Assembly (NCBI GenBank): GCA_030295235.1
Contig: AP026140.1
Location: 372,001 to 436,000 of the forward strand
Direction: 5' to 3'
Length of the DNA: 64,000 nt
DNA from: Fistulifera solaris
Lineage: Eukaryota; Bacillariophyta; Bacillariophyceae; Naviculales; Stauroneidaceae
Shown one piece after another: positions 1 through 64,000 of this stretch. Below the pieces are notes generated by a model. The model ran no database searches. It saw only the letters and a program-made list of their open reading frames with translations, and was not told the origin of the DNA. Position numbers and translations under genes: made by a program. Positions within the stretch are counted from its first letter, which is position 1. The number at the start of each line of letters is the position of its first letter.

Positions 1-510
1 GTACTTAGGATTCGGTACTATACTTTGCGAAAAGACTTGATGTATCATATATCATATCTATTCGCGGAATTAGCATGCATACGTAGTACAAAAGAACAAG
101 GACATAATGACTATAAGAAGCTTATTTGCCGTCAGCTTCTTTCGAACTTACGAGATGATGGTCTGGATGATTACAGGTCATCTTGAGGTCCGTTCTCCGT
201 TCCCGTTTCCTTCTCGCGTCTCACTGACAAAACAACAAGCAACAAGCGCAAGACACAAGCGGTACTGGTATCGATTACGGTATCGGTACACTACGTGCGG
301 TCGGCGATCTCATTGTAATTTTTGTACCCAACACACGCCAACAACTCTCCCCGTCGCCCTTCTCGTCTCAACACAAATTTAATTTTGAAAGCTCTCTGTT
401 CGATCAACAGCATTCGGCGTTGGTCCTTGTCCCTCATCATTTGCTCATTCATTTTATTGGATGATTGTTTTTGAGCCGATCTCTAGTTTTCCCTTTCTAG
501 ATTGCAACAA
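1..510. other. intergenic / upstream region, no gene seen
   Basis: Only short open frames without family resemblance are present. The last ~100 bases, pyrimidine-rich, should hold the promoter and 5' UTR of the gene that starts at 511. The window edge cuts whatever lies further left. Confidence 0.5.
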
Positions 511-1966
511 ATGCCAAATGACAAAATCAAGCGTCGTCTGGACGAATCAGAAGCGGAAGAACGTAAGTTGACGAACACTTTTCTTTTACGTGATTCAGAC
601 AATCACTCATCAAAACAGCCGTCTCCTTGTAAATCCAGCCGCCGAGAAAAAACAGCAACTCGAGGCAACTCAGTCTTTGCGAGAGCTGGAAGAAAGGAAA
701 ATGGACGACCATCTCAACCGCAATAACGAGTCCATGAGTCAAGTTATGTCTGTTCAAGCCTTACTGAACCGAGGTATTGGCAACGCCGCCCTCGCGCAGA
801 TTAACTCTCAGAATCAGTTGACAACTGGCATCCGCTCGAATGCGGCACTGCACATACTTTCGCAAGAGAGGGCCAGGGCGGCATTGCAACACAATCTTTG
901 GGCCAGTGCACCGGATTTGATGTACCAGAATGTGATGAACGCAAGCGGTGCTAACCGAGCGGTTCCAGCAGAAATACCTCACCCCTCTGGCGTTTCGCCG
1001 ATTGTTTCTGACTACCTCTTGTCCGACTACAATCGAAGGATCGGCGCAGCAATCACCAATAACACGTCACGTGCCGTACCGCTTCCGGTTTTGCCACCCG
1101 CTGCGACTAGTGGGCTCTCGCAACTACAGCTAGAGCAGGTTCTCTCCAGAGCGAGTGCGCTGAATTATCAGCGAAATCTTGACCAAGCGCTCGCGATCAT
1201 CAGAGAAAATGAGACGGCCCGAAGAGTACGTCAGCTACAGCTTTCTCAAGGCACAACAGGGGCGCGGCCTAATCTTTATTCCGCAGTGATGTGGGACAAC
1301 GCCCAGAGACAGCAAAGTGCCCCGCAGAATCCAATCTGTGATCCAATTCAAACTGCACAACGGTCATTGAGTCTTCCAACTGACGCTTCTAGCTTGAATC
1401 CGACAGTAGAAGCCCTTCATCGAGCGCGCGCTGCTGCAAGTACTCTAGGAAACCGCCAAGGATTCGTCGGGCTTCCTCCATCGATTGCGGGAAATGTACG
1501 CAGCACTAGACGGCACGACTCGTCTGGAGTGTTATTGGCAACCGACGAAGATGAAAAGAATCTGTCGGAATATCAGACGTTGGTACGGAAGCAATTGGAG
1601 TTTTTCGAAGCCAGTGAGGAAGATGTCAGCTTGACAACCCAAGGTCGCAAGAAGGTTGTCTACATTGGCCAGGTAGGGATCCGGTGCGTACATTGTGCTC
1701 ACCGTCCTGCCAATTTACGTAGTCGAGGGTCGGTCTACTTTCCTTCAAAACTCAGCAGTGTTTATCAAGCCGCGCAGAACATGGCAGTGAGTCACTTGAT
1801 GGATGCATGCGACGAGATTGACGAAAGTACTCGCCAGCAGCTTTCATCGTTGCGGTCTCGAAAGGACACGGCAGCTGGGGGCAAAGCTTACTGGGCTTTA
1901 TCGTGTGCGAAAGTTGGCGTTTCTGAAACGGAAACAGGATTGAGATTGGGGAATCCTCTGCGCTAG
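511..1966 (+). CDS. diatom-type protein with C-terminal Cys/His (putative zinc-binding) domain
   Basis: Two exons, 511-562 and 639-1966. The 76-bp intron starts GTAAGT and ends AAATCCAG; only the acceptor at 638 keeps frame, joining an acidic MPNDKIKRRLDES start to AEKKQQLE. The protein has about 459 residues. The first ~300 are Gln/Asn/Ala-rich and low-complexity. The last ~125 form a compact domain: IGQVGIRCVHCAH, then RGSVYFPSKLSSVYQAAQN, MAVSHL and a further Cys. This is a Cys-x2-Cys...His...Cys pattern that could bind zinc. I know this domain as a recurrent family of unknown function in diatoms, often at the C-terminus of Gln-rich, possibly nuclear proteins. The domain is clearly seen; zinc binding and any role in transcription are inference. 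No frame damage. Confidence 0.72.
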
Positions 1967-2820
1967 GATTCACTCATCTTGATGCCTCTTCCGTTTTTTC
2001 GCCTAACTCGATTTCTCACAGCTGCAAATAGGTGAAAGAGACGAGAGCAATTGCAGAGAGAAGTAGTATATAAATTGCATTTTGATTTTGATCCTCTCTT
2101 TCATTTAGTAGAGCATATCCCATCCACTCGCCTCAACAAGGCTGCTCCTTCACCTACAAGATAAAACGAGGATCATAGTTTTTACGGAGTGCATCGATAA
2201 GACTTAAATATATTTTTCGGTGCAAGAAGTTGTGTTCTTCTCGTCTGCTGCCACACAAAATGGACGAGGTTGGATCTATTGACGTGACGTATGACGTTTT
2301 GGCTGACATCGCGCGAGAACGTTCTTTTTTTATTAAAAAAAATTTTTTTTTTTTTTTAATAAAAAAAATTGACAACCAAGATCCCGGTGTCTTACTGGGA
2401 ACGCTTGTTGGGCTCAATTGTACTTTTCGGCCTTACGACGTCGGTTTCACGCAGGTCTCATCTTTCTTTAAACGTGAAACGGCTTATACTGTTTTATGCT
2501 TAAAGGGCGGTACTCAATTAAATTACTATATTGTAAACAGTAGATGACTTTTTTTGAATGTACTGTTGAAGATAATGTGGAGTGTAGAGACTGCGGAGAC
2601 CGACGACTTGAATGAAAAAAATGAAAACGATAAAACGACAAAGATTACTCCGGAGTACTTCTTTGATGACAGCTTAAACACATCGAAGTGCTTGCTATTA
2701 AAGTCTTTATTAAAAGCAAGAGCAAAGGCATCGAAGAGGTACTTCTAGCGGTAAAATCTACAATTATGGTGAAGGCAAATATCTCTCTTTTTTCTTTTTC
2801 TGGGGAGTGTGTCGACTCTG
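1967..2820. other. intergenic with an A/T-run inverted repeat
   Basis: No convincing gene. At 2325-2334 TTTTTTTATT is mirrored by AATAAAAAAA at 2358-2367 around an A8T15 centre, forming a low-complexity hairpin. A minus-strand frame at 2157-2300 ends in a peptide (ALRKNYDPRFIL) resembling the C-terminus of FAD-linked oxidases, but nothing upstream supports a gene. Confidence 0.4.
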
Positions 2821-3352
2821 ATGGCGCTTATTGTACCTTTAGCAACAACCACTCGCACTACCATAACAGCTCTGGCTGCCAGTAGTTTCTATGCTGATGA
2901 AAACACAAAGGATCATTTTCTGCTGGAGGAATTCCGGATCCACACTGGCGAGGTCATCAACCCCTACAAGGTCTTGAGAGTTTCACGAACGGCCGGCCCC
3001 GAAGATATTAAAAGATCGTACCGTGATCTCTCCAGACGGTACCATCCCGACGGATACCGTAATCGACGCAACAATGACATCCTTCCTGGCAAATGCAACA
3101 GCTTGGAGGACGTTCGTGATCACTGGGAACGCATCAAGTTATCGTACGAAATTTTGAGAGACCCCAAGCGACGAAAAAGGTATGATCGGCATGAAACATT
3201 GGCAGACCCTGGTGCAGCTTTGAAACGCGCGGCAGTGAACGCTGCTCTAGATGGTGTGAAAAGCGTTGGAGGGGGGATTTTTCTCTGTCGGAGCTTTTGC
3301 TTTCCAAAAGCTAGCAGAAGGCGCAAAACAAGCAAGCAAAGGTGACAAATGA
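2821..3352 (+). CDS. J-domain (DnaJ/Hsp40-like) protein, frame break near 3' end
   Basis: The J-domain begins near residue 45 (NPYKVLRVSRTAGPEDIKRSYRDL) and has the HPD tripeptide in RRYHPDGYRN, then helix IV ending in ILRDPKRRKRYD. It would stimulate the ATPase of an Hsp70 partner. The start chosen is the ATG at 2821; about 28 residues resembling a hydrophobic leader precede the domain, which could mean membrane or organelle targeting. After residue ~150 the frame reads into FLCRSFCFPKAS and stops at 3345. One base fewer in the G6 (3271-3276) or T5 (3278-3282) run instead gives FSVGAFAFQKLAEGAKQ and a stop at 3350-3352, a much more protein-like tail. The region before the J-domain is not conserved enough to prove the start. 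Confidence 0.78.
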
Positions 3353-3573
3353 AGAACAATCATGCCTTACTCATTTAACCGCGACTGCCTCCTTTATATT
3401 TATAAACCTGCAAGCCAAACCAACAGGAACGTATTCGCCCGCTACATCAACAAAACGATATCTGCTCAAGAGATCAACCTAGAAACTGTAACAGCTACAC
3501 AAATTAGAAAGGGTTTCTCTCAATGTCTTTATGTTATTTAACGACTTTGCGCAAAAGGGATACTGCTATGTTT

Positions 3574-4995
3574 TCAGCGAAGAGCACGCTTTCCGGCGGG
3601 CTCCTTCAACTGTTTCTTCATCAAAGCTAGCTTTTGATCCTGAGCCACGCGAGCATGAAGCTCTTCCAGCTTATTCGAAGGATCGACGTAATGATGCGTT
3701 CCGACGACCGAGCCTCCTTGGTTGCAGTTGGCTCCATTTTCCAAGCACGGGAAGTTATGGACCGTGAAACTTCCAGGTGTGGCCCAAGCAACTTCTCCTT
3801 CGATTCCAAGCAAGTTTTTACCAACTTCCAAACGCATGTAACCCATTTCGCCCCAGTACTAAGTAAAGGATAAATTAGAGACTCAAAAGCTGCACCCATA
3901 CATCAAAGTGCATAGCATGCTTACCTGACCCCACGAATTGCGAATCAACCATGCTTGCTTGCCGGTTTCTTCGTCCATTTCCCAACCAACAATTGAGACG
4001 ATGTGATTCGACTCTTGAGGATAGCTATCATCCGTAAAGATACCTCCCTGGTAGCCCACAATAGGCTCGGCGTTGATGGTGGCGGCCACCGGTCTGCACA
4101 CAGTATCACGTTAGTCATAAGTCGTTATGGATCGAAAATCGCAACAGTCACGTACCCTCGCACATAGATTTCCGTCATAATGTTCGTCACAACATTGTCA
4201 TCAAACTCAATCATGCCGAATTCGGCCACGGTCGCGTTCGGAAAGTAATCAATCTCGGTGCAGGCACCTCCCATTCCTCCAAACGTGTCGCAGGTACGAC
4301 AGATATTGTTGGAGGAGCACGTGGTGTCGACGAGGGGCAGAATCCTTCCGTAGACTCATCACTGCAAGCCAAATACGACATGCAAGTGTCATACGGTACA
4401 TAGCCGCGCTCTTGAATGAATTCATAGGTACTTGTATGATATCCACCATGACATGATCCAGCCGTCTCGGTTCCGCAATTCAAAATAAACTGAATTGACA
4501 GATTAATATCGTCCCCCTTGCCCAAGCGCGCAATTTTGATGCGGTCCGCGAGACTGGAAAGCGCCCCATGAGCCCAGCAACTTCCGCAATACTGCGGAAT
4601 GTGCTGATTGAGCGAGTGCGTCAAGTACGATACGCCATTGACATCGCCCCACGAGAATGAATCGGGCAAGTGACTCGATGCGAGGTACGTGTGCGGCAAG
4701 GGACTCTTGAAATTGTTGAGCACAGCGTCGGGGCGGATCTGATTTTCACCAAAAAAAATAAAGAGGGAGAGATAGAGGGAAAGAGGGATCCATGGATTGA
4801 AGAAGAGAGGGAGCGGAAGAAAGAATACGTTAGGATTACTGCAGGATGGACGGGATTGACTGTGACAACAACAGAACATGTATCTTTACACCGCCGCTCG
4901 CGACAAAGCCCACGCACCTTGATCTCACTGAGATAATCACCGTTCGCCTGACTCAAGAAGACGATTACAGAGCTCAAAGCAAGTCCAAACTTCAT
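3574..4995 (-). CDS. cathepsin Z/X-like papain-family cysteine protease (copy 1)
   Basis: Peptidase C1A of the cathepsin Z type, a lysosomal/secreted carboxypeptidase family. Exons run 4995-4918, 4738-4156, 4093-3925 and 3858-3574, all with GT-AG introns. Exon 1 encodes a signal peptide (MKFGLALSSVIVFLSQANG). The mature region starts near PHTYLASSHLPDSFSWGD; the catalytic Cys is in QYCGSCWAHGALSS, the His in SNHIVSIVGWE and the Asn in LIRNSWG. The family hallmark YLTHSLNQHIPQYCGSCW is present. Exon 2 is broken: after EGFC the frame shifts at the G4 run 4334-4337 (one base missing), and the neighbouring frame continues VDTTCSSNNICRTCDTF...NATVAEFG to the donor. Copy 2 lies 1.4 kb downstream on the same strand, so this is a tandem duplicate with a gene between. 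Confidence 0.9.
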
Positions 4996-5431
4996 GATTA
5001 TTCTTATGCAAGTTACAGGTTTAATGACAAGGTATCGTAACAATGAGCATGGCGGCGGCAAAAGAAAAAAAAGAACACGCGATGATGTCGAGAAGGAAGA
5101 AGCCACTATAGCTCTTGAGTGTAGGCGTGACTTCGTGCGTTGAGGCATTTCTGGCAAATAGGATCAGGGTTAAAGTTACCAGTGAATTACGCACGACGGA
5201 AAAGAAGGAGGCCAGCAACACGACACGAATGACCATCGACTTTTCTGTAAGCCTAGATAGTTGCTAGTCTAGAGCAAGAGGAACTCTTGAGTCTATAGTA
5301 CTGTATGAGAATTCTCATCGCGAGACGAAAGAACATCATCGCAAACGCGAAATTCGTTTCTCCGTCTTGTTAATTCCGTTTCGCTGCTTGACTTTGTCGA
5401 TCTAGACTTTGTGAGTCGATCTGTCGCAGCT
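4996..5431. promoter_or_regulatory. divergent intergenic region between cathepsin copy 1 and the 5432 gene
   Basis: The 436 bp separating two divergent start codons must hold both promoters and 5' UTRs. No gene or recognisable motif array is seen. Confidence 0.4.
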
Positions 5432-6310
5432 ATGATTCCCCGTGCCATTCATCATCGGAGAAAACGAAAAGCCCCTGTAGTTCCCCGACAATTCGATGAT
5501 GATTTCTCGGAGCATCGATCTCCCTATAGTCATACTCATCCGCGCAGCCGCTCCTTTGATCTAGACCGTCGCGACAGTGAAGCATCGTCCGCAAATGATT
5601 TCTTTTTCGCGTCACTCGAAGAAGAATCGGTGACGAATGAATCATTAGCACCAGTGCGGCGTTCCTTGCATGGTTCTCTGCTATCCACGGGAGAAGCAGA
5701 GCAATGCCTGCTGGAGCTGAATGCGGTCTTTGGTCCGACTAAAACAGATGAGACTTCATCTCGTACACAGCAATTCACAAACTCGGTTCCTGAGAAAGAT
5801 TTTGACTTTGAGAATGCAAGTTTATCTCGGCGAACGATGAGTGATCTCGGAATGACTCGCCCTCTTAAGTCATCGTTGAAGAGCTCTTCTTCACTGAAAT
5901 CATTTCCGAGCCCAACGATGAAGCCGACCGTGAGTTTCAGCAAGTTAGATATTCGTGAATACGGTATTGCCTTATCCGATCATCCCAGTTGTTCTTGTGG
6001 TCCGCCCATTCAATTGGGATGGAATTACAGTGAAACGAAGGATTTAAAACTCGAAGAATACGAAACGATTCGTTCCTCGTTGCGTTCCGAAAAGAGGGAA
6101 GATATGCTCTTGTCGTACGACACAAGAGACTATCTTTTGCGCGAAGTCGCGGGATGTTCCAAGGACGAAATTGAACGCTCGATACAAGAAGTGGAGCGGG
6201 TGAAGCGAAATCGACTCATCACGGATATCTGGATGCCGGCGAATCTTCTCTCCGAAAAGATAACAGATGTCGTTCATCACATGTCACACATCTTTAGTGC
6301 CCATCGATAG
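5432..6310 (+). CDS. diatom-type conserved protein of unknown function
   Basis: Single exon, 292 residues, starting at ATG 5432 (in-frame codons upstream are non-ATG). The N-terminal half is Ser/Arg-rich and probably disordered. The conserved block begins near residue 165 with VSFSKLDIREYGIALSDHP, followed by SCSCGPPIQLGW, then a charged helical tail (YETIRSSLRSEKRED...LREVAGCSKDEIERSIQEV). The motif VxFxxLDIREYxxxLSDHPxCxxGPPIxLGW recurs in many diatom proteins, to my knowledge without assigned function. The reading frame is intact, in contrast to both neighbours. Confidence 0.75.
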   Translation: MIPRAIHHRRKRKAPVVPRQFDDDFSEHRSPYSHTHPRSRSFDLDRRDSEASSANDFFFASLEEESVTNESLAPVRRSLHGSLLSTGEAEQCLLELNAVFGPTKTDETSSRTQQFTNSVPEKDFDFENASLSRRTMSDLGMTRPLKSSLKSSSSLKSFPSPTMKPTVSFSKLDIREYGIALSDHPSCSCGPPIQLGWNYSETKDLKLEEYETIRSSLRSEKREDMLLSYDTRDYLLREVAGCSKDEIERSIQEVERVKRNRLITDIWMPANLLSEKITDVVHHMSHIFSAHR

Positions 6311-6388
6311 CATGGAATGTATGAATAGTAAAAGCAAATGTATTTGTACATAACGTTCTTTGTTACAACTTGTAAGTTGATCATTCGC

Positions 6389-7902
6389 TTAACCGTGGCG
6401 AAGACGACGACCGATCTGAACGAAAGGGTCCTCGTAAGTTTGCCACTCCATATGACCGGCATCGCAATCGCTGCCATCCACATGACAGGGATAGTTCTTG
6501 GTTGTGAATGTTCCCGGAGTGGCCCATGACACCTCCAGCTCGATTCCAAGTGCATTGTGGCCCATAAGAATACTGAATAGCGATGAAGATGTGTGCATTG
6601 ACTTGTAAGAGGACTTCGCGCTTACACAGTGACAACAGAACGATATCTAAAGACGAACTTACTTGAAATAACCCATGTTGCCCCAATAAGCTCCCCAGCT
6701 ATTTCTAACAATCCAATATTGATCTGTTTACAAGCAAACGACAATTACGTCGAAAATGAGAAGCCGCGAAAGGAAAAGATCTTATCCGTGTGAAGCTAAT
6801 TCGCACGTACCACCTGTTTCGGGATCCATTCCCCATCCTACGATGGACACAATGTGATTCACCAACATTTTGAAGATGCTTGTTTCTCGAATAATTTCGC
6901 CGTTCCCTTTGTAGTTGACCAATGGCTCTGAAAATATATTCCCGATTAGATGTTGTGAGACGCGGTCGATGACGGAAAGCGGATTAACCTGATAGCTACA
7001 TACCTGCATTGACACCAGCAGCAACGGGACTTCAATCCGCATACGTGTGAGTTGCAAATGAAAAGCGAAAGCTAGAAGCAGACGAACCGACTTACCCCCG
7101 TGCATAAATCTCTGCCTTGATTTTGTTCGCCACCGCTCCAAATCCATCCGTCACATACGAGTACGTTCCATATTCTGCTATTGTAGCGTTCGGAAAACGC
7201 TCCAAGGCACGACAGCCCTTTCTCGTACAAGTACGACACGTATTCATGGGCGTGCACGTGGTGTCAACGCTTTTGCAAAATCCTTCTCGCGACTCACTGC
7301 TGCACGCCAAATAAGGCATGCAGGTATCGTATGGAACGAATCCTTGTCGCTGAATGAATTCGTAAACTCCCGTAGCAGAACCTCCATGACACGATCCAGC
7401 GACACTTCCTCCACAATTGAGAATGTACTGCACCGACAGATTGATTTGATCACCACCGGTCCCATTGCGAGCAATATTGATGCGATCCGCCAAAGAAGAC
7501 AAGGCCCCGTGTGCCCAGCAACTTCCACAATATTGAGGAATGTGCTGATTGAGTGAATGCGTCAAATACGATACGCCGTGGACGTCGCCCCAGTGAAACG
7601 CGTCGGGAAGATCGTTCGGATCAATGTAAGTATACGGCAAGGGGGGATTTGTAGGCCTCGCGTTTCGTGTGACCTTCAAGGATCTGTCGGCAAGAAAATT
7701 AGAGTTTAAGATCGCAACTGATTAAGTTCAAAAAGATCTCAAAATAAAATCTCAAGGTAATCTTTCTTCCGTCAAACACAGCTTGAACGGGTCGTACCTG
7801 AAATTCATTCCGAAACGACTGTGCCGGGGCAACTTCCGTTTCCTGTCCCTGTATAACAGTCGAGAGAACGATACTAAGGAAGAGAAGCGATTGCAGTGGC
7901 AT
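6389..7902 (-). CDS. cathepsin Z/X-like papain-family cysteine protease (copy 2)
   Basis: Paralog of the gene at 3574-4995. Six exons fit by phase and homology: 7902-7798, 7683-7096, 7029-7004 (a 26-bp microexon), 6927-6811, 6723-6663 and 6572-6389. Exon 1 encodes a signal peptide (MPLQSLLFLSIVLSTVIQG). The catalytic Cys is in QYCGSCWAHGALSS, the His in NHIVSIVGWGM and the Asn in IVRNSWG. The loop SVDTTCTPMNTCRTC, lost to a frameshift in copy 1, is intact here. Near the start of exon 2 the spliced frame ILEGHTKREAYKSP must drop one base of the G6 run at 7641-7646 to continue PLPYTYIDPNDLPDAF. This copy has two more introns than copy 1, interrupting the His- and Asn-bearing region. Confidence 0.88.
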
Positions 7903-8174
7903 ACTTGATAAGCAGAAAACGAAGAAGTATATTATTTGTGAAGAAGAAAAGAAGAAGAAGAATGTCAATTATACGCCGCTCTGCGGTGTCGCGTCGCGTC
8001 GCAGAACAAAAAAGTGTCCGTCGCGACTGAACTTCAAACTGAGTCGCGCTAGCTACATTAAACGTCCGAGCGGACGACGGACAGACAACCAATCATTTTC
8101 TGTTTGCTTTATAGTTTTGTGTCTCATTGTATCATTCTTTTCCTTTGTATAAATACTGACAAACGCACTTCGCC
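7903..8174. promoter_or_regulatory. divergent promoter region (cathepsin copy 2 / RPC4)
   Basis: The 272 bp between two divergent ATGs contains the near-tandem GCGTCGCGTCGCAG around 7990 and A/AG-rich stretches. No coding potential is seen. Confidence 0.4.
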
Positions 8175-9387
8175 ATGGCACCACCAACACAAGCAGGGCG
8201 TTTCAAGCCTCGAAAACCGGCCAAGCGGGCAGCTCCTACCGCTATAGCGACGCCGATTGCGATTCCGAGCGCCGCCGCCGCCGCCGCCGCCGCAGTGGCT
8301 GCACTGCAAGCGACCGCCTCGACCGACCGAGGCGGAGGACGCGGGGCAGGAAGAGGCGGTCGGGGACGGGGTGGTCGAGGTGCTCCTGTCATACCGCAAG
8401 GTCAAGTCTTTTTACGGGAACCGACAAACCAGCGGCGTCTTCGACACGAACATCGGCCACGGCGGTAGCAGCAGCATCTTCGAAACGAAAAGGAAAAGCT
8501 GCGGGGATGATTGTTTCGTCAACGACGGGAGGAGCGAAAGAAGTCAAATCTGTAGCATTAGAAGTGCAAGAAGAAGTTCTGAACATTGATGATGAAGGGA
8601 TAGATGCACTCCCGGATCCAGCGCCGCGTTCTTCAAAATTGAGTTCCGCATCGACTCGACAATCGAATACAAGCAACAATCATGAATCATCAAATGAGTC
8701 ACAGCGAGCAGGCGGGGTTGCTAGTCATGACGCTCCTTCAGATGTACTGGCGTACTATTATGATTCGGACTCTGACGAGGACGACGAACCGATGCCAGAT
8801 TATCGAAACGATTCACAACTCCAACCCTTTTTAATTGACTCGGCAAGATCGGACCAGATCACTTCCAATCAAGCACCGCATATGTCTACATCGGATGAAA
8901 ATGCTCACGTTCAAAAAGTTTCGCCATTGCTGGTTCAGTCCGAAGCGGACGCCACCGGCCATCCGCTTATCAACGACAACTCTTTTTCCTTGTTCAATTA
9001 CCGACACGATTGCCACCAATCATCTCGGCGACACGACCAGACGAGGTCCCGAAAGCACCCATTAGTGGGATGGATATCGGTGATGAAGACCCGGTGCCGG
9101 TTTCCACGCCAGCGGTGGAAGTCGGTTCGTTCGACAATCAGTTGACTGATGCCCAACCCGGACGCATGGGCAAAATACGAGTTTACCAGAGCGGACGGAC
9201 GGTGTTTGTGTGGGAGAGTACGCCCGGGCAGGCGGTGGTGGAAATGAATGTTACAGAGGGATTGAATTGCAGTTTTCGTCAGCAAGCTGCTCTCATTGAC
9301 TTGGCCCGCAAAGAACTCACTCCGTTGGGGAATGTGCGAAAGACGATCGTAGTATCTCCCGAATTGGGCGACGGATATCTTGCTTAG
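8175..9387 (+). CDS. POLR3D: RNA polymerase III subunit RPC4 (RPC53/POLR3D)
   Basis: Subunit of the TFIIF-like RPC4-RPC5 heterodimer of RNA polymerase III. The N-terminus is basic with an Ala run and an RGGRGRGGRGAPVIPQGQV element typical of RPC4. The C-terminal domain is well matched: GRMGKIRVYQSGRTVFVWES, then VVEMNVTEGLNCSFRQQAA and LGNVRKTIVVSPEL. Two single-base deletions split it. At T5 8409-8413 one added base gives VFFTGTDKPAASST onwards; at T5 8983-8987 one added base gives FFLVQLPTRLPPI, the conserved hydrophobic strand just before the C-terminal domain. The middle (GGVASHDAPSDV, DSDSDEDDEPMPD) is acidic linker. ATG 8175 is in good context (GCCATGG). Confidence 0.9.
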
Positions 9388-9485
9388 AAACGGTTTCTTG
9401 TAGCTATTTCTATATGAATAGTGTTATGAATTATGAATAGTAAGATTAAGACTACCATAACCCTCAATAAGGGGCACAAGGCCGT

Positions 9486-11209
9486 CTAGCGTTTCGCGAA
9501 CTTAATCTGCAACGGAGTGGAACGGTTTTGTAAAACTCGCTTCCGTCTCGCGAAACCTGTGGGTGCTATCGAGGTTCGCAGAGGAGGAGCAGAGATCGAT
9601 GAAGGCGCTACTTGACTCGCAGCATTGGACTCGTGAAGTTCCACCCCGAGTCGTTTGGCAGACTGCAGTATGTGGGCTAGCTCTTGTCTGACTTCTAAGC
9701 AGCTTTGCATTACAGCACTGCGACATGCTTGTTCCGCCTCTGTCATCTGGACGAGTGATATTGTATGCTGATCATCGTCATTTCTCGTTTTTCCAGCATT
9801 CTTTGCTTTCAAGCTGTCCGCGATTGCTAGAGCTTGGGACCAGGCAGAAAGACGTGGCATGTATCTTACGGAAAGAAGTCGAATTACTCGATCCAGTGCC
9901 TCCTTGGTTTCGGCGTGCTGTGGTCTAGATTCGGCGTCTGCGCCGTTCTTCTCCTCATCTCTCGAAAAAATAGAAACTTCCAATCGCCCTTCATGCATAC
10001 CGCCTGTATTTTTCATGATTTCGAGCGTCCTTTCTACGGCATCCGCGTGAGCGATTCCGTCGTGTACGGCGCTGTTGATCTCCGCCCCAGAGTCGTCAAA
10101 ACCGTCTTCCCAGTCAATGTCGCCATCCTCTTCCTCGACGTCTTCTGTCTTCGCACTTGGCTCTGCCGAAACACTGCCATCAACTCGAGGCACCAGGACG
10201 TCAAAACATTTTTGGCTTTCCGAATGAGTTTCTGAACTTTTCTATTCATTTCATCCCATCGCTCCATCGCTGTATCCCTCAGAAGGCGCGAGGTTGTCAT
10301 ACTTTTCGCCTGTATTGACTTTCTTTCTACCCTATCGTCCAAATCTCCTAAGCTAAGCACATCTACAGGGCACTTTTGGTGAAATCGTTGAATAGCCGAT
10401 ATCAAAGTAGGATAGAGATTTCCGTAACCTTTGCGTTCCAAATGTTGCAAAACATCCAAAGCCTCCAGTTGCCACACCCCGTGAGAACAATCCGATTCCT
10501 CGTTTCCCGCTGGCGCTGCGAGTACATGATCCATCCATACAATTACGGATGTTCTCTCGCGACGTCGCGACGGGACACCATCTTCCTCGTCGGTCTGCAA
10601 CCACCACGACCGACACTCCGCACTCTTTTCCAGTAACATTCCCGCCAGATGCTGCGTAGCCCGACGCACGCTATATCGTGAGTGATCCAATCCAATAGTC
10701 CACAGGTGCTGCAACGCCGACACAGGGACGGAATAAGCAGCACTACGACCTTCCTCCGACGCTTCGCGCGTTTGACGACTCTTATTGTCTTTGACACACC
10801 GGTGTATCGCATTCAGCCAAGCCTGAGCGCCATCTTGGTATTTTTGTTGTATTTCGTTTTTCGTTCTTTGCTGTTCTTCTGTGGTAGATACATTGTTTCG
10901 TGTTGCGTTTTCGACTCGTTGCATGATATTTTTTAACAAAGAACCATCCTCAGTTTCCTCATGTGCTGAAACAGCTTGCCTTTCCTGGCGGTCATCATCT
11001 CTCCGATACAGCGGTTTCGATGCATAGGCGCCGCTTTTTCCGAACAATTTCGCCGTGACTTTCACTGCGTGTACATGGAGCGGAATGACTTCCACCGGCA
11101 ATCCTGGAATGTCGGGTAAATCGACGCCATATTGTCGAAGCTTCTCTAAGCGCTGCAGTTTCTTGTCGTCCCTCTTGATCTTATTCTCTTCCTTTCTCGT
11201 CGATGACAT
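9486..11209 (-). CDS. UV-stimulated scaffold protein A-like (transcription-coupled repair)
   Basis: About 574 residues after joining two frames at T5 10209-10213 (one base missing), which turns RKAKNV into RKAKKCFDVLVPRVDGSV. The N-terminal part has a helical VHS-like stretch (LQHLWTIGLDHSRYSVRRAT, GMLLEKSAECRSWW). The segment ending CFDVLVP resembles the UVSSA stretch before its acidic linker, followed here by an acidic segment (DIDWEDGFDDSG). A later helix, VIRLLSVRYMPRLSAWSQAL, and the C-terminal helix EVRQELAHILQSAKRLGVEL match UVSSA in order. UVSSA recruits TFIIH/USP7 to stalled Pol II. The C-terminal DUF2043 zinc region of animal UVSSA is not seen. The identification rests on pattern, not alignment. 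Confidence 0.6.
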
Positions 11210-11636
11210 TGTTTACAAGGTAAGGTCTAGCCATTAGCAGCTACAGCTTTCATATTTCAACACAAAATAAAAAAAAGAGCATCAAATAATTCAATGTTGC
11301 ACGACTGATTATGCAGTCATGAGCGGAAAAAAGGCGTTAAATAAGTTTTAGGGTTTCATGCTTTCGGGATGACGTGGATTTTGACGGTTGACGCCCCGTC
11401 CAATCGTGACACGTCATCCGAGAGAAAACTACGCAAAGCGTCCGCACACACGCAAATGTCACGATTGCGCGAGCACATCAGCAGTATACAGGTACCGTAC
11501 CAGGTATCAGCAGCGCCATTACACTTCAAATCTTTGTTTTATTCTCATTCTTTTCAATCACAAAACACAACACGCATCAAACCTTTTCGGCTGCATTTAC
11601 TGATTGACACGACTGAACGAAACATAAACAACACAG
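11210..11636. promoter_or_regulatory. divergent intergenic region (UVSSA-like / plastid DUF1279)
   Basis: These 427 bp lie between divergent starts. There is a short T/A-rich block near 11260-11290 but nothing coding and no recognised element. Confidence 0.4.
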
Positions 11637-12191
11637 ATGATGATGACAAACCGTGCCGCACTCTTTTCTTTCGTAGCTTCCATGCTGCTTGCTAGCTCTT
11701 CTGCATTTGCGCCGCGTCCATTGATGGTGACTCGTACGCGATTGGCACTGGCTGACCCGTCGCAAACCATGGAAAGTTCGAACAACAATTCGCAAAGCGC
11801 TCCTTCTGTAACCTCTTCTCTGGGAGGTGAATACATGCAACGCACCGCCATCGAAACCCCACCACCCGCCGAGGACAAGAATCCGGCGAATATGATGCAA
11901 CAAATCAAGGATGCCGGAAAGGCCGGTATCATTTCCTATGCCTTATGGGAATTGGGCTTCTGGTTCATTAGTATTCCCTTCTGTCTCTTTGCTTATCAGC
12001 AAGCGACGGGTCACTGGCCGGATCTTTCGAATCCGGAAGACACGGCCAAGTTGGGGGCCGAAGCTTTTGCTTTTGTTAACTTTGCCCGCTTTGCGGTTCC
12101 TCTCCGCATTGGCTTGGCTTTGAGTACAACGCCTTGGATTCAAAAGAACGTGGTAGATAAATTTGGCAAAGAGGAAAAGACTGGGGCTTGA
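11637..12191 (+). CDS. plastid-targeted DUF1279 (FAM210-like) membrane protein
   Basis: 184 residues, single exon. The N-terminus is a bipartite plastid leader: signal peptide followed by SSSAFAPRPL, the Ala-Phe-Ala-Pro type motif that stramenopile complex plastids require at the cleavage site. The mature part has the DUF1279 pattern: IKDAGKAGIISYALWELGFW, a hydrophobic segment (FISIPFCLFAYQQATG), then FAFVNFARFAVPLRIGLALS ending in PWIQKNVVDKF. DUF1279 proteins are small integral membrane proteins of mitochondria (FAM210) or plastids. Their molecular role in diatoms is, as far as I know, not established. Intact frame; three consecutive ATGs at the start. Confidence 0.82.
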   Translation: MMMTNRAALFSFVASMLLASSSAFAPRPLMVTRTRLALADPSQTMESSNNNSQSAPSVTSSLGGEYMQRTAIETPPPAEDKNPANMMQQIKDAGKAGIISYALWELGFWFISIPFCLFAYQQATGHWPDLSNPEDTAKLGAEAFAFVNFARFAVPLRIGLALSTTPWIQKNVVDKFGKEEKTGA

Positions 12192-12394
12192 AGGCGTTAG
12201 TTGCAATGCTTCTTTATGACGACGCACACACGAAATACAAACAATTGTACTACTGACACAAATAACTACTAATTAGAGAATGATTACATGTAGAGACATG
12301 TATTATTGCTTTCGTCAAGCTTGTAACATCGAGCGAGAAACCCTCAAAGAAGAGTTACGTACTTTCTCGTGACCCCCCGTTGAAGAGCGTCGCG

Positions 12395-13437
12395 TTACTT
12401 CTTACTCAATCGCTTCTTCACCCAGTCAATTACGAGACCCATGCACTTTTCCGCATCCGGATCCGCGAGTAGATCGTGGTAGGCTCCATCGATTTTATGA
12501 AACTCGCGATCGGCCCCGGGGTCGATGCCGTGTTCCACATGTACTCGGAACCCGTGATGGGAACACCGTAGTCATCCGTACCGTGTAAAATACAATACGG
12601 GACGTTGAATCCAGGAATGGCTTTGGAGCGAACTTCTTCGAGCGCTACCACCAAGCCGACGGCGGTACCCAAACGAAAGGGAATGCCACTGCCGTCAATG
12701 CCCATTTCCACAAAGCGTTTGTCGGTTCGCAATGCCAGTACCTCCGGATCACGCCAAATACGATCCGCACTGATCGGATTCGGCATGAAGAATGGTCGCC
12801 ATTGAGGATACATGGGTCCGAGGACGTAACGGAGAAGAAAGTACACGGGGTAAGGTGGGAGATCTCCAATAATTGCGGGGGCCGTGAGAATGATGGAATC
12901 AAAGTTTTTAGGACCCGTCGCTGGGTTTTCCTGAAACCGTTTGGCCGCATGAATGGTGAGTGTGCACCCGTAGGATTCTCCCATGAGGAAAATGGGGACA
13001 GTATCACTGTGCTTCGAAGCCACCAAATTAATAAAGTTGATGTAGTCTTTGAGGTTGTTCTCCCAGGTTCCCGGAATATAAAAGCGTTTTCCTTCCGAAA
13101 AACCATGACCGTACAAATCAAAAGCATAGGTTGCGTAACCTTCCTTCAAAGCGGCTTCGGCTTGTAAGGCTGCGTTGATCTTGCGCCCGTCTTTTAACAC
13201 AAACGCTTTGCCCGAATGCGTCGAAATGCCGTGCATGAAGATGATGATGGCCTTGGGTGGCGCTACCGGAACCCATTTGCGATAATGTAACTTTGCTTGG
13301 TCGACAACCGAATCGAACCAGCCGTGTTCACATCCAGGCATGGTACTCTCGAGGGCGTTCAACTCGTCCTCCGTGGCGAACTTTTCGGTCGGAATGTCAA
13401 TGTCTCGTTCGACGCCGAACACTTTGTGATTCACCAT
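12395..13437 (-). CDS. alpha/beta hydrolase, monoacylglycerol lipase-like
   Basis: Serine hydrolase of the Hydrolase_4 (monoacylglycerol lipase) class. The oxyanion region is IIIFMHGISTHSG, the nucleophile elbow is MGESYGCTL (GxSxG) and the acid is in ILHGTDDYGVP. The catalytic His is not in the main frame: at C4/G4 12515-12522 one base is missing, and the next frame continues ADREFHKIDGAYHDLLADPD, with the expected His-Asp-Leu-Leu motif, to a stop at 12395-12397. About 347 residues. The start chosen is MVNHKVFG at 13437; an in-frame ATG at 13554 would add a 39-residue basic/hydrophobic extension that might be a targeting peptide or merely 5' UTR. Divergent from the 13752 gene. Confidence 0.85.
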
Positions 13438-13751
13438 GATCGTTCGTGCGAGAGATAATAATGCTAAGATGATTGTTGTTTGAATGTTTGATTGTATCGC
13501 TTCAAAGGAACTGGTTTTAATATTGTATCGCTGTATGCGTCGCGCCATTTTCATTTTCTTTTTGTTCGGATTTTGGATACGGCTTCACTCATGACTGGAC
13601 TGAGTTTAGTCATGTGTCAGCGCGCGCGATCGTCCCGCCGTCATCCGCCCCATACCGTACCGCCCACAAAAATAAGTCACATTTTTTCTGTTCTTCTAAA
13701 AGTGGGAGGGCAACAAAAGATCCATATCCCAAGAGTTGCATTATTTTGAAC
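13438..13751. promoter_or_regulatory. divergent intergenic region (lipase / 13752 gene)
   Basis: These 314 bp lie between divergent ATGs and partly overlap a possible N-terminal extension of the lipase (13438-13554). No other feature is seen. Confidence 0.35.
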
Positions 13752-14833
13752 ATGACGGCGAATACCACAGAAATAGGGAATACAGCAGCTACAATAGAGC
13801 CAACGAATGCCAAACAGTGTGCGCAACAGGCTATCGCCAAAGCTCTTCTCGATCATGCTTCCGATTTCACGGCCACCGATTTGTTGCGCGAGTTCCGGCG
13901 TCAATCGGAGTTATTGGGTGAGACAGAACGGGTTCGAGAATTGTTGATCAGTGACCCTTTCGAACATTGGAAGGAAAATGAGAGTTTGGCCAAGAAGATT
14001 GAGGTTTTGGGAGAGCGTTTACAAGTGATAGACGTCCATCGTGTGGCGACCTTGTCGGGCTATTCCTTTATCGATGCCGTGGTCGAGATTTCTCAGAAGC
14101 CACCATCGCGATTGGAAGAGCGAAAACGAAATGTGAAGGAGAAGTTGAAGAAAAAGATGGAACGGTGTACAATTGATGATCGATCATCGGTGAATCAGAT
14201 TGATACGGCAGTTCCCATGATGCAACTAATCTTTCGCTACGAACGACGCTCTGAGGAATCGACTGCGAACACTGAAACTCACCGAGTTGATCCAGGAATC
14301 GATTCTCCAACGGTTTGCTATTCAATCGATCTTACTAATGGATTGGGACCGGTACAAAAACTTTTATGGGTGCAAGTATGGGCCGACGGACATCGTCGTA
14401 CGGAACATTTGACGCCAGTGAATCTAGATGAGGATGGTGATGCGGATGGCTGGGAAGACATTGACGAGGACGAAGACGAGGGAGTTGATGAGGCACCCGA
14501 GCAAAAGCGACAACGGAGAGATGAGGAGGTAGAACCGACTGTCATAAAGGAGCAAAGCGAGCCAATGCAAGTCGAAACACCAGAATCAGTGGATGAACGA
14601 GCAGATCGATATGTCGCTGGGATTGATCCTGAGGTGCTACAACTCTTTATCGAATGGATCGGATTGGGTTCCCATTCAAATGGGGAAGTATCCGATGTGA
14701 CGATTTTCTTTTACTGATGACGTTTCCGTTTTTTGAGCACGAATGGGATATCATTGGATATCTTTTAGACAGCGTATTTGGCGATGCCAGTGAGAATGGC
14801 GACGACGGGAAAGATGAGGATAGTGAAGGGTAA
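13752..14833 (+). CDS. acidic protein of unknown function
   Basis: Not recognised. About 360 residues from ATG 13752. The N-terminal half is helical (QQAIAKALLDHASDFTATDL, LLREFRRQSELLGETERVRE). A beta-like middle follows (MMQLIFRYERRSEE, KLLWVQVWADGHRRTEHL), then a very acidic linker (GWEDIDEDEDEGVDE) with a basic KRQRRDEE patch that could be a nuclear signal. The main frame stops at 14717 after VTIFFY. Adding one T in a T4 run (14704-14707 or 14709-14712) gives FLLMTFPFFEHEWDIIGYLL and a stop at 14831-14833. The tail is compact and hydrophobic, so I take it as part of the protein. Confidence 0.6.
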
Positions 14834-14879
14834 TATGAATAATGAGGTTGTGAATATTTCATCAAACTGGTGTGTTTGA

Positions 14880-16060
14880 CCAAAAAGAAGTTCTGATAAT
14901 CGACCGGAAATTCTGAAGTGATGTGTTTACTTACATAAAATCAAAATCTGTAAAACTTCCAGAAATGTTGGAACTAATGTGTTAAGTCATACGGAAAATC
15001 TGAGGATGCTTCATAAATTCTGGAACTGGTGTGCTTAATCATGCATAAAATCTAAGAATGTTTCAGAAGTTTGCTGGAAATGATGTGCTTACTCACACAT
15101 AAAATATAATGTGTTTGATAATACAGAAACTCTGAAAGAGGTCCAGAAATACATAACAAGTAGTGTGTTGGTTCACACAGAAACTCTGTGAAAGTTCCAG
15201 AAAGTCTGGAATTGGTGAATTTTTGCTCATGCATAAAATCTAAAAAAAAATGTTCCAGAAATTCAGGAACATCGGTGTTAGCGATCAAACAGAAATTGTG
15301 TATTAGGTTCAGAAAATCAGGACCATCAATGTTTGCAATCAAACAGAAATTCTGTTTCGGTCCAGAAATTCTGGACCAGGTGTTTTCATCTCACAGAAAT
15401 TATGTGCACCTTCAATATCCTTTTGACCTCATTGTCATAGATCATTAAAGAGCTTCCTTGCTATTTCCAGCAAATGTGGAACCGGTTTCTTTTTAACAAA
15501 CATCGTTCCGAAAAAATTCCAGAAATTCTGGAAATCGCGATCTCATCAAACAAAAATTCTGTTTTGGTCCAGAAATTCTGGACCAGGTGTTTTCATCTCA
15601 CAGAAATTATGTGCACTTTCAATATCCTTTTGACCTTGTTGTCGTAGATCATTGCTATTTCCAGCAAGCGTTCCGAGTAAATTCCAGAAATTCTGGAAAA
15701 CGCGATCTCATCATACAGAAATTCTGTTTCGGTCCAGAAATTCTGGACCAGGTGTTTTCATCTCACAGAAATTATGTGCACCTTCAATATCCTTTTGACC
15801 TTGTTGTCATTGATCATTAAGAGCTTCCTTGCTATTTCCAGCAAATTCGGAACCGGTGCAACAAACATCGTTCCGTTCCAGAAACTATTCTGGAAATCGC
15901 GATCTCATCAAACAGAAATACTATGAAGGTCCTGATGTCTTTGTCTTTGTGTTTGCTCGTAGTTTACAGAATAACTCCCTGTAAGGTTCTTGTCCAGAAA
16001 TTCTGGACCTGCTGTGTTTGATCACACAGAAAACTTGTGAACGCTTCAGAAATTCTGGAT
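14880..16060. repeat. array of imperfect repeats built on a near-palindromic CCAGAAATTCTGG core
   Basis: Dozens of variants of (TT)CCAGAAATTCTGG(AA) separated by CACAGAAA(C)TCTGTG-like and GTGTTT..TCA spacers. Between about 15350 and 15850 longer units repeat in tandem: the sequence CTGGACCAGGTGTTTTCATC recurs at 15371, 15578 and 15743 with the downstream CAATATCCTTTTGACC. The 17-bp core TTCCAGAAATTCTGGAA is its own reverse complement apart from the central base and contains two TTCnnGAA units. Open frames here on either strand are by-products of the repeat. The same class recurs at 49440-50290. Confidence 0.85.
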
Positions 16061-16267
16061 ACAAAGTAGGTCTTCGCCGAAACCTCTTCCTTCCGTCGCG
16101 GTGCCCTTTTACTTTATTCTCTTGAATGGAATCAATCGAAATTAATAAAAACAATACTCCGTACCAGTTAATTTTAAAACAAGCAGCGCCTATAGAATTG
16201 ACTTGAATGAGAGGAGTCAGTTAATTGTTGACGCAGATTGTAATTTATCTCCTGACAAGCCGCCTTC

Positions 16268-17679
16268 ATGTCCATTGTCAAGCGGAAAGCAAAGGTCGAT
16301 TATCCGTGTTCGTTGCTGCTAACAATACTCATTTTGAATAGTATGATCGGACGGTATGTCACGCATCCTTTGACACTTCGACGAATTGCCTGCATGCGAA
16401 GAAAAGTCTCATTTCGACTGGCTTCAACACAACTATCCGTACAACAAGAGGAATCACCCAAAGAAAAACGACGCAAACGATTCATCGAACAAAAGGATTA
16501 CCAAAAGCGGTCGATCGAGGACAATTTGCGACCACGTACCGTCCATTCGATGGCCATTCCTTTCAAGCCTTGTCCGGATTGCCGCCCAATTTACAAAATT
16601 TTACCGTCTTGGGCATTGAAAGTAGTTGTGATGATACCGGCGCGGCGGTCGTTCGGAGTGATGGCACCATCTTGGGAGAAGCCTTGGCTTCGCAATCTCA
16701 CATTCACGCACCTTGGGGCGGGGTCGTCCCTGGCTTGGCCAAAGAAGCTCACGAAGCGGAAATTGATCGGATTGTTCAAGAAGCCTTGGAGGCAGCGGGG
16801 ATGACATCGGCCGCCGATGTCGATGCGATTGGTGTCACCGTCGGACCCGGGTTGGAGATTTGTTTGCGGGTCGGGGCAACCAAGGCACGTGCTTTGGCTA
16901 TCGAATATCAAAAACCCTTCGTTGGGGTCCATCATTTGGAAGCACATATTTTGATGGCGCGATTGCCGTATGATTCGGCGTCGAAACAGCTCGAATTCCC
17001 GTTCCTGGCACTCTTGGTGAGCGGGGGGCACTGTCAATTGCTGAAATGCACCGGTATTGGGGATATGGCGGTCTTGGGCGGTACATTCGATGATTCCTTG
17101 GGGGAAGCTTACGACAAGACAGCGCGATTGTTAGGATTGCCTGTCGGAGGCGGTGGGGGACCGGTTGTAGAACGATTGGCAAGAGAGGGCGATCCAACCA
17201 CCATTCCTCTATCGGTCCCATTGCAATCGAGGAAAGATCTGGATTTCTCTTACTCGGGATTGAAAAGTAACGTCCGACGCGTTGCGGAAAGATTGGCGAA
17301 AGAACAAGGCGTAGAAACACCCGCAGATTTGTCTCATTCGATCAAAGCCAACATAGCGGCTTCCTTCCAGCACGTCGCCATTCAACATGTCGAACAGCGA
17401 TTGCGACGCGCCATGATACTGCTGGAAGAAAAAGAAAACATTCGATCCTTGGCACTCGTGGGAGGTGTCGCCGCGAATCAAGTACTACGAACCCGCATCG
17501 AAGGCTTGTGTAGGAAACGATCGTGGGATTTATGGATCCCTCCACCCCGGTTGTGTACCGATCAAGGTACGATGAGTGCCTGGGCCGCAGTTGAACGCAT
17601 GCGAGTCCAAAGTACCGATGATCCTACGATACCAGACGTGTACGCTCGCTATCCTTTGCGCAGAAGTTGTAATAGATGA
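16268..17679 (+). CDS. organellar tRNA N6-adenosine threonylcarbamoyltransferase (TsaD/Qri7/OSGEPL1)
   Basis: Makes the t6A37 modification in ANN-decoding tRNAs. The TsaD core is complete: VLGIESSCDDTGAAVV at its start, HHLEAHILMARL with the metal-binding His residues, LVSGGHCQL, then SLGEAYDKTARLLGL and near the C-terminus the metal ligand Asp in LCTDQGTMSAW. The single-domain length and basic N-terminal extension (LRRIACMRRKVSFRLAST) fit the mitochondrial/plastid Qri7/OSGEPL1 type rather than the cytosolic KEOPS subunit. The leader and the core lie in different frames: one added T at 16561-16563 gives AIPFQALSGLPPNLQNFTVLG without a break. The start may be 16268 or the ATG at 16343. Confidence 0.9.
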
Positions 17680-17791
17680 AGATGAGAATGAGTAACAAAA
17701 GATAGATTGAAAAACGACAGAAAAAGTTTTCCATAAGATAGTTGGAAGCGTACTTATGTTTATCTATTTGATATAGACAATAAATAAGCCG

Positions 17792-18095
17792 TTACATGGT
17801 CACTAGTTTCCGCAACGCCGCAACCACTAAAGTCTCCCCCCTCCGGCGAATCCTGCGCCACTTGTCGTAAGGTCTTTTGCGCCATTTCTTCCGTCACTTC
17901 CAATTCGGAAACGATGAGATCAATATCTTCCTGAGCAAACGCAATGCCGGTTTCACTGGCAGAAGCAGCTTGAGTTTGGTTGGAAGAGAAGGAACTGAGC
18001 GCTTGTTGGGCTTTCGCAATGTCGACTTCTTGTTCTTGTACGACGTCCGTGACGGAATCCAATTGTTGGGCTTGCTTCGCTTCGTCTGTGGCCAT
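17792..18095 (-). CDS. HYPK-like UBA-domain chaperone / NatA-associated protein
   Basis: A small protein (~100 residues) resembling huntingtin-interacting protein K, a ribosome-linked regulator of N-terminal acetyltransferase A. The N-terminal half is Gln/Ala-rich. The C-terminal NAC-alpha-like UBA domain reads FAQEDIDLIVSELEVTEEMA then KTLRQVAQDS. The main frame leaves the family after PEGGD. Removing one base from the C6 run at 17836-17841 gives ETLVVAALRKLVTM and a stop at 17792-17794, the expected third UBA helix. Divergent from the PPR gene with 334 bp between starts. Confidence 0.8.
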
Positions 18096-18429
18096 CTTTT
18101 TAATTGAGATCTAGATTGATTGTGTAGATAATTGTATGGGTGGTTTGAATGAGGTTTCGATAACAATTCTTGTTTCGTTGTCAATAAAATAATTGAAAAA
18201 AAAATAATGTGCGGGGCGCCGCGCGGGGCGGGGGCGCCGTCACGAAATATCGTGCAGTATTAACGATGCGTACAAAATTGTACTGGAGCAGTATGTCCAT
18301 CGTCCGTTTCACCGAAAAATGAAAGCCATCAAAACAAAAATCGCGATCATCGCGACCATTTTCTAAAAAAAATCGACTGTCGCTATGAGCTTGTGATTGT
18401 GCTCTTTCTATCCAGCAGATAACACTAAA
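18096..18429. promoter_or_regulatory. divergent promoter region (HYPK-like / PPR)
   Basis: A G/C-only block at 18210-18239 (GCGGGGCGCCGCGCGGGGCG) sits in otherwise AT-rich sequence between the two starts. No coding potential is seen. Confidence 0.4.
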
Positions 18430-20819
18430 ATGACAATATACAACGGAATCTATTTATCACTATTCTTGCTCGTCCCATGGACGCAAGGACTGTTGATACC
18501 GTCCCTTCGTATGCAAAGTTCTGCGGGACGTTGTTACGCGGTCCCCGATGTCACACCCACCCAACGAAAGTTTTCCAAGAGGAGAACATCCCGAATACAG
18601 GACGCGTCATCAGCTGAGCTGATACAAGGAGTGGAAGCAGTGCCTTCCCTCTCTGCGTCGCGCGTCGAACCACAAGGTGCTTTGACGGAATCACCTGCCA
18701 TCACCCAGAGTGAGTCACTTTTGCGCAGGATATTGGAAAGCCAATCGTCGCAACAGGCAGTGCTGAAAGTTACGGAGCAGGATTTTGTCAACTTATTTCA
18801 GCTATGGGAAGATGTGTTGCCCTCTGTTGGAGATATCTCGCAGTCGTCACGTCGGGAGACGGCGTTCAGTGAGCTCGACAAAGAGAACATGATACAAGCC
18901 GGTTATTATACGCAACAATTGATCGAGGCATGGACGGCATTGTATCAAGAAGGTCGAATGACCACCGCGCCCTCCATTGCAGTTTTAGAACAAGTGATGC
19001 GCATTCTGTCATCGGCACGAGCCAAGGGAATGGATCGGGCCTGTCGGACTGTGTTTGATGATTGCACTGCCGTATTTCATCATTCCTCTCCGACCTTGCC
19101 CATGTATCATTCTTTGATTACGGCATTGAGCAAAAGTCGCGACAAAGGTGCCGCACATCGCGCGGAAACCTTTCTGCGTCAAGCGGCCGAACTGTTTGCA
19201 CCGACTGTTGAGGGCGATGGAATTACAATTGATACATTCAATGTCGTCATGACCGCATGGGCGAAAAGTGGATTCCAGTATGGACCGGAACGAGCCGAGA
19301 AGCTAATTTATTTGATGGATGAACTCGATCAGCAGTATTTGGGCGGACAAGGGATCTTTCGTCCCAGTGTTTCGAGTTTCACGTCACTGCTGGATGCGTA
19401 TGCACAAACGCTCGAGTGGGACTCGGTCAGTCAAGCCGAACGGATCTTCAATCGATTGCTGGATGAATATTTGGAAACGGGTCAAAGGGATCTTGAACCG
19501 AATGTCGCGACGTGGACCATTGTATTGAGTGCGTGGGCCAAATTGTCGCGCAAGAACAATCGCGGAGCCGCGGTTCGGGCCAATCGATTGTTGGAACGTA
19601 TGGAAAGCTTGCACAAGGAAGGGCGCATTGGTTTTGGACCAGATGCGATTGTATATATTTCCACCATGAACGCCTGGGCGTTCTCGAAAACGACGGAAGG
19701 TCCACAGCGTGCTACGGATATTCTTCTAGAAATGTACGAGCGGTATCTGGACGGTGATAATACGATGAAGCCGTCACCCAAAAACATTCGCGTCGTCTTG
19801 GAGGCATGGATAGGAAGTGAAGAAGAGGATGCTATGGAACATGCAGAAAAAGTGATGGATGCATTTGTGGATCACTTGGATGCCATGCTGTCAAGGACAA
19901 CGGAAGCGGATATGTCGGACGAAACAGTGCGGGAAGCTGTTTCCGACATTTATCGAACTATGCTATACGGTTGGTCGAAGCGCGATAAGCCCCGACAGGT
20001 ATGTTCATCATTGATGATCCTTTTATAAATTTTGTGGGGTATTGCTAACCCCTGACGCCTGTACTTTTTCAGGCTTACAATTATTTGCTCGACATGGTGG
20101 ATAACAAATTGAACATTGATTCATTCTGCTTTGATCGTATTATTGAGACGAACAATCGACTGAATGACAGCGGCGCCATGGCTCGTACAAAGGAAGTTTT
20201 TGACTTGATGGAGAAATGTCGAATCAAGGGATTGCTGAAACCCAACGAACGGGTCTACAGCTCGTATATTCGGGCCATGGTCAAAGCCGCTGTACCAGAT
20301 GTTGCTTCCAAGACGTACGCACTACTCAATCAGATGAAGCAGATTCATTCCGAGGGTGATAATCAAGGAATTCAACCAACGGTCTTCACATACAACGCCG
20401 TTCTCATGGCTTGTGCCGCGACATCGAAGGAGAAGGACAGCCAAAAGAAGGCAGACGCTTTTAAAATCGCTATCAATGTCTTCAATGAGCTACGAAACGG
20501 AAAGGGAGATCTCGCCCTTGATCATGTTTCGTTCGGAAATCTACTGCAATGCGCCAATTTGCTTCCTCCAAGTGAACAAAGAGATTCTTTGATTCGTTCT
20601 ACATTCGCCTTGTGTTGTAAAAGTGGTTTTGTGAACAATTTTGTTCTTCGTGATTTCCAATCCGTTGCGTCGGACGAGTCATGGGTCGCCACTATGAAAT
20701 GTTCCCCCGACACGGAAGTGAATGTTGATCGTCTGCCCGCTTCATGGCGACGTATGACGCAGCCCAAGCAGCCTGCGGAGCAAAGGTCAAGGGAGCCGTT
20801 CCGGAAGTCTAGACGATAA
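18430..20819 (+). CDS. pentatricopeptide repeat (PPR) protein, organelle-targeted
   Basis: Two exons, 18430-19998 and 20073-20819, with a 74-bp intron (CAG/GTATGT ... TTTTTCAG/G). About 771 residues. A hydrophobic signal-like leader (YLSLFLLVPWTQGLL) suggests a plastid or secretory route. PPR-like helical pairs run through the rest: LPMYHSLITALSKSRDKGAA, TFNVVMTAWAKSGF, SFTSLLDAYAQTLEW, ATWTIVLSAWAKLSR, VYISTMNAWAFSKT, VYSSYIRAMVKAAV and FTYNAVLMACAATSKEKDSQ. The array is degenerate and of the long, diatom kind with charged insertions. PPR proteins bind organellar RNA one base per repeat; the target cannot be read from this sequence. Intact frame. Confidence 0.85.
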
Positions 20820-20955
20820 GATTTGCATTCGATTATAATATACCAGGTATGAACAGTAGAGACTATTCTGCTAGACTAGTTGCTTGTCGCATAATAAACT
20901 GCAGAAAGAAGCTGTCTAATATCTAAACTGCGATGAAGCAAGAGCTTCGCTTATT

Positions 20956-21560
20956 TCAAAGCAGCACCGAAAATGGATTCGACCTTTCTTGGAATGAATC
21001 GTCATCACTTGAACTTTCATCTTCCCGAGTGACCGATAATGAATCCTTTAGATCACTTTTGCTATCATCCTTTTCAAACAGCTGCGCTGTTATTCCTTGT
21101 TCGTCGGGAGTCGCACTCTTCTCCAGGATTTTCTGAGCAGTATCAGTCGATGTTTCTCTCATTAGTTTCGCCTCTAACGCACAATTTTCTATCGTATATC
21201 GCGACTCCTCTCCGCTGCTTTTTGGAGACCGGACACGTACACGAATCTGATTGTTTTCTAGCAACCCTTCCTCGCGGCATCGTTTTAGAACCCACAAGCG
21301 GCGGTTGTTCAGCGAGAAATACCACGGCTGCCCGTCCTCTCCGATGGGACCGATTAATACTTGGATGGGTGGTAAATCCTCCGGTGTCATTTCACCTTGT
21401 CGAATCGACTCCAGAGTTTCTGTAACACTCCGTCCGCATCCGCTAAAGACAGGACGAATGCGAGAATGCTGAAATCGAACGCGTGCAGGATCCACATGTA
21501 TGAAGTCCGCATCGACGTTGCCGTTCTTTTTCGCGCTTTGGTTCTTCTTCTTTTTGTCAT
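20956..21560 (-). CDS. conserved protein with ParB/sulfiredoxin-like core, function unknown
   Basis: The core reads VRFQHSRIRPVFSGCGRSV, DLPPIQVLIGPIGEDGQPWY, then YFSLNNRRLWVLKRCREEG. The order of an IQVL strand and a 'NNRRLWVLK' helix resembles the ParB/sulfiredoxin nucleotide-binding fold, but this is inference. An acidic Ser-rich tail follows (EDESSSDDDSFQERSN). There is no in-frame ATG before the conserved part. One added base in the T5 run 21551-21555 links ATG 21558-21560 (MTKKKKNQSAKKNGN) to the core, so I place the start there. Function unknown. Confidence 0.6.
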
Positions 21561-22057
21561 TCTCTCCAGGAGAGATGTATATTCCTCACTATGTTATAAA
21601 CGATTAATGCTTTCTTATGATACTGGGGCCATTCATTTTTCGAAAAATGTTTGCGAGACGAAAACTCGCGAACTTTTTTTTTTTCTTGTCGTTCCAGTCT
21701 TGTTTCCGACTGAAAGTTTATAATCGGCATCATGCGGACAACAATTTTAGCTAAATTCAGCGCTGTTGAGTCCTCTTAATTAATTATTTGTAGATATACA
21801 TGATAAACGCATTAAACTGCAGTCCTTCTTGTCGAGGAAGATGTTATCATCGCTCATCGTTCTCACCCTTAGAAGACTGTTGCCTCTACATACGCAAGAA
21901 GAGAATCCCTGCAAGAAAAAGGAGTAAAGATGAAACGTAGACTCTAATATATCATATACATTATGATCAAGTAAGAAGTCTAAGATGAAGCGCGTAAAAT
22001 TCAAGTAGTGGGCCAGAGTCGAGGCGGCAAAAAGCAAAAACGGCATCTATCGATCAG
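21561..22057. other. intergenic, no gene seen
   Basis: AT-rich between a minus-strand start (21560) and a minus-strand stop (22058). It should contain the 3' UTR of the PDZ gene and the promoter of the ParB-like gene. Nothing else is recognised. Confidence 0.4.
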
Positions 22058-22987
22058 TCACCCGGAAGAGAATACTCCATTGAAAGCACCTAAACTACCA
22101 ATCGCAATGCCGACACCGACCGCAAAGGCACCCATAAATTTGCGGCGTCTTTCGCAGGCAATGACCATGGCCGCCGACTCGTCGGGACTACTGAGGATGG
22201 TAACAAAATCGCTAGCGTCTGCAATAATTCGACCGGCTGCGGCAGATCGCATGTTCGGTGTAGGAATTTCGTTGACTTGTAAACATCGCTGTCCCGATAT
22301 CAGCAAGCTGTCGGCGAAAATACCCGACGGATCGATCCCGCTAATGGATAGGGCGCCCCGACGATTCTTGAACGACAAGCCAACTTTCCGGCGGTTAAAG
22401 TGCTTCTGTGAAGCATTCGAAACCAGATTGGGATTACCGTCTTCATTGTGAACGATGAGTGAAACGGCGGTGGGGGCATCTTGAAACAGCTGACGTACTT
22501 GCTTCGCCGTGCGCTTCAAACAGGAGGCCCCATTGACAGATAAAATGCGATCGCCGGCGCGAATGTTGGATTGTGCAAACAGCCCGTCGGGTGAGATTCG
22601 CGAAATGTAGACCGCATCTCCGCGTCTTCGCAAAAAGATACCGACATTGGCGTCCGCGTGCGGTTTCCACACCCGACAAAAGAGCAATGCGGGCCGTGAC
22701 TGCGTAAAGGAACTCGTCCCGAGATGAACATCTACATCCGTCGGTAAGGAAAGAGGTACGGCTCGAACTTCATTTTCTAATAAAGGGACACTCAAATCTG
22801 TTTCGACAATGTGATCGAGTCCTAATTCAATTCCGCTGAATCGGTCCCATTCCTCCGAATGCGAGCCATCATGATCTTCAACAATGTCGCACGGTTCTAG
22901 AACGACGATATCATCCTGTCGCTCATACAAAGGCTTCCAGGGTCTTTGAATACGGGTTTCTATTGAAGGGAGTTTAGGAGTTTGCAT
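22058..22987 (-). CDS. two-PDZ-domain protein with C-terminal membrane segment
   Basis: 309 residues, single exon, intact. PDZ 1 covers about residues 110-190 (ANVGIFLRRRGDAVYISRIS, then FAQSNIRAGDRILSVNGASC, ending VSLIVHNED). PDZ 2 covers about 195-270 (KVGLSFKNRRGALSISGIDP, SLLISGQRCLQVNEI, ending DFVTILSS). A glycine-rich hydrophobic stretch at the C-terminus (FMGAFAVGVGIAIGSLGAF) could be a tail anchor. PDZ domains bind C-terminal peptides, so the protein is probably a small membrane-attached adaptor; the partner is unknown. PDZ tandems of this kind are numerous in diatoms. Confidence 0.8.
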   Translation of the reverse strand: MQTPKLPSIETRIQRPWKPLYERQDDIVVLEPCDIVEDHDGSHSEEWDRFSGIELGLDHIVETDLSVPLLENEVRAVPLSLPTDVDVHLGTSSFTQSRPALLFCRVWKPHADANVGIFLRRRGDAVYISRISPDGLFAQSNIRAGDRILSVNGASCLKRTAKQVRQLFQDAPTAVSLIVHNEDGNPNLVSNASQKHFNRRKVGLSFKNRRGALSISGIDPSGIFADSLLISGQRCLQVNEIPTPNMRSAAAGRIIADASDFVTILSSPDESAAMVIACERRRKFMGAFAVGVGIAIGSLGAFNGVFSSG

Positions 22988-24115
22988 GGTGTTTATTTTG
23001 ATAATATACTTTAGTCGTCTAAATGAATGATTGCTATCGGATCGAAATGCTTCAATGAAGGCGGTGAGGAGACGCTTCGTATTCGCGTTATAGAACGGTT
23101 AGGAGGTCTTCGCAGTTCCTCGGAAAACTCTTCACTTCCGTATTGGGTTCTACGTGCTTCTACGTAGGTCGGCGCATTCAATGACGATAGACTCCGATAC
23201 GTGACGTCTGATACGTGATAAGTAATAACTTTCTCGTTTGTCACGACCGGAAAGAACATGGTGTGACGTGTGGAACCTACTCGAAGTACTACACTCAAAT
23301 GCAGACTTCGGTCTTCTACAGTATCTATCACACTGTCAAGGTTCCGTCTTCTGTGTCGGAACACGGAACTTTGGCTCGCGCTCGCGGCTCGCGCAGGTTC
23401 CAGGTTCCACGTTTTGTCTGGCCAGAAACCGGAGCGACTATCTGACCGACGAGCCTGCGAGCTGCGAGCTGCGAGATGTTATGATGTTATGACGAAAATG
23501 ACAAATGACGACATCCGATCCCGAATGAATAAGTAGAACTTTTGTATAGCCTTTCGAGTACGGAAAAGAATTATGACTCTCTTGTATGACCTTTCGTACA
23601 TGCGTACTGCGTACATGTTATTCAATACTGAAGATGTACTGACCAAAGTAAGCTGGTTGAGTTTAGGGACTTTACGGAACGCCAGACCTTTAAGTCTCGA
23701 GTCACGAACTAGTACTCTATCTTAGCATAATTGTGGCCAGCGAACAAGCAGGGTTTAGGAGGGCGATAGCTTTACTGATTAACTTTTACTGGAACCGTAA
23801 ACGTTCCACGTTCCCATTGACATTTCTCTACTTTTCATAAGATAGATAACAACGAATTACGTTTACGGTGTACAATGTAAAATGTCATAGATCTTGAGTC
23901 TTGAGACTTGAGAAGGGAGAAAGAAGAAAGCCCTTTCGTCTTTCATACCAGCACTTCACACTTCACGTCTCACGTCTCACGTCTCGCTGCCCAGCCCTGT
24001 TCCCGGGCTTTTTCCAGTAATATGCGCTGCTTCCTATCGGTCATCCGATTGATTTCTCCCTCCAACATTCATTTTCTCGTTTCAAGTTTTGTTGGTTAAC
24101 TCAATTTAACCAACC
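22988..24115. other. long divergent intergenic region with short drifting repeats
   Basis: 1.1 kb without a convincing gene. It has runs of imperfect 6-9 base tandem copies, e.g. GGCTCGCGCTCGCGGCTCGCG at 23371-23391, GCGAGCTGCGAGCTGCGAG at 23457-23475, and CACGTCTCACGTCTCACGTC at about 23961-23980. Both flanking genes start outward, so their promoters lie at the ends. Confidence 0.5.
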
Positions 24116-24850
24116 ATGGCTCCTTTATTAAGATATAATTCATTCGAAAGCCACAGTGGCAATTTACATAATGATACTTTTAGCAGCGAAAGGTTCGCTG
24201 CACCCATGAAATCGCAGCTGGAAGCGATTGCGCCGATATTATGCACCATCACAAAGAAACGCGTTCGCTTCAATGAACATCTCAACGTTACATTTGATCC
24301 AGAGAATCCCTATTATGCAGATGAAGATATTGCAACAAGATGGTGGGGCGAAAAGACTTTATTGGAAGTACGGCAACGGGCGCGAGAGCTCAGTACTTCG
24401 CTTCGACAGTCTTCAGGAAGTCACGATTGCGACCTTACGATGGCACACCGAAAAATCACGTTGATTCTGAAAAGAGATTTTAATTCATTGTTAAAACTGA
24501 CAAGAACTTCTCCGGATCAAGATCTTTCCTCTTGGTGTTCTCATGACGACGGTCGGCGGGGATTGGAACGTTTTACTTCAAAAGTGTACGCTAGTTTTCG
24601 GAAGCGAGACGTGGCCGGAACGGTTGCTGCGGTTCTAGAAGAACAGCAACGTCAATTTCTCTCTCATTTCAATGACCCCGAACTGATAGCACAAGCTTCC
24701 AGAACAGTATCGCAAAGGTCAAGGTCACTAGCAAACTTCTTTGGTGCAGCGGATGCAAAGCAAGCGCTATCGAAAAGAGTAACAGAACCCACGCGCACTG
24801 CACCTGCTCGGAAGAGGAGTAAAATTTGTGATGAAGGGAGTCTATTTTGA
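24116..24850 (+). CDS. diatom-type conserved protein of unknown function
   Basis: 244 residues, intact, with ATG in good context (ACCATGG). A conserved first block, KKRVRFNEHLNVTFDPENPY, is followed by YADEDIATRWWGEKTLLEVR. A second block, WCSHDDGRRGLERFTSKVYA, is followed by SFRKRDVAGTVAAVLEEQQR and FNDPELIAQASRTVSQRSR. I recognise this two-block layout (RVRFNxxxxV...WWxxxE, later CxRGLExxxxxxxxxxR) as a large diatom family of unknown function. The C-terminus is basic (RTAPARKRSKICDEG) and could carry a nuclear signal. No known catalytic motif. Confidence 0.72.
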   Translation: MAPLLRYNSFESHSGNLHNDTFSSERFAAPMKSQLEAIAPILCTITKKRVRFNEHLNVTFDPENPYYADEDIATRWWGEKTLLEVRQRARELSTSLRQSSGSHDCDLTMAHRKITLILKRDFNSLLKLTRTSPDQDLSSWCSHDDGRRGLERFTSKVYASFRKRDVAGTVAAVLEEQQRQFLSHFNDPELIAQASRTVSQRSRSLANFFGAADAKQALSKRVTEPTRTAPARKRSKICDEGSLF

Positions 24851-25542
24851 AAATTTTGTAAAGTTAAAGCTACTTTTACCCTCTGACTTTGCTAGGTATG
24901 TTATGACCACAAAATGTTTTAGCTTGAAATGTAATCCTATGATTCAAAATTAAGATGCAAGGCTTTGAAGGATGAGCAGCTTTGACAACGGGAAAGGAAT
25001 ATTCAAGATACTGCAAGCATTTCCTTTGCTTCAAGGAATTTGACACGCAGATCTAGATACTGTGCTGCTTACATAGTTGGAGCTGATGCTGCGTGTAAGG
25101 ACGTAGCTGCGTGCGCTGGGCAAAAACTTAACGAAGACGATGTAGATCAAATTTTAAAATTTTGTTTGTGTTGTCGCTCGACTAGCATACCAGGTAAGGT
25201 TAATGCAGCGACGAAATGAAACTTTTATTAGAACTCTTTTCGTTGGGTTGATTAGTTTTACACTTTCTTGAAACATAAATGAGGATTTAGCAGCACGTCT
25301 AATGGTTCAAAAGAACATGTTTGCGTCAGATAAGGACCCTTGCAAGCACAGAGACAAAGAAATAAGGGCTGTGATCGACGATATCACTCTTCCAGCACCT
25401 TTGGCACAATTTATCAAGCACAAACTCCTTTCGGAGCTTTCAAAATTGAATGCGGCGAACTTCCTTTTCAAGAAGTTCCTCCATAAGGATCTGGTACAAG
25501 TTCAGCGTATTACGTGGACTTACCTTGACTTCGTATTCTAAT
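24851..25542. other. intergenic, no convincing gene
   Basis: Contains one 79-codon ATG frame (25302-25541) without recognisable motifs; otherwise AT-rich. Confidence 0.4.
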
Positions 25543-26937
25543 TTACTTTAGAGCTTGCGGTGGTAGCTTTGGCTTGCGTGCGACGAATCGAGTACACCTG
25601 TATTGCAAGCTCACCATCGAACGCCGATCGGATGTATACAAGGCCGGATGGCCGCACGACGACTCTATTATTTCGAAACCAATATTTTTCAATATCTCTA
25701 TCATGTCATCCAGTGATAGATCAATTGATGTGAGATACTTTGAGTCGAGATGGTTCAATCGTTGGTGGTAATCGTCCACAGTTTGATCGTCTGGTCTCAT
25801 CGCAGGCCCCGACCAGTGCCACAGTAAAGGGCCAAAGTTGAAAAGAAGCCCCCAGGCTTCAGCATACGATAGATGACGAGTAGGTACTCCACCACATTCG
25901 GACTTGCGTCTAGGAAAAAGCATGCGACCACTCCATCCCACTGTCCTGCTTCTCTGTCGTCGCTATAAATCGAGACGAAATCGCCAGCTGCCATACTGAA
26001 CCCTGTTGACGACTCTGGGCTACTTTCATCTTCAATTTCATTGACTTTCCTTCTTTTTCAGTTTCGCTCGATGGATTGTCGGTTTGCATTTCATCATTTA
26101 AGTTTCTAAGAGGGGGTGCGAGTCGTCTCCCCCATTTTTCATGATCATTTCAAACGGATCGACGTCTGGGATGTGAACTACTCTTACTGGATCGTCCACA
26201 GAGTGCACATTACGACTCTCCAAGAGGTAAGGAGAGATGGCCAGTGGGGTCGATGGCTGCAAGGGCCCGTTCAAAATGTAGTCCGAAGCCAACAACATGT
26301 GCAAGGAAAACTCGTTGCCTTGAACTGCGTACCCGGACGCTGTTAACTCGCAAGCGAGCCTCCCCACTCCGGCACCAGGAACGCACAATCGCAGCGATCT
26401 GTTGTTCAACGGCAGGTACTTTTGTACCATCTTTAGAAGCGGGGCATACGCCATATCTCGCTCAACCTTGCCTTCGCTGGACCAGTCGCGAGCTAAACTT
26501 TTAAGCACCGATGATACTTTGGACATTTGTGCATCAGTCGAAAATTGCTGCTGTGTCATTTGTTGTGAATGAGGCTGACCTGCGTGCCGAAGGATGCAGT
26601 CGAGACAGAACTGGTTGCGAATCGCCGCATCCTTATACGCATTTGCACGCTCTTGAAATTCATTCGTTTCTTGTCGTAATCCTGCTGGTAGCAGGTTTCG
26701 CTGCGCCTCGGGTAACGAATGCAATCGGTATTGGCTGTTAACCCATTGCTGCATAGCAAATGTCGCGTATTGACGATACGCGCGGCATACATCTTCAAAG
26801 TGATTGTGTTCCTCGTGGTCATCTTCCATGTAGGTCTGGTAGGCCTGAGAGAGCGAATGAAACGGCCTCGCTGCTATCGGTGATTCATTAGAAAGCGATG
26901 CTTGTGTAGAGCTAGGAATTTGATTCGGTAAACTCAT
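25543..26937 (-). CDS. carnosine N-methyltransferase-like protein (N2227 family), several frame breaks
   Basis: SAM-dependent methyltransferase of the CARNMT1/YNL092W family, which methylates carnosine or related dipeptides. The N-terminal helical region (HFEDVCRAYRQYATFAMQQW) is followed by the SAM loop LRLCVPGAGVGRLACELTAS and GNEFSLHMLLASDYILNGPL, then VVHIPDVDPFEM. The second half gives GDFVSIYSDDREAGQWDGVV, ACFFLDASPNVVEYL and LKPGG. There one base is missing in C5 25849-25853, and the next frame supplies LLFNFGPLLWHWSG and SIDLSLDDMIEILKNIGFEI. Between about 26010 and 26110 the linker changes frame twice (stop after PLLET at 26098). Candidate runs are TT in GAAACTTAAATG and A-runs in GAAAAAGAAGGAAAG. 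The start chosen is 26937; ATG 27009 is upstream in frame. Confidence 0.82.
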
Positions 26938-27585
26938 GGCCTTGGCGCGAAAAATGTGTCTAGCAAAGCAACAAACAAAAGAGTGTGAGATTCTATCAGG
27001 ACGCCTCATCGGTAAGGAAGCACAAACCGCGAGTGTCAGACAAGACTCTCAGAGCTTTAATGTTCCAGAGGAATCGGCCTCAGTCAGCGGTAGGTAGATA
27101 TAACGCTGATCAAGTTTTGACAGTCTCTGGGAGGGTGAAAAATGGCGAAGGAACGACACGAACCTTTAACGCTCGAGAACGCAAGCTATTGAGAGCTTTG
27201 ACGACCGCGTCGTTGCTGTTCTGCTTTGCTTTGCATTTAAAACAAATACGATTCAGGAAGATAGCTGAACGATAACACAAACAGTGACAAGTGCTTGTGT
27301 TGCGATCAATTTTATTTGCACAGCAATGCGATCTTTTTTTCGAGTGGCTGCGGGCGTTGTGTCACAAGTCATGGTACGACATCGTCACTTTTTTCATGCC
27401 GTTTCGACTCTAGAGTCTAGCTAGGCCTTCGGAGCCCAAAACATAAAATATAAATCTAGAATGGGAACAACGAAAGATCAATGATCAACTGAATTAATTA
27501 GATCATTACATATTACTGATGCTTTCTTTCATTTGCTACTGGAATCCTATAACCGAGCAGAGCGTCGAGACAAGCTTACCGGTTG
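26938..27585. other. intergenic
   Basis: Between a minus-strand start and a minus-strand stop. No gene seen; an upstream in-frame ATG of the methyltransferase lies at 27009. Confidence 0.4.
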
Positions 27586-30500
27586 CTAATAAGGCAACTC
27601 GTAAGCAGCGACATAGTTGGGAAAGGCAAGAGGCGCACTCGCAGCAATGCGTCTACCGTCAGCAGACATGGCCGTTGCGTATCCAAACCAGCTTTCACCA
27701 ATGAGGTCATCTCCAAGAATAGATCCTCCAACCTGCTGCCACGCACCGTCAAGATATTCAAAGATACGAACATTGCCGCGGAAAAGACTGGTGTCCTCTC
27801 CCAGCAAATTGGCGTCACGGTAGCCGGTATTCCCATAGACAACCTTTGTTCCGTAATCCGACATGGCAACAGAAGTATCGTAAGCGAAGAAAAAGCAACA
27901 ACCATCTAAATCCTCCACATCCTCGCCCATTTGAGTCCACGAATTTGTCTCGGGTGTCCACTCGAGTACCTTGAAGTAGCCAATGCCAGAGTCACGGCGC
28001 TTGTTTGTGACCACAATCCGGTTTCCACTAGCAGACAACGCCAGGGTATTCGTGGAAGAAGTTGCAACCGCACTCTCAACGACGATATTACCTCCCATTT
28101 GCACCCAAGCTCCAAACGCGTCTTGTTCAAACACCTGGTAGTAAGGATCAGTGTCTGCAATGCCTTGAGAAAAAGCCGCGATTCTCAAACCGTTCCGAGA
28201 AATAGCAACTGCCTGTCCGAGCTGGCTACCGGGCTGTGCGCCTGTAATGACACTTCCGACTTGGGCCCATTCTCCGCCGTTCACAAAGTCAAACACTTGC
28301 ACAATGCCTTGTTTAGATCCATAGTCAATGTCGTTGCATCGAGCGTCGCCGGATCCAGCCACATCTGGAGTACCGACAACCCAACGATTTCCGTCTCCCG
28401 ATAAGGCAGTAGACCATCCCAGAGAACGACACTGAGTGCCCACAATGCTTTGTCCTTTTGAACCCACCTTCCGTTTTCGTACATGTTGACTTGAGCACGA
28501 CCAGCAAGCGGGTCAGAAAGCCCGTTATTGTCGGGCACGCTGCGACTATAACCAGAACCACCAGCGACAGTCATTCCGTCGGCGGAGATAGCGACAGAGC
28601 TTCCAAAACGAACACTTCCTTCGCCGATAGTATCAAAGATTTCTCCACCTACTACATCCCACACTGATTCCGTTTCGTTGTAACGATAAACACCAATGTG
28701 ACCGGGAGCGTTGCCAGGTGTTCCAATCGCAATTACCGATCCATCAGCAGACATGGCCATATCAGTCCCAAGCAAACCTTCCCACAGCGGCACAATCGGC
28801 TGGCCGACTTGGAGCCATCGTTGGCCTGATGTACCTGAATGCAGCGTGGGAATCGAAGATGGGGACCAGCTAGGCGCAAGGACGTCGCTACCAGGAATAG
28901 CTGTTGGGTCGGGCGTGTGACTCACAGCAGCTATTGTCGGAGTTTCCGACGGAGAGAGACTTGGAAAATCACTAAAGACGTGGCCGTTAGAGGGCTGCAA
29001 ACTTTTCGGGGTCAAACTGGGAAAGTCGCTTGGTAGAGCATCCGTCGGTCCTGGCGTTGCCATGGACATGCTCATGTAGTTCGCATCACTCAGCATCCGG
29101 CCGTATTCGAAGTTAAAAACAGAAATTTCTTCGAGAGGGGCTTCGACTTTATCAGCGTCAGTCACGGTAAGCAACGTTCGAGATCGCTGACGACGCAAGA
29201 ATGATCCAGCACTGGAAACTGACGACGGAGACGAGCTCGGCGCCAGGGCATCGCTTGCAGGAACTTGAACAGGGAACGAGCTCGGCGACGAGCTTGGAGC
29301 AAGAGCGTCACTGGCCTGAATCGCAGAAGGAGAGGAACTGGGTGCAAGGGCATCACTGGCTGGAATTTCCGTCGGATTTGAACTTGGAACAAGTGTGTGG
29401 CTTACGGCAGGCACTGTCGGACTGGGAGATGCAACAGAGTGGGTCGGCAACGAAGTCGGCGCGGCTGTATGCGAGACTACGGCTGCCGACGGCGACTCTG
29501 AAGGTGACAAGCTTGGGAAGTCGCTGGTAATGACAGCGCCGGACGGCTCCACGCTTCGCGGAAGCATGCTCGGAACGTCGCTGGGTAGAACTTTCGTCGG
29601 CTCTGGAGTAGGTGCGACAGGAGCGTTTGTCATCGACATGCTCGAAAAGTATTTATCACTCAACAGGCGACCATACTCCGAGTCAAAAGCATTAGTTCCT
29701 TCTTCGAAAAAGGCTTCTGCTTTGTCACCTTCTTGAAGGGTCAACAGTGAGCGTAATCGTTGACGACGCAAGAGTAAACCAGCGCTAGGGGCCGATGACG
29801 GAGACGAGCTCGGGGCAAGCGCGTCACTGGCTGGAATCTCCGTGGGTCGGGAACTAGGCGATGAACTCGGAGCGAGTGCATCACTCGCAGGAATCTCCGT
29901 CGGAGCCAAGCTGAGAGAAGCGCTCGGGACATCACTGGCAAGAATCACCGTGGGCGACGAGCTTGGAAAAGAACTCGGTGCAAGCGCATCGCTATCAGGA
30001 ATTTCCGAAGGGAAAGAGCTTGGTGACGAGCTCGGTGCAAGTACATCACTATCGGGAATCGCCGTCGGAGCAGAACTCACAGAAGCGCTCGGAGCATCAC
30101 TGACTACAATCACCGTGGGTGACGAGCTTGGAAAAGAACTCGGAGCAAGGGCATCACTGTCGGGAATCTCCGTCGGCGCCAAGCTGAGAGAAGCGCTCGG
30201 GGCATCGCTGGCAGAAATCCCCGTCGGATCTGCGCTGGGTGAAGAACTGGGAGCAAGTACATCACTGTCGGGAATCTCTGTCGGGGCAGCGGATCCTTCC
30301 GTCGGCAGGGCACTCGGAGCATCGGAGAGTGCCAGCCCGGTCGGAGTGGAGCTTGGGAAGAGCGTGTGACTGACTGCAGTAGGACTTGGAGATGCAGCCT
30401 CCGTGGGAGAGGAACTGGGGAAGAGCGTATGAACGACGACAGACTTGGTAGGACTCGGGGTAGCTGCGACTTCGGTTGGGACGCTCGACGGAGCCAAGCT

Positions 30501-30821
30501 CGGGAAATCACTGACAATGACATTGCCGGACGGTTCCGCGCTTCGCGGCAGCAAGCTCGGAATGTCGCTGGGAAGAACTCGCGACGGCTCCGGGGTTGGG
30601 AATGCGACGGGGGCGATCGTCATGGACATACTCAGGGAGTACTCGTAGCGCAACATGCGACCGTACTCCGCGTAAAAGAGATCTTCATGAGGAACTTCTG
30701 CGTGAGGATCCCCTCCGACCTGCAACAAAGAACGAGATCTTTGTCGACGCAAACGGTCAGCAGAGACAACCGAGACAAGAAGGATGCACGAGAGTGCGGA
30801 GACGAAGTTGCGTGCCTTCAT
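27586..30821 (-). CDS. secreted Pro-Ser-rich repeat protein with C-terminal beta-propeller-like domain
   Basis: About 1080 residues. The signal peptide is FVSALSCILLVSVVSA. Three homologous modules follow, each starting RRQRSRSLL (also RRQRLRSLL, RRQRSRTLL), then an acidic EYGRML(R/S) element, an SMSM motif, TPEP..VLPSD(I/V/F)PS and DFPSL.PS. Modules 1 and 2 are followed by long runs of PTEIPDSDALAPSSSPSS-type repeats, module 3 by a short Pro-Ser linker. This is extracellular low-complexity sequence, probably O-glycosylated or cell-wall associated. The last ~420 residues carry repeats of the VAISADGMTVAGG, SADGSVIAIGTPG and SADGRRIAASAP kind, each followed by a strand such as VRIFEYLDGAWQQVGG. 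This suggests a beta-propeller. At T4 28456-28459 one base is missing; adding it gives GRWVQKGQSIVGTQCRSLGW across the break. The three-module layout looks like internal duplication. Confidence 0.82.
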
Positions 30822-31219
30822 GATGATGAAGCGACAATTTTATGAGGACAAATGATGACCCATTTTGGGCCGTCGGCTGCGCGGTTAATTCCTCCATTCT
30901 GTAAGGCTTTCCTTCTTAGGATGTTTGAATGCAAACAAAAGTCTGTCCTAAGTTGTTTTAGGGAAACGGTTTAATTTGCAAAGTATGCTCGATCAAACAC
31001 AAAGAATGCATTTTTTTGCAACGGTGTGAAACGTTCTTTTGCAACGGATGCAATGAGTACCGCCTGAATACCGGACGGGCGAGAGAGTGCACCTCGATAG
31101 GGACTGGATGCACACTCGGGACTCGCAAATTTCGGTTGACATAATCGCGTCGTCCCTTCAATCTTTTTAAAATAGATTATTCATAAGCTCCTCCGCCTTC
31201 CTTGAGTAAAAATAGTCGA
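30822..31219. promoter_or_regulatory. divergent intergenic region (propeller protein / FkbM-2OG fusion)
   Basis: These 398 bp lie between divergent starts. A short imperfect repeat TTTTTTGCAACGG / CTTTTGCAACGG lies at 31011-31046. Confidence 0.4.
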
Positions 31220-33156
31220 ATGACAGACTTAGGGAACGACCCCGTCATACGCCGTCGCCCAGTACGCAGCTTGCGCTGTCGAAATGGTCTCATTCGATTC
31301 GCCAAGGACAGGACGAGTCAAAATGGTGAAGACGGCATCATTGAGCGCCTATTTGAATTGCTTCCCAGTACTTCCGATACCAGTTGGTGTGTCGATGTGG
31401 GGGCCTGGGATGGTGTGCATCTCAGTAACACGCATTCTCTGCTGGTGGGAACGCAGAAACGAATATGGAAGGGGGTGCTCATTGAAGCGGACGTTCACAA
31501 ATATGAAGAGCTCTTTGCCTTACACCGACCTCTGGGAAATGTATGTGTACGAGAAGAAGTCTCCGGTCTTGAAAATAGTCCTCGGTCGCTATCGAATCTT
31601 CTGCAATCAGCTTCGAAAAATGGGATCGACATTCCTCGCCAGCTGGAATTTCTGTGTATTGATATCGACGGATCAGACTACTGGGTATGGCATGATTTAT
31701 TGAAGGAAGGCAGATACCGAGCAAAAGTTGTCTGTATTGAGTTCAATCCTACTATGCCCGATGATTTAGTGTTCATCCCTTGTCGAAGCGACAAATTGCG
31801 ACAAGGAGCCAGTTTGTCGGCACTCGTCGAGCTCGCCAGTCGCTTTGATTACGTACTGGTCGAAACAACTCTGTACAATGCATTTTTCGTACAAACGCAA
31901 CTTTATAATGCTTATCTAAAAGAGGAAGTACCGGATACTTCCATCGAGGCCCTTCACGACCTTACTATGGGAACATCTCTTTATCAACTGTACGATGGAA
32001 CTTTGAAATTGTGGGGGTGCAAAAAATTACTGTGGCACCGAATACCTTTGGATGAAAAGAAATTACAAATGGTTGCCACAGGTCAAAGATCATTTCCTTT
32101 TGAACCGAACGTACACACCGAGACTTTTGACTTTTCCTCGGTCGTTGATCTCGCCCCTTTGTTGTCAAGGAAGACATCGCTGACGACCGACATCAAGCAA
32201 GGATACGTTGTGCAGCACTGCTGATCGATCAACTGAAGAAAGACGGTTTTTGTTACGTAAGGGGACTCGGATTGTCGCAAAAGATATGTGAGGACGCTCT
32301 CGTGCAAACGAACGCTCTTCTGCAAGAAGCTAGTGAAGATGTTCGGCGATCGTGCTTGACCAAAGACCGTGCGAGACGAGGATATAGTCCCATGAATATA
32401 GAGAATTTCGCTTCGTTGGTGGGAGAGAATGGGCCGAATGATCTGGTGAAAAAGTATCGAATCGGGCCTCTAGATCCGAAACACTCGGGCCCACTTTTAC
32501 AGCCCAATATTTGGCCGCCCGAAGATCAATGGCAGAATGCGGCTTCCTTCCGACAGACCATGGAAACATTTTACAGTGAAATGTGCAGTGCTGGGGCCGT
32601 GGTAGTGGACGCAATTTGCGAAGGCTTGATGAGTGAAGTGCCGGGACTGAAGTCTGCTTTGAATCCGTTGTTGAGTAGCTCCGATGAAACGGAATCAAAC
32701 AAGACTTCCATACTAACCCTGCTGAGCTACCAAGTAACAAGCCGCCACAAGAAAGCTCGGAAGAAACAAATGGCTCCTTTAGTTGCTGCTCACACGGACG
32801 TAGGAGTGATCACAATTCTCTTGTTTGATAGCGGCGATTGTGCTACGCTACAGCGAAGCGATGGTAGTGGGGGATGGGTTGATGTCAAACTACCGAAATC
32901 AATTCCCGACGATCCTGTTTTTGTGGTAAATATGGCCGACTGCTTGTCAGACCTTACGGGAGGACATGTCCCGTCTACACTTCATCGTGTTGTTGCTAGT
33001 GATGGGACGCAGCCGCGAAACTGTTGCGCGTTATTTGTGGGTCTCGAAGCAGACACAAAACTTCAGGTAGATGGAGAGTCCATGACTTACGAGGAATGGA
33101 GAAGAGATCGTATACAAAAGGCTCAAAATGTGCTTCAAATGAAAGCGAAAGAGTAG
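31220..33156 (+). CDS. fusion of FkbM-like methyltransferase fold and 2-oxoglutarate/Fe(II) oxygenase
   Basis: Residues ~1-300 carry an FkbM-like pattern: WCVDVGAWDGVHLSNTHSLL, GVLIEAD..KYEEL, FLCIDIDGSDYWVW, VVCIEFNPTMPDDLVF and RQGASLSALVELA. From FDFSSVVDLAPLLS the sequence is an isopenicillin-N-synthase-type oxygenase: VDLAPLL...ALLIDQLKKDGFCYVRGLG, later the iron ligands H-x-D in AAHTDVGVITILLF and His in PSTLHRVV, then the Arg in QPRNCC. The first frame stops at 32224. The oxygenase opening motif straddles the break, and one added base near 32190-32206 (for example in GG 32200-32201) restores it, so this is one gene, not two. Start is ATG 31220. Substrate unknown. Confidence 0.78.
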
Positions 33157-33894
33157 AGGAGCACTGAAAGGTGTGCCCCCGCTGTCATCGGTGAAGCGCC
33201 TTTCCAGCAGATTCTTGGTCGCGGTTTCGCCACTATGTAATTAGAGACTCTGCATATCGTGTGGATCTCTTACTAGCGCTCTACCTGATGAAATAATGTT
33301 GGCAACAAACATCTTGACTTGGAACAACGGAGTGAACGATTCATCGGCCTTTCCTTGCAAGCTTATTAAAATGCATCCAACAGTCGTGTAAATGATTGTC
33401 ATAGTTATCAGAGACAATATCTTTGTCTGGACATGATGGCTGGAATATGCGAATAGAAGTGTCGAGAAATCTCACCTTTATTATTTATCTCTTCATCAGG
33501 ATAACCTTAGCACTTGCCTTAGCACTTAGCATCAATTTTCCTCAACGGAAAAGCGGTGTACAAACCGAATGTCGTACAGAGCTTAAGAAATAAGTACTGA
33601 ACCTCTTCTAGTGATAGTATACACAATAGTGTAGGCGGTAGGCATTGCCGTAGCGGTGCGCGGTGCAACTTTGGCACCCGTTGAGAAAAACAAAACTCTA
33701 CTACTTTTACTTGCTATCATTGAACATCTTTATAAGCTTTCTTTATCTTCTCAACTGTGTTCGCGCTCAGTATCGATTAGCTGAAGAAAGCCGTCGGTTT
33801 GCAGCAACGTGTCACGCAAACAATCAGGTTACATGGCAGTAAATTCGGCCATTTCACGACGCGACTTGCTTTCCTCGTTGCTTTGACTTTTGCA
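33157..33894. other. intergenic, nothing recognised
   Basis: 738 bp between convergently transcribed end and next start on the same strand. Contains the near-tandem CTTAGCACTTGCCTTAGCAC at 33507-33526. No gene, RNA or element recognised. Confidence 0.4.
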
Positions 33895-36800
33895 ATGGAG
33901 CACTTTGCACCAGAGAACAATCCGCACAGCACTCCCAGTCGGCATTTATTACCAGCTTGCTCCGACGATTCCGCCGATACGCCTATTCAGTACACTTCAT
34001 TCGATGAGGCGACGTCGAAACGCTTCGACTATGTCCAAATAGGGCTATCCGAATCGCAAAGCCCTATTAGTGAAGAAATGGACGCTTATCCCTTACATGC
34101 ACCAACACCGGCCCGGCTGCAATCACTCAGTGTCGAAGAAGCAACCCCACTGGTTTCCAATCGAAGTTTCTTGTCTCATGTGCGCGGAATTCATCGTCCC
34201 GCGTCGCCTTCGGGAACATTTCCTGTGGAATCGCCCAAACGGATGAATCGTCCCAGCGAAACCAAGAGTTTGGTCGACTCGGAAGGAGACTGTTCGGTTG
34301 AAGAAAACACAGCCGTATTGCCGCAGCACTTCATGGTCGACAGACACGCAAAGTCCGTGCACTATCAAATCGTTTATCGAGGCACGGTTTCACTGCTCGC
34401 TACGCCTTCCATTAACGGGACGCGGAATGGTTCCTATCTGAGTTACGGGGATATTTTTGAGAGTTCATGGTGCAGTACAATGCATGAGACAGTTTCGGAG
34501 AGTGAAGCGCGGCAACTGAAGCCTAGACTCGACGTCGATGTGCTCCAGCACCACACTTCACAAGTTGGGCTACCTACAATGCCCTCGCTGCAGAATCTTT
34601 CCACAAGCCAAATGAGCAGTTCACATTCAATCATCCGTGTAGATCGCGTGTTGACTAGGGGATATTCGGTCAATCCGAATTTGCAACGTGTGAACTATAA
34701 TGGATCCGAGATTTCGCCCGGAGAACAATTCTCCGGATTTGTCGTTTCGCATGTCGGCGACCAATGCATTGCCAAAAAGCTAGATACCTTACCAGAAATC
34801 GAAGAAAGAACTATACTGTTAAAGGTGACTTCATCCTCTCCGATACCTATTTTCTCGGGTCCTTCATTCGATGCCCCCAAGCTGAAAGCAATGGCTCTGC
34901 CAGGGACGACAGTGGAAGCATCCTTACGAGTTCGACTGATTTATGAAACCAAAGAGGACAACGGCGTTTCTTTCCTGCGGCTCAATCATCGGCATGGATG
35001 GCTGGCTGATCGAAGGCAAGGTTCTGATGTGCCCACCGTAATTGAAATCCCTATCCATACGTTGGGATGTGGTAATTGTGATGAGTCAATAATGTCGACT
35101 GCGTCAACAATGACTTCCTTCAGCGTCTCCTCTCATGCACGGCGCAAGCACCGTCCACCGCGCAGAAGAACGGATGCGTCCATCGAAGCTCCTGCATTAA
35201 ATATCTCTCGAATAAACAGCGAGATTGTTCCCAGTGGGACGCCCGAGAGAAATTCGTCTTTTCAAGATTCTAGTCAGTGTTCAAAGAAGTTGCCTAGTCC
35301 TGTCTCCAATCTATCACTTCTTTCTGACGAGTCCTCGATAGGTCATAATACGTCCGACTTACGCCATCCTCAATCGCCAGACGTTTCACACTCAACCATA
35401 AGAAGCACTGGCTCATCGAAGAGCAAATCAACCTCATGTTTGTATCTGATGCGAGTGACATCACCACGGGGTCTCAAGATTCTCGATACGCCACATTTTC
35501 AGGTCAACCGTTTGATCCGTAAAAATTTGAATACTTCAGACATCGTCTCTTCTTCGCACATGGTGAGCCAAATGGAATCCGGTCCTCCGAAGAAACACCA
35601 TTCTATTTTTCACACCATGTCGGGACGTACAACAACAACGAGCCCCAGTAGCCGTACTGGCAATCCAGCAATATTCGATTTTGGCTCACGAACTAGAATA
35701 TTGCCGCGTGGGAGTTCTTTTCGAGGCAGCAAGCCGGCTCGAGCAAACAGGAGCTTTTAGTGACGGTGAGGGATTGATTAAACTATCGGACAATAGTGGA
35801 TGGGCGATTATTCCACACGAGGGCGGTGGAAATGATCAGCATCACAGCCACCAGGGCCAGACCATAGAACATCGTCGAGCTTTTGAAGAGGTAGGAAACG
35901 CAGTTTTACATGAATCGATGTCTCTCGGCGATGAAAACAAATCGACTATTTGGTTACGTGTAGAAGTTCGATCAGGCTTGTTCATTGCTTGTCCTCCGCC
36001 GATAGGCAATTTCAATGATGGGGATACTTCGCCAACATCTTCGCGAGTTTCATCTTCAAACGGCGGTTCCTATGCAGGCTCTAATGTAATTGTTGGACAT
36101 GATTCTGATGTGGCTTCTTCTGTTGGAAGCACTTTCATAGACTCGGTCTTTCGGACCCCGGGTAAGAACCGAGAAGCAGAAGATAGGGCAGGCGAAATTC
36201 AGAAACACGCAGACATTGTATCCTCGCTGATGAGTGACTCTTTGGCGTGCGGAACATGTGTTGAGGTCCATAAATGGTTTGTCCCCACTGATGGAAGTTC
36301 GGAGAGACAAGACTACGCACGATTACGAGGCGGCCAGGGGTGGCTCCCTATGTTTATTAGCGGAAAGGTGACATCTGTTACAATACCAAAGCCCGAGTTT
36401 CGCTTTGGGTCATTCTGGTTTCGAGTCAAATCGTCGCGCGGTGTTAAAGCCCGACACGGGCCCTCTAGGAGGGCACCTTCGATCCGCTCTGAAGACGGCG
36501 CACGTGTGATGCGTTTCGAGTGCGGAGAATTTTTGAGGGCGTCTGAAATTGTGACAGTTTATGCTCTCGATGGTCAAGCGATGGAGAGTTTCGCCAAATT
36601 GTATAGGAATCGCCATGTACAGCTCTACCGAGGACACGAACCATTTCGGCCTCTAGTTTCATTAGTAGCACCAGCAGAATGGGTGCCTATTATTTCATCG
36701 TCTGAACAGTTTTTGGAAGAATGCGCAAATGCCCCTAAGATTGAACGTCACAAGCAAGGATGGAGGTACAACGTTGTCCCCGAAACCGGTGTTGCCGTGC

Positions 36801-37144
36801 GCAAAGGCCCTTCCTTTGCTTCGGAAACAACAGGGGCTGTTTTACTTGGCGGGGAGAGTGTGATTGTCAACGAACGCGTGACATCAGGAGGCGAGACTAT
36901 TGCCTGGCTTCGTCTTAGTGATGGTCAGTGGGTTCATGACGCAGACGACGACGGGAACAAGGTGATGGCTGCGCACTCGCTGTTTCATCGATCAATCCCC
37001 AGGCCAAAGAAAGAGAAGACGGTTGCTGGCTCAATTGAGGGAAAGGAAGCGGCTTACAACAGGATCGTCTCTCGCTTGTTTCACGGCGTGAAAAATGAGA
37101 TACCTCGGATCAACGCGCAACAACTTGATCCCAAGATGGGGTAA
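33895..37144 (+). CDS. large protein with repeated SH3-like (SH3b) modules, diatom type
   Basis: About 1083 residues after joining two frames at T4 35679-35682 (one base too many); removing it gives NPAIFDLAHELEYCRVGVLF. Repeated modules have a strand-rich SH3b look. Each has an initial V-x-(V/I) strand, a (G)PS.xAP or GPSFASE element, a GE(x)V strand, and a WLRL..GQWV/GW(L/A) end. Examples are VVPETGVAVRKGPSFASETT with AWLRLSDGQWVHD, and IPIFSGPSFDAPKLKAM with FLRLNHRHGWLAD. I count about five to six such modules, separated by Ser-rich linkers. No signal peptide or membrane segment is evident. Bacterial-type SH3 domains bind peptides or cell-wall material; the role here is unknown. Confidence 0.7.
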
Positions 37145-37203
37145 ACTTAAGTGCCCACCAAAAAGTCAAAAAAACTGCATCGCATTGTCTGAACACTGGG
37201 GTG

Positions 37204-37375
37204 TCTAGCTTAGTAGACGGTAGACAAGAAACGGAAGATGCCGGAGACAAGAATTTTAGTCTCTAACCTCTCTAGACTCTTTAGAGTCTCCATCTAGCTT
37301 AGCAGACGGTAGACAAGAAACGGAAGATGTTGGAGACAAGACTAAATCTTTCTATAGACTCTATAGAGTCTCCAA
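37204..37375. repeat. two direct copies of an ~89-bp unit
   Basis: Both copies begin TCTAGCTTAG(T/C)AGACGG (37204 and 37293) and share GTAGACAAGAAACGGAAGAT then GGAGACAAGA. They end with a small inverted repeat CTCTAGACTCTTTAGAGTCTC in copy 1 and ATAGACTCTATAGAGTCTC in copy 2. They lie in the spacer before the first selenoprotein gene. Confidence 0.8.
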
Positions 37376-37715
37376 TGAATGCACCAAAATGCAAGTACGG
37401 GTATTCTCGCGCACCGGTACTCCTTTTAGTAGTAGAAATAATCATAGAAGTAAGGCTACTACGTACTACTACTACGTAACATGCTTTTGCATACTTGAAA
37501 CAGTACGGAATACGGATTTACGTAATGTACTTAAACTCTTATAATGAAAGTGAATTATGACCGCGTTCAGTCATTTTCAGCGACTTCTGCTGTTGCAATT
37601 GTTCCAACAAAAGCAGGGTGCGATTTACACAAAAACTCACAAAAAATGCTCTGCATTATATTGATAGAGGAATTGGGATCTGTCTCGGCTAGGTTGCTGT
37701 CAACCAAGGATAATC

Positions 37716-38437
37716 ATGCCTCATCTGTTTTGTCCGGGGAAGACAAAACAAGTGGCGCCGCCTGATGTCGGCCTAATGAGCGCCTCTGTTCAAAAGTTGG
37801 CGGAAGATGGAAAACTCGACCATATTTACAACATCCCTTTAATGGAACTTAATTGCCAGTTCGGCCTTGTTCGGAATCGTACCGATGAACCAACTCCTCT
37901 TCAACAGGCTGTCAAGCAGGAGCGTGCAAGGCAACAAGCAAAAGTAACATTGGTATTCGCAGTTCGGCGCCCTGGGTGAGCTTCGTGCCGCGAGCACGGC
38001 CAGCAATTGGCTAAGCTCGTGGCAGAAGAACCGTCGGCGGCCCTTCTCGCCACGGTCAAAGAAACAGGCGCTGACGACGAAGCCCTCCCTCGACTTTTTA
38101 CGAAAAGTACTTTGCGAGGCATGTTATTTATCAAGACGAGAAGTGGAAGTTGTATCATGCCATGGGAGGCAGAAAGATCGGCACGGGCAAGTTGGTAACT
38201 GGACTACTAAGATCTGTAAGAAGGCATCGAGCAAACAATATCGAGGCGAGCCATAACACCACCACTGTGGATACATGGATGCTGGGTGGTGTTCTGATAT
38301 TCGATAAGAAAGGAAATTTAATGCATGTTGTCGAAGAGGATTATGGCGTGGCCCTTGATATTCAAGCGATAAAGATGATAATTGATGAAATCAAGAAAAA
38401 TCAAGGTACCAAGGACACTAAGAATACAGCATCATAA
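37716..38437 (+). CDS. thioredoxin-fold selenoprotein, copy 1 (PRX-like2 / AhpC-TSA_2 type), damaged
   Basis: Starts MPHLFCPGKTKQVAPP. An in-frame TGA at 37977-37979 lies in VTLVFAVRRPG-U-ASCREHGQQLAKL. The Cys three residues later and the Arg-Glu after it are the peroxiredoxin-like CxxC-R-E site with Sec in the first position. Reading through is supported by copy 2, which conserves both the site and the sequence on each side. Downstream, LATVKETGADDEAL is followed by two one-base insertions relative to copy 2 (C run 38087-38089, T5 38095-38099), after which YHAMGGRKIGTGKLVTGL and GGVLIFDKKGNLMHVVEEDY continue to the stop at 38437. A SECIS-like element lies about 190 bp downstream. Either an assembly error or a decaying duplicate. 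Confidence 0.8.
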
Positions 38438-39645
38438 TCAGCAGAGGATGGCAGTGATAGTATTGATGGCAAGAGGGCGGGAAGTTTATAGCCGTCATGA
38501 TTGCATGTACATGCATTGTGAATGATATTCATCTGCTTACAAGCGATGGATTGACAAACGCGCAATTATGCAGTTGTTCTGTAAGAGGATGAAACAAAAA
38601 GTCAAGAAGACCATGAAAATTGTGAATGACGGTTGTTCACACCCTCATCGGTAGAGCGACCTGATCTACATATTGTAATACGAAATGACTAGTCGTCTAT
38701 ATTGTTTATCATCATTGACCATTTTGTGATCCTCGCTCGTTCATTCTGTTATCATGCATTGAAGCTACATCGGGAAAAAAGAAGGCTGTAGTGGACGACG
38801 ACAGATGTCTAAGAGCATAAAACAAAACATTGTGTTCCTGTGTATAGCGAAGCTCGCCCGAGAGGGTAAATATAGCTATGGAAGACCGAGATGCTTGTTG
38901 TTTCGGGTTAGTACCTTCCCACCGCATCACCTCATTGCTCTTGATCTCAGTCTCAGTGCACTTTTATATCGACGTCGAACAGCTCAAAACGGTAAAAGGC
39001 CAATGCAGAAGCTAGTGACGACGCGCAATCACCGATCATCATCCGTCGATGACCTCCTCACTTCTCACTTAACCGCACTCGTCAGCAGATCGGTGACGAT
39101 TTCAGAAATGGTTGATGGTGAATGGTGAATGATAAGAGTGAACGATGAATGACGAAAAATAATAATGATAAGAACGAAATAACGAAGTTGAAGTTACTCG
39201 TTACTTGAACGTTGCAAGACTTAATTGGACCTAATTAGATTAGCTAATAGTGTAGTCTCGTTATTCTTTGCTTCTTTTGCCAGATGTCATATGACCATTA
39301 GATCAGTACACCGGAGTTTCCCAACAGTTATCAAAGTACAATACAGATTACTGTCCATTTACCTTTTCTGCTTCATGCAACGAACAGCAAGAGCAATGGG
39401 CAAAGTGGGCAAACGCGCAACACGCAACACGCAGCACATCATGAAGAATCAATCATGGTTGGACGTTGTGCTGGTGATGCATGATGCCTGAGTCATCCCT
39501 TCAGCTTCCAACTTCCAATTTCCAACGACATCTTTCCATCCACTGACTTTCACTTTCACCCATTTGCTCAAAGATAAAAACAAGGTTGGAATCAAAGCCT
39601 TGAGCCTTGTTTTTGCAAGCCGCTTGCAGCCATCAAAGTTCCATC
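38438..39645. other. spacer between the two selenoprotein genes
   Basis: Apart from the SECIS-like element, this 1.2-kb spacer holds no convincing gene. At 39108-39170 it has drifting repeats of GATGGTTGATGGTGAATGG type and further GAATGA-rich motifs. Confidence 0.45.
38611..38680 (+). promoter_or_regulatory. SECIS-like element, selenoprotein copy 1
   Basis: In the 3' region of the first selenoprotein: TGTGAATGACGGTT (ATGA core at 38626-38629) and, after a possible loop, CGACCTGAT (TGAT at 38662-38665). GGTTG can pair with CGACC, and AATTGT upstream can pair with ACATATT downstream with one bulge. The core and spacing match the element of copy 2 (TGTGAATGATGG...ACCTGAT). The apical conserved A/C pair could not be placed with certainty. 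Confidence 0.65.
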
Positions 39646-40419
39646 ATGCCAGGTCTCGTTTCTCCGAAGAAAACGAAGCAGGTAGTGGAGGCACCATTCG
39701 ATTCGAGTCTCACAAATGCCTCTGTCAAAAAATTGGCTGAAGACGGAAAGCTCGACCACATTTACAACATTCCTTTACAGGAACTCAATTGCCAGTTCGG
39801 TATTGTTCGAAACCGAACGGACGAACAAGTTCCTCTCCAAAAAGTGGTAAGACGAGAGCGTTCGAGGCAGCAATCCAAGGTGACGTTGGTGTTTGCCGTA
39901 CGACGTCCTGGATGATCTGGGTGCCGCGAGCACGGCCGACAGCTGGCTGAGCTCGTGGCGGAAGATTCGTCCGCGGCCCTACTCGCGACGGTTAAGGAGA
40001 CAGGAGTGGACGACAAAGCCCTCCTCGACTTTTACGAGAAGTATTTTGCGCGGCATGCCATATACAAGGACGAGAAGTGGAAGCTGTATCATGCCATGGG
40101 AGGCAGAAAGATCAGTGTCGGCAAGTTAGTCACTGGACTGATGAAGTCTTTTCGACGGCACCGAGAAAAGAAAGTCGAGGCAAGTCCTAACATTACTGCC
40201 GGAGATGGATGGATGCAGGGTGGCGTCCTTATATTCGATAGACGAGGAAATCTTAGACATTTAATCGAAGAGGATTATGGCGAGCCCCTTGATACACAAG
40301 CAATCAAGGACGTGATAGAAGAAATCAAGCGAAATCAAACTATCAGGGACACTGATGATTCGGGATCGCAATTCGCAGAGGACAGCAGTGAGAGCCTCCA
40401 GGAAACCGAGTCATCTTAA
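39646..40419 (+). CDS. thioredoxin-fold selenoprotein, copy 2 (PRX-like2 / AhpC-TSA_2 type), intact
   Basis: 257 residues when TGA 39913-39915 is read as selenocysteine. The same frame is open from ATG 39646 to TAA 40417-40419. The active site is VTLVFAVRRPG-U-SGCREHGRQL (U-x-x-C-R-E), in the place where peroxiredoxin-like-2/AhpC-TSA_2 proteins have Cys. The C-terminal thioredoxin-fold half reads FYEKYFARHAIYKDEKWKLY, MGGRKISVGKLVTGLMK, then GGVLIFDRRGNLRHLIEEDY. N-terminal LAEDGKLDHIYNIPLQELNC is shared with copy 1. A SECIS-like hairpin lies 67-137 bases after the stop. Likely a redox enzyme; substrate unknown. A standard gene finder would cut it at 39915. Confidence 0.9.
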
Positions 40420-40485
40420 TTAACAGGTCCAACTCAACCGAAGCGGGCCTTTGGGTAGACTAGCACGAAGAGAAAGATTGGCATG

Positions 40486-40556
40486 GTCATGGAACTGTGA
40501 ATGATGGTTTCTCTAGCCTTTTTGGTTAAAAACCTGATGAGTATTTGTTCCATGAC
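40486..40556 (+). promoter_or_regulatory. SECIS-like element, selenoprotein copy 2
   Basis: A perfect 10-bp inverted repeat, GTCATGGAAC (40486-40495) and GTTCCATGAC (40547-40556), forms the lower helix. Inside it, GTGAATGATGG (ATGA at 40501-40504) faces CCTGAT (TGAT at 40535-40538), the arrangement of a SECIS quartet with tandem G-A pairs. The upper helix can form from GGTTT and AAACC with a loop of about 18 bases. The position, 67 bases after the stop, is right for a 3' UTR SECIS. Confidence 0.8.
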
Positions 40557-40785
40557 GCGCCACCCTTGCCGACTTTGTGCCGGGCATACCTGGTATTTGG
40601 TTAAAGCATAAGCACGTAGTTATTCATATTAGGAATTTTGTGACGTATTCCGCATCAGTTAGAATGAACTACATTATTGGGACCACCAAGAAAGAAAGGT
40701 TACTTAAGAATAGGTTGCTCTTTGTTTTGCATTTGCGCCGAGACTGTCGCTCACATCAACGCTCAATCGTATACTGGGTATTCTT

Positions 40786-43143
40786 TTAGAGATCATCATC
40801 ATCAATGTCGTCATCATCGCCGTCGTTCTCGTAAAAGAAGTAATTTCCGCTAGCTTTTTGTTCTTGATCCTTTTGTGATCCTCGCTTATTGATTCTGTGG
40901 GTAAAAGATAAGAGCACGTTGTCAGTGACGCAACATTTCAAATGAATAGGCTACCCAAGAGCCACAGAAATAACGCTGGTAGGAAATTAAAACATAAGAC
41001 TTGAAGCTTTCATAGCCAACACTAAAACAGCGCTCGCGTTTGCGAAAAGGCGTAAAGAATTGTTTCTCGTCATTCCAGTCAAACACATACAAGCCACCGA
41101 CTAAAGACTTACCGAGGACGGAAGTTGACAGGATCACGACGAAATGTAACCTGCAAGCTCTTAAGAAACGTGTTCATACCGGTGAGAAGCGACTGCGGAG
41201 AGGTAGCGGTTGCTTCCACACCAGGCTTTCCCTCGTAGACAACTACTCGATCAGCCAAATACGTCGCCATGATAAAATCGTGTTCCACGACAAAGGCTGT
41301 CTTCTTGCTATGCATGATGAAACGCTTAATAACTTTGGCGCAATTGACGCGCTGCTCCGAATCCAGATACGCGCTGGGTTCATCGATGAGATACACATCG
41401 GCTGGTTGACCTAGAGCCAAAACGATAGCAAGTCGTTGTAATTCACCGCCGGAAAGATTCTGGACACCGTTGTCGATGATGTTGTCAATTACCAACGGTT
41501 TCATCACATCAGATATGAACTGAGGGTGAATGTATGCATCTCGAACGCGTTTGTGAAGAAGTTGTCGAACCGTGCCCTGGAATTTAGGTGAAATTTTCTG
41601 TGGCTTGTAGCTAACATTCAGCTCCGGTACTCCAGCCAGCGACGCTTCGTAGTCGAGTCCCTCAGCTTCAAGCTGAACCTGCTCGTCACTCTTCAGCAAG
41701 CCTGCCAACATACGCACGAACGTCGTCTTTCCGGTTCCATTTTCTCCGAGAAGCACAATAATTTCAGAATCCGTGAATTCACCCTTTTGAACATGCAAGA
41801 TAAACTTCGAATCATCTCGCGATTGCGTTTTTGTCATGTCTGGATAAGAATAATTCTTCAAAATATCGTTCTTGTCGCTACCTGCTTCAGCGCGTTCCGA
41901 AACCTATTATAAATAAAACAAAGTTGTAGTCAGCAAACAAGAAAGTCATCGACCAAATACACCGCAACAATAGCTCCTACGTACCTTGAACGTCAGTGCA
42001 TGATCACGGAATCGCATATTCTCGGACTGAACAAAACCAGCCAAGAAGGCATTGATACCGTTGCGAACACTGTGGGGCATCGTCACTACACCATAACCAC
42101 CGGCTTGGCCGTACAGAATGCAGATATAATCACTGAGATAATCCAAAACCGCCAAATCGTGCTCCACGACCAATACATAACGCCGATCGGCTCCCGTGCC
42201 CTCCAAGATTTTGCGAATCATCGCGGCCGCCGTCAAACGCTGTTTCACATCGAGATAGGACGACGGCTCATCGAACATGTACACATCACTGACTTGCACA
42301 GCAACGGCAGCAATCGCAAATCGCTGCAACTCTCCACCACTCAACACACCGATCTGACGATCGACTAAATGTTCCAGTTCCGCTTCCTTCAACGCCCAGC
42401 CCAGCACGTCCCAACCTTCGGCTTCCGTGCGTTCATCCTTCGACTTGAGTACATCCATGACGGTGCCTTTGACAGCCCGGGGGATGTGATCTACGTACTG
42501 TGGCTTGATGGTGGCTTTCATGGTATCTTCCAAGATGCGGGTAAAGTAGTTTTGCAACTCACTGCCACGAAAGTACACCAAAATTTCTTCCCAATCCGGA
42601 GGTGTCTCGTATTTTCCCAAGTTGGGCTTCATTTTTCCCGCCAGAATTTTGAGTGCGGTCGACTTACCGATACCGTTGGTGCCGACCAAGCCGAGTACCT
42701 GGCCCGGACGAGGCATGGGAAGTCGATGCAGTTTGAATGAGTTGGGACCGTAACGGTGTGTCGTGTTTTTCTCGAGGTCTTTCGGGAGGTTGATGATATT
42801 AATAGCTTCGAACGGGCACTTTTTGACGCAAATACCACATCCTGAAAAAGTTGCAAAAAATAGGAAATGCAGGAATGGGCAAAATGGATGAGAAAACGTG
42901 TTGAAAGCGCAAAACGACGACGTTTAAATTTGTAAACGTACCGATGCAAAGGGGCTCCGAGATGAAAGCAATTTTACTCTTGGCGTCGACTTCGATGCAC
43001 ATTTTTCCTAATTTAACGACAGGACACGACTTTTTGCATTCCTGACCACACTTCTTGGGCTTGCATCTCTCGGCCCCGACGATGGCAATACGTGTCATCG
43101 TCTCTTCCTCCTTGCTGCTGGCGGCTTTCTTTTTCGGCGCCAT
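40786..43143 (-). CDS. ABCE1: ABC-type ribosome recycling factor ABCE1/RLI1
   Basis: Splits ribosomal subunits after termination and acts in initiation. Four exons: 43143-42942, 42841-41985, 41903-41113 and 40894-40786. The N-terminal iron-sulfur domain has [15 protein letters not shown] and [13 protein letters not shown] (the first intron splits the Gly before CGIC). ABC domain 1 has Walker [10 protein letters not shown], signature [12 protein letters not shown] and Walker [17 protein letters not shown] domain 2 has [22 protein letters not shown] and [13 protein letters not shown]. The C-terminal exon reads [20 protein letters not shown] and ends in a poly-Asp tail. All introns are GT-AG and phases fit. 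No frame damage; one of the best conserved genes here. Confidence 0.97.
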
Positions 43144-43617
43144 GATTGCTGATTATTTCTACTCGGGCAATGAAATAAACTGGTAATCGAAAAGTCTGTT
43201 TGACCGCTAAGTTGATTGAAGTGAAAGACACCAACAATCGAATGCTGCTCCGCCGTACCTTTCTTTTGACATTCAACTCAATAATCTCCTCTATTTATTT
43301 TTTTGCGCTCCGCATGTCGAAGTACGAACGAACGGCTCGAAACGCTGCGTCTGGACGTAGGCCGTCGTTCGTGAACAAATCATTATCGAGTGATCCGTGA
43401 CCGCATTCAGGAGTTCAGCAACCGCCGCAACAAAACGCGGCATTTTTATTGCGAGATGCTGCTTTGAAACTTTTTTCTACGAAATGAACGATCAACAATG
43501 ACTAATACTAGTTAACTTATTTCATCGCGCCGCTGCTGTAATTTCTGGAAAAGGAGCCCGATTGCGACGCGTTTGGTAAATCATGTAATAACAAATACTA
43601 AAGAACGATCCGCTCAT
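43144..43617. other. intergenic between ABCE1 start and HYR-protein stop
   Basis: 474 bp. No gene, repeat or RNA recognised. Confidence 0.4.
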
Positions 43618-46600
43618 TTACGGACGGAGACGTTTCTTGGAATTGTGGACCTGGATGTTGCCTTGAATGGCGGTTCCGTCGTACGAATCATCTGACTGAC
43701 CCATCTGGTTGTCGTAAACGACGGCATCATCCGAAGTCTGCCAGATCTTGATGCGGAAGGTGTCGACTAATGCAACGCAAAATGAGACAATTCGATGTCG
43801 AACAGCGAGACAATCATTCAGAGCGACTTACCTCCCGAGCCCGGTTCGGCAACATCGCAAGCGGTGAGCATGAAACCGTAACCGGGAGTACCATTGATCA
43901 TGCCGCTGCCTTTGTACTTGGCGCACTTTGAACCGGTGATGACGCTATCATGAAGAAAAAGTGAGACAAGTCAGCAATTCTAACGAGAAATGGTGCGCGG
44001 GGACTTACAGCCACTCGTAGGCGGTGCTGTGGAAGCTCAGAGTAGCGGCTTTAAAAGTGAATTGAGTGTTGCCTCCCGGGACAGTCTGACCCTTGTTGTA
44101 CTTGGACACGAAACCGAAACTGGCCTTGCCAACCACAGATTCATCGAGCGCATAGGCACCGGCGGGCGACTCAAACCAACCTCCGCCCGTGACGAAGCCG
44201 GCACTGGGATCGTAGACAACCAACATGGGCAAGGTGCAGCTCCCAACGTTTCCGGTATCATCGGTCGCCGAAAGAGTCACGGCATCAATGTACACACCCG
44301 GGGTGCCCATGGTAGTCGCCGACTGAGTGACCACCGGATTTGCGTCGCAGTTGTCACTGGCAGTACCGGCAGAAATCTTCGAGAAGCAGAAGCGATTTAG
44401 TGGTTGAACAAACAACAGTGGGTGACAAAATCAAATGAACTTACGTCGAATGCGGTGTTGACCGGCACGAGAATGTATTCGGCGCATGTGACCGTGGGCG
44501 CACTGTCATCTATAACACTGACGACTGCGGTGCAAGTATCGGATACACCAAGGTCGTCAGTGACTGCCAAAGTTATTGCGGTATTCCCCAAACCGAAAGG
44601 ACCTTCGGGCGATACTGCATACGTCAATGGCGAGCCTTCGAAGTCAAAAGAACCGTTATCGAATTGCGGTGCGGCAACGACCACAGCTTGGCAATTGCCA
44701 TCTGTAGAGACAGTAACGTCTTGGCATTCTGCAACTGGGGCCTGGTTGAGAATTACCACTTGGACGTCTTGCGAGCAGGTCAGCGTTCCACTTTCCCAAG
44801 TAATCTGCGTGTTGAAGTCCGTGTCACCTGCTTGGATCGTGTATTCGTAAACGTAGGAGGCAGGAAGTTCGTCTGTCGCTGCAGCACTTGTCGAAACAGC
44901 ACCCTTTCCGTCAATTGCCGATGTGACCTTTGAATAAAATAGTGAATGTGAGCACCGTAATTGCACACAATAAAACTGGTTTTGGGTCGAGACTTACAGC
45001 TGAAACTTGTGTTCCTGTCGGCCCGCCCTGGACTTGAAAAATTGTTGATACGGTGTCGCCGAGGTAACCTGCCAACGACAGCGACTCAGTAGTAGCGCAA
45101 GTGAGAGGATCATAGACAACAAGTCTTGGCAATGTGCAAGTTCCGACGTTTCCAGCAGAATCAGTTGCGCTAACCGTCACAAAATTATCATACACGCCAC
45201 TTGTATCCATTGAGGTCACGGATTGGGAGATGCTCTGGCTTAAATCGGCTTCACAGTTGTCGCTGGCGTTGTCGAGTATCTTTGAATCAAGAATTCACAA
45301 AATGAGCCAATAAGCGTTAACAAAATCAAAATCGAAAGGCAATACTTACATCAAACTCAGTATTGACCAACACAGCAAGGGATGCTACACATGTAACCGT
45401 GGGTGCGCTGTCATCAACGACATTGACTGTTGCAGTGCACGTATCGCTTACAAGAAATGTGTCAGTGGCAGTCAATGTCACCTGAGTATCTCCACGAATG
45501 AAAGGGCCTGAGGGAGATAGGCTGTAAGTTAAAGCTTGATTGTCTGGATCCAAGGAGCCGTTGTTAACTTGCGCTGCGGTGACCACGGCTTGACAATTAC
45601 CATCAGCAGAAACGTCGACATTTTTGCATTGCGCATCTGGAGGCCGGTTCTGAAGAACTGTCACCTGTATGTTCTGGGAACAAGTCTGAACACCAAGTCG
45701 CCACTGGATGAGGGTCGAAAAACTTGTATCTCCTGGTAAGATGGTGTACGAATATGTGTACGGTGCTGGAAGTGTTGTGGACAAAGCCGCGTTGGGCGTA
45801 ACAAGACCTTTTCCCACGAGCGTGGTCGTTACCTAGAGAAAGAAAACACCGAAAGTGAGACAGTGCCGAAGTTCGTTTCAGATCAATCAATGAAAGAACA
45901 TACCTGGGAAACTGTTGCGCCACTCTGTCCTCCGCTTAGTTGGAACGATGCTGAAATCGGGTTTCCTGAATAGGCTGTAATAGACAATGGTCCTGTGGGG
46001 TTGCATTGCAATGGACTTCCAACTATAAGCTCGACAATGAAATCAAATGGAACTTTAGCTCCGGTGCCCGCCTTAGACTCAATCATAATGCCCACGGCAT
46101 ATTTGGGAAACCCAGTTGTTAAAGAGGTGGATCCCAGATTCCAGCTCAAAATGCAATCTTGCGAAACAGTGAGCTGTCTCCCAAAAATGGTCTGCTGGTT
46201 AACAAATCCTGATTCACTGTCGGTAGCTTTTCTACACTGGAAAGGGTCCAAGCTTGCATCATTGATAAAGGTCTTGAGATCGAGTGAATTAGCTTGTCCT
46301 TGATAGAATTGAATGATCGCGGGAAAGTTCACTGTCGGAGAAATAGGGTCAGAAAATCTCACCAAGGTTTGCAATCGTATATCCGTGTCAGCTTGATAAG
46401 CTAACGAGCTGATGCGGCAACACTGTAAATAATACGCTGTGAATTCCGTATTGGCCACTGCACCGTAAGTGTGCGAATAAGTGAACTCGTACAGGCTGTA
46501 GCTGGACGCGGCTCCGGATGAATCGGTTAGCCCAGAGCCAAGAATGGTTGTCGAGGAAGGGAGTGCCGATTGACCGTTGCCAAAATAAAGCCGAAATTCT

Positions 46601-46770
46601 TCACCGCTGAGAACAGTACGGAGCCCAAGTCTCATTTTGAATCGAACCGTTTTGGTGGTTGGGTTCGTGACCTCATAAGAGAGCGTGCCTCCGCGAATAT
46701 GCGTTGCCATCACGGATGGAGCACCGAAAAGGAAACAAAAGCAAATCAAAAAGGTTTTGATAATCTTCAT
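43618..46770 (-). CDS. secreted HYR-domain-type protein built from duplicated exon units
   Basis: Seven exons: 46770-45904, 45832-45350, 45279-44998, 44927-44445, 44376-44009, 43944-43832 and 43766-43618. Exon 1 encodes a signal peptide (MKIIKTFLICFCFLFGAPS) and a beta-rich ~270-residue region with Cys pairs. Exons 2 and 4 are homologous and both exactly 483 bp, phase 0 on each side: each has a YTYSYTI or YVYEYTI strand, CSQ(N/D)(I/V)QV, NCQAVV..A, and ends VTC..(S/Y).(A/I)VLVNT.FD. Exons 3 and 5 carry HYR-like repeats ending ATD(S/D)(A/T)GNVG(T/S)CTLP. The last exons give GYGFMLTACDV, RIKIW and VYDNQMGQSDD, a bacterial-like C-terminal module. HYR domains mediate adhesion at cell surfaces; an extracellular matrix role is inferred. 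Confidence 0.82.
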
Positions 46771-48504
46771 CTTTGAAGAACGATCCTGCAACAAAGTTGA
46801 GTAGAGCGTAAGAACGGTAGTGGAAGCAGAAATTTTAGTTCGTGTTAATGTCAATAAAGTGCACGCTTTGGCTTACAACAATGATAGCTGAGATCTGAAA
46901 CGTTGCTGCAAGTTGCAAGTCACAACCAAGAGGTAAAATTTTCTCCGATCCGGAATTATGAGGGTGAAGGCAAGAGCAATTTGAGTGTAAAAAATGAGAC
47001 GACATCAGGCAATCCAATCGATCCTTGCCAAAGAAAATCTTCGCCTCTGCCTCTTCTCTACTGTATGCTAATCTTCCACTACGTACAGTATCTGCCAAGC
47101 AGGATTCGGAATTCGGCATAGGAGTAAGTAGAAACCCGATATTCGAAAGCAAAATTTTTATCTCGAGTTTTGAGTTTTGAGTTTTGAGAGAATCGTGACA
47201 CAATAGCAACCGAAGAACTATCAAGAAGAAGAAGAGAGTCGGACTTTCCGTTTTCAGCTATCAACTTTCCAAATATGTCATTTGTACACGACTACCTGGT
47301 ACATAGCTACAACAAACCACAAAGACATTAGGATTGTGTTTGGTTTCGTTATTTAGACAACTATTTGCCAATTTATTCCAAATTCCAATTTCCAATTTCC
47401 AATCGCCAATCGCCAATCGCCACTCGCCGGCTCGCGGCTCGCCGGTCGCCGGCCAACTAATTAAGCCTCCAGTCCTAAGTCCTAAGACACTCCAGACTCC
47501 AGACTCCAGACTTATTGCGCGCGCGCTATAAAGACTCAAGACTCAAGATTATTAATCCGTACTGCGTATTTTTTCTTTACGCAAAATGTGCAGAGCGAGG
47601 AGCGAAGAGCGAAGATGCGAATTTCAAAGTAGTAAAGTAAAGTGCACAGTAGACAGTAGACCTACGATCTACGATCCAATGAGTAATATGTAATATTGCT
47701 GCTACTGCTACCTATAACCTATTAACTAGGGTTTATTAACCCACTACTACGTAACAAAATCCTAAATATTTATTCCTAATTGTCATGCGTCATGCAACAT
47801 GCAACATGCAAAATGCAAAATAAAGTACGGAGTACTAAATACTGGTACTGGTCCATTGTCCATTGTCCCATCGTCTGCTGTCCTTGTTCGTTCAATGTTC
47901 CTTGTTTTCCTTGTTCCGTGTTCCGTGTGCAATTGTGCATTGTGCATTATGCGATAATGTACTGGTACATGGTACATGGTACATGGTACATGGTACTGGC
48001 ATTACCTGGTACTGGTACGCGACATTTCGCATTTCGCCTTTCGCGTTTCGCCGCTACTTCTCTCATCTCCGGTCTCCGGTCTCCGGTCGCGGTCGCGGGT
48101 CACGGCTCGCGGGCTTCGGAGAAGTCGGGAGCGTCTCATACGTCTCACTTGGAGCTGCTTGCCGCATCTTTTCTCTTTTCCCTCTTCTCTCTTCTCTCTC
48201 TACTCCCTAGAGACTGCCGCTCGTCTCTTTTCTCTTTGCTAGAGTTGCTCTCTAGAGAGTCTCTTTGGAGTCTACTGTAGCTAAAGAGCTAGTAGCTAGT
48301 TTGGAGTAGAGAGTAGAGAGTCTCTCTAGCGTTGCAACTCGTAATTTGCTGCAGAACTGCAGCATTCCCACTCCGTATCTTTTACTAAAGAGACTGAGAC
48401 GCTTCACAAATAATCACAAATCGCAATCGACCTGAAAACTACTTGCTAATACTATAATAATCATTACTAATCACTGCAGCAACGAATCCAGCTGAGCAGG
48501 ATTT
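46771..48504. other. long intergenic stretch of drifting short tandem repeats
   Basis: 1.7 kb with no gene. It contains chains of 6-9 base units that change gradually from copy to copy: TTCCAATTTCCAATTTCC and then CCAATCGCCAATCGCCAATC near 47381-47430; CATGCAACATGCAACATGC near 47793-47815; TGGTACATGGTACATGGTAC near 47961-48000; CATTTCGCATTTCGCCTTTC near 48023-48050; TCTCCGGTCTCCGGTCTCCG near 48064-48090. AGAGTAGAGAGT-type purine repeats lie near 48240-48330. Confidence 0.7.
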
Positions 48505-49178
48505 TTAGTGACGACCATCTCTTTTTTTCGCTTTTGTGAATTCTGTCTTGGACACGTCAACATCGTTGCCCTTCAATTCGTAAACATAGCATACAACTTT
48601 ATCATCCTGCACCGCCAGCAGCACGAACGAAGGTACGACATCGGTTGTCACCGTCGATGTTGCGCCCGTAATGGATCCCTAGGTTGTAGTTTGGTTCAAG
48701 AGAAGAAGCAAATGATTTGAGCCCCGCGAGCAAAGATTGCAGTTCAACTTCTCCGAAATCCACTCACCGGATTGATGTAGCAGCAATCGTCTTCAATCAC
48801 CACCGAGTTTTGATGCGTGTGTCCGGTAATCAATATGTCAACATTCAATTTCCGCCGCGTCGCCGCCAGTGCAGCATGACTCTTCCACGGCACAATCTGA
48901 TGCCCGTGCATGACACCAATTCGAAACGGTCCTACTTGCACGACACGACTTTCCGGATACACGGAAGAACTATCATTATCCCAATCCCCGGCCACAAAAT
49001 GGAGATTGGGTGCTAACGACTGTAATTCTTCATCGTTCGTGGGACAATTGCCGGTACAAATCACGTGCTGCATGCGACCCGGAACGAGCATGCGTTTGAA
49101 GGGCGCGGGGATCTTGCTCGCTCGTGAAGGAATGTGCATGTCTCCCAGGACCAGCACTAATTCTCCAAAGCTTGCCAT
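48505..49178 (-). CDS. VPS29: retromer subunit VPS29
   Basis: Metallophosphoesterase-fold scaffold of the retromer endosomal sorting complex. Exons 49178-48768 and 48678-48505, intron 89 bp (CCG/GTGAGT ... CCTAG/GGA). The sequence shows LVLVLGDMHIPSRASKIP, VICTGNCPTNDEELQSLAPN, FVAGDWDND, IGVMHGHQIVPW, DILITGHTHQNSVVIEDD, and across the intron YINPGSITGA. It ends with PSFVLLAVQDDKVVCYVYEL. About 194 residues, slightly longer than the usual ~182, with a basic tail (KAKKRDGRH). Intact. Confidence 0.95.
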
Positions 49179-49369
49179 GACTTAAACTGTTAAAGTTGTA
49201 TAAAATAAAAATTGAATCGACGAAAAGACAGAATTCTACTCGATCATGTTTATGCTTCGAGATATCTTTTTTGTTTTTTTGTTGTTGTCGTTGTTTTATC
49301 TCAGCGCGCGACGATGGCCAGACACGTATTGCTTCGGTAACCGGAACGACATCAAATGCGGGGACGAGA

Positions 49370-50290
49370 AAATTTTTCGATCCTACCTAAAAGCTGAGCA
49401 AGTTCCAGAATGTCATGAAATAGTGATATAGAGCATAATGAATAATGAAAGAAAGTGCGTGTTCCAGATTTCCAGGAAACTTTGTTTTGCGTCTTAACGA
49501 AGCAAAATGCAAATTCCAGAATTTCTGGAAAAAGTGTTTTGCATCATACCTGGTACAGAAATTCTGATGTAGTCCAGAAATTCTGGACCAATTTTTCGAT
49601 CCTACCTAAATGCTGAGAAAGTTCCAGAATTTCATGAAATAGTGTTATGGAGGATGACGAAGAAAGTACGCTTTCCAGATTTTCAAGAAACTGTGTTTTG
49701 CGTCTTAACGAAGCAAAATGCAAATTCCAGAATTTCTGGAAAAAGTGTTTTGCATCATACAGAAATTCTGATGTAGTCCAGAAATTCTGGACCAATTTTT
49801 TCGATCCTACCGAAATGCTGAGAAAGTTCCAGAATTTCATCAAACAGTGTTATGGAGCATGACGAAGAAAGTACGCTTTCCAGATTTTCAAGAAACTGTG
49901 TTTTGCGTCTTAACGAAGCAAAATGCAAATTCCAGAATTTCTGGAAAAGTGTTTTGCATCATACAGAAATGCTGTGTATTGGTCCAGAAATTCTGGACCA
50001 ATTTTTTCGATCCTACCGAAATGCTGAGAAAGTTCCAGAATTTCATCAAACAGTGTTATGGAGCATGACGAAGAAAGTACGCTTTCCAGATTTTCAGGAA
50101 ACTGTGTTTTGCGTCTTAACGAAGCAAAATGCAAATTCCAGAATTTCTGGAAAAAGTGTTTTGCATCATACAGAAATGCTGTGTATTGGTCCAGAAATTC
50201 TGGACCAATTTTTTCGATCCTACCGAAATGCTGTTTTGCATCATACAGAAATTCTGTTGTGTTCCAGAAGTTCTGGACAGATTTTTCCAC
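49370..50290. repeat. tandem array of ~205-bp units with CCAGAAATTCTGG palindromes
   Basis: Units begin around TCGATCCTACC at 49378, 49597, 49801, 50007 and 50215 (spacings 219, 204, 206, 208). Each holds TTCCAGAATTTCATGAAA, TTTCCAGATTTTCA(A/G)GAAAC, TTCCAGAATTTCTGGAAA and GTCCAGAAATTCTGGACC, joined by TGTGTTTTGCGTCTTAACG and TGTTTTGCATCATACAGAAA. Units are over 90% alike by eye. They create long open frames (e.g. from 49852 and 50058) that run into the downstream gene but are not genes. Same repeat class as 14880-16060. The array ends about 95 bp before the TIM-barrel gene's ATG, so it lies in that gene's promoter region and in the VPS29 upstream region. Confidence 0.88.
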
Positions 50291-50381
50291 GTCATCGCGC
50301 CCATTCGAATGCAATAAAAACATACTGTCGAGTCACTATTCGATCTATTCCTTCATCACTACATCTATTACCTTTCATCAA

Positions 50382-51179
50382 ATGCCGCAATTACGAGCAC
50401 TGGGATTTTGTGGAGCCGATGATTCCGTTCATCCGCATCATTTAGTGGTCTTGGCGCAAGCATATCCTTGCGTTGAATTTGGTGTCTTGTTTCGACCCGA
50501 TCTGGAAGGTCAACCGCGATATGCGACAATGGCGTGGGTTGAACGCTTGTCCAATGCCATGACTTTGTGTAGTGGTATGAAATTAGCCGCGCATTTGTGC
50601 GGGAGTCGCGTCAATGATGTTTTGCAAGGTGATACAGCTTTTATAGAGCAATTGCAAAAGTGGGGTTTCAAACGTGTGCAAATCAACGCCACTGCCGTCA
50701 ATGGTGTCGATACCAGTCGACTTGCGGAAGCTGTACCAGTATTATGTGATATAATAAGCAAATACCCTGCTCTGGAGTTCATTCTGCAAAAGAACGACGA
50801 AACTGAGCCTTTGTACAATGGCTTATTATTGCATTTTGTCAGTGGCGAAAGAACGTTTCCTGCTAATCTTTCCTTCTTAGTAGACGAGTCAAAAGGAACG
50901 GGGGTAGCACCTACAAAATCCTGGCCGTCTGCAACGGATGCCTATCCGATTGGTTACGCCGGGGGCATTGGCCCGGCCAATATACAACAAGTTTTGAAGG
51001 AGACGTCGGTTGCGGCAGGAGAACATCCATTCTGGATCGATATGGAAAGCAGTCTACGCAGTATCAAGAATGGTGTCGATGTCTTTGATCTGGATAAGTG
51101 CTTCTTGGTTATTGAAGCAGCGTGCGAGGCGGGTCTCATGGAACGTCCTCATTATCTTGTTGCCTCCGACAAGGAGTGA
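50382..51179 (+). CDS. TIM-barrel protein resembling phosphoribosylanthranilate isomerase
   Basis: 265 residues from ATG 50382, the first Met after the repeat array. Alternating strands and helices: LGFCGADDS, VEFGVLFRPD, MKLAAHLCGSRVNDVL, GFKRVQINATAVNG, LEFILQKND, LSFLVDESKGTG, then YPIGYAGGIGPANIQQVLKE (a typical phosphate-binding loop followed by helix 8), and FWIDMESSLRSI. The fold and the GGIGPxN loop resemble TrpF-like isomerases, but the typical active-site Cys/Asp pair is not obvious, so the substrate is uncertain. Intact. The reading frame is also open far upstream through the repeats; that part is not counted. Confidence 0.7.
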   Translation: MPQLRALGFCGADDSVHPHHLVVLAQAYPCVEFGVLFRPDLEGQPRYATMAWVERLSNAMTLCSGMKLAAHLCGSRVNDVLQGDTAFIEQLQKWGFKRVQINATAVNGVDTSRLAEAVPVLCDIISKYPALEFILQKNDETEPLYNGLLLHFVSGERTFPANLSFLVDESKGTGVAPTKSWPSATDAYPIGYAGGIGPANIQQVLKETSVAAGEHPFWIDMESSLRSIKNGVDVFDLDKCFLVIEAACEAGLMERPHYLVASDKE

Positions 51180-51279
51180 TGAAACGCTAATTCTAAGCAA
51201 GAAAATAAATCATAATTTGAAATGCTATTAGACTATTTATGAAAAAATATAGTTTAGGCTGTCAGAGCTCAACTTAATG

Positions 51280-51933
51280 TCATCTACTGTCTCCTGTCTC
51301 ATTCTTTTCGCGGGAAGCTTCAGCATCTCCTTGTTCTAATGATTGCTGTTCTTGTAGATAAAAATTTCCCGCATCAATTCCGGCTTGTATAGTCCCAAAC
51401 AAGGCCCCCAACAAGGCTCCTACACCCAATCCCCATGCCACCATGACGGGAGGGCGCACAGTGCCGACGACCAGCCGTCGACGATATTGATTCATCCCGA
51501 TGACACCCGCCAATCCAGCGACGGTCCCACCCGCCATAGAATCACCGACTGCTGTCACTGCAATTCTCCCGTAATCGTTCTGTATCCACGAATTCGGACT
51601 CGCCGTCGACAAGTATGTCAATGCGGAAGACGTCGGTGACACGAGGCGACTCGTTTCGATGACCCAAGCAAAGAACATACAGGAAATCGCCCATGTCATG
51701 GGCAAATGCTTGTTCTTGTTCACTAATACCACAGGGCGAGGCATGCTGGTTGACGCTGATTGTTGTTTTTGTAACGCGAGACCGACCAAGGAACCACCCG
51801 ATCCGGCGAACGTAATTCGCACGAGACTTTCCATCAGACGTTCCCAGGAAACGCCCTTGGTGTTCGTTGTCGGCGAAGAAGAATCTGCGGTTTCTGCACC
51901 TTCTTGTGATCGTTCACCGGATGGGCTTTGCAT
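51280..51933 (-). CDS. multi-pass membrane protein, function unknown
   Basis: 217 residues, intact, not recognised. A disordered hydrophilic N-terminus (GERSQEGAETADSSSPTTN) is followed by about four hydrophobic, glycine-rich segments: VRITFAGSGGSLVGLALQ, LPMTWAISCMFFAWVIETSR, AVGDSMAGGTVAGLAGVIG and VMVAWGLGVGALLGALFGTI. The Gly-rich helices recall Tim17/22/23-type or small organelle membrane proteins, but I see no diagnostic motif. Confidence 0.6.
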   Translation of the reverse strand: MQSPSGERSQEGAETADSSSPTTNTKGVSWERLMESLVRITFAGSGGSLVGLALQKQQSASTSMPRPVVLVNKNKHLPMTWAISCMFFAWVIETSRLVSPTSSALTYLSTASPNSWIQNDYGRIAVTAVGDSMAGGTVAGLAGVIGMNQYRRRLVVGTVRPPVMVAWGLGVGALLGALFGTIQAGIDAGNFYLQEQQSLEQGDAEASREKNETGDSR

Positions 51934-53739
51934 CGTTTATTTCTGGTTTCATTGCAACATGAGGCTTGATTGCTTATTGCAGCGTTTATTGTTTTATGCT
52001 GACATTCGCGCTCCATTTGCAGGCCACTTTATACTACTACGTCAGTAGCATTTTGTAGTAGAAGTAGTACTTTGTCAGCCAAAGTTGTACAGAGTAGTAT
52101 TTTAAGTATGTAGTGTGGTTAGGGATAATTCAATGTGAAAGGGCAACGTCACGTTTCTAGCTCACTCATTTTGCCCTAAATAAATCATTTTGCGCCCTAG
52201 TAACGGCTTATTTGACATTTTTTCATTAAAAGTCTTGTTTGATGCAGTGGTGGGAAGCTGCAGGAAGGTGAATGCCCTGGAGCCTGGGGAAAACGCCGAC
52301 GAAAATGTTTCATTTCACGCTTTACTCTTGCAAGTCCAGGGTTTCCTTGTTTCCTTATTGCTCTACTTCTTTTCTCTTGCACCATCTAACATCCAGTTCC
52401 TGGTGCAATGCCTCGACCAGCAAAGCGAAGTGCCGAAAACGAGCCTGCAGGAAGCCCGTCTCCCAAGAAGCCCAAGCGCACTTACATTTTGGCGGCGGTC
52501 AAATCGACTCTCCGACAGCAACGCCATCAATTCTTCGACTTCATTCCGCTTCCAGCAACATCTTCATGTCAACTATGAATCGAAACGCGGCCTGAACCAA
52601 TTCTTTCAGCAGTTCTATATCCAAAAAACGAGCAACGACAGCTCCCCGACGGCATTTTGGCGCCGGTCAAATCGACGATCCGACGGCAAAGCCATCAATT
52701 CTTCGACTTCATTCCGCTTCCAGCAACATCTTCATGTCAAATATGAATCGAAACGCGGCCTGAACCAATTCTTTCAGCAGTTCTATATCCAAAAAACGAG
52801 CAACGACAGCTCCCCGACGGCATTTTGGCGCCGGTCAAATCGACGATCCGACGGCAAAGCCATCAATCCTTCCACTCCATTTCGTATCAAGCAGTTTCTT
52901 CACGTCAAATAATAATGGGAACGCGGCTTGAAACCGTGCTATCTCTTGTTGTTGATCAAAAACTTGCAAAGAAATACAAAAGGGTAAAGAACGATAATAA
53001 ATACTCCGTAATAATTTTTTGTTGCGCAAGAATTGGCGAGAGGATAAAGCTGGCCGGCGCTCTAGTATTGTATTTCATGTACATATCGTGTCCGTTGATC
53101 TTTGTAATACTTTGAGTATTTTAAGGTCTCAAAAGTGTAGTATTTTAAGTTACGGTACTGCAGTACTACAATGTAGTAGTATAAAGTGGCCCGTCCATTT
53201 GTACTAAGGTTAATGATGATTCGCGGGCGCGCGCGAAAATTCGTGCCCATGACTGAAAATCCAGTCGTGCAAAAAAGTAATCTACACTTTGGATGATAGT
53301 CAACTATAACCAGCACGGTTGGCGAGAAAACTGACGTTAAAAAACCAAGGGATGCGTGATAAATTTTGAAATTACGTCTTATAACATGTTGTGTTGAAAA
53401 GGACCGTAGACTTCACCTTCGTTTATCTGTGCATTAATAACAAACGACACTCATCTAAACAATCATGACTGATATCCAGTCTTGGCAAAACCGAACAACA
53501 CTGTGAGGCTCTATAGTACATTTCGATGCCAACACGTTTGTTCTTTTCGGCGACCGCGAACATGACGACGACACCAAAAGTGCGCCGCTCTCAACGGTCA
53601 CTGCGGTCCTTATCCTGCCTATCTTCGATCATACTTCGTAACAATTAGAGACCAGGAAGCTATAAACTACAAGAGATCGGACGCAAGACTATTCTGCATC
53701 GCATTCGATTCACGCGTAAAGGTATCTTACAAGTAAATA
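51934..53739. other. intergenic with 168-bp tandem repeat (see separate entry)
   Basis: 1.8 kb between divergent starts. Short repeats CTACTACGTCAGTAG, GTAGTAGAAGTAGTAC occur near 52030-52070. One small ATG frame at 52408-52578 (56 codons, Pro-Ala-Lys-Arg-rich start) may or may not be a gene. Confidence 0.4.
52490..52910. repeat. 168-bp tandem repeat, about 2.5 copies
   Basis: GCCATCAATTCTTCGACTTC recurs at 52523 and 52691 and in a diverged form at 52859, spacing exactly 168. Since 168 is a multiple of three, one plus-strand frame stays open across all copies, and the frame of ATG 52408 ends at the same relative stop in copies 1 and 2 (TGA 52576-52578). Copies 2 and 3 contain CCGGTCAAATCGACGATCCG where copy 1 has GCGGTCAAATCGACTCTCCG. 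Confidence 0.8.
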
Positions 53740-55329
53740 ATGACTCGTTCTCCTCCGACCGAACAAGGCCTATTCGTCAATTCTTCCGATCCTGCTGTCC
53801 ACCATGAAGGGTCTTCTTTGATAGGAACAATATTTAACTTTACGAATTGCATCGTTGGCGCTGGAATGATCGGATTGGGCGGCGCAGTCGCCGTGTCGGG
53901 AGGATTAATTTCGGTCGTCACGATTGCCTTTTTTGCCGTTTTGACCAAGATTTCCCTGGATTTGGTCATTGAGCTCTCGGTACAAACGGGTCATTCTTCG
54001 TACGAAGAACTTGGCAAGGCGGCATTCGGACGGATGGGTCGCTTCATGGTCGTGTCGGCTAAATTTTGCTATTCTGCGGGCTGTCTGATTGCTTATATTG
54101 TGGTAATCAAAGACAATTTGGGGTCGGCCATTCGTGCCTTGATCAAACATCACTTTTCAGCGGGGCTCTTTACATCTACCGATGCTTTGTTGGGCGTAGG
54201 GTCGCTCTCTGGATTTTTTCATTGGTTGGTGCACAGTGACTTTTGGCTGACATGGATGGTCAGTACTTTGGTGATACTTCCTCTCTGTCTCTTGCGAGAC
54301 ATGACGCCCTTATCCAACCTGAGCATGTTAAGTGTGATTTGCTCCATCACGATTGTGGGCATCGTCATGTCCCTCTACTTCACCAATCCCAACCAAGAAA
54401 TTCGTCACTCGGGAGGTTCTCTCTATGACAACTGGCTCCAGGTACGATGGGGGTATCTGGAAAGTTTAGGGACGTTCGTTTTTACTTTCGTTTCACAACA
54501 CACGGTACATTTGACGTTCAGATCGTTAAAACCGGAACTGCGAACGGTATCGAACTGGAAGAAGGTCTCGTCCGTCGCTCTATTTTTAGCGGCTTCGGTT
54601 TCTTTGCTGGTGGCTGTCTTTGTTTATATATCTTTCTGGCAAGAAGCTGAAAGTGATATATTTGCAATTTACCCCTCAATACCCGTTACAAATATGGCGA
54701 GGCTATTGCTTTGTATAACAATGCTCTTGACCTTTCCGCTACCCTTCTTTACATGTCGCGAACTGCTTATTTTGACCTTCTTTCCTGCAAACTTGTGCGC
54801 TCTTTCGGAGGTAATATCCGAGAGGGATGATGAAAGTGTTGAACAAGCTACCGATCATGATGGATTATCGAGCTTGCAAGAGCCGCTTTTGGGAGAAAGA
54901 CGGGACGTGGAAAACAATACTTCTATTGTTTCTCTCTCTTCGGCCAGCGACGAAGCTGTTGGTATATCTGAAAGCTTGATGGACATTAGCAGCGTTCTCT
55001 CTGCACATGCTGCTTACGTGATCAATGAATGCTTACTTCCCGACAATGATCGGCAGCTGAAATTGCCTTATCACGTGGCATTGACCTGCAAATTGTGGTT
55101 TGTGGTGACCGGTTTCGCTGTTGCTGCTCCGAATTTAGGCGATGTATTGAATCTGGTGGGCTGTGCATCGGGCACAATCATTGCTTTCATCCTTCCCGCT
55201 TGTCTGAGTTTCCGATTAAAGGGCTTTTCTTTGATGGCTTTGATGATATTAGTAGTGGGAGGAATCGTCGGTGTATTTGGGACGTTTTTTAGCGTGAAGC
55301 GATTGTACATAGACATTTCCAGACTCTGA
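53740..55329 (+). CDS. amino acid/auxin-permease family transporter (SLC38/AVT-like)
   Basis: 529 residues, intact. The N-terminus after a short cytosolic stretch has the family start SLIGTIFNFTNCIVGAGMIG then LGGAVAVSGG, a broken TM1 helix typical of the APC superfamily. About 11 hydrophobic segments follow, e.g. FMVVSAKFCYSAGCLIAYIV, SVICSITIVGIVMSLYF, VALFLAASVSLLVAVFVYIS, LLLCITMLLTFPLPFFTCRE and NLVGCASGTIIAFILPACLS. A long hydrophilic loop between the TM8 and TM9 regions is rich in Ser/Asp (SSLQEPLLGERRDVENN). It probably moves neutral amino acids across vacuolar or plasma membrane by H+ or Na+ coupling; the direction cannot be told. Confidence 0.88.
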   Translation: MTRSPPTEQGLFVNSSDPAVHHEGSSLIGTIFNFTNCIVGAGMIGLGGAVAVSGGLISVVTIAFFAVLTKISLDLVIELSVQTGHSSYEELGKAAFGRMGRFMVVSAKFCYSAGCLIAYIVVIKDNLGSAIRALIKHHFSAGLFTSTDALLGVGSLSGFFHWLVHSDFWLTWMVSTLVILPLCLLRDMTPLSNLSMLSVICSITIVGIVMSLYFTNPNQEIRHSGGSLYDNWLQVRWGYLESLGTFVFTFVSQHTVHLTFRSLKPELRTVSNWKKVSSVALFLAASVSLLVAVFVYISFWQEAESDIFAIYPSIPVTNMARLLLCITMLLTFPLPFFTCRELLILTFFPANLCALSEVISERDDESVEQATDHDGLSSLQEPLLGERRDVENNTSIVSLSSASDEAVGISESLMDISSVLSAHAAYVINECLLPDNDRQLKLPYHVALTCKLWFVVTGFAVAAPNLGDVLNLVGCASGTIIAFILPACLSFRLKGFSLMALMILVVGGIVGVFGTFFSVKRLYIDISRL

Positions 55330-55616
55330 GCAACGAGGAAAGAGAGACTTCCGAACAAAATGATTTGGCACTTAGACTACCCTTGTTGACGGTTTGGCGA
55401 AAGTTAATAATTGAAAACATAGCGCATCTAGTTTCGACCGGTACTGATCCTACATGTCAATCCACAATCGAATACCGATAAGATTCGATATTAATTTTGA
55501 CTCGTGTCTGCACTTCTGTGACCGTTTTGGATCGGTTTCTTTCAGCAGTTTTCTCGAAGCGGCTAATGCCAATGACCACGAATCAGCATACCAAGTATCA
55601 TTATAACTCATAAAAA

Positions 55617-56297
55617 ATGAAAAGCATGTTCCAACGATTTGCCCCGATTCCGACGGTCCAAGACTACGATTACGTTCACCATTTGGCTGGGCCGTTGTTC
55701 TCCGATCAAATCACTCCCTCTTCTCAGCCGGGACAAGTCCATCATCTCAGAATGAAAGAACAATTGTGGACACGCTGGAGCAACGACATGTACGGCATTC
55801 GCTATGCAGATGGAACTGTTTTTGCTGCAGACATAAAAGGGCAAACATTCACATTTCGTGATCGTATGGTCCTGCGCGACACAAAAGAAGAAGTGATCGG
55901 GGTCATGGTAAAAGTGATGTCTCGAACGCAGCAAACAATCAAGATTTACGGTTTACGTCCTTTCACAGCGGGTCAAATTTCCAGCGAACAAAGGTACAAA
56001 AGTAGTGCTCTCTACCTGTGGGCGGAAGTAACGGAACTATTGACGTCCTTCCAGTACGTCATGACGATGGCAGATGGTACGGAATATGTGGCCGATCCGG
56101 TGGGTGGATTTGTAGGTTCACAGAACATGCGCTTAACGCGCAACGGGAAGGTGTGCGCTGCTTTGAGACAGATCAATTGGGCCGCGGACTTTGAAGGAAA
56201 GACATGGGATGTCACTGTTGATCCTGGAGTGGATCCTTGTTTGATATGCTGCTTCATTGTTGTGATAGACGAAATGAACGAGAACCGCAGAAAGTAA
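55617..56297 (+). CDS. LOR/scramblase-fold protein (LURP-one-related), copy 1
   Basis: 226 residues, intact. Beta-strand-rich throughout: RMKEQLWTRWSNDMYGIRYA, FAADIKGQTFTFRDRMVLRD, VIGVMVKVMSRTQQTIKIYG, YVADPVGGFVGSQNMRLTRN, then KTWDVTVDPGVDPCLICCFI as the C-terminal hydrophobic helix. This is the 12-stranded barrel with a central helix of the LURP-one/Tubby-C/scramblase superfamily. The function of diatom members is unknown; membrane-lipid binding is conceivable. A paralog follows at 56688. Confidence 0.7.
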   Translation: MKSMFQRFAPIPTVQDYDYVHHLAGPLFSDQITPSSQPGQVHHLRMKEQLWTRWSNDMYGIRYADGTVFAADIKGQTFTFRDRMVLRDTKEEVIGVMVKVMSRTQQTIKIYGLRPFTAGQISSEQRYKSSALYLWAEVTELLTSFQYVMTMADGTEYVADPVGGFVGSQNMRLTRNGKVCAALRQINWAADFEGKTWDVTVDPGVDPCLICCFIVVIDEMNENRRK

Positions 56298-56687
56298 TGG
56301 AAGATGGCGGGCTTATTCGAACTTTACAAAGCACTTTTTCAACAGATCATACGAACATCTACTTTTTTAAAAAATCGTCATTTGTCCATTTATATTTTGA
56401 ATTTCATGATATATAAGAAAGAAAAAGCCTGCTACAAGTGCGTTTGTTTTTTATTTTGAAATAAAATTAAGGACAATAACCTTGACAGGTATCGATAAGA
56501 CACTCTAGGAGTCATTCGTGCCTTTGTCGAGCGCACGTTTCAACTTACTTGTTTCAACCTTCCTTCCGAATGTTTCGCCAAAACGAAAAGATGCACGCCA
56601 TCGTCGTCGCCCATCGCATATGTAAGCAGTATCATTTTATATTCTTTTCGTCACAAGAAAGAGCATAGCTTCTACAAACCAAAACAA
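56298..56687. other. spacer between the two LOR-fold paralogs
   Basis: 390 bp, AT-rich, no gene seen. Holds the 3' UTR of copy 1 and the promoter of copy 2. Confidence 0.4.
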
Positions 56688-57358
56688 ATGTTCCAACATT
56701 CCACTCCGATTCCTAAGGCGCAAGACTTTGACTATGTACACCAGGTGACTGGACCGATTTTCACGGATGAAGTAATGCCTTCGTCTCAGCCACGACAAAT
56801 TTATCGTCTTAAAATGAAAGAAAAGCTGTGGACGAGCTGGAGTCGCGATTCCTACGGTATTCGATACACGGATGGCACTCCTTTCGGGGTCGACATTCAG
56901 GGACATGCCTTCACGCTGCGTGATCGCATTGTGCTGCGCGATTCGAAAGGGGCTGTGATAGGAGTCATGTTACGAATGTTCTTTCGCTTACAAGAAACTT
57001 TCAAAATCTACGGTTTCCGGCCGTTCAAGGAAGGTCAAGCTCCAAGTGATCAAGCCTACGAAGGCAAATCTCTTTATTCATGGGCCGAAGTAGTGGAAAA
57101 GTTCATGTCGGTACAGCGCATCATGACCATGGCCGATGGCACAAGATACGTGGCCGATCAAGTGGGTGGCTTTTAGGACCTCAACATCTGCGACTCACTT
57201 ACAATGGTAAGGTCTGCGTTAGTGCGAAACAGTTGAATTGGGCCGCAGACTTTGCAGGCAAGTCATGGGACATTACGATCGGTCCTGGAGTGGACCCTTG
57301 TTTGATCTGCTGCTTCATTGCTGTCATCGACGAAATGAAAGAAAATCGCAATGACTAA
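56688..57358 (+). CDS. LOR/scramblase-fold protein, copy 2, frame break
   Basis: Tandem paralog of 55617-56297, aligning over its whole length (KMKEKLWTSWSRDSYGIRYT, AFTLRDRIVLRD, FKIYGFRPFKEGQAPSDQAY). The frame stops at YVADQVGGF. One added base in T4 57171-57174 gives GGFLGPQHLRLTYNGKVCVS and WAADFAGKSWDITIGPGVDP then CLICCFIAVIDEMKEN, exactly as in copy 1. Confidence 0.72.
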
Positions 57359-57755
57359 ATGTATAAGGCGCGCACTCATCTTGTATCTACGCTCAAGATT
57401 TTGACAGCTGCTCTACCGTATCCCGTGTGTCTTATAATCTACCTTGTCCAGGCTTTTTAAGGAAAATACGTTGATTTTATGAACCTAGGCATGTCCAACA
57501 TCATGTAAATGCATGTATTGATCCTTGTTGTTAACTTGTTGGATTGAAGCAACCTCCACGATCAACGTAGCATATTAGGCTTGAGCTCGCATAGACGTTT
57601 ATTGCATACGACACACGAACGATAAATCCAGTCCCGCGACGCTCATCACAATAAATCACAATGATGAAACTCGAGATTATTGATGATGAAAGATGAGACG
57701 ATACGGCATGTCATTCTCTGTCAATGACAACTATTTCAGTTATTGCTTCATTTAA
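57359..57755. other. intergenic, nothing recognised
   Basis: 397 bp between two plus-strand genes, with one ATCACAATAAATCACAATGA near-repeat at 57645-57664. Confidence 0.4.
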
Positions 57756-58962
57756 ATGAGTGTCGCACACCGCAGTATAGCCCGACTGCCTCTGGAGATC
57801 TTTGAACGCCTTAGCGACGATAGTAATGTTTCCGCAATCGATCTGCGGGCCGCCATTTCCAAGCAACTGAAAAATGTCGCTAGAAAGAAATCCTTTCGAA
57901 CCGTTTACGTCAAAGTACTCACAGTTGGACCCATGCTACAGTTGTCGGTTACTTCTTTGATGCGAGCACTCGATCCTCTTTTGACGTATCAGGAATGCAT
58001 CGAATTTCGACGACGTGTAGCGGAAGCATGTTCTCCGCAACCGGTCACCGCACTCCATCTTCTGCAAAATGTTAGTCCCCACACAAGGGTGCTTTCGACG
58101 GGACTTTTCCCGCTCGATACAAGCTTGTTGGGCGGTATTCGCGTCGGAACTCTCACGGAATTGGTAGGGTCGGCGGGTTCGGGAAAGACACAACTAGCGA
58201 TGCAAATGATCGTTCAAGCGGCAGCGAAACGACAAGGAACTATTTTTATTGATACGGAACAGAAATTAAGTTTGCCGCGATTGCAGGATATCGCATTGGG
58301 AAAAGTTCGCCGCTGGCGCGGCACTGTTGTTGCATAACGATAGCTCAGTGCAACCTTCGGTACAAGACCTCACAACGGACTACTATGTCGATCCGAAATT
58401 AGTTTTACAGAATCTATCAGTGTATTCGCCAGCCAGTATGGATGATCTCACAAGCGTTTTATCCTCCATGGAAGAAGAAATTCTTAAACGCAACGAAGAA
58501 GCGGAAAAGAATCCCGATCAAAAGTTCCCGGTACGATTCGTTGTGCTGGATAGCATTGCCGCTCCGGCTCGTCGTGATTTTGCTCCAGGATCCGGTCCGC
58601 AAAGAGCCGCGGCCGTCATGTATTGCTCGCAGAAACTGAAGCAAATAGCCGATCATATGCATCTGGCGGTCTTGATCATCAATCAAGTAGGAGGCAGTTG
58701 GAATTCGGATGACAAGCAATCCGATGTCGCCACTCGGGCCGCCTTGGGGACCACTTGGCATCATTGTGTCACAACGAGAATTCAGCTAGAGACCGCGTCG
58801 AATGTACCTTCGACAGAATTGACAAATGGCGGTTTAGCAAGCAACCCACTTCGATGGGCCTCCGTGGTGAAGAGTAACATTGTGGGACACGGTTCGAAAA
58901 TTCCTTTTGCTATTGATAAGGCAGGCCTTGCAGCCAACCATGTTGTGGAAAGTGCAAACTAG
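57756..58962 (+). CDS. RAD51-paralog recombinase, RAD51B-like
   Basis: About 402 residues. The N-terminal helical domain (RLPLEIFERLSDDSNVSAID) is followed by LSTGLFPLDTSLLGGIRVGT, Walker A LVGSAGSGKTQLAMQM, FIDTEQKLSLPRLQDIA, then Walker B PVRFVVLDSIAAPARRDF. Later come HLAVLIINQVGGSWN and RAALGTTWHHCVTTRIQLET. The ALG.TWxHxVxTR motif and the SN(I/V)..G pattern point to the RAD51B/RAD51D side, most like RAD51B, which works with RAD51C in strand exchange. At A4 58301-58304 there is one base too many: removing it gives IALGKFAAGAALLLHND, while the given frame stops at 58337. A possible unspliced 33-base in-frame insert at 57909-57941 (CAAAGTAC...CTACAG) is only a guess. Confidence 0.85.
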
Positions 58963-59511
58963 CTCTTGGGATTTCCATTTTCGCTTTCGGCTCGAATCTT
59001 CAATCACTTTGTAATAACATTACCATCGATATGAATGCCCCCTGGTATTTGAGTCGTGCAACCTTTCTTGACGGAGATTTACCTATCACGTATACTCAGC
59101 AGAAGCAATACAAAGTACTCATTTATTATAGCAATGGAGGCCTTTACTAACACCTCGAATTAACCCAATGATCGGCTATTATTCCTAGAGCGATTCATCA
59201 TGGTCATCCGTATTATTTTTCCCAGAAACCAAGACTGGATTTCTGTCATGAGCTGATAAAATATTTGAAATTATCAACGGAGATGTACCTATAGCAAAAA
59301 CCGTGATAATTTCCGTTGAATTCGAACCGGCAACGAATTTTCACTCCAATGATGACCGCGGACTGCGTTGCGTTTCGCGGCTCTTCATTTTTTTATTCAT
59401 TCGCACAACAATACCCCCTTCAAGCTTCAAGGTTCGTTAAAATTACCTGGTATCGTGCGTGAGCCTCAGCTGTCGTTGGCTAAGTAGCGACAAGTGATAC
59501 GCACGAGCATC
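58963..59511. other. intergenic, nothing recognised
   Basis: 549 bp, AT-rich. A GGTTCGAATTC on the minus strand near 59320 looked like a tRNA T-loop, but no cloverleaf fits around it. Confidence 0.4.
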
Positions 59512-60403
59512 ATGAGTTCTGCGTCTTCTTGCGTGCTCGAAGACAGAAGTCAGCCATTAGTCAACAACAATCCTTCGGCACTAATAATAAATGATCGAAT
59601 TTTAACGCACTACGTCGACGTTGCGGAAAATGACAACTCGTGTCATGCTCACATAGTACGGGCCGTGGCTTACTTGGTGGGGTCGATTTTCGTCCCTCGA
59701 CAGATACTGGCGATTCTTCGGGTTTTAAAAGCCATCAGCTTGCTGTTCATTGTGCTAACAATCCTGGCCAATTTCATGTATATTCTGTTTGTTGAAGTGT
59801 TCACGAGTGATGCAGTACAAGAAATGACAGGCGGGGTGCGCGACACATTGCTGCGCCTCTTTGCGTTGCTATTATCACTGATTGCTCTGGCGATCGAGGT
59901 CGATTACACCAAAGTCGTGAAGCTGTACATCGGGCTAAAAGCCTTTATTCCGCGCGCACTTTTATATCTTTTCATCGCGATCATCACCTCGTCGCATCCT
60001 GTCGTTGCGATAAATCAGAAAAAGCATGCGAATGGTAACGACGCGAATCAAATGGATGATGCTTTTCAAGACGATTCTTACTATAAGTCCGCCAGTTCGG
60101 AGATACCATCCAGTGCCGTGGCCTTTCAGATGGTGACATCTTTTGTGCTGTAAGTCACTTTTACAATCACGCTCGTTATTTTTGATATCAAACTAATCAT
60201 GCTTTCTTGTTGGTCAAAGTGGTGGCTGTGGGTTTGGATATTTAGCTTGCGGAATGCTATGTTTTGATCGTTTTACGGCACTGGCTTTCATCTCGACCAA
60301 AGATCCACGCGTGACGACAGCGATCCCGCCGACAATGATGGACAGCGGAAGTTCTCTGGACGAAGAGCAACTAAGCGATTTGTCGGAGGGTGTATATTCC
60401 TAG
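59512..60403 (+). CDS. multi-pass membrane protein, possibly TVP15-like, function unknown
   Basis: Exons 59512-60149 and 60220-60403; the 70-bp intron (CT/GTAAGT ... TCAAAG/T) restores Leu across the junction. About 273 residues. Hydrophobic segments: ILRVLKAISLLFIVLTILAN with FMYILFVEVF, TLLRLFALLLSLIALAIEV, IPRALLYLFIAIITSSHPVV, and after a hydrophilic linker GGCGFGYLACGMLCFD. The layout recalls COPI-associated TVP15-type Golgi proteins, but no motif proves it. The C-terminus is acidic. Confidence 0.6.
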
Positions 60404-61112
60404 TCCGTGCCGTGCAATGCACGAAGGCTTGTTTCTGATTTGTATAAAAAGACATTATAAGTGCGTAGGCCGGCTTTATCTTTCTCTAAAAGAAGCGTTT
60501 CACTCGAGATTCTTTATTGCTTCGTCTCTCAAGTGCTCTCCTTCTTAGATCGCAAAATGCTCGACGACCTCAGCCAGTGCGTTTTATTTTATTTATAGTC
60601 AATAGTCAATACCTGGTACCTGGTACATGTACTGTACCTGGTACTGTAAGCGACAAAGAATGAATGAATTGGTCCATCGTAACCACGACTGCATTTCAGT
60701 CATGAATCATGATTCGTCCTAGGTCCTAGCCGCACTATGCTATTCATCCTCGTTCGTTCACAGCGATTGGTAGAATTGCAAATTGAAATCACACAGCATG
60801 TAACTACCACCATCAGCATTTACAATTATGTAATCCTTCAGTCCTCCTCTCGAAAACGTATGCGGATCGTTGTTGTCTCATTTTACTATAGGAAAGAGTG
60901 TTGGTTTACGGGGGTTAAACTTCTACTTTGTAGCATACTGTGGCTTATAGCTCATATCTTCCGAACCCATAACCCTAAACGGGATCTTTACGCCACACTT
61001 ATTGCTTACTCCTATGCGACAAGCGACAACCCCAAAAAAATGAGACGACGAGATACCTGCTGGTACCAATAATGGTGATGCTTTTTAGACCGTTCTTAGT
61101 GGCTTAGAACCT
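60404..61112. other. intergenic with short tandem variants
   Basis: 709 bp. ACCTGGTACCTGGTACATGT and TACCTGGTACTG repeats lie near 60611-60646. No gene recognised; an open frame at 60737 has no family resemblance. Confidence 0.45.
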
Positions 61113-62329
61113 ATGATGCACCGAAAACTGACAATTCTTCTCGGCGGCGTGCGCATGTTCGCGAACGGGTTTCAACGCCCGTTTCTTTCGCAAAGCACAA
61201 GCCACGTGCGGCTGCAGAGTCGGCCCCTCATTCACTCATTCGCCGAAAAAGCGACCTATTTAGTAGTTGGTGATGGTGACTTATCGTACAGTGCTCAGCT
61301 CTCCACCGAACTTGACAAAGAAAAGATACAATTAATTGCTTCTGTTTTAGAGGATCAAGAGACTCACCATTCCGTGTATCGATGCTCGCAGTTCAACTCC
61401 GAGATCATCTTGAAGGCGAAACAGTCTATACGGTTTGGGGTGGATGCTACGCGTCTTTCCTCGCATTTTCCCGAGCAACATTTTGATCGCATTATATTTA
61501 ACTTTCCACATTGGAGAGGGAAATCCAACAATCGTTACAACCGTCAATTACTCAACAATTTCTTAGCGTCTGCAGCGACGAAACTAAAACCGGCTGGGAA
61601 AATACATGTTGCTCTTTGTCAAGGACAAGGTGGGACCGAATCCAAGAGCTCGACGGAATGGAACGCCAGTTGGTATGTGGCAGCTTTTGCCGTCGAACAC
61701 GGTCTACTTTTGCGTCAGCTTTTACCCTTCCAAAGCCAATACAATCGGAGCTCTCATCGAGGTGTCGATAGACCTTTCAGTATGAGTGAAAATCCGCTGC
61801 TCTATGTGTTTGGCTTGCCGAATGGAGAGGCAATCGATGAGAGTTTGCAAATAGCGTTTCGACATGAATTGCGTATGGAACTACAAGGCGACGACTTTTT
61901 TCGAAATCTTTCTTTTCGAGAGAAGATCTAGAAATTGGCGACGTTATTCCCAAATTGGTTCAGGAAGTTGTCAGCGAGTACTCTGGCATAGAAGCAGAAG
62001 TCCCGTTGAGAGAGACTTACGTGACCAAAAAGCTAGCAAAAGACCAAATTGTGTTTCTTGTTGTATACAAGGGTGCTACAAGCCCGCTGACCCGTCGTGT
62101 GGCCGATGAAATTCGATGTCGCTTGGAAGCGCTTGCAGTAGAACGAATAGGACTCCGTTTAGCCAAGGCGGGAAGAATGGTTTCGAAACCTTTTCCGTAT
62201 CCACTTCTGGATTGCTTAGTGGAGGAATTTTTCAGTCGAAGGAAACTGCATGACGTCGATGCGAACGGGTTGGAAACGCACGCCAACTTGATCTTGCCTG
62301 ACGTTCAGAGGAGCACACTGGTCAATTGA
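61113..62329 (+). CDS. FDXACB1-like fusion: BMT5-type rRNA uridine methyltransferase + anticodon-binding FDX domain
   Basis: About 405 residues. The Rossmann-like first part is the 25S rRNA (uridine-N3) methyltransferase BMT5/DUF2431 type: TYLVVGDGDLSYSAQLSTEL, FGVDATRLSSHF, HFDRIIFNFPHWRGKSN, NFLASAATKLKPAGKIHVAL and VDRPFSMSENPLLYVFG. The second part is a ferredoxin-fold anticodon-binding (FDX-ACB) domain of PheRS type (VIPKLVQEVVSEYSGIEAEV ... DEIRCRLEALAVERIGLRLA). The order matches animal FDXACB1. The first frame stops at 61931. One added base in T6 61896-61901 or T4 61913-61916 leads into REDLEIGDVIPKLVQEVV without loss. The N-terminus is basic (RMFANGFQRPFLSQSTSHVR), which suggests organelle import. 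Confidence 0.82.
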
Positions 62330-62406
62330 AATTTCAATAGCTATAGTCTTACATAACTTTACAATGCATAGAATTGCTGAAAACAAGCATGTCATCTCAT
62401 TTTTTA

Positions 62407-63441
62407 TTAACAAAAGGAGACACGATAGGCTTCCAGCCTCTCTATGACTTCAGCATCCAAGTATGCCTCCATGGCTTCAATGGGCGGTGGAGAATGGATG
62501 GTAGCCGGACCCGTAAGAACGCCAATCTTCTCGGCGGTCATCGGATCCAGACATCGGTGCACTAGTTTCCACACCCACTCAAAGGATGGAGGCATTGGGT
62601 ACACATAGCACTTTGCCAAGCGTTCTGGAAATAGCGATAGCAGTAGCGAAGAGGTGGATTGAATGAATGGCAGAAGCTGCGCTCCATTGGGATTCCGCCA
62701 ACCGAGGCCTCCCCGGACATCAATCAAAACAGTCATGCACTCCAGCGAGTTGGGATCCATTTTCCGATCCATATACAGAGCACTTGCTAAGGCATAGGTA
62801 CGCAAGCTAATCAGCCGGTCATCCATTCGCCCCGGAATAATATGAATAATGCGATTCCCCTCCTGATCCCTCATGGGCTCTCCGTTCTTCATAGTGTGAG
62901 TCGTCCCCATTTGAGGGACTTGTACCACATCCACGGTTTCTCCGCACGATTTCGCGGCGACGGCCACGGCAATTCTCCAATCGTCAATGTCTTGGTTGCC
63001 CGTGAGTGTCACGGAGGATCGAATCTCCCATTCCAACGTTTTGTGCTTGGTTTTCCACTCCAGGTATTGTTGTAAATTATGAATCGCAGAGCGGAGGTCG
63101 CCCTTGGTACCGATATAAAACCGTTGTCGTTCCTGCGGCGTTGCCGAAGGAACTTTGACATCCCAGAGTGGATCATTCAGAGGCTGATTGACTTCGGATG
63201 CATCCGATAAGGATGAATCATACGATAGATCATCCGAAAGAATACTCAGTACAGTCCCTGTCGAGTCGTGGAGACCTGCAAAAGACGAGCTAGTCTTGCG
63301 ACGCGGTTGTCTTCTGTACCACCAGAATACGATGAACGCGGCTACGAGATAGGAAGTATCGAAGTACTTCGCCGACGCCCATACCGTTGATGCGACCCAT
63401 CGAGTCACTTCCAGCAGCAACATACCCAGTTGATGGATCAT
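62407..63441 (-). CDS. CRAL-TRIO (SEC14-like) lipid-transfer domain protein, membrane anchored
   Basis: 344 residues, intact; start at ATG 63441. An N-terminal hydrophobic segment (YLVAAFIVFWWY) is followed by the basic RRQPRRK, then an acidic Ser/Asp stretch. The CRAL-TRIO core spans about residues 160-340: GNRIIHIIPGRMDDRLISLR, ALASALYMDRKMDPNSLECM, TVLIDVRGGLGWRNPNGAQL, LPFIQSTSSLLLSLFPERLA and KCYVYPMPPSFEWVWKLVHR with CLDPMTAEKIGVLTG. These proteins bind small lipids such as phosphatidylinositol or tocopherol; the ligand is not predictable. Confidence 0.85.
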   Translation of the reverse strand: MIHQLGMLLLEVTRWVASTVWASAKYFDTSYLVAAFIVFWWYRRQPRRKTSSSFAGLHDSTGTVLSILSDDLSYDSSLSDASEVNQPLNDPLWDVKVPSATPQERQRFYIGTKGDLRSAIHNLQQYLEWKTKHKTLEWEIRSSVTLTGNQDIDDWRIAVAVAAKSCGETVDVVQVPQMGTTHTMKNGEPMRDQEGNRIIHIIPGRMDDRLISLRTYALASALYMDRKMDPNSLECMTVLIDVRGGLGWRNPNGAQLLPFIQSTSSLLLSLFPERLAKCYVYPMPPSFEWVWKLVHRCLDPMTAEKIGVLTGPATIHSPPPIEAMEAYLDAEVIERLEAYRVSFC

Positions 63442-64000
63442 TTTCGACTGTCGAACGTGCAATTACCGATAAAACTTTCTTCGCAAATTATGTGATCTTC
63501 CACGATAACACGATAATAACGGTGAGCTTCCTAATTGAGGCTGTCTGTATCGTGATACACAACAAGAATCGCCTTGCCCGTCAGCACTCGGCCTCGTCGC
63601 CTGGGAATTCAATGTTGCGATGTGTGTGAACTCTTGTTGATTTGATGGGACGACAATTAATAACAACAACCATGCATTGACACGCCCCGTTTTTCGTCTT
63701 TTTCGCCAAAAGTAAACTGTCCAGAGCCACGAAGCAGCTGCTTTTTGTTTTGCGTTTTTGTTGTCACAAGTAAAGTCACAGAGTCACAATCAACGGTTGG
63801 TGGCATTTTTCGCGAGGCGACTGTACAGCGAATGTGTTTGGGGCTTATGCAACGACCAACGACTTTCTGTATAGTAATTAAGCAAGCGGTTGGCTATGGG
63901 AAAACATGTAGGACACCGGTACTCCAGTTTTGATGACCAGTTATGATCCAAAAGTCATCAGCGTCTCAGGGTCATAATTCTCTATAATGCCCTTTCTTAG
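63442..64000. other. intergenic to window end, nothing recognised
   Basis: 559 bp upstream of the CRAL-TRIO gene. No gene or element seen. Confidence 0.4.

Follow-up and report, generated by a model that had tools for sequence, protein, structure and literature searches.

A tandem pair of predicted selenoprotein U genes in the diatom Fistulifera solaris with an in-frame UGA very probably read as selenocysteine

Selenoprotein U (SELENOU) genes that carry selenocysteine (Sec) are already known from algae. Two SelU genes have been reported in T. pseudonana (PMC2375036), SELENOU belongs to the four most widespread families in Sec form across 36 algal genomes, and two adjacent SELENOU genes were found in E. 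huxleyi (PMC7539508). The main text of the algal survey (Jiang et al. 2020) mentions F. solaris once, for PDI_e. Here, we describe a tandem gene pair on the forward strand of a 64-kb window (the whole stretch of DNA analysed, 64,000 nucleotides of F. solaris contig AP026140.1). Judged from its sequence, the locus is very probably a tandem duplicate of a selenoprotein U (SELENOU / PRXL2-type, AhpC-TSA_2) gene in Fistulifera, whose in-frame UGA is read as selenocysteine. As in the SELENOU proteins of diatoms and other algae, Sec would replace the first Cys of the C-x-x-C in an AhpC-TSA_2 protein; what differs is that the pair occurs in Fistulifera, in both of its subgenomes, and that copy 1 has two SECIS-like elements. 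The side-by-side arrangement resembles that of the pair in Emiliania huxleyi, but that alga belongs to another phylum, and the Fistulifera pair is older than the union of the two subgenomes, with two of its four copies frame-shifted in the assembly. The sequence-only reading, an earlier reading of the letters, had called such a pair uncommon, a judgement not supported as worded: Sec SelU in diatoms and an adjacent algal SELENOU pair are already in print (PMC2375036, PMC7539508). The locus is a fresh member of a known family, and the doubled SECIS-like element is the feature worth testing.

The genome examined totals 51.7 Mb, divided among 61 contigs. It matches the allodiploid diatom F. solaris, for which allopolyploidy has been reported, the homoeologous chromosomes forming 42 pairs (PMC5935921). 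On the homoeologous contig C20, the block recurs in identical order with its own copies, B1 (copy 1) and B2 (copy 2), and the identity to the window is 85.5% for the upstream gene, 77.8% for copy 1, and 89.4% for copy 2 together with the downstream region. Within the window, copy 1 (A1) and copy 2 (A2) are 78% and 76% identical at the DNA level in two aligned blocks of 300 nt. B1 is an open reading frame except for its TGA, and the reading frame of B2 shifts early in the gene in the current assembly, in which A2 is the only open copy in the window and B1 the only one on C20. B1 and B2 are identical across 166 nt surrounding the TGA, which looks like gene conversion; because of this identity, the two are not independent and are counted once.

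Table 1 Features of the SELENOU pair and its 3' regions, in positions of the window
Feature	Position	Strand	Detail
Copy 1 (A1), ATG to first non-TGA stop in its own frame	37716..38198	+	160 codons including TGA
Sec-type TGA of copy 1	37977..37979	+	codon 88, VRRPG-U-AS-CRE
Frame-change stretch of copy 1	38081..38096	+	net +2 nt relative to the other three copies
Downstream part of copy 1, in another frame	38099..38437	+	ends with TAA 38435-38437
SECIS-like element 1 of copy 1	38520..38554	+	ATGA 38522-38525, GA 38553-38554
SECIS-like element 2 of copy 1	38624..38664	+	ATGA 38626-38629, GA 38663-38664; named in the sequence-only reading
Copy 2 (A2), predicted selenoprotein U coding region	39646..40419	+	257 residues, Sec at 90, stop TAA
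Stretch of copy 2 matching the 84 nt omitted from the NCBI homoeolog model	39847..39930	+	84 nt; contains TGA and Cys93
Sec-type TGA of copy 2	39913..39915	+	codon 90, VRRPG-U-SG-CRE
SECIS-like element of copy 2	40499..40537	+	ATGA 40501-40504, GA 40536-40537

The proposal of a PRXL2/AhpC-TSA_2-type protein with U-x-x-C was upheld. A2 matches PF13911 with 30.7 bits (cut-off 27) over residues 125-202, a match that begins downstream of the U-x-x-C, and the downstream part of copy 1 reaches 27.3 bits with the same model. The sole solved structure found by sequence was a prostamide/prostaglandin F synthase (PDB 9us9; E 0.00018, residues 75-220), whose RRFGCVVCR aligns with RRPG-U-SGCR, but it is distant, has Cys where the window pair has Sec, and does not imply a shared activity. 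The SelL-related model NCBIfam NF040769 covers residues 71-222 (E 5.8e-7) with 29.3 bits, short of its cut-off of 120. The SELENOL motif is U-x-x-U, in contrast to the U-x-x-C of the window pair, and both motif and context point to selenoprotein U. Elsewhere in the genome, Cys paralogues with RRPGCVLCRE lie on contigs C30 and C31, and another TGA-containing relative, with G-U-FYCRE, lies on C1 and C2. Among viral and prokaryotic sequences, an alignment-based search returned 20 and 4 pattern matches, respectively, none of which was confirmed.

Several lines of evidence support the reading of the TGA as a Sec codon. First, VRRPG-U-x-x-C-R-E-H-G surrounds the TGA in both A1 and A2, and A2 read with Sec gives 257 residues with a single TGA in the context VFAVRRPG-U-SG-CREHG. 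Second, the TGA takes the place of the first active-site Cys of the relatives, as had been proposed for both genes. The 129 relatives came from two protein searches (76 from one; 120 of 148 matches listed from the other), and among the matches listed 109 have a residue in the TGA column, which is Cys in 97, Trp in 12, and nothing else. We infer that the Trp residues are TGA codons translated under another code by the gene caller. Of the remaining 20, again among the matches listed, 7 start with M(L)CREHG directly after the site, as expected for a gene caller restarting after a TGA. The second Cys of the C-x-x-C is present in 115 of the 116 listed relatives with a residue at that position. Third, the TGA is kept in all four genome copies, and dN/dS is 0.07 before and 0.13 after it for A2/B2, 0.09 and 0.19 for A2/B1, and 0.20 and 0.23 for B1/B2; beyond its frame change, A1 gives 0.17 against B1 and 0.25 against A2. 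Past the TGA, the five comparisons range over 0.13-0.25 with the downstream part of A1 counted in its other frame only, which indicates that coding constraint persists beyond the TGA. The homology claimed on both sides of the TGA is present in both copies, but the downstream part of copy 1 lies in a different frame. As for the suggested selection for a Sec-dependent redox function, the retention of TGA in four copies and the purifying selection fit it without amounting to proof, and the copies on C20 are not independent.

In the current assembly, copy 2 is open and copy 1 is disrupted, so the earlier picture of two intact tandem genes has to be given up. Around 38081-38096, the spacing between A1 and A2 shifts from 1936 to 1934 nt; A1 runs into a stop of its own frame at 38196-38198, and what remains of the domain is encoded in a different frame that extends to 38437. 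The change may be a lesion that arose recently or an error in the sequence, yet the codons of copy 1 stayed under constraint until a short time ago. Rather than a young pseudogene, we lean slightly towards a sequence error or strain difference, with the gene intact in the living cell. The extra bases of A1 lie within or beside short homopolymer runs, the dN/dS of A1 past the change is that given above (0.17 and 0.25), and the record P0007 is open across the frame-change stretch and identical to A1 in the 112 residues that follow (112/112 over 38099-38437). Against this, P0007 reads through the TAA of copy 1 at 38435-38437 by a substitution and may represent another strain, and copy 1 is only 77.8% identical to its homoeolog compared with 85.5% and 89.4% for the flanks. 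P0007 is another Fistulifera-like record and comes from a different contig.

SECIS-like elements had been claimed for both 3' regions, and they are found there, together with an extra element of copy 1 at 38520-38554 that the sequence-only reading did not list. The cores are GTGAATGACGGTT...GACCTGAT at 38622-38665 in copy 1 and GTGAATGATGGTT...AACCTGAT at 40497-40538 in copy 2. The pattern GTGAATGAYGGTTN{10,36}ACYTGAT, which was derived from the window copies themselves, has three matches in the 51.7-Mb genome (A1, A2 and B1), all 3' of SelU copies, and a reversed-control pattern has none in the same 51.7 Mb; B2 carries GTGGATGA and hence does not match. A broader descriptor (G[AG]ATGA[CT] followed by a fixed-register helix of 5 bp or more and then by GA) was drawn up from the sequences 3' of SelT, GPx, SelM and the SelU copies with the elements in view, and so not blind. 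It matches twice in A1, once in A2, twice in B1 and once in B2, and its three matches in the 64-kb window, searched on both strands, are all in the 3' UTRs of the SelU pair. Random sequence of like composition gave 9 and 15 matches per 2 Mb, i.e. 0.002-0.004 per 500 nt. Among 11 control UTRs, the descriptor matched 6 (two SelT, two GPx, and SelM on C3 and C4 with two each) and found no match in the other 5 (SelM on C40 and C41, SPS2, and SelU on C1 and C2).

When homoeologs are compared, all 8 pairs of helix II are preserved in element 2 of copy 1 (3 of them changed), 6 of the 7 in element 1 (3 changed), and all 5 in copy 2 (none changed); in this comparison, no pair is altered on both sides yet still paired. 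Folding z-scores are -1.38 (element 2) and -0.89 (element 1) in A1, -2.44 in A2, -2.08 (element 2) and -0.51 (element 1) in B1, and -0.51 in B2, compared with +0.42 for SelT, -1.29 and -0.94 for SelM, and -0.31 for GPx; they do not stand out for every element and are not decisive. An energy-ranked SECIS scan gave no separation from background, with -13.3 for A1, -8.9 for A2, -10.5 for B1 and -8.5 for B2 against window percentiles of -14.5 (5%) and -6.5 (50%). In the first base-pair scan, the best scores were 6.6, 6.1, 11.1 and 6.1 against a background with a 95th percentile of 6.2 and a 99th of 7.7, and B1 alone stood out. Rfam, run with its gathering threshold and with E values as high as 10, reported no SECIS in the region of the SelU pair, but this silence is uninformative because Rfam was also blank at ten loci comprising GPx, SPS2, SelT, SelU on C1/C2, the C20 pair and two Rdx loci (SelM was not included). 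According to a published rule, the quartet is followed at 10-13 nt by an apical AA or CC (PMC2375036). Element 2 of copy 1 and the element of copy 2 each have a CC at 12 nt, which in the fold is paired completely or in part, and B2 has an AA at 10 nt; AA or CC at 10-13 nt is absent from element 1 of A1, both elements of B1, and the GPx and SelT of this genome.

Two SECIS elements in one single-Sec mRNA have rarely been reported. Ciona SelW1 and human Sep15 have two with a single Sec, the upstream one of Sep15 being reported as non-functional (PMC2874816), and multiple SECIS have been treated for selenoprotein P (PMC5133445); a search of the open-access literature by title and abstract gave no diatom report of two SECIS in a single-Sec gene. 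Copy 1 resembles SelW1 and Sep15 in having two elements in the 3' UTR for a single Sec, but those genes belong to other families and lineages, and there as well as here the extra element has no function or a putative one. On the evidence at hand, element 2 may well be the sole SECIS of copy 1, with element 1 a relic or a chance hairpin: element 1 loses one of its seven pairs in the homoeolog, it folds more weakly than element 2 in both A1 and B1 (-0.89 and -0.51 against -1.38 and -2.08), and human Sep15 is reported to have a non-functional upstream SECIS (PMC2874816). Against this, the descriptor finds both elements in both subgenomes, with the ATGA cores 104 nt apart in A1 and 107 nt apart in B1, where only 0.002-0.004 matches per 500 nt are expected, and SelM on C3 and C4 is likewise doubled, at distances of 192 and 206 nt. 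We put forward tentatively, as possible though short of probable, that some single-Sec mRNAs (SelU copy 1 and one SelM gene) have two working tandem SECIS, kept in both subgenomes, that tune or back up Sec insertion. If true, this arrangement, with its short helix II and relaxed apical motifs, would amount to a variant SECIS organisation in diatoms. The paired SECIS-like elements in single-Sec genes make the role of a second SECIS testable in an alga.

A check of the genome for the Sec machinery, which the sequence-only reading had called for, turned up tRNA-Sec, eEFSec, SBP2, SepSecS and SPS2. Six of 14 tRNA-Sec matches exceed the cut-off, and C27 and C29 each carry two genes side by side; SepSecS is on C9 and C10, eEFSec on C12 with corresponding matches on C11 (best PDB match 5izk, E 1.9e-79), SBP2 on C19 and C20 (best PDB match of the C20 protein 7zjw_B, E 1.3e-20), and SPS2, with Sec in KGUACK, on C16. 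PSTK-like matches on C30/C31 are below the cut-off. Further Sec genes encode GPx (ASKUGLT), SelT (CTSU) and SelM (CGGU, CSGU). Three candidates were set aside: SelB-model matches beside tRNA-Sec on C3/C4 translate as mitochondrial-type EF-Tu and the one on C9 as IF-2-like (both named by eye), and MsrA on C7 has a TGA in the match, but its active site is GGCFWG. With this machinery, SBP2 bound to the SECIS hairpin in the 3' UTR would bring eEFSec with Sec-tRNA-Sec to the ribosome, where the UGA would be decoded. By analogy with the family, the product would be a thioredoxin-fold protein whose Sec90 and Cys93 (U-x-x-C) form a selenenylsulfide cycle in thiol/peroxide chemistry.

The expectation that annotation would miss the Sec site was borne out. 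The NCBI F. solaris protein FisN_6Lh286 (P0004) matches the C20 gene in 227 of 227 aligned residues and lacks 28 residues that include the TGA. This model implies that the TGA lies inside an 84-nt intron, leaving a protein that has no redox motif and needs no Sec, and it might draw on the exact loss of 28 residues at the TGA stretch and on the GT start and AG end of the 84 nt in all four copies. We nevertheless consider it very improbable. No motif of the family is better conserved than the one inside the 84 nt, which all 109 relatives covering the site among the matches listed possess, and differences within them fall at third codon positions in 12 of 16 cases for A2/B1 and 16 of 23 for A1/A2, with a weaker share for A1/B1 (7 of 13). 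Taken together, the three comparisons indicate that the omitted 84 nt are coding sequence, and a public diatom annotation can be corrected in which the redox site of the protein was left out, apparently as an intron. A reading in which the TGA terminates translation and the four copies are either pseudogenes or short-protein genes is scarcely credible: the frame changes of copy 1 and the homoeologous copy 2 in the current assembly would suit it, but it is opposed by the constraint past the TGA in five comparisons (dN/dS 0.13-0.25), the complete Sec machinery of the genome, the SECIS-like elements 3' of all four copies, and the relatives with Cys at the TGA site.

With Sec decoding as the preferred reading, an allodiploid that holds four Sec copies, two of them frame-shifted, beside the Cys paralogue pair on C30/C31 offers a setting in which the retention of Sec can be compared with its replacement. 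In a quick tree of 113 rows (15 with Sec or Trp and 98 with Cys), the site changes state at least 8 times, and 4 of these changes are forced by well-supported branches.

On the contig homoeologous to that of the window, C20, the counterparts of the tandem selenoprotein U genes (B1 and B2, L020) are identical over 166 nt across the TGA. Since the tandem copies are diverged elsewhere, the sequence comparison suggests gene conversion between B1 and B2 around the TGA. In the window itself, the ORFs adjoining copy 2 resemble ABCE1/RLI1, and the portion nearest copy 2 is kept on C20. The direct repeat lies upstream of copy 1, together with a palindrome (AGACTC...GAGTCT).

Paired SECIS-like elements were also found in another selenoprotein gene of the genome, SelM, where they are separated by 192 nt (C3) and 206 nt (C4), and both elements of one gene are alike in sequence (TGCGAATGACAYAGC).

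Most of the other examined genes are on two homoeologous contigs, whereas a single contig was matched by the selD model for SPS2. SBP2 and GPx share contig C19 with the selenoprotein U pair, and the same arrangement is present on C20. For tRNA-Sec, one gene each is located on C3 and C4, and neighbouring pairs are located on C27 and C29.

Coordinates of the features in the window and on F. solaris contigs (C-numbers)
Feature	Location	Strand	Remark
SPS2	C16:721045-721888		selD model match
SBP2 and Sec-containing GPx	C19:145864-146133 and C19:169940-170275		~24 kb between them
SelM, Sec-containing, homoeologous pair	C3:2259842-2260069 (L060) and C4:2150486-2150713 (L061)		two SECIS-like elements each, 3' region
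ABCE1/RLI1-like ATPase ORFs	window 41109-43143	minus	identity read by eye
Direct repeat, 49 nt	window 37204-37374		94% identity, spacing 89 nt
tRNA-Sec gene pairs, adjacent	C27:330126-330416 and C29:316339-316634		two genes ~205-210 nt apart
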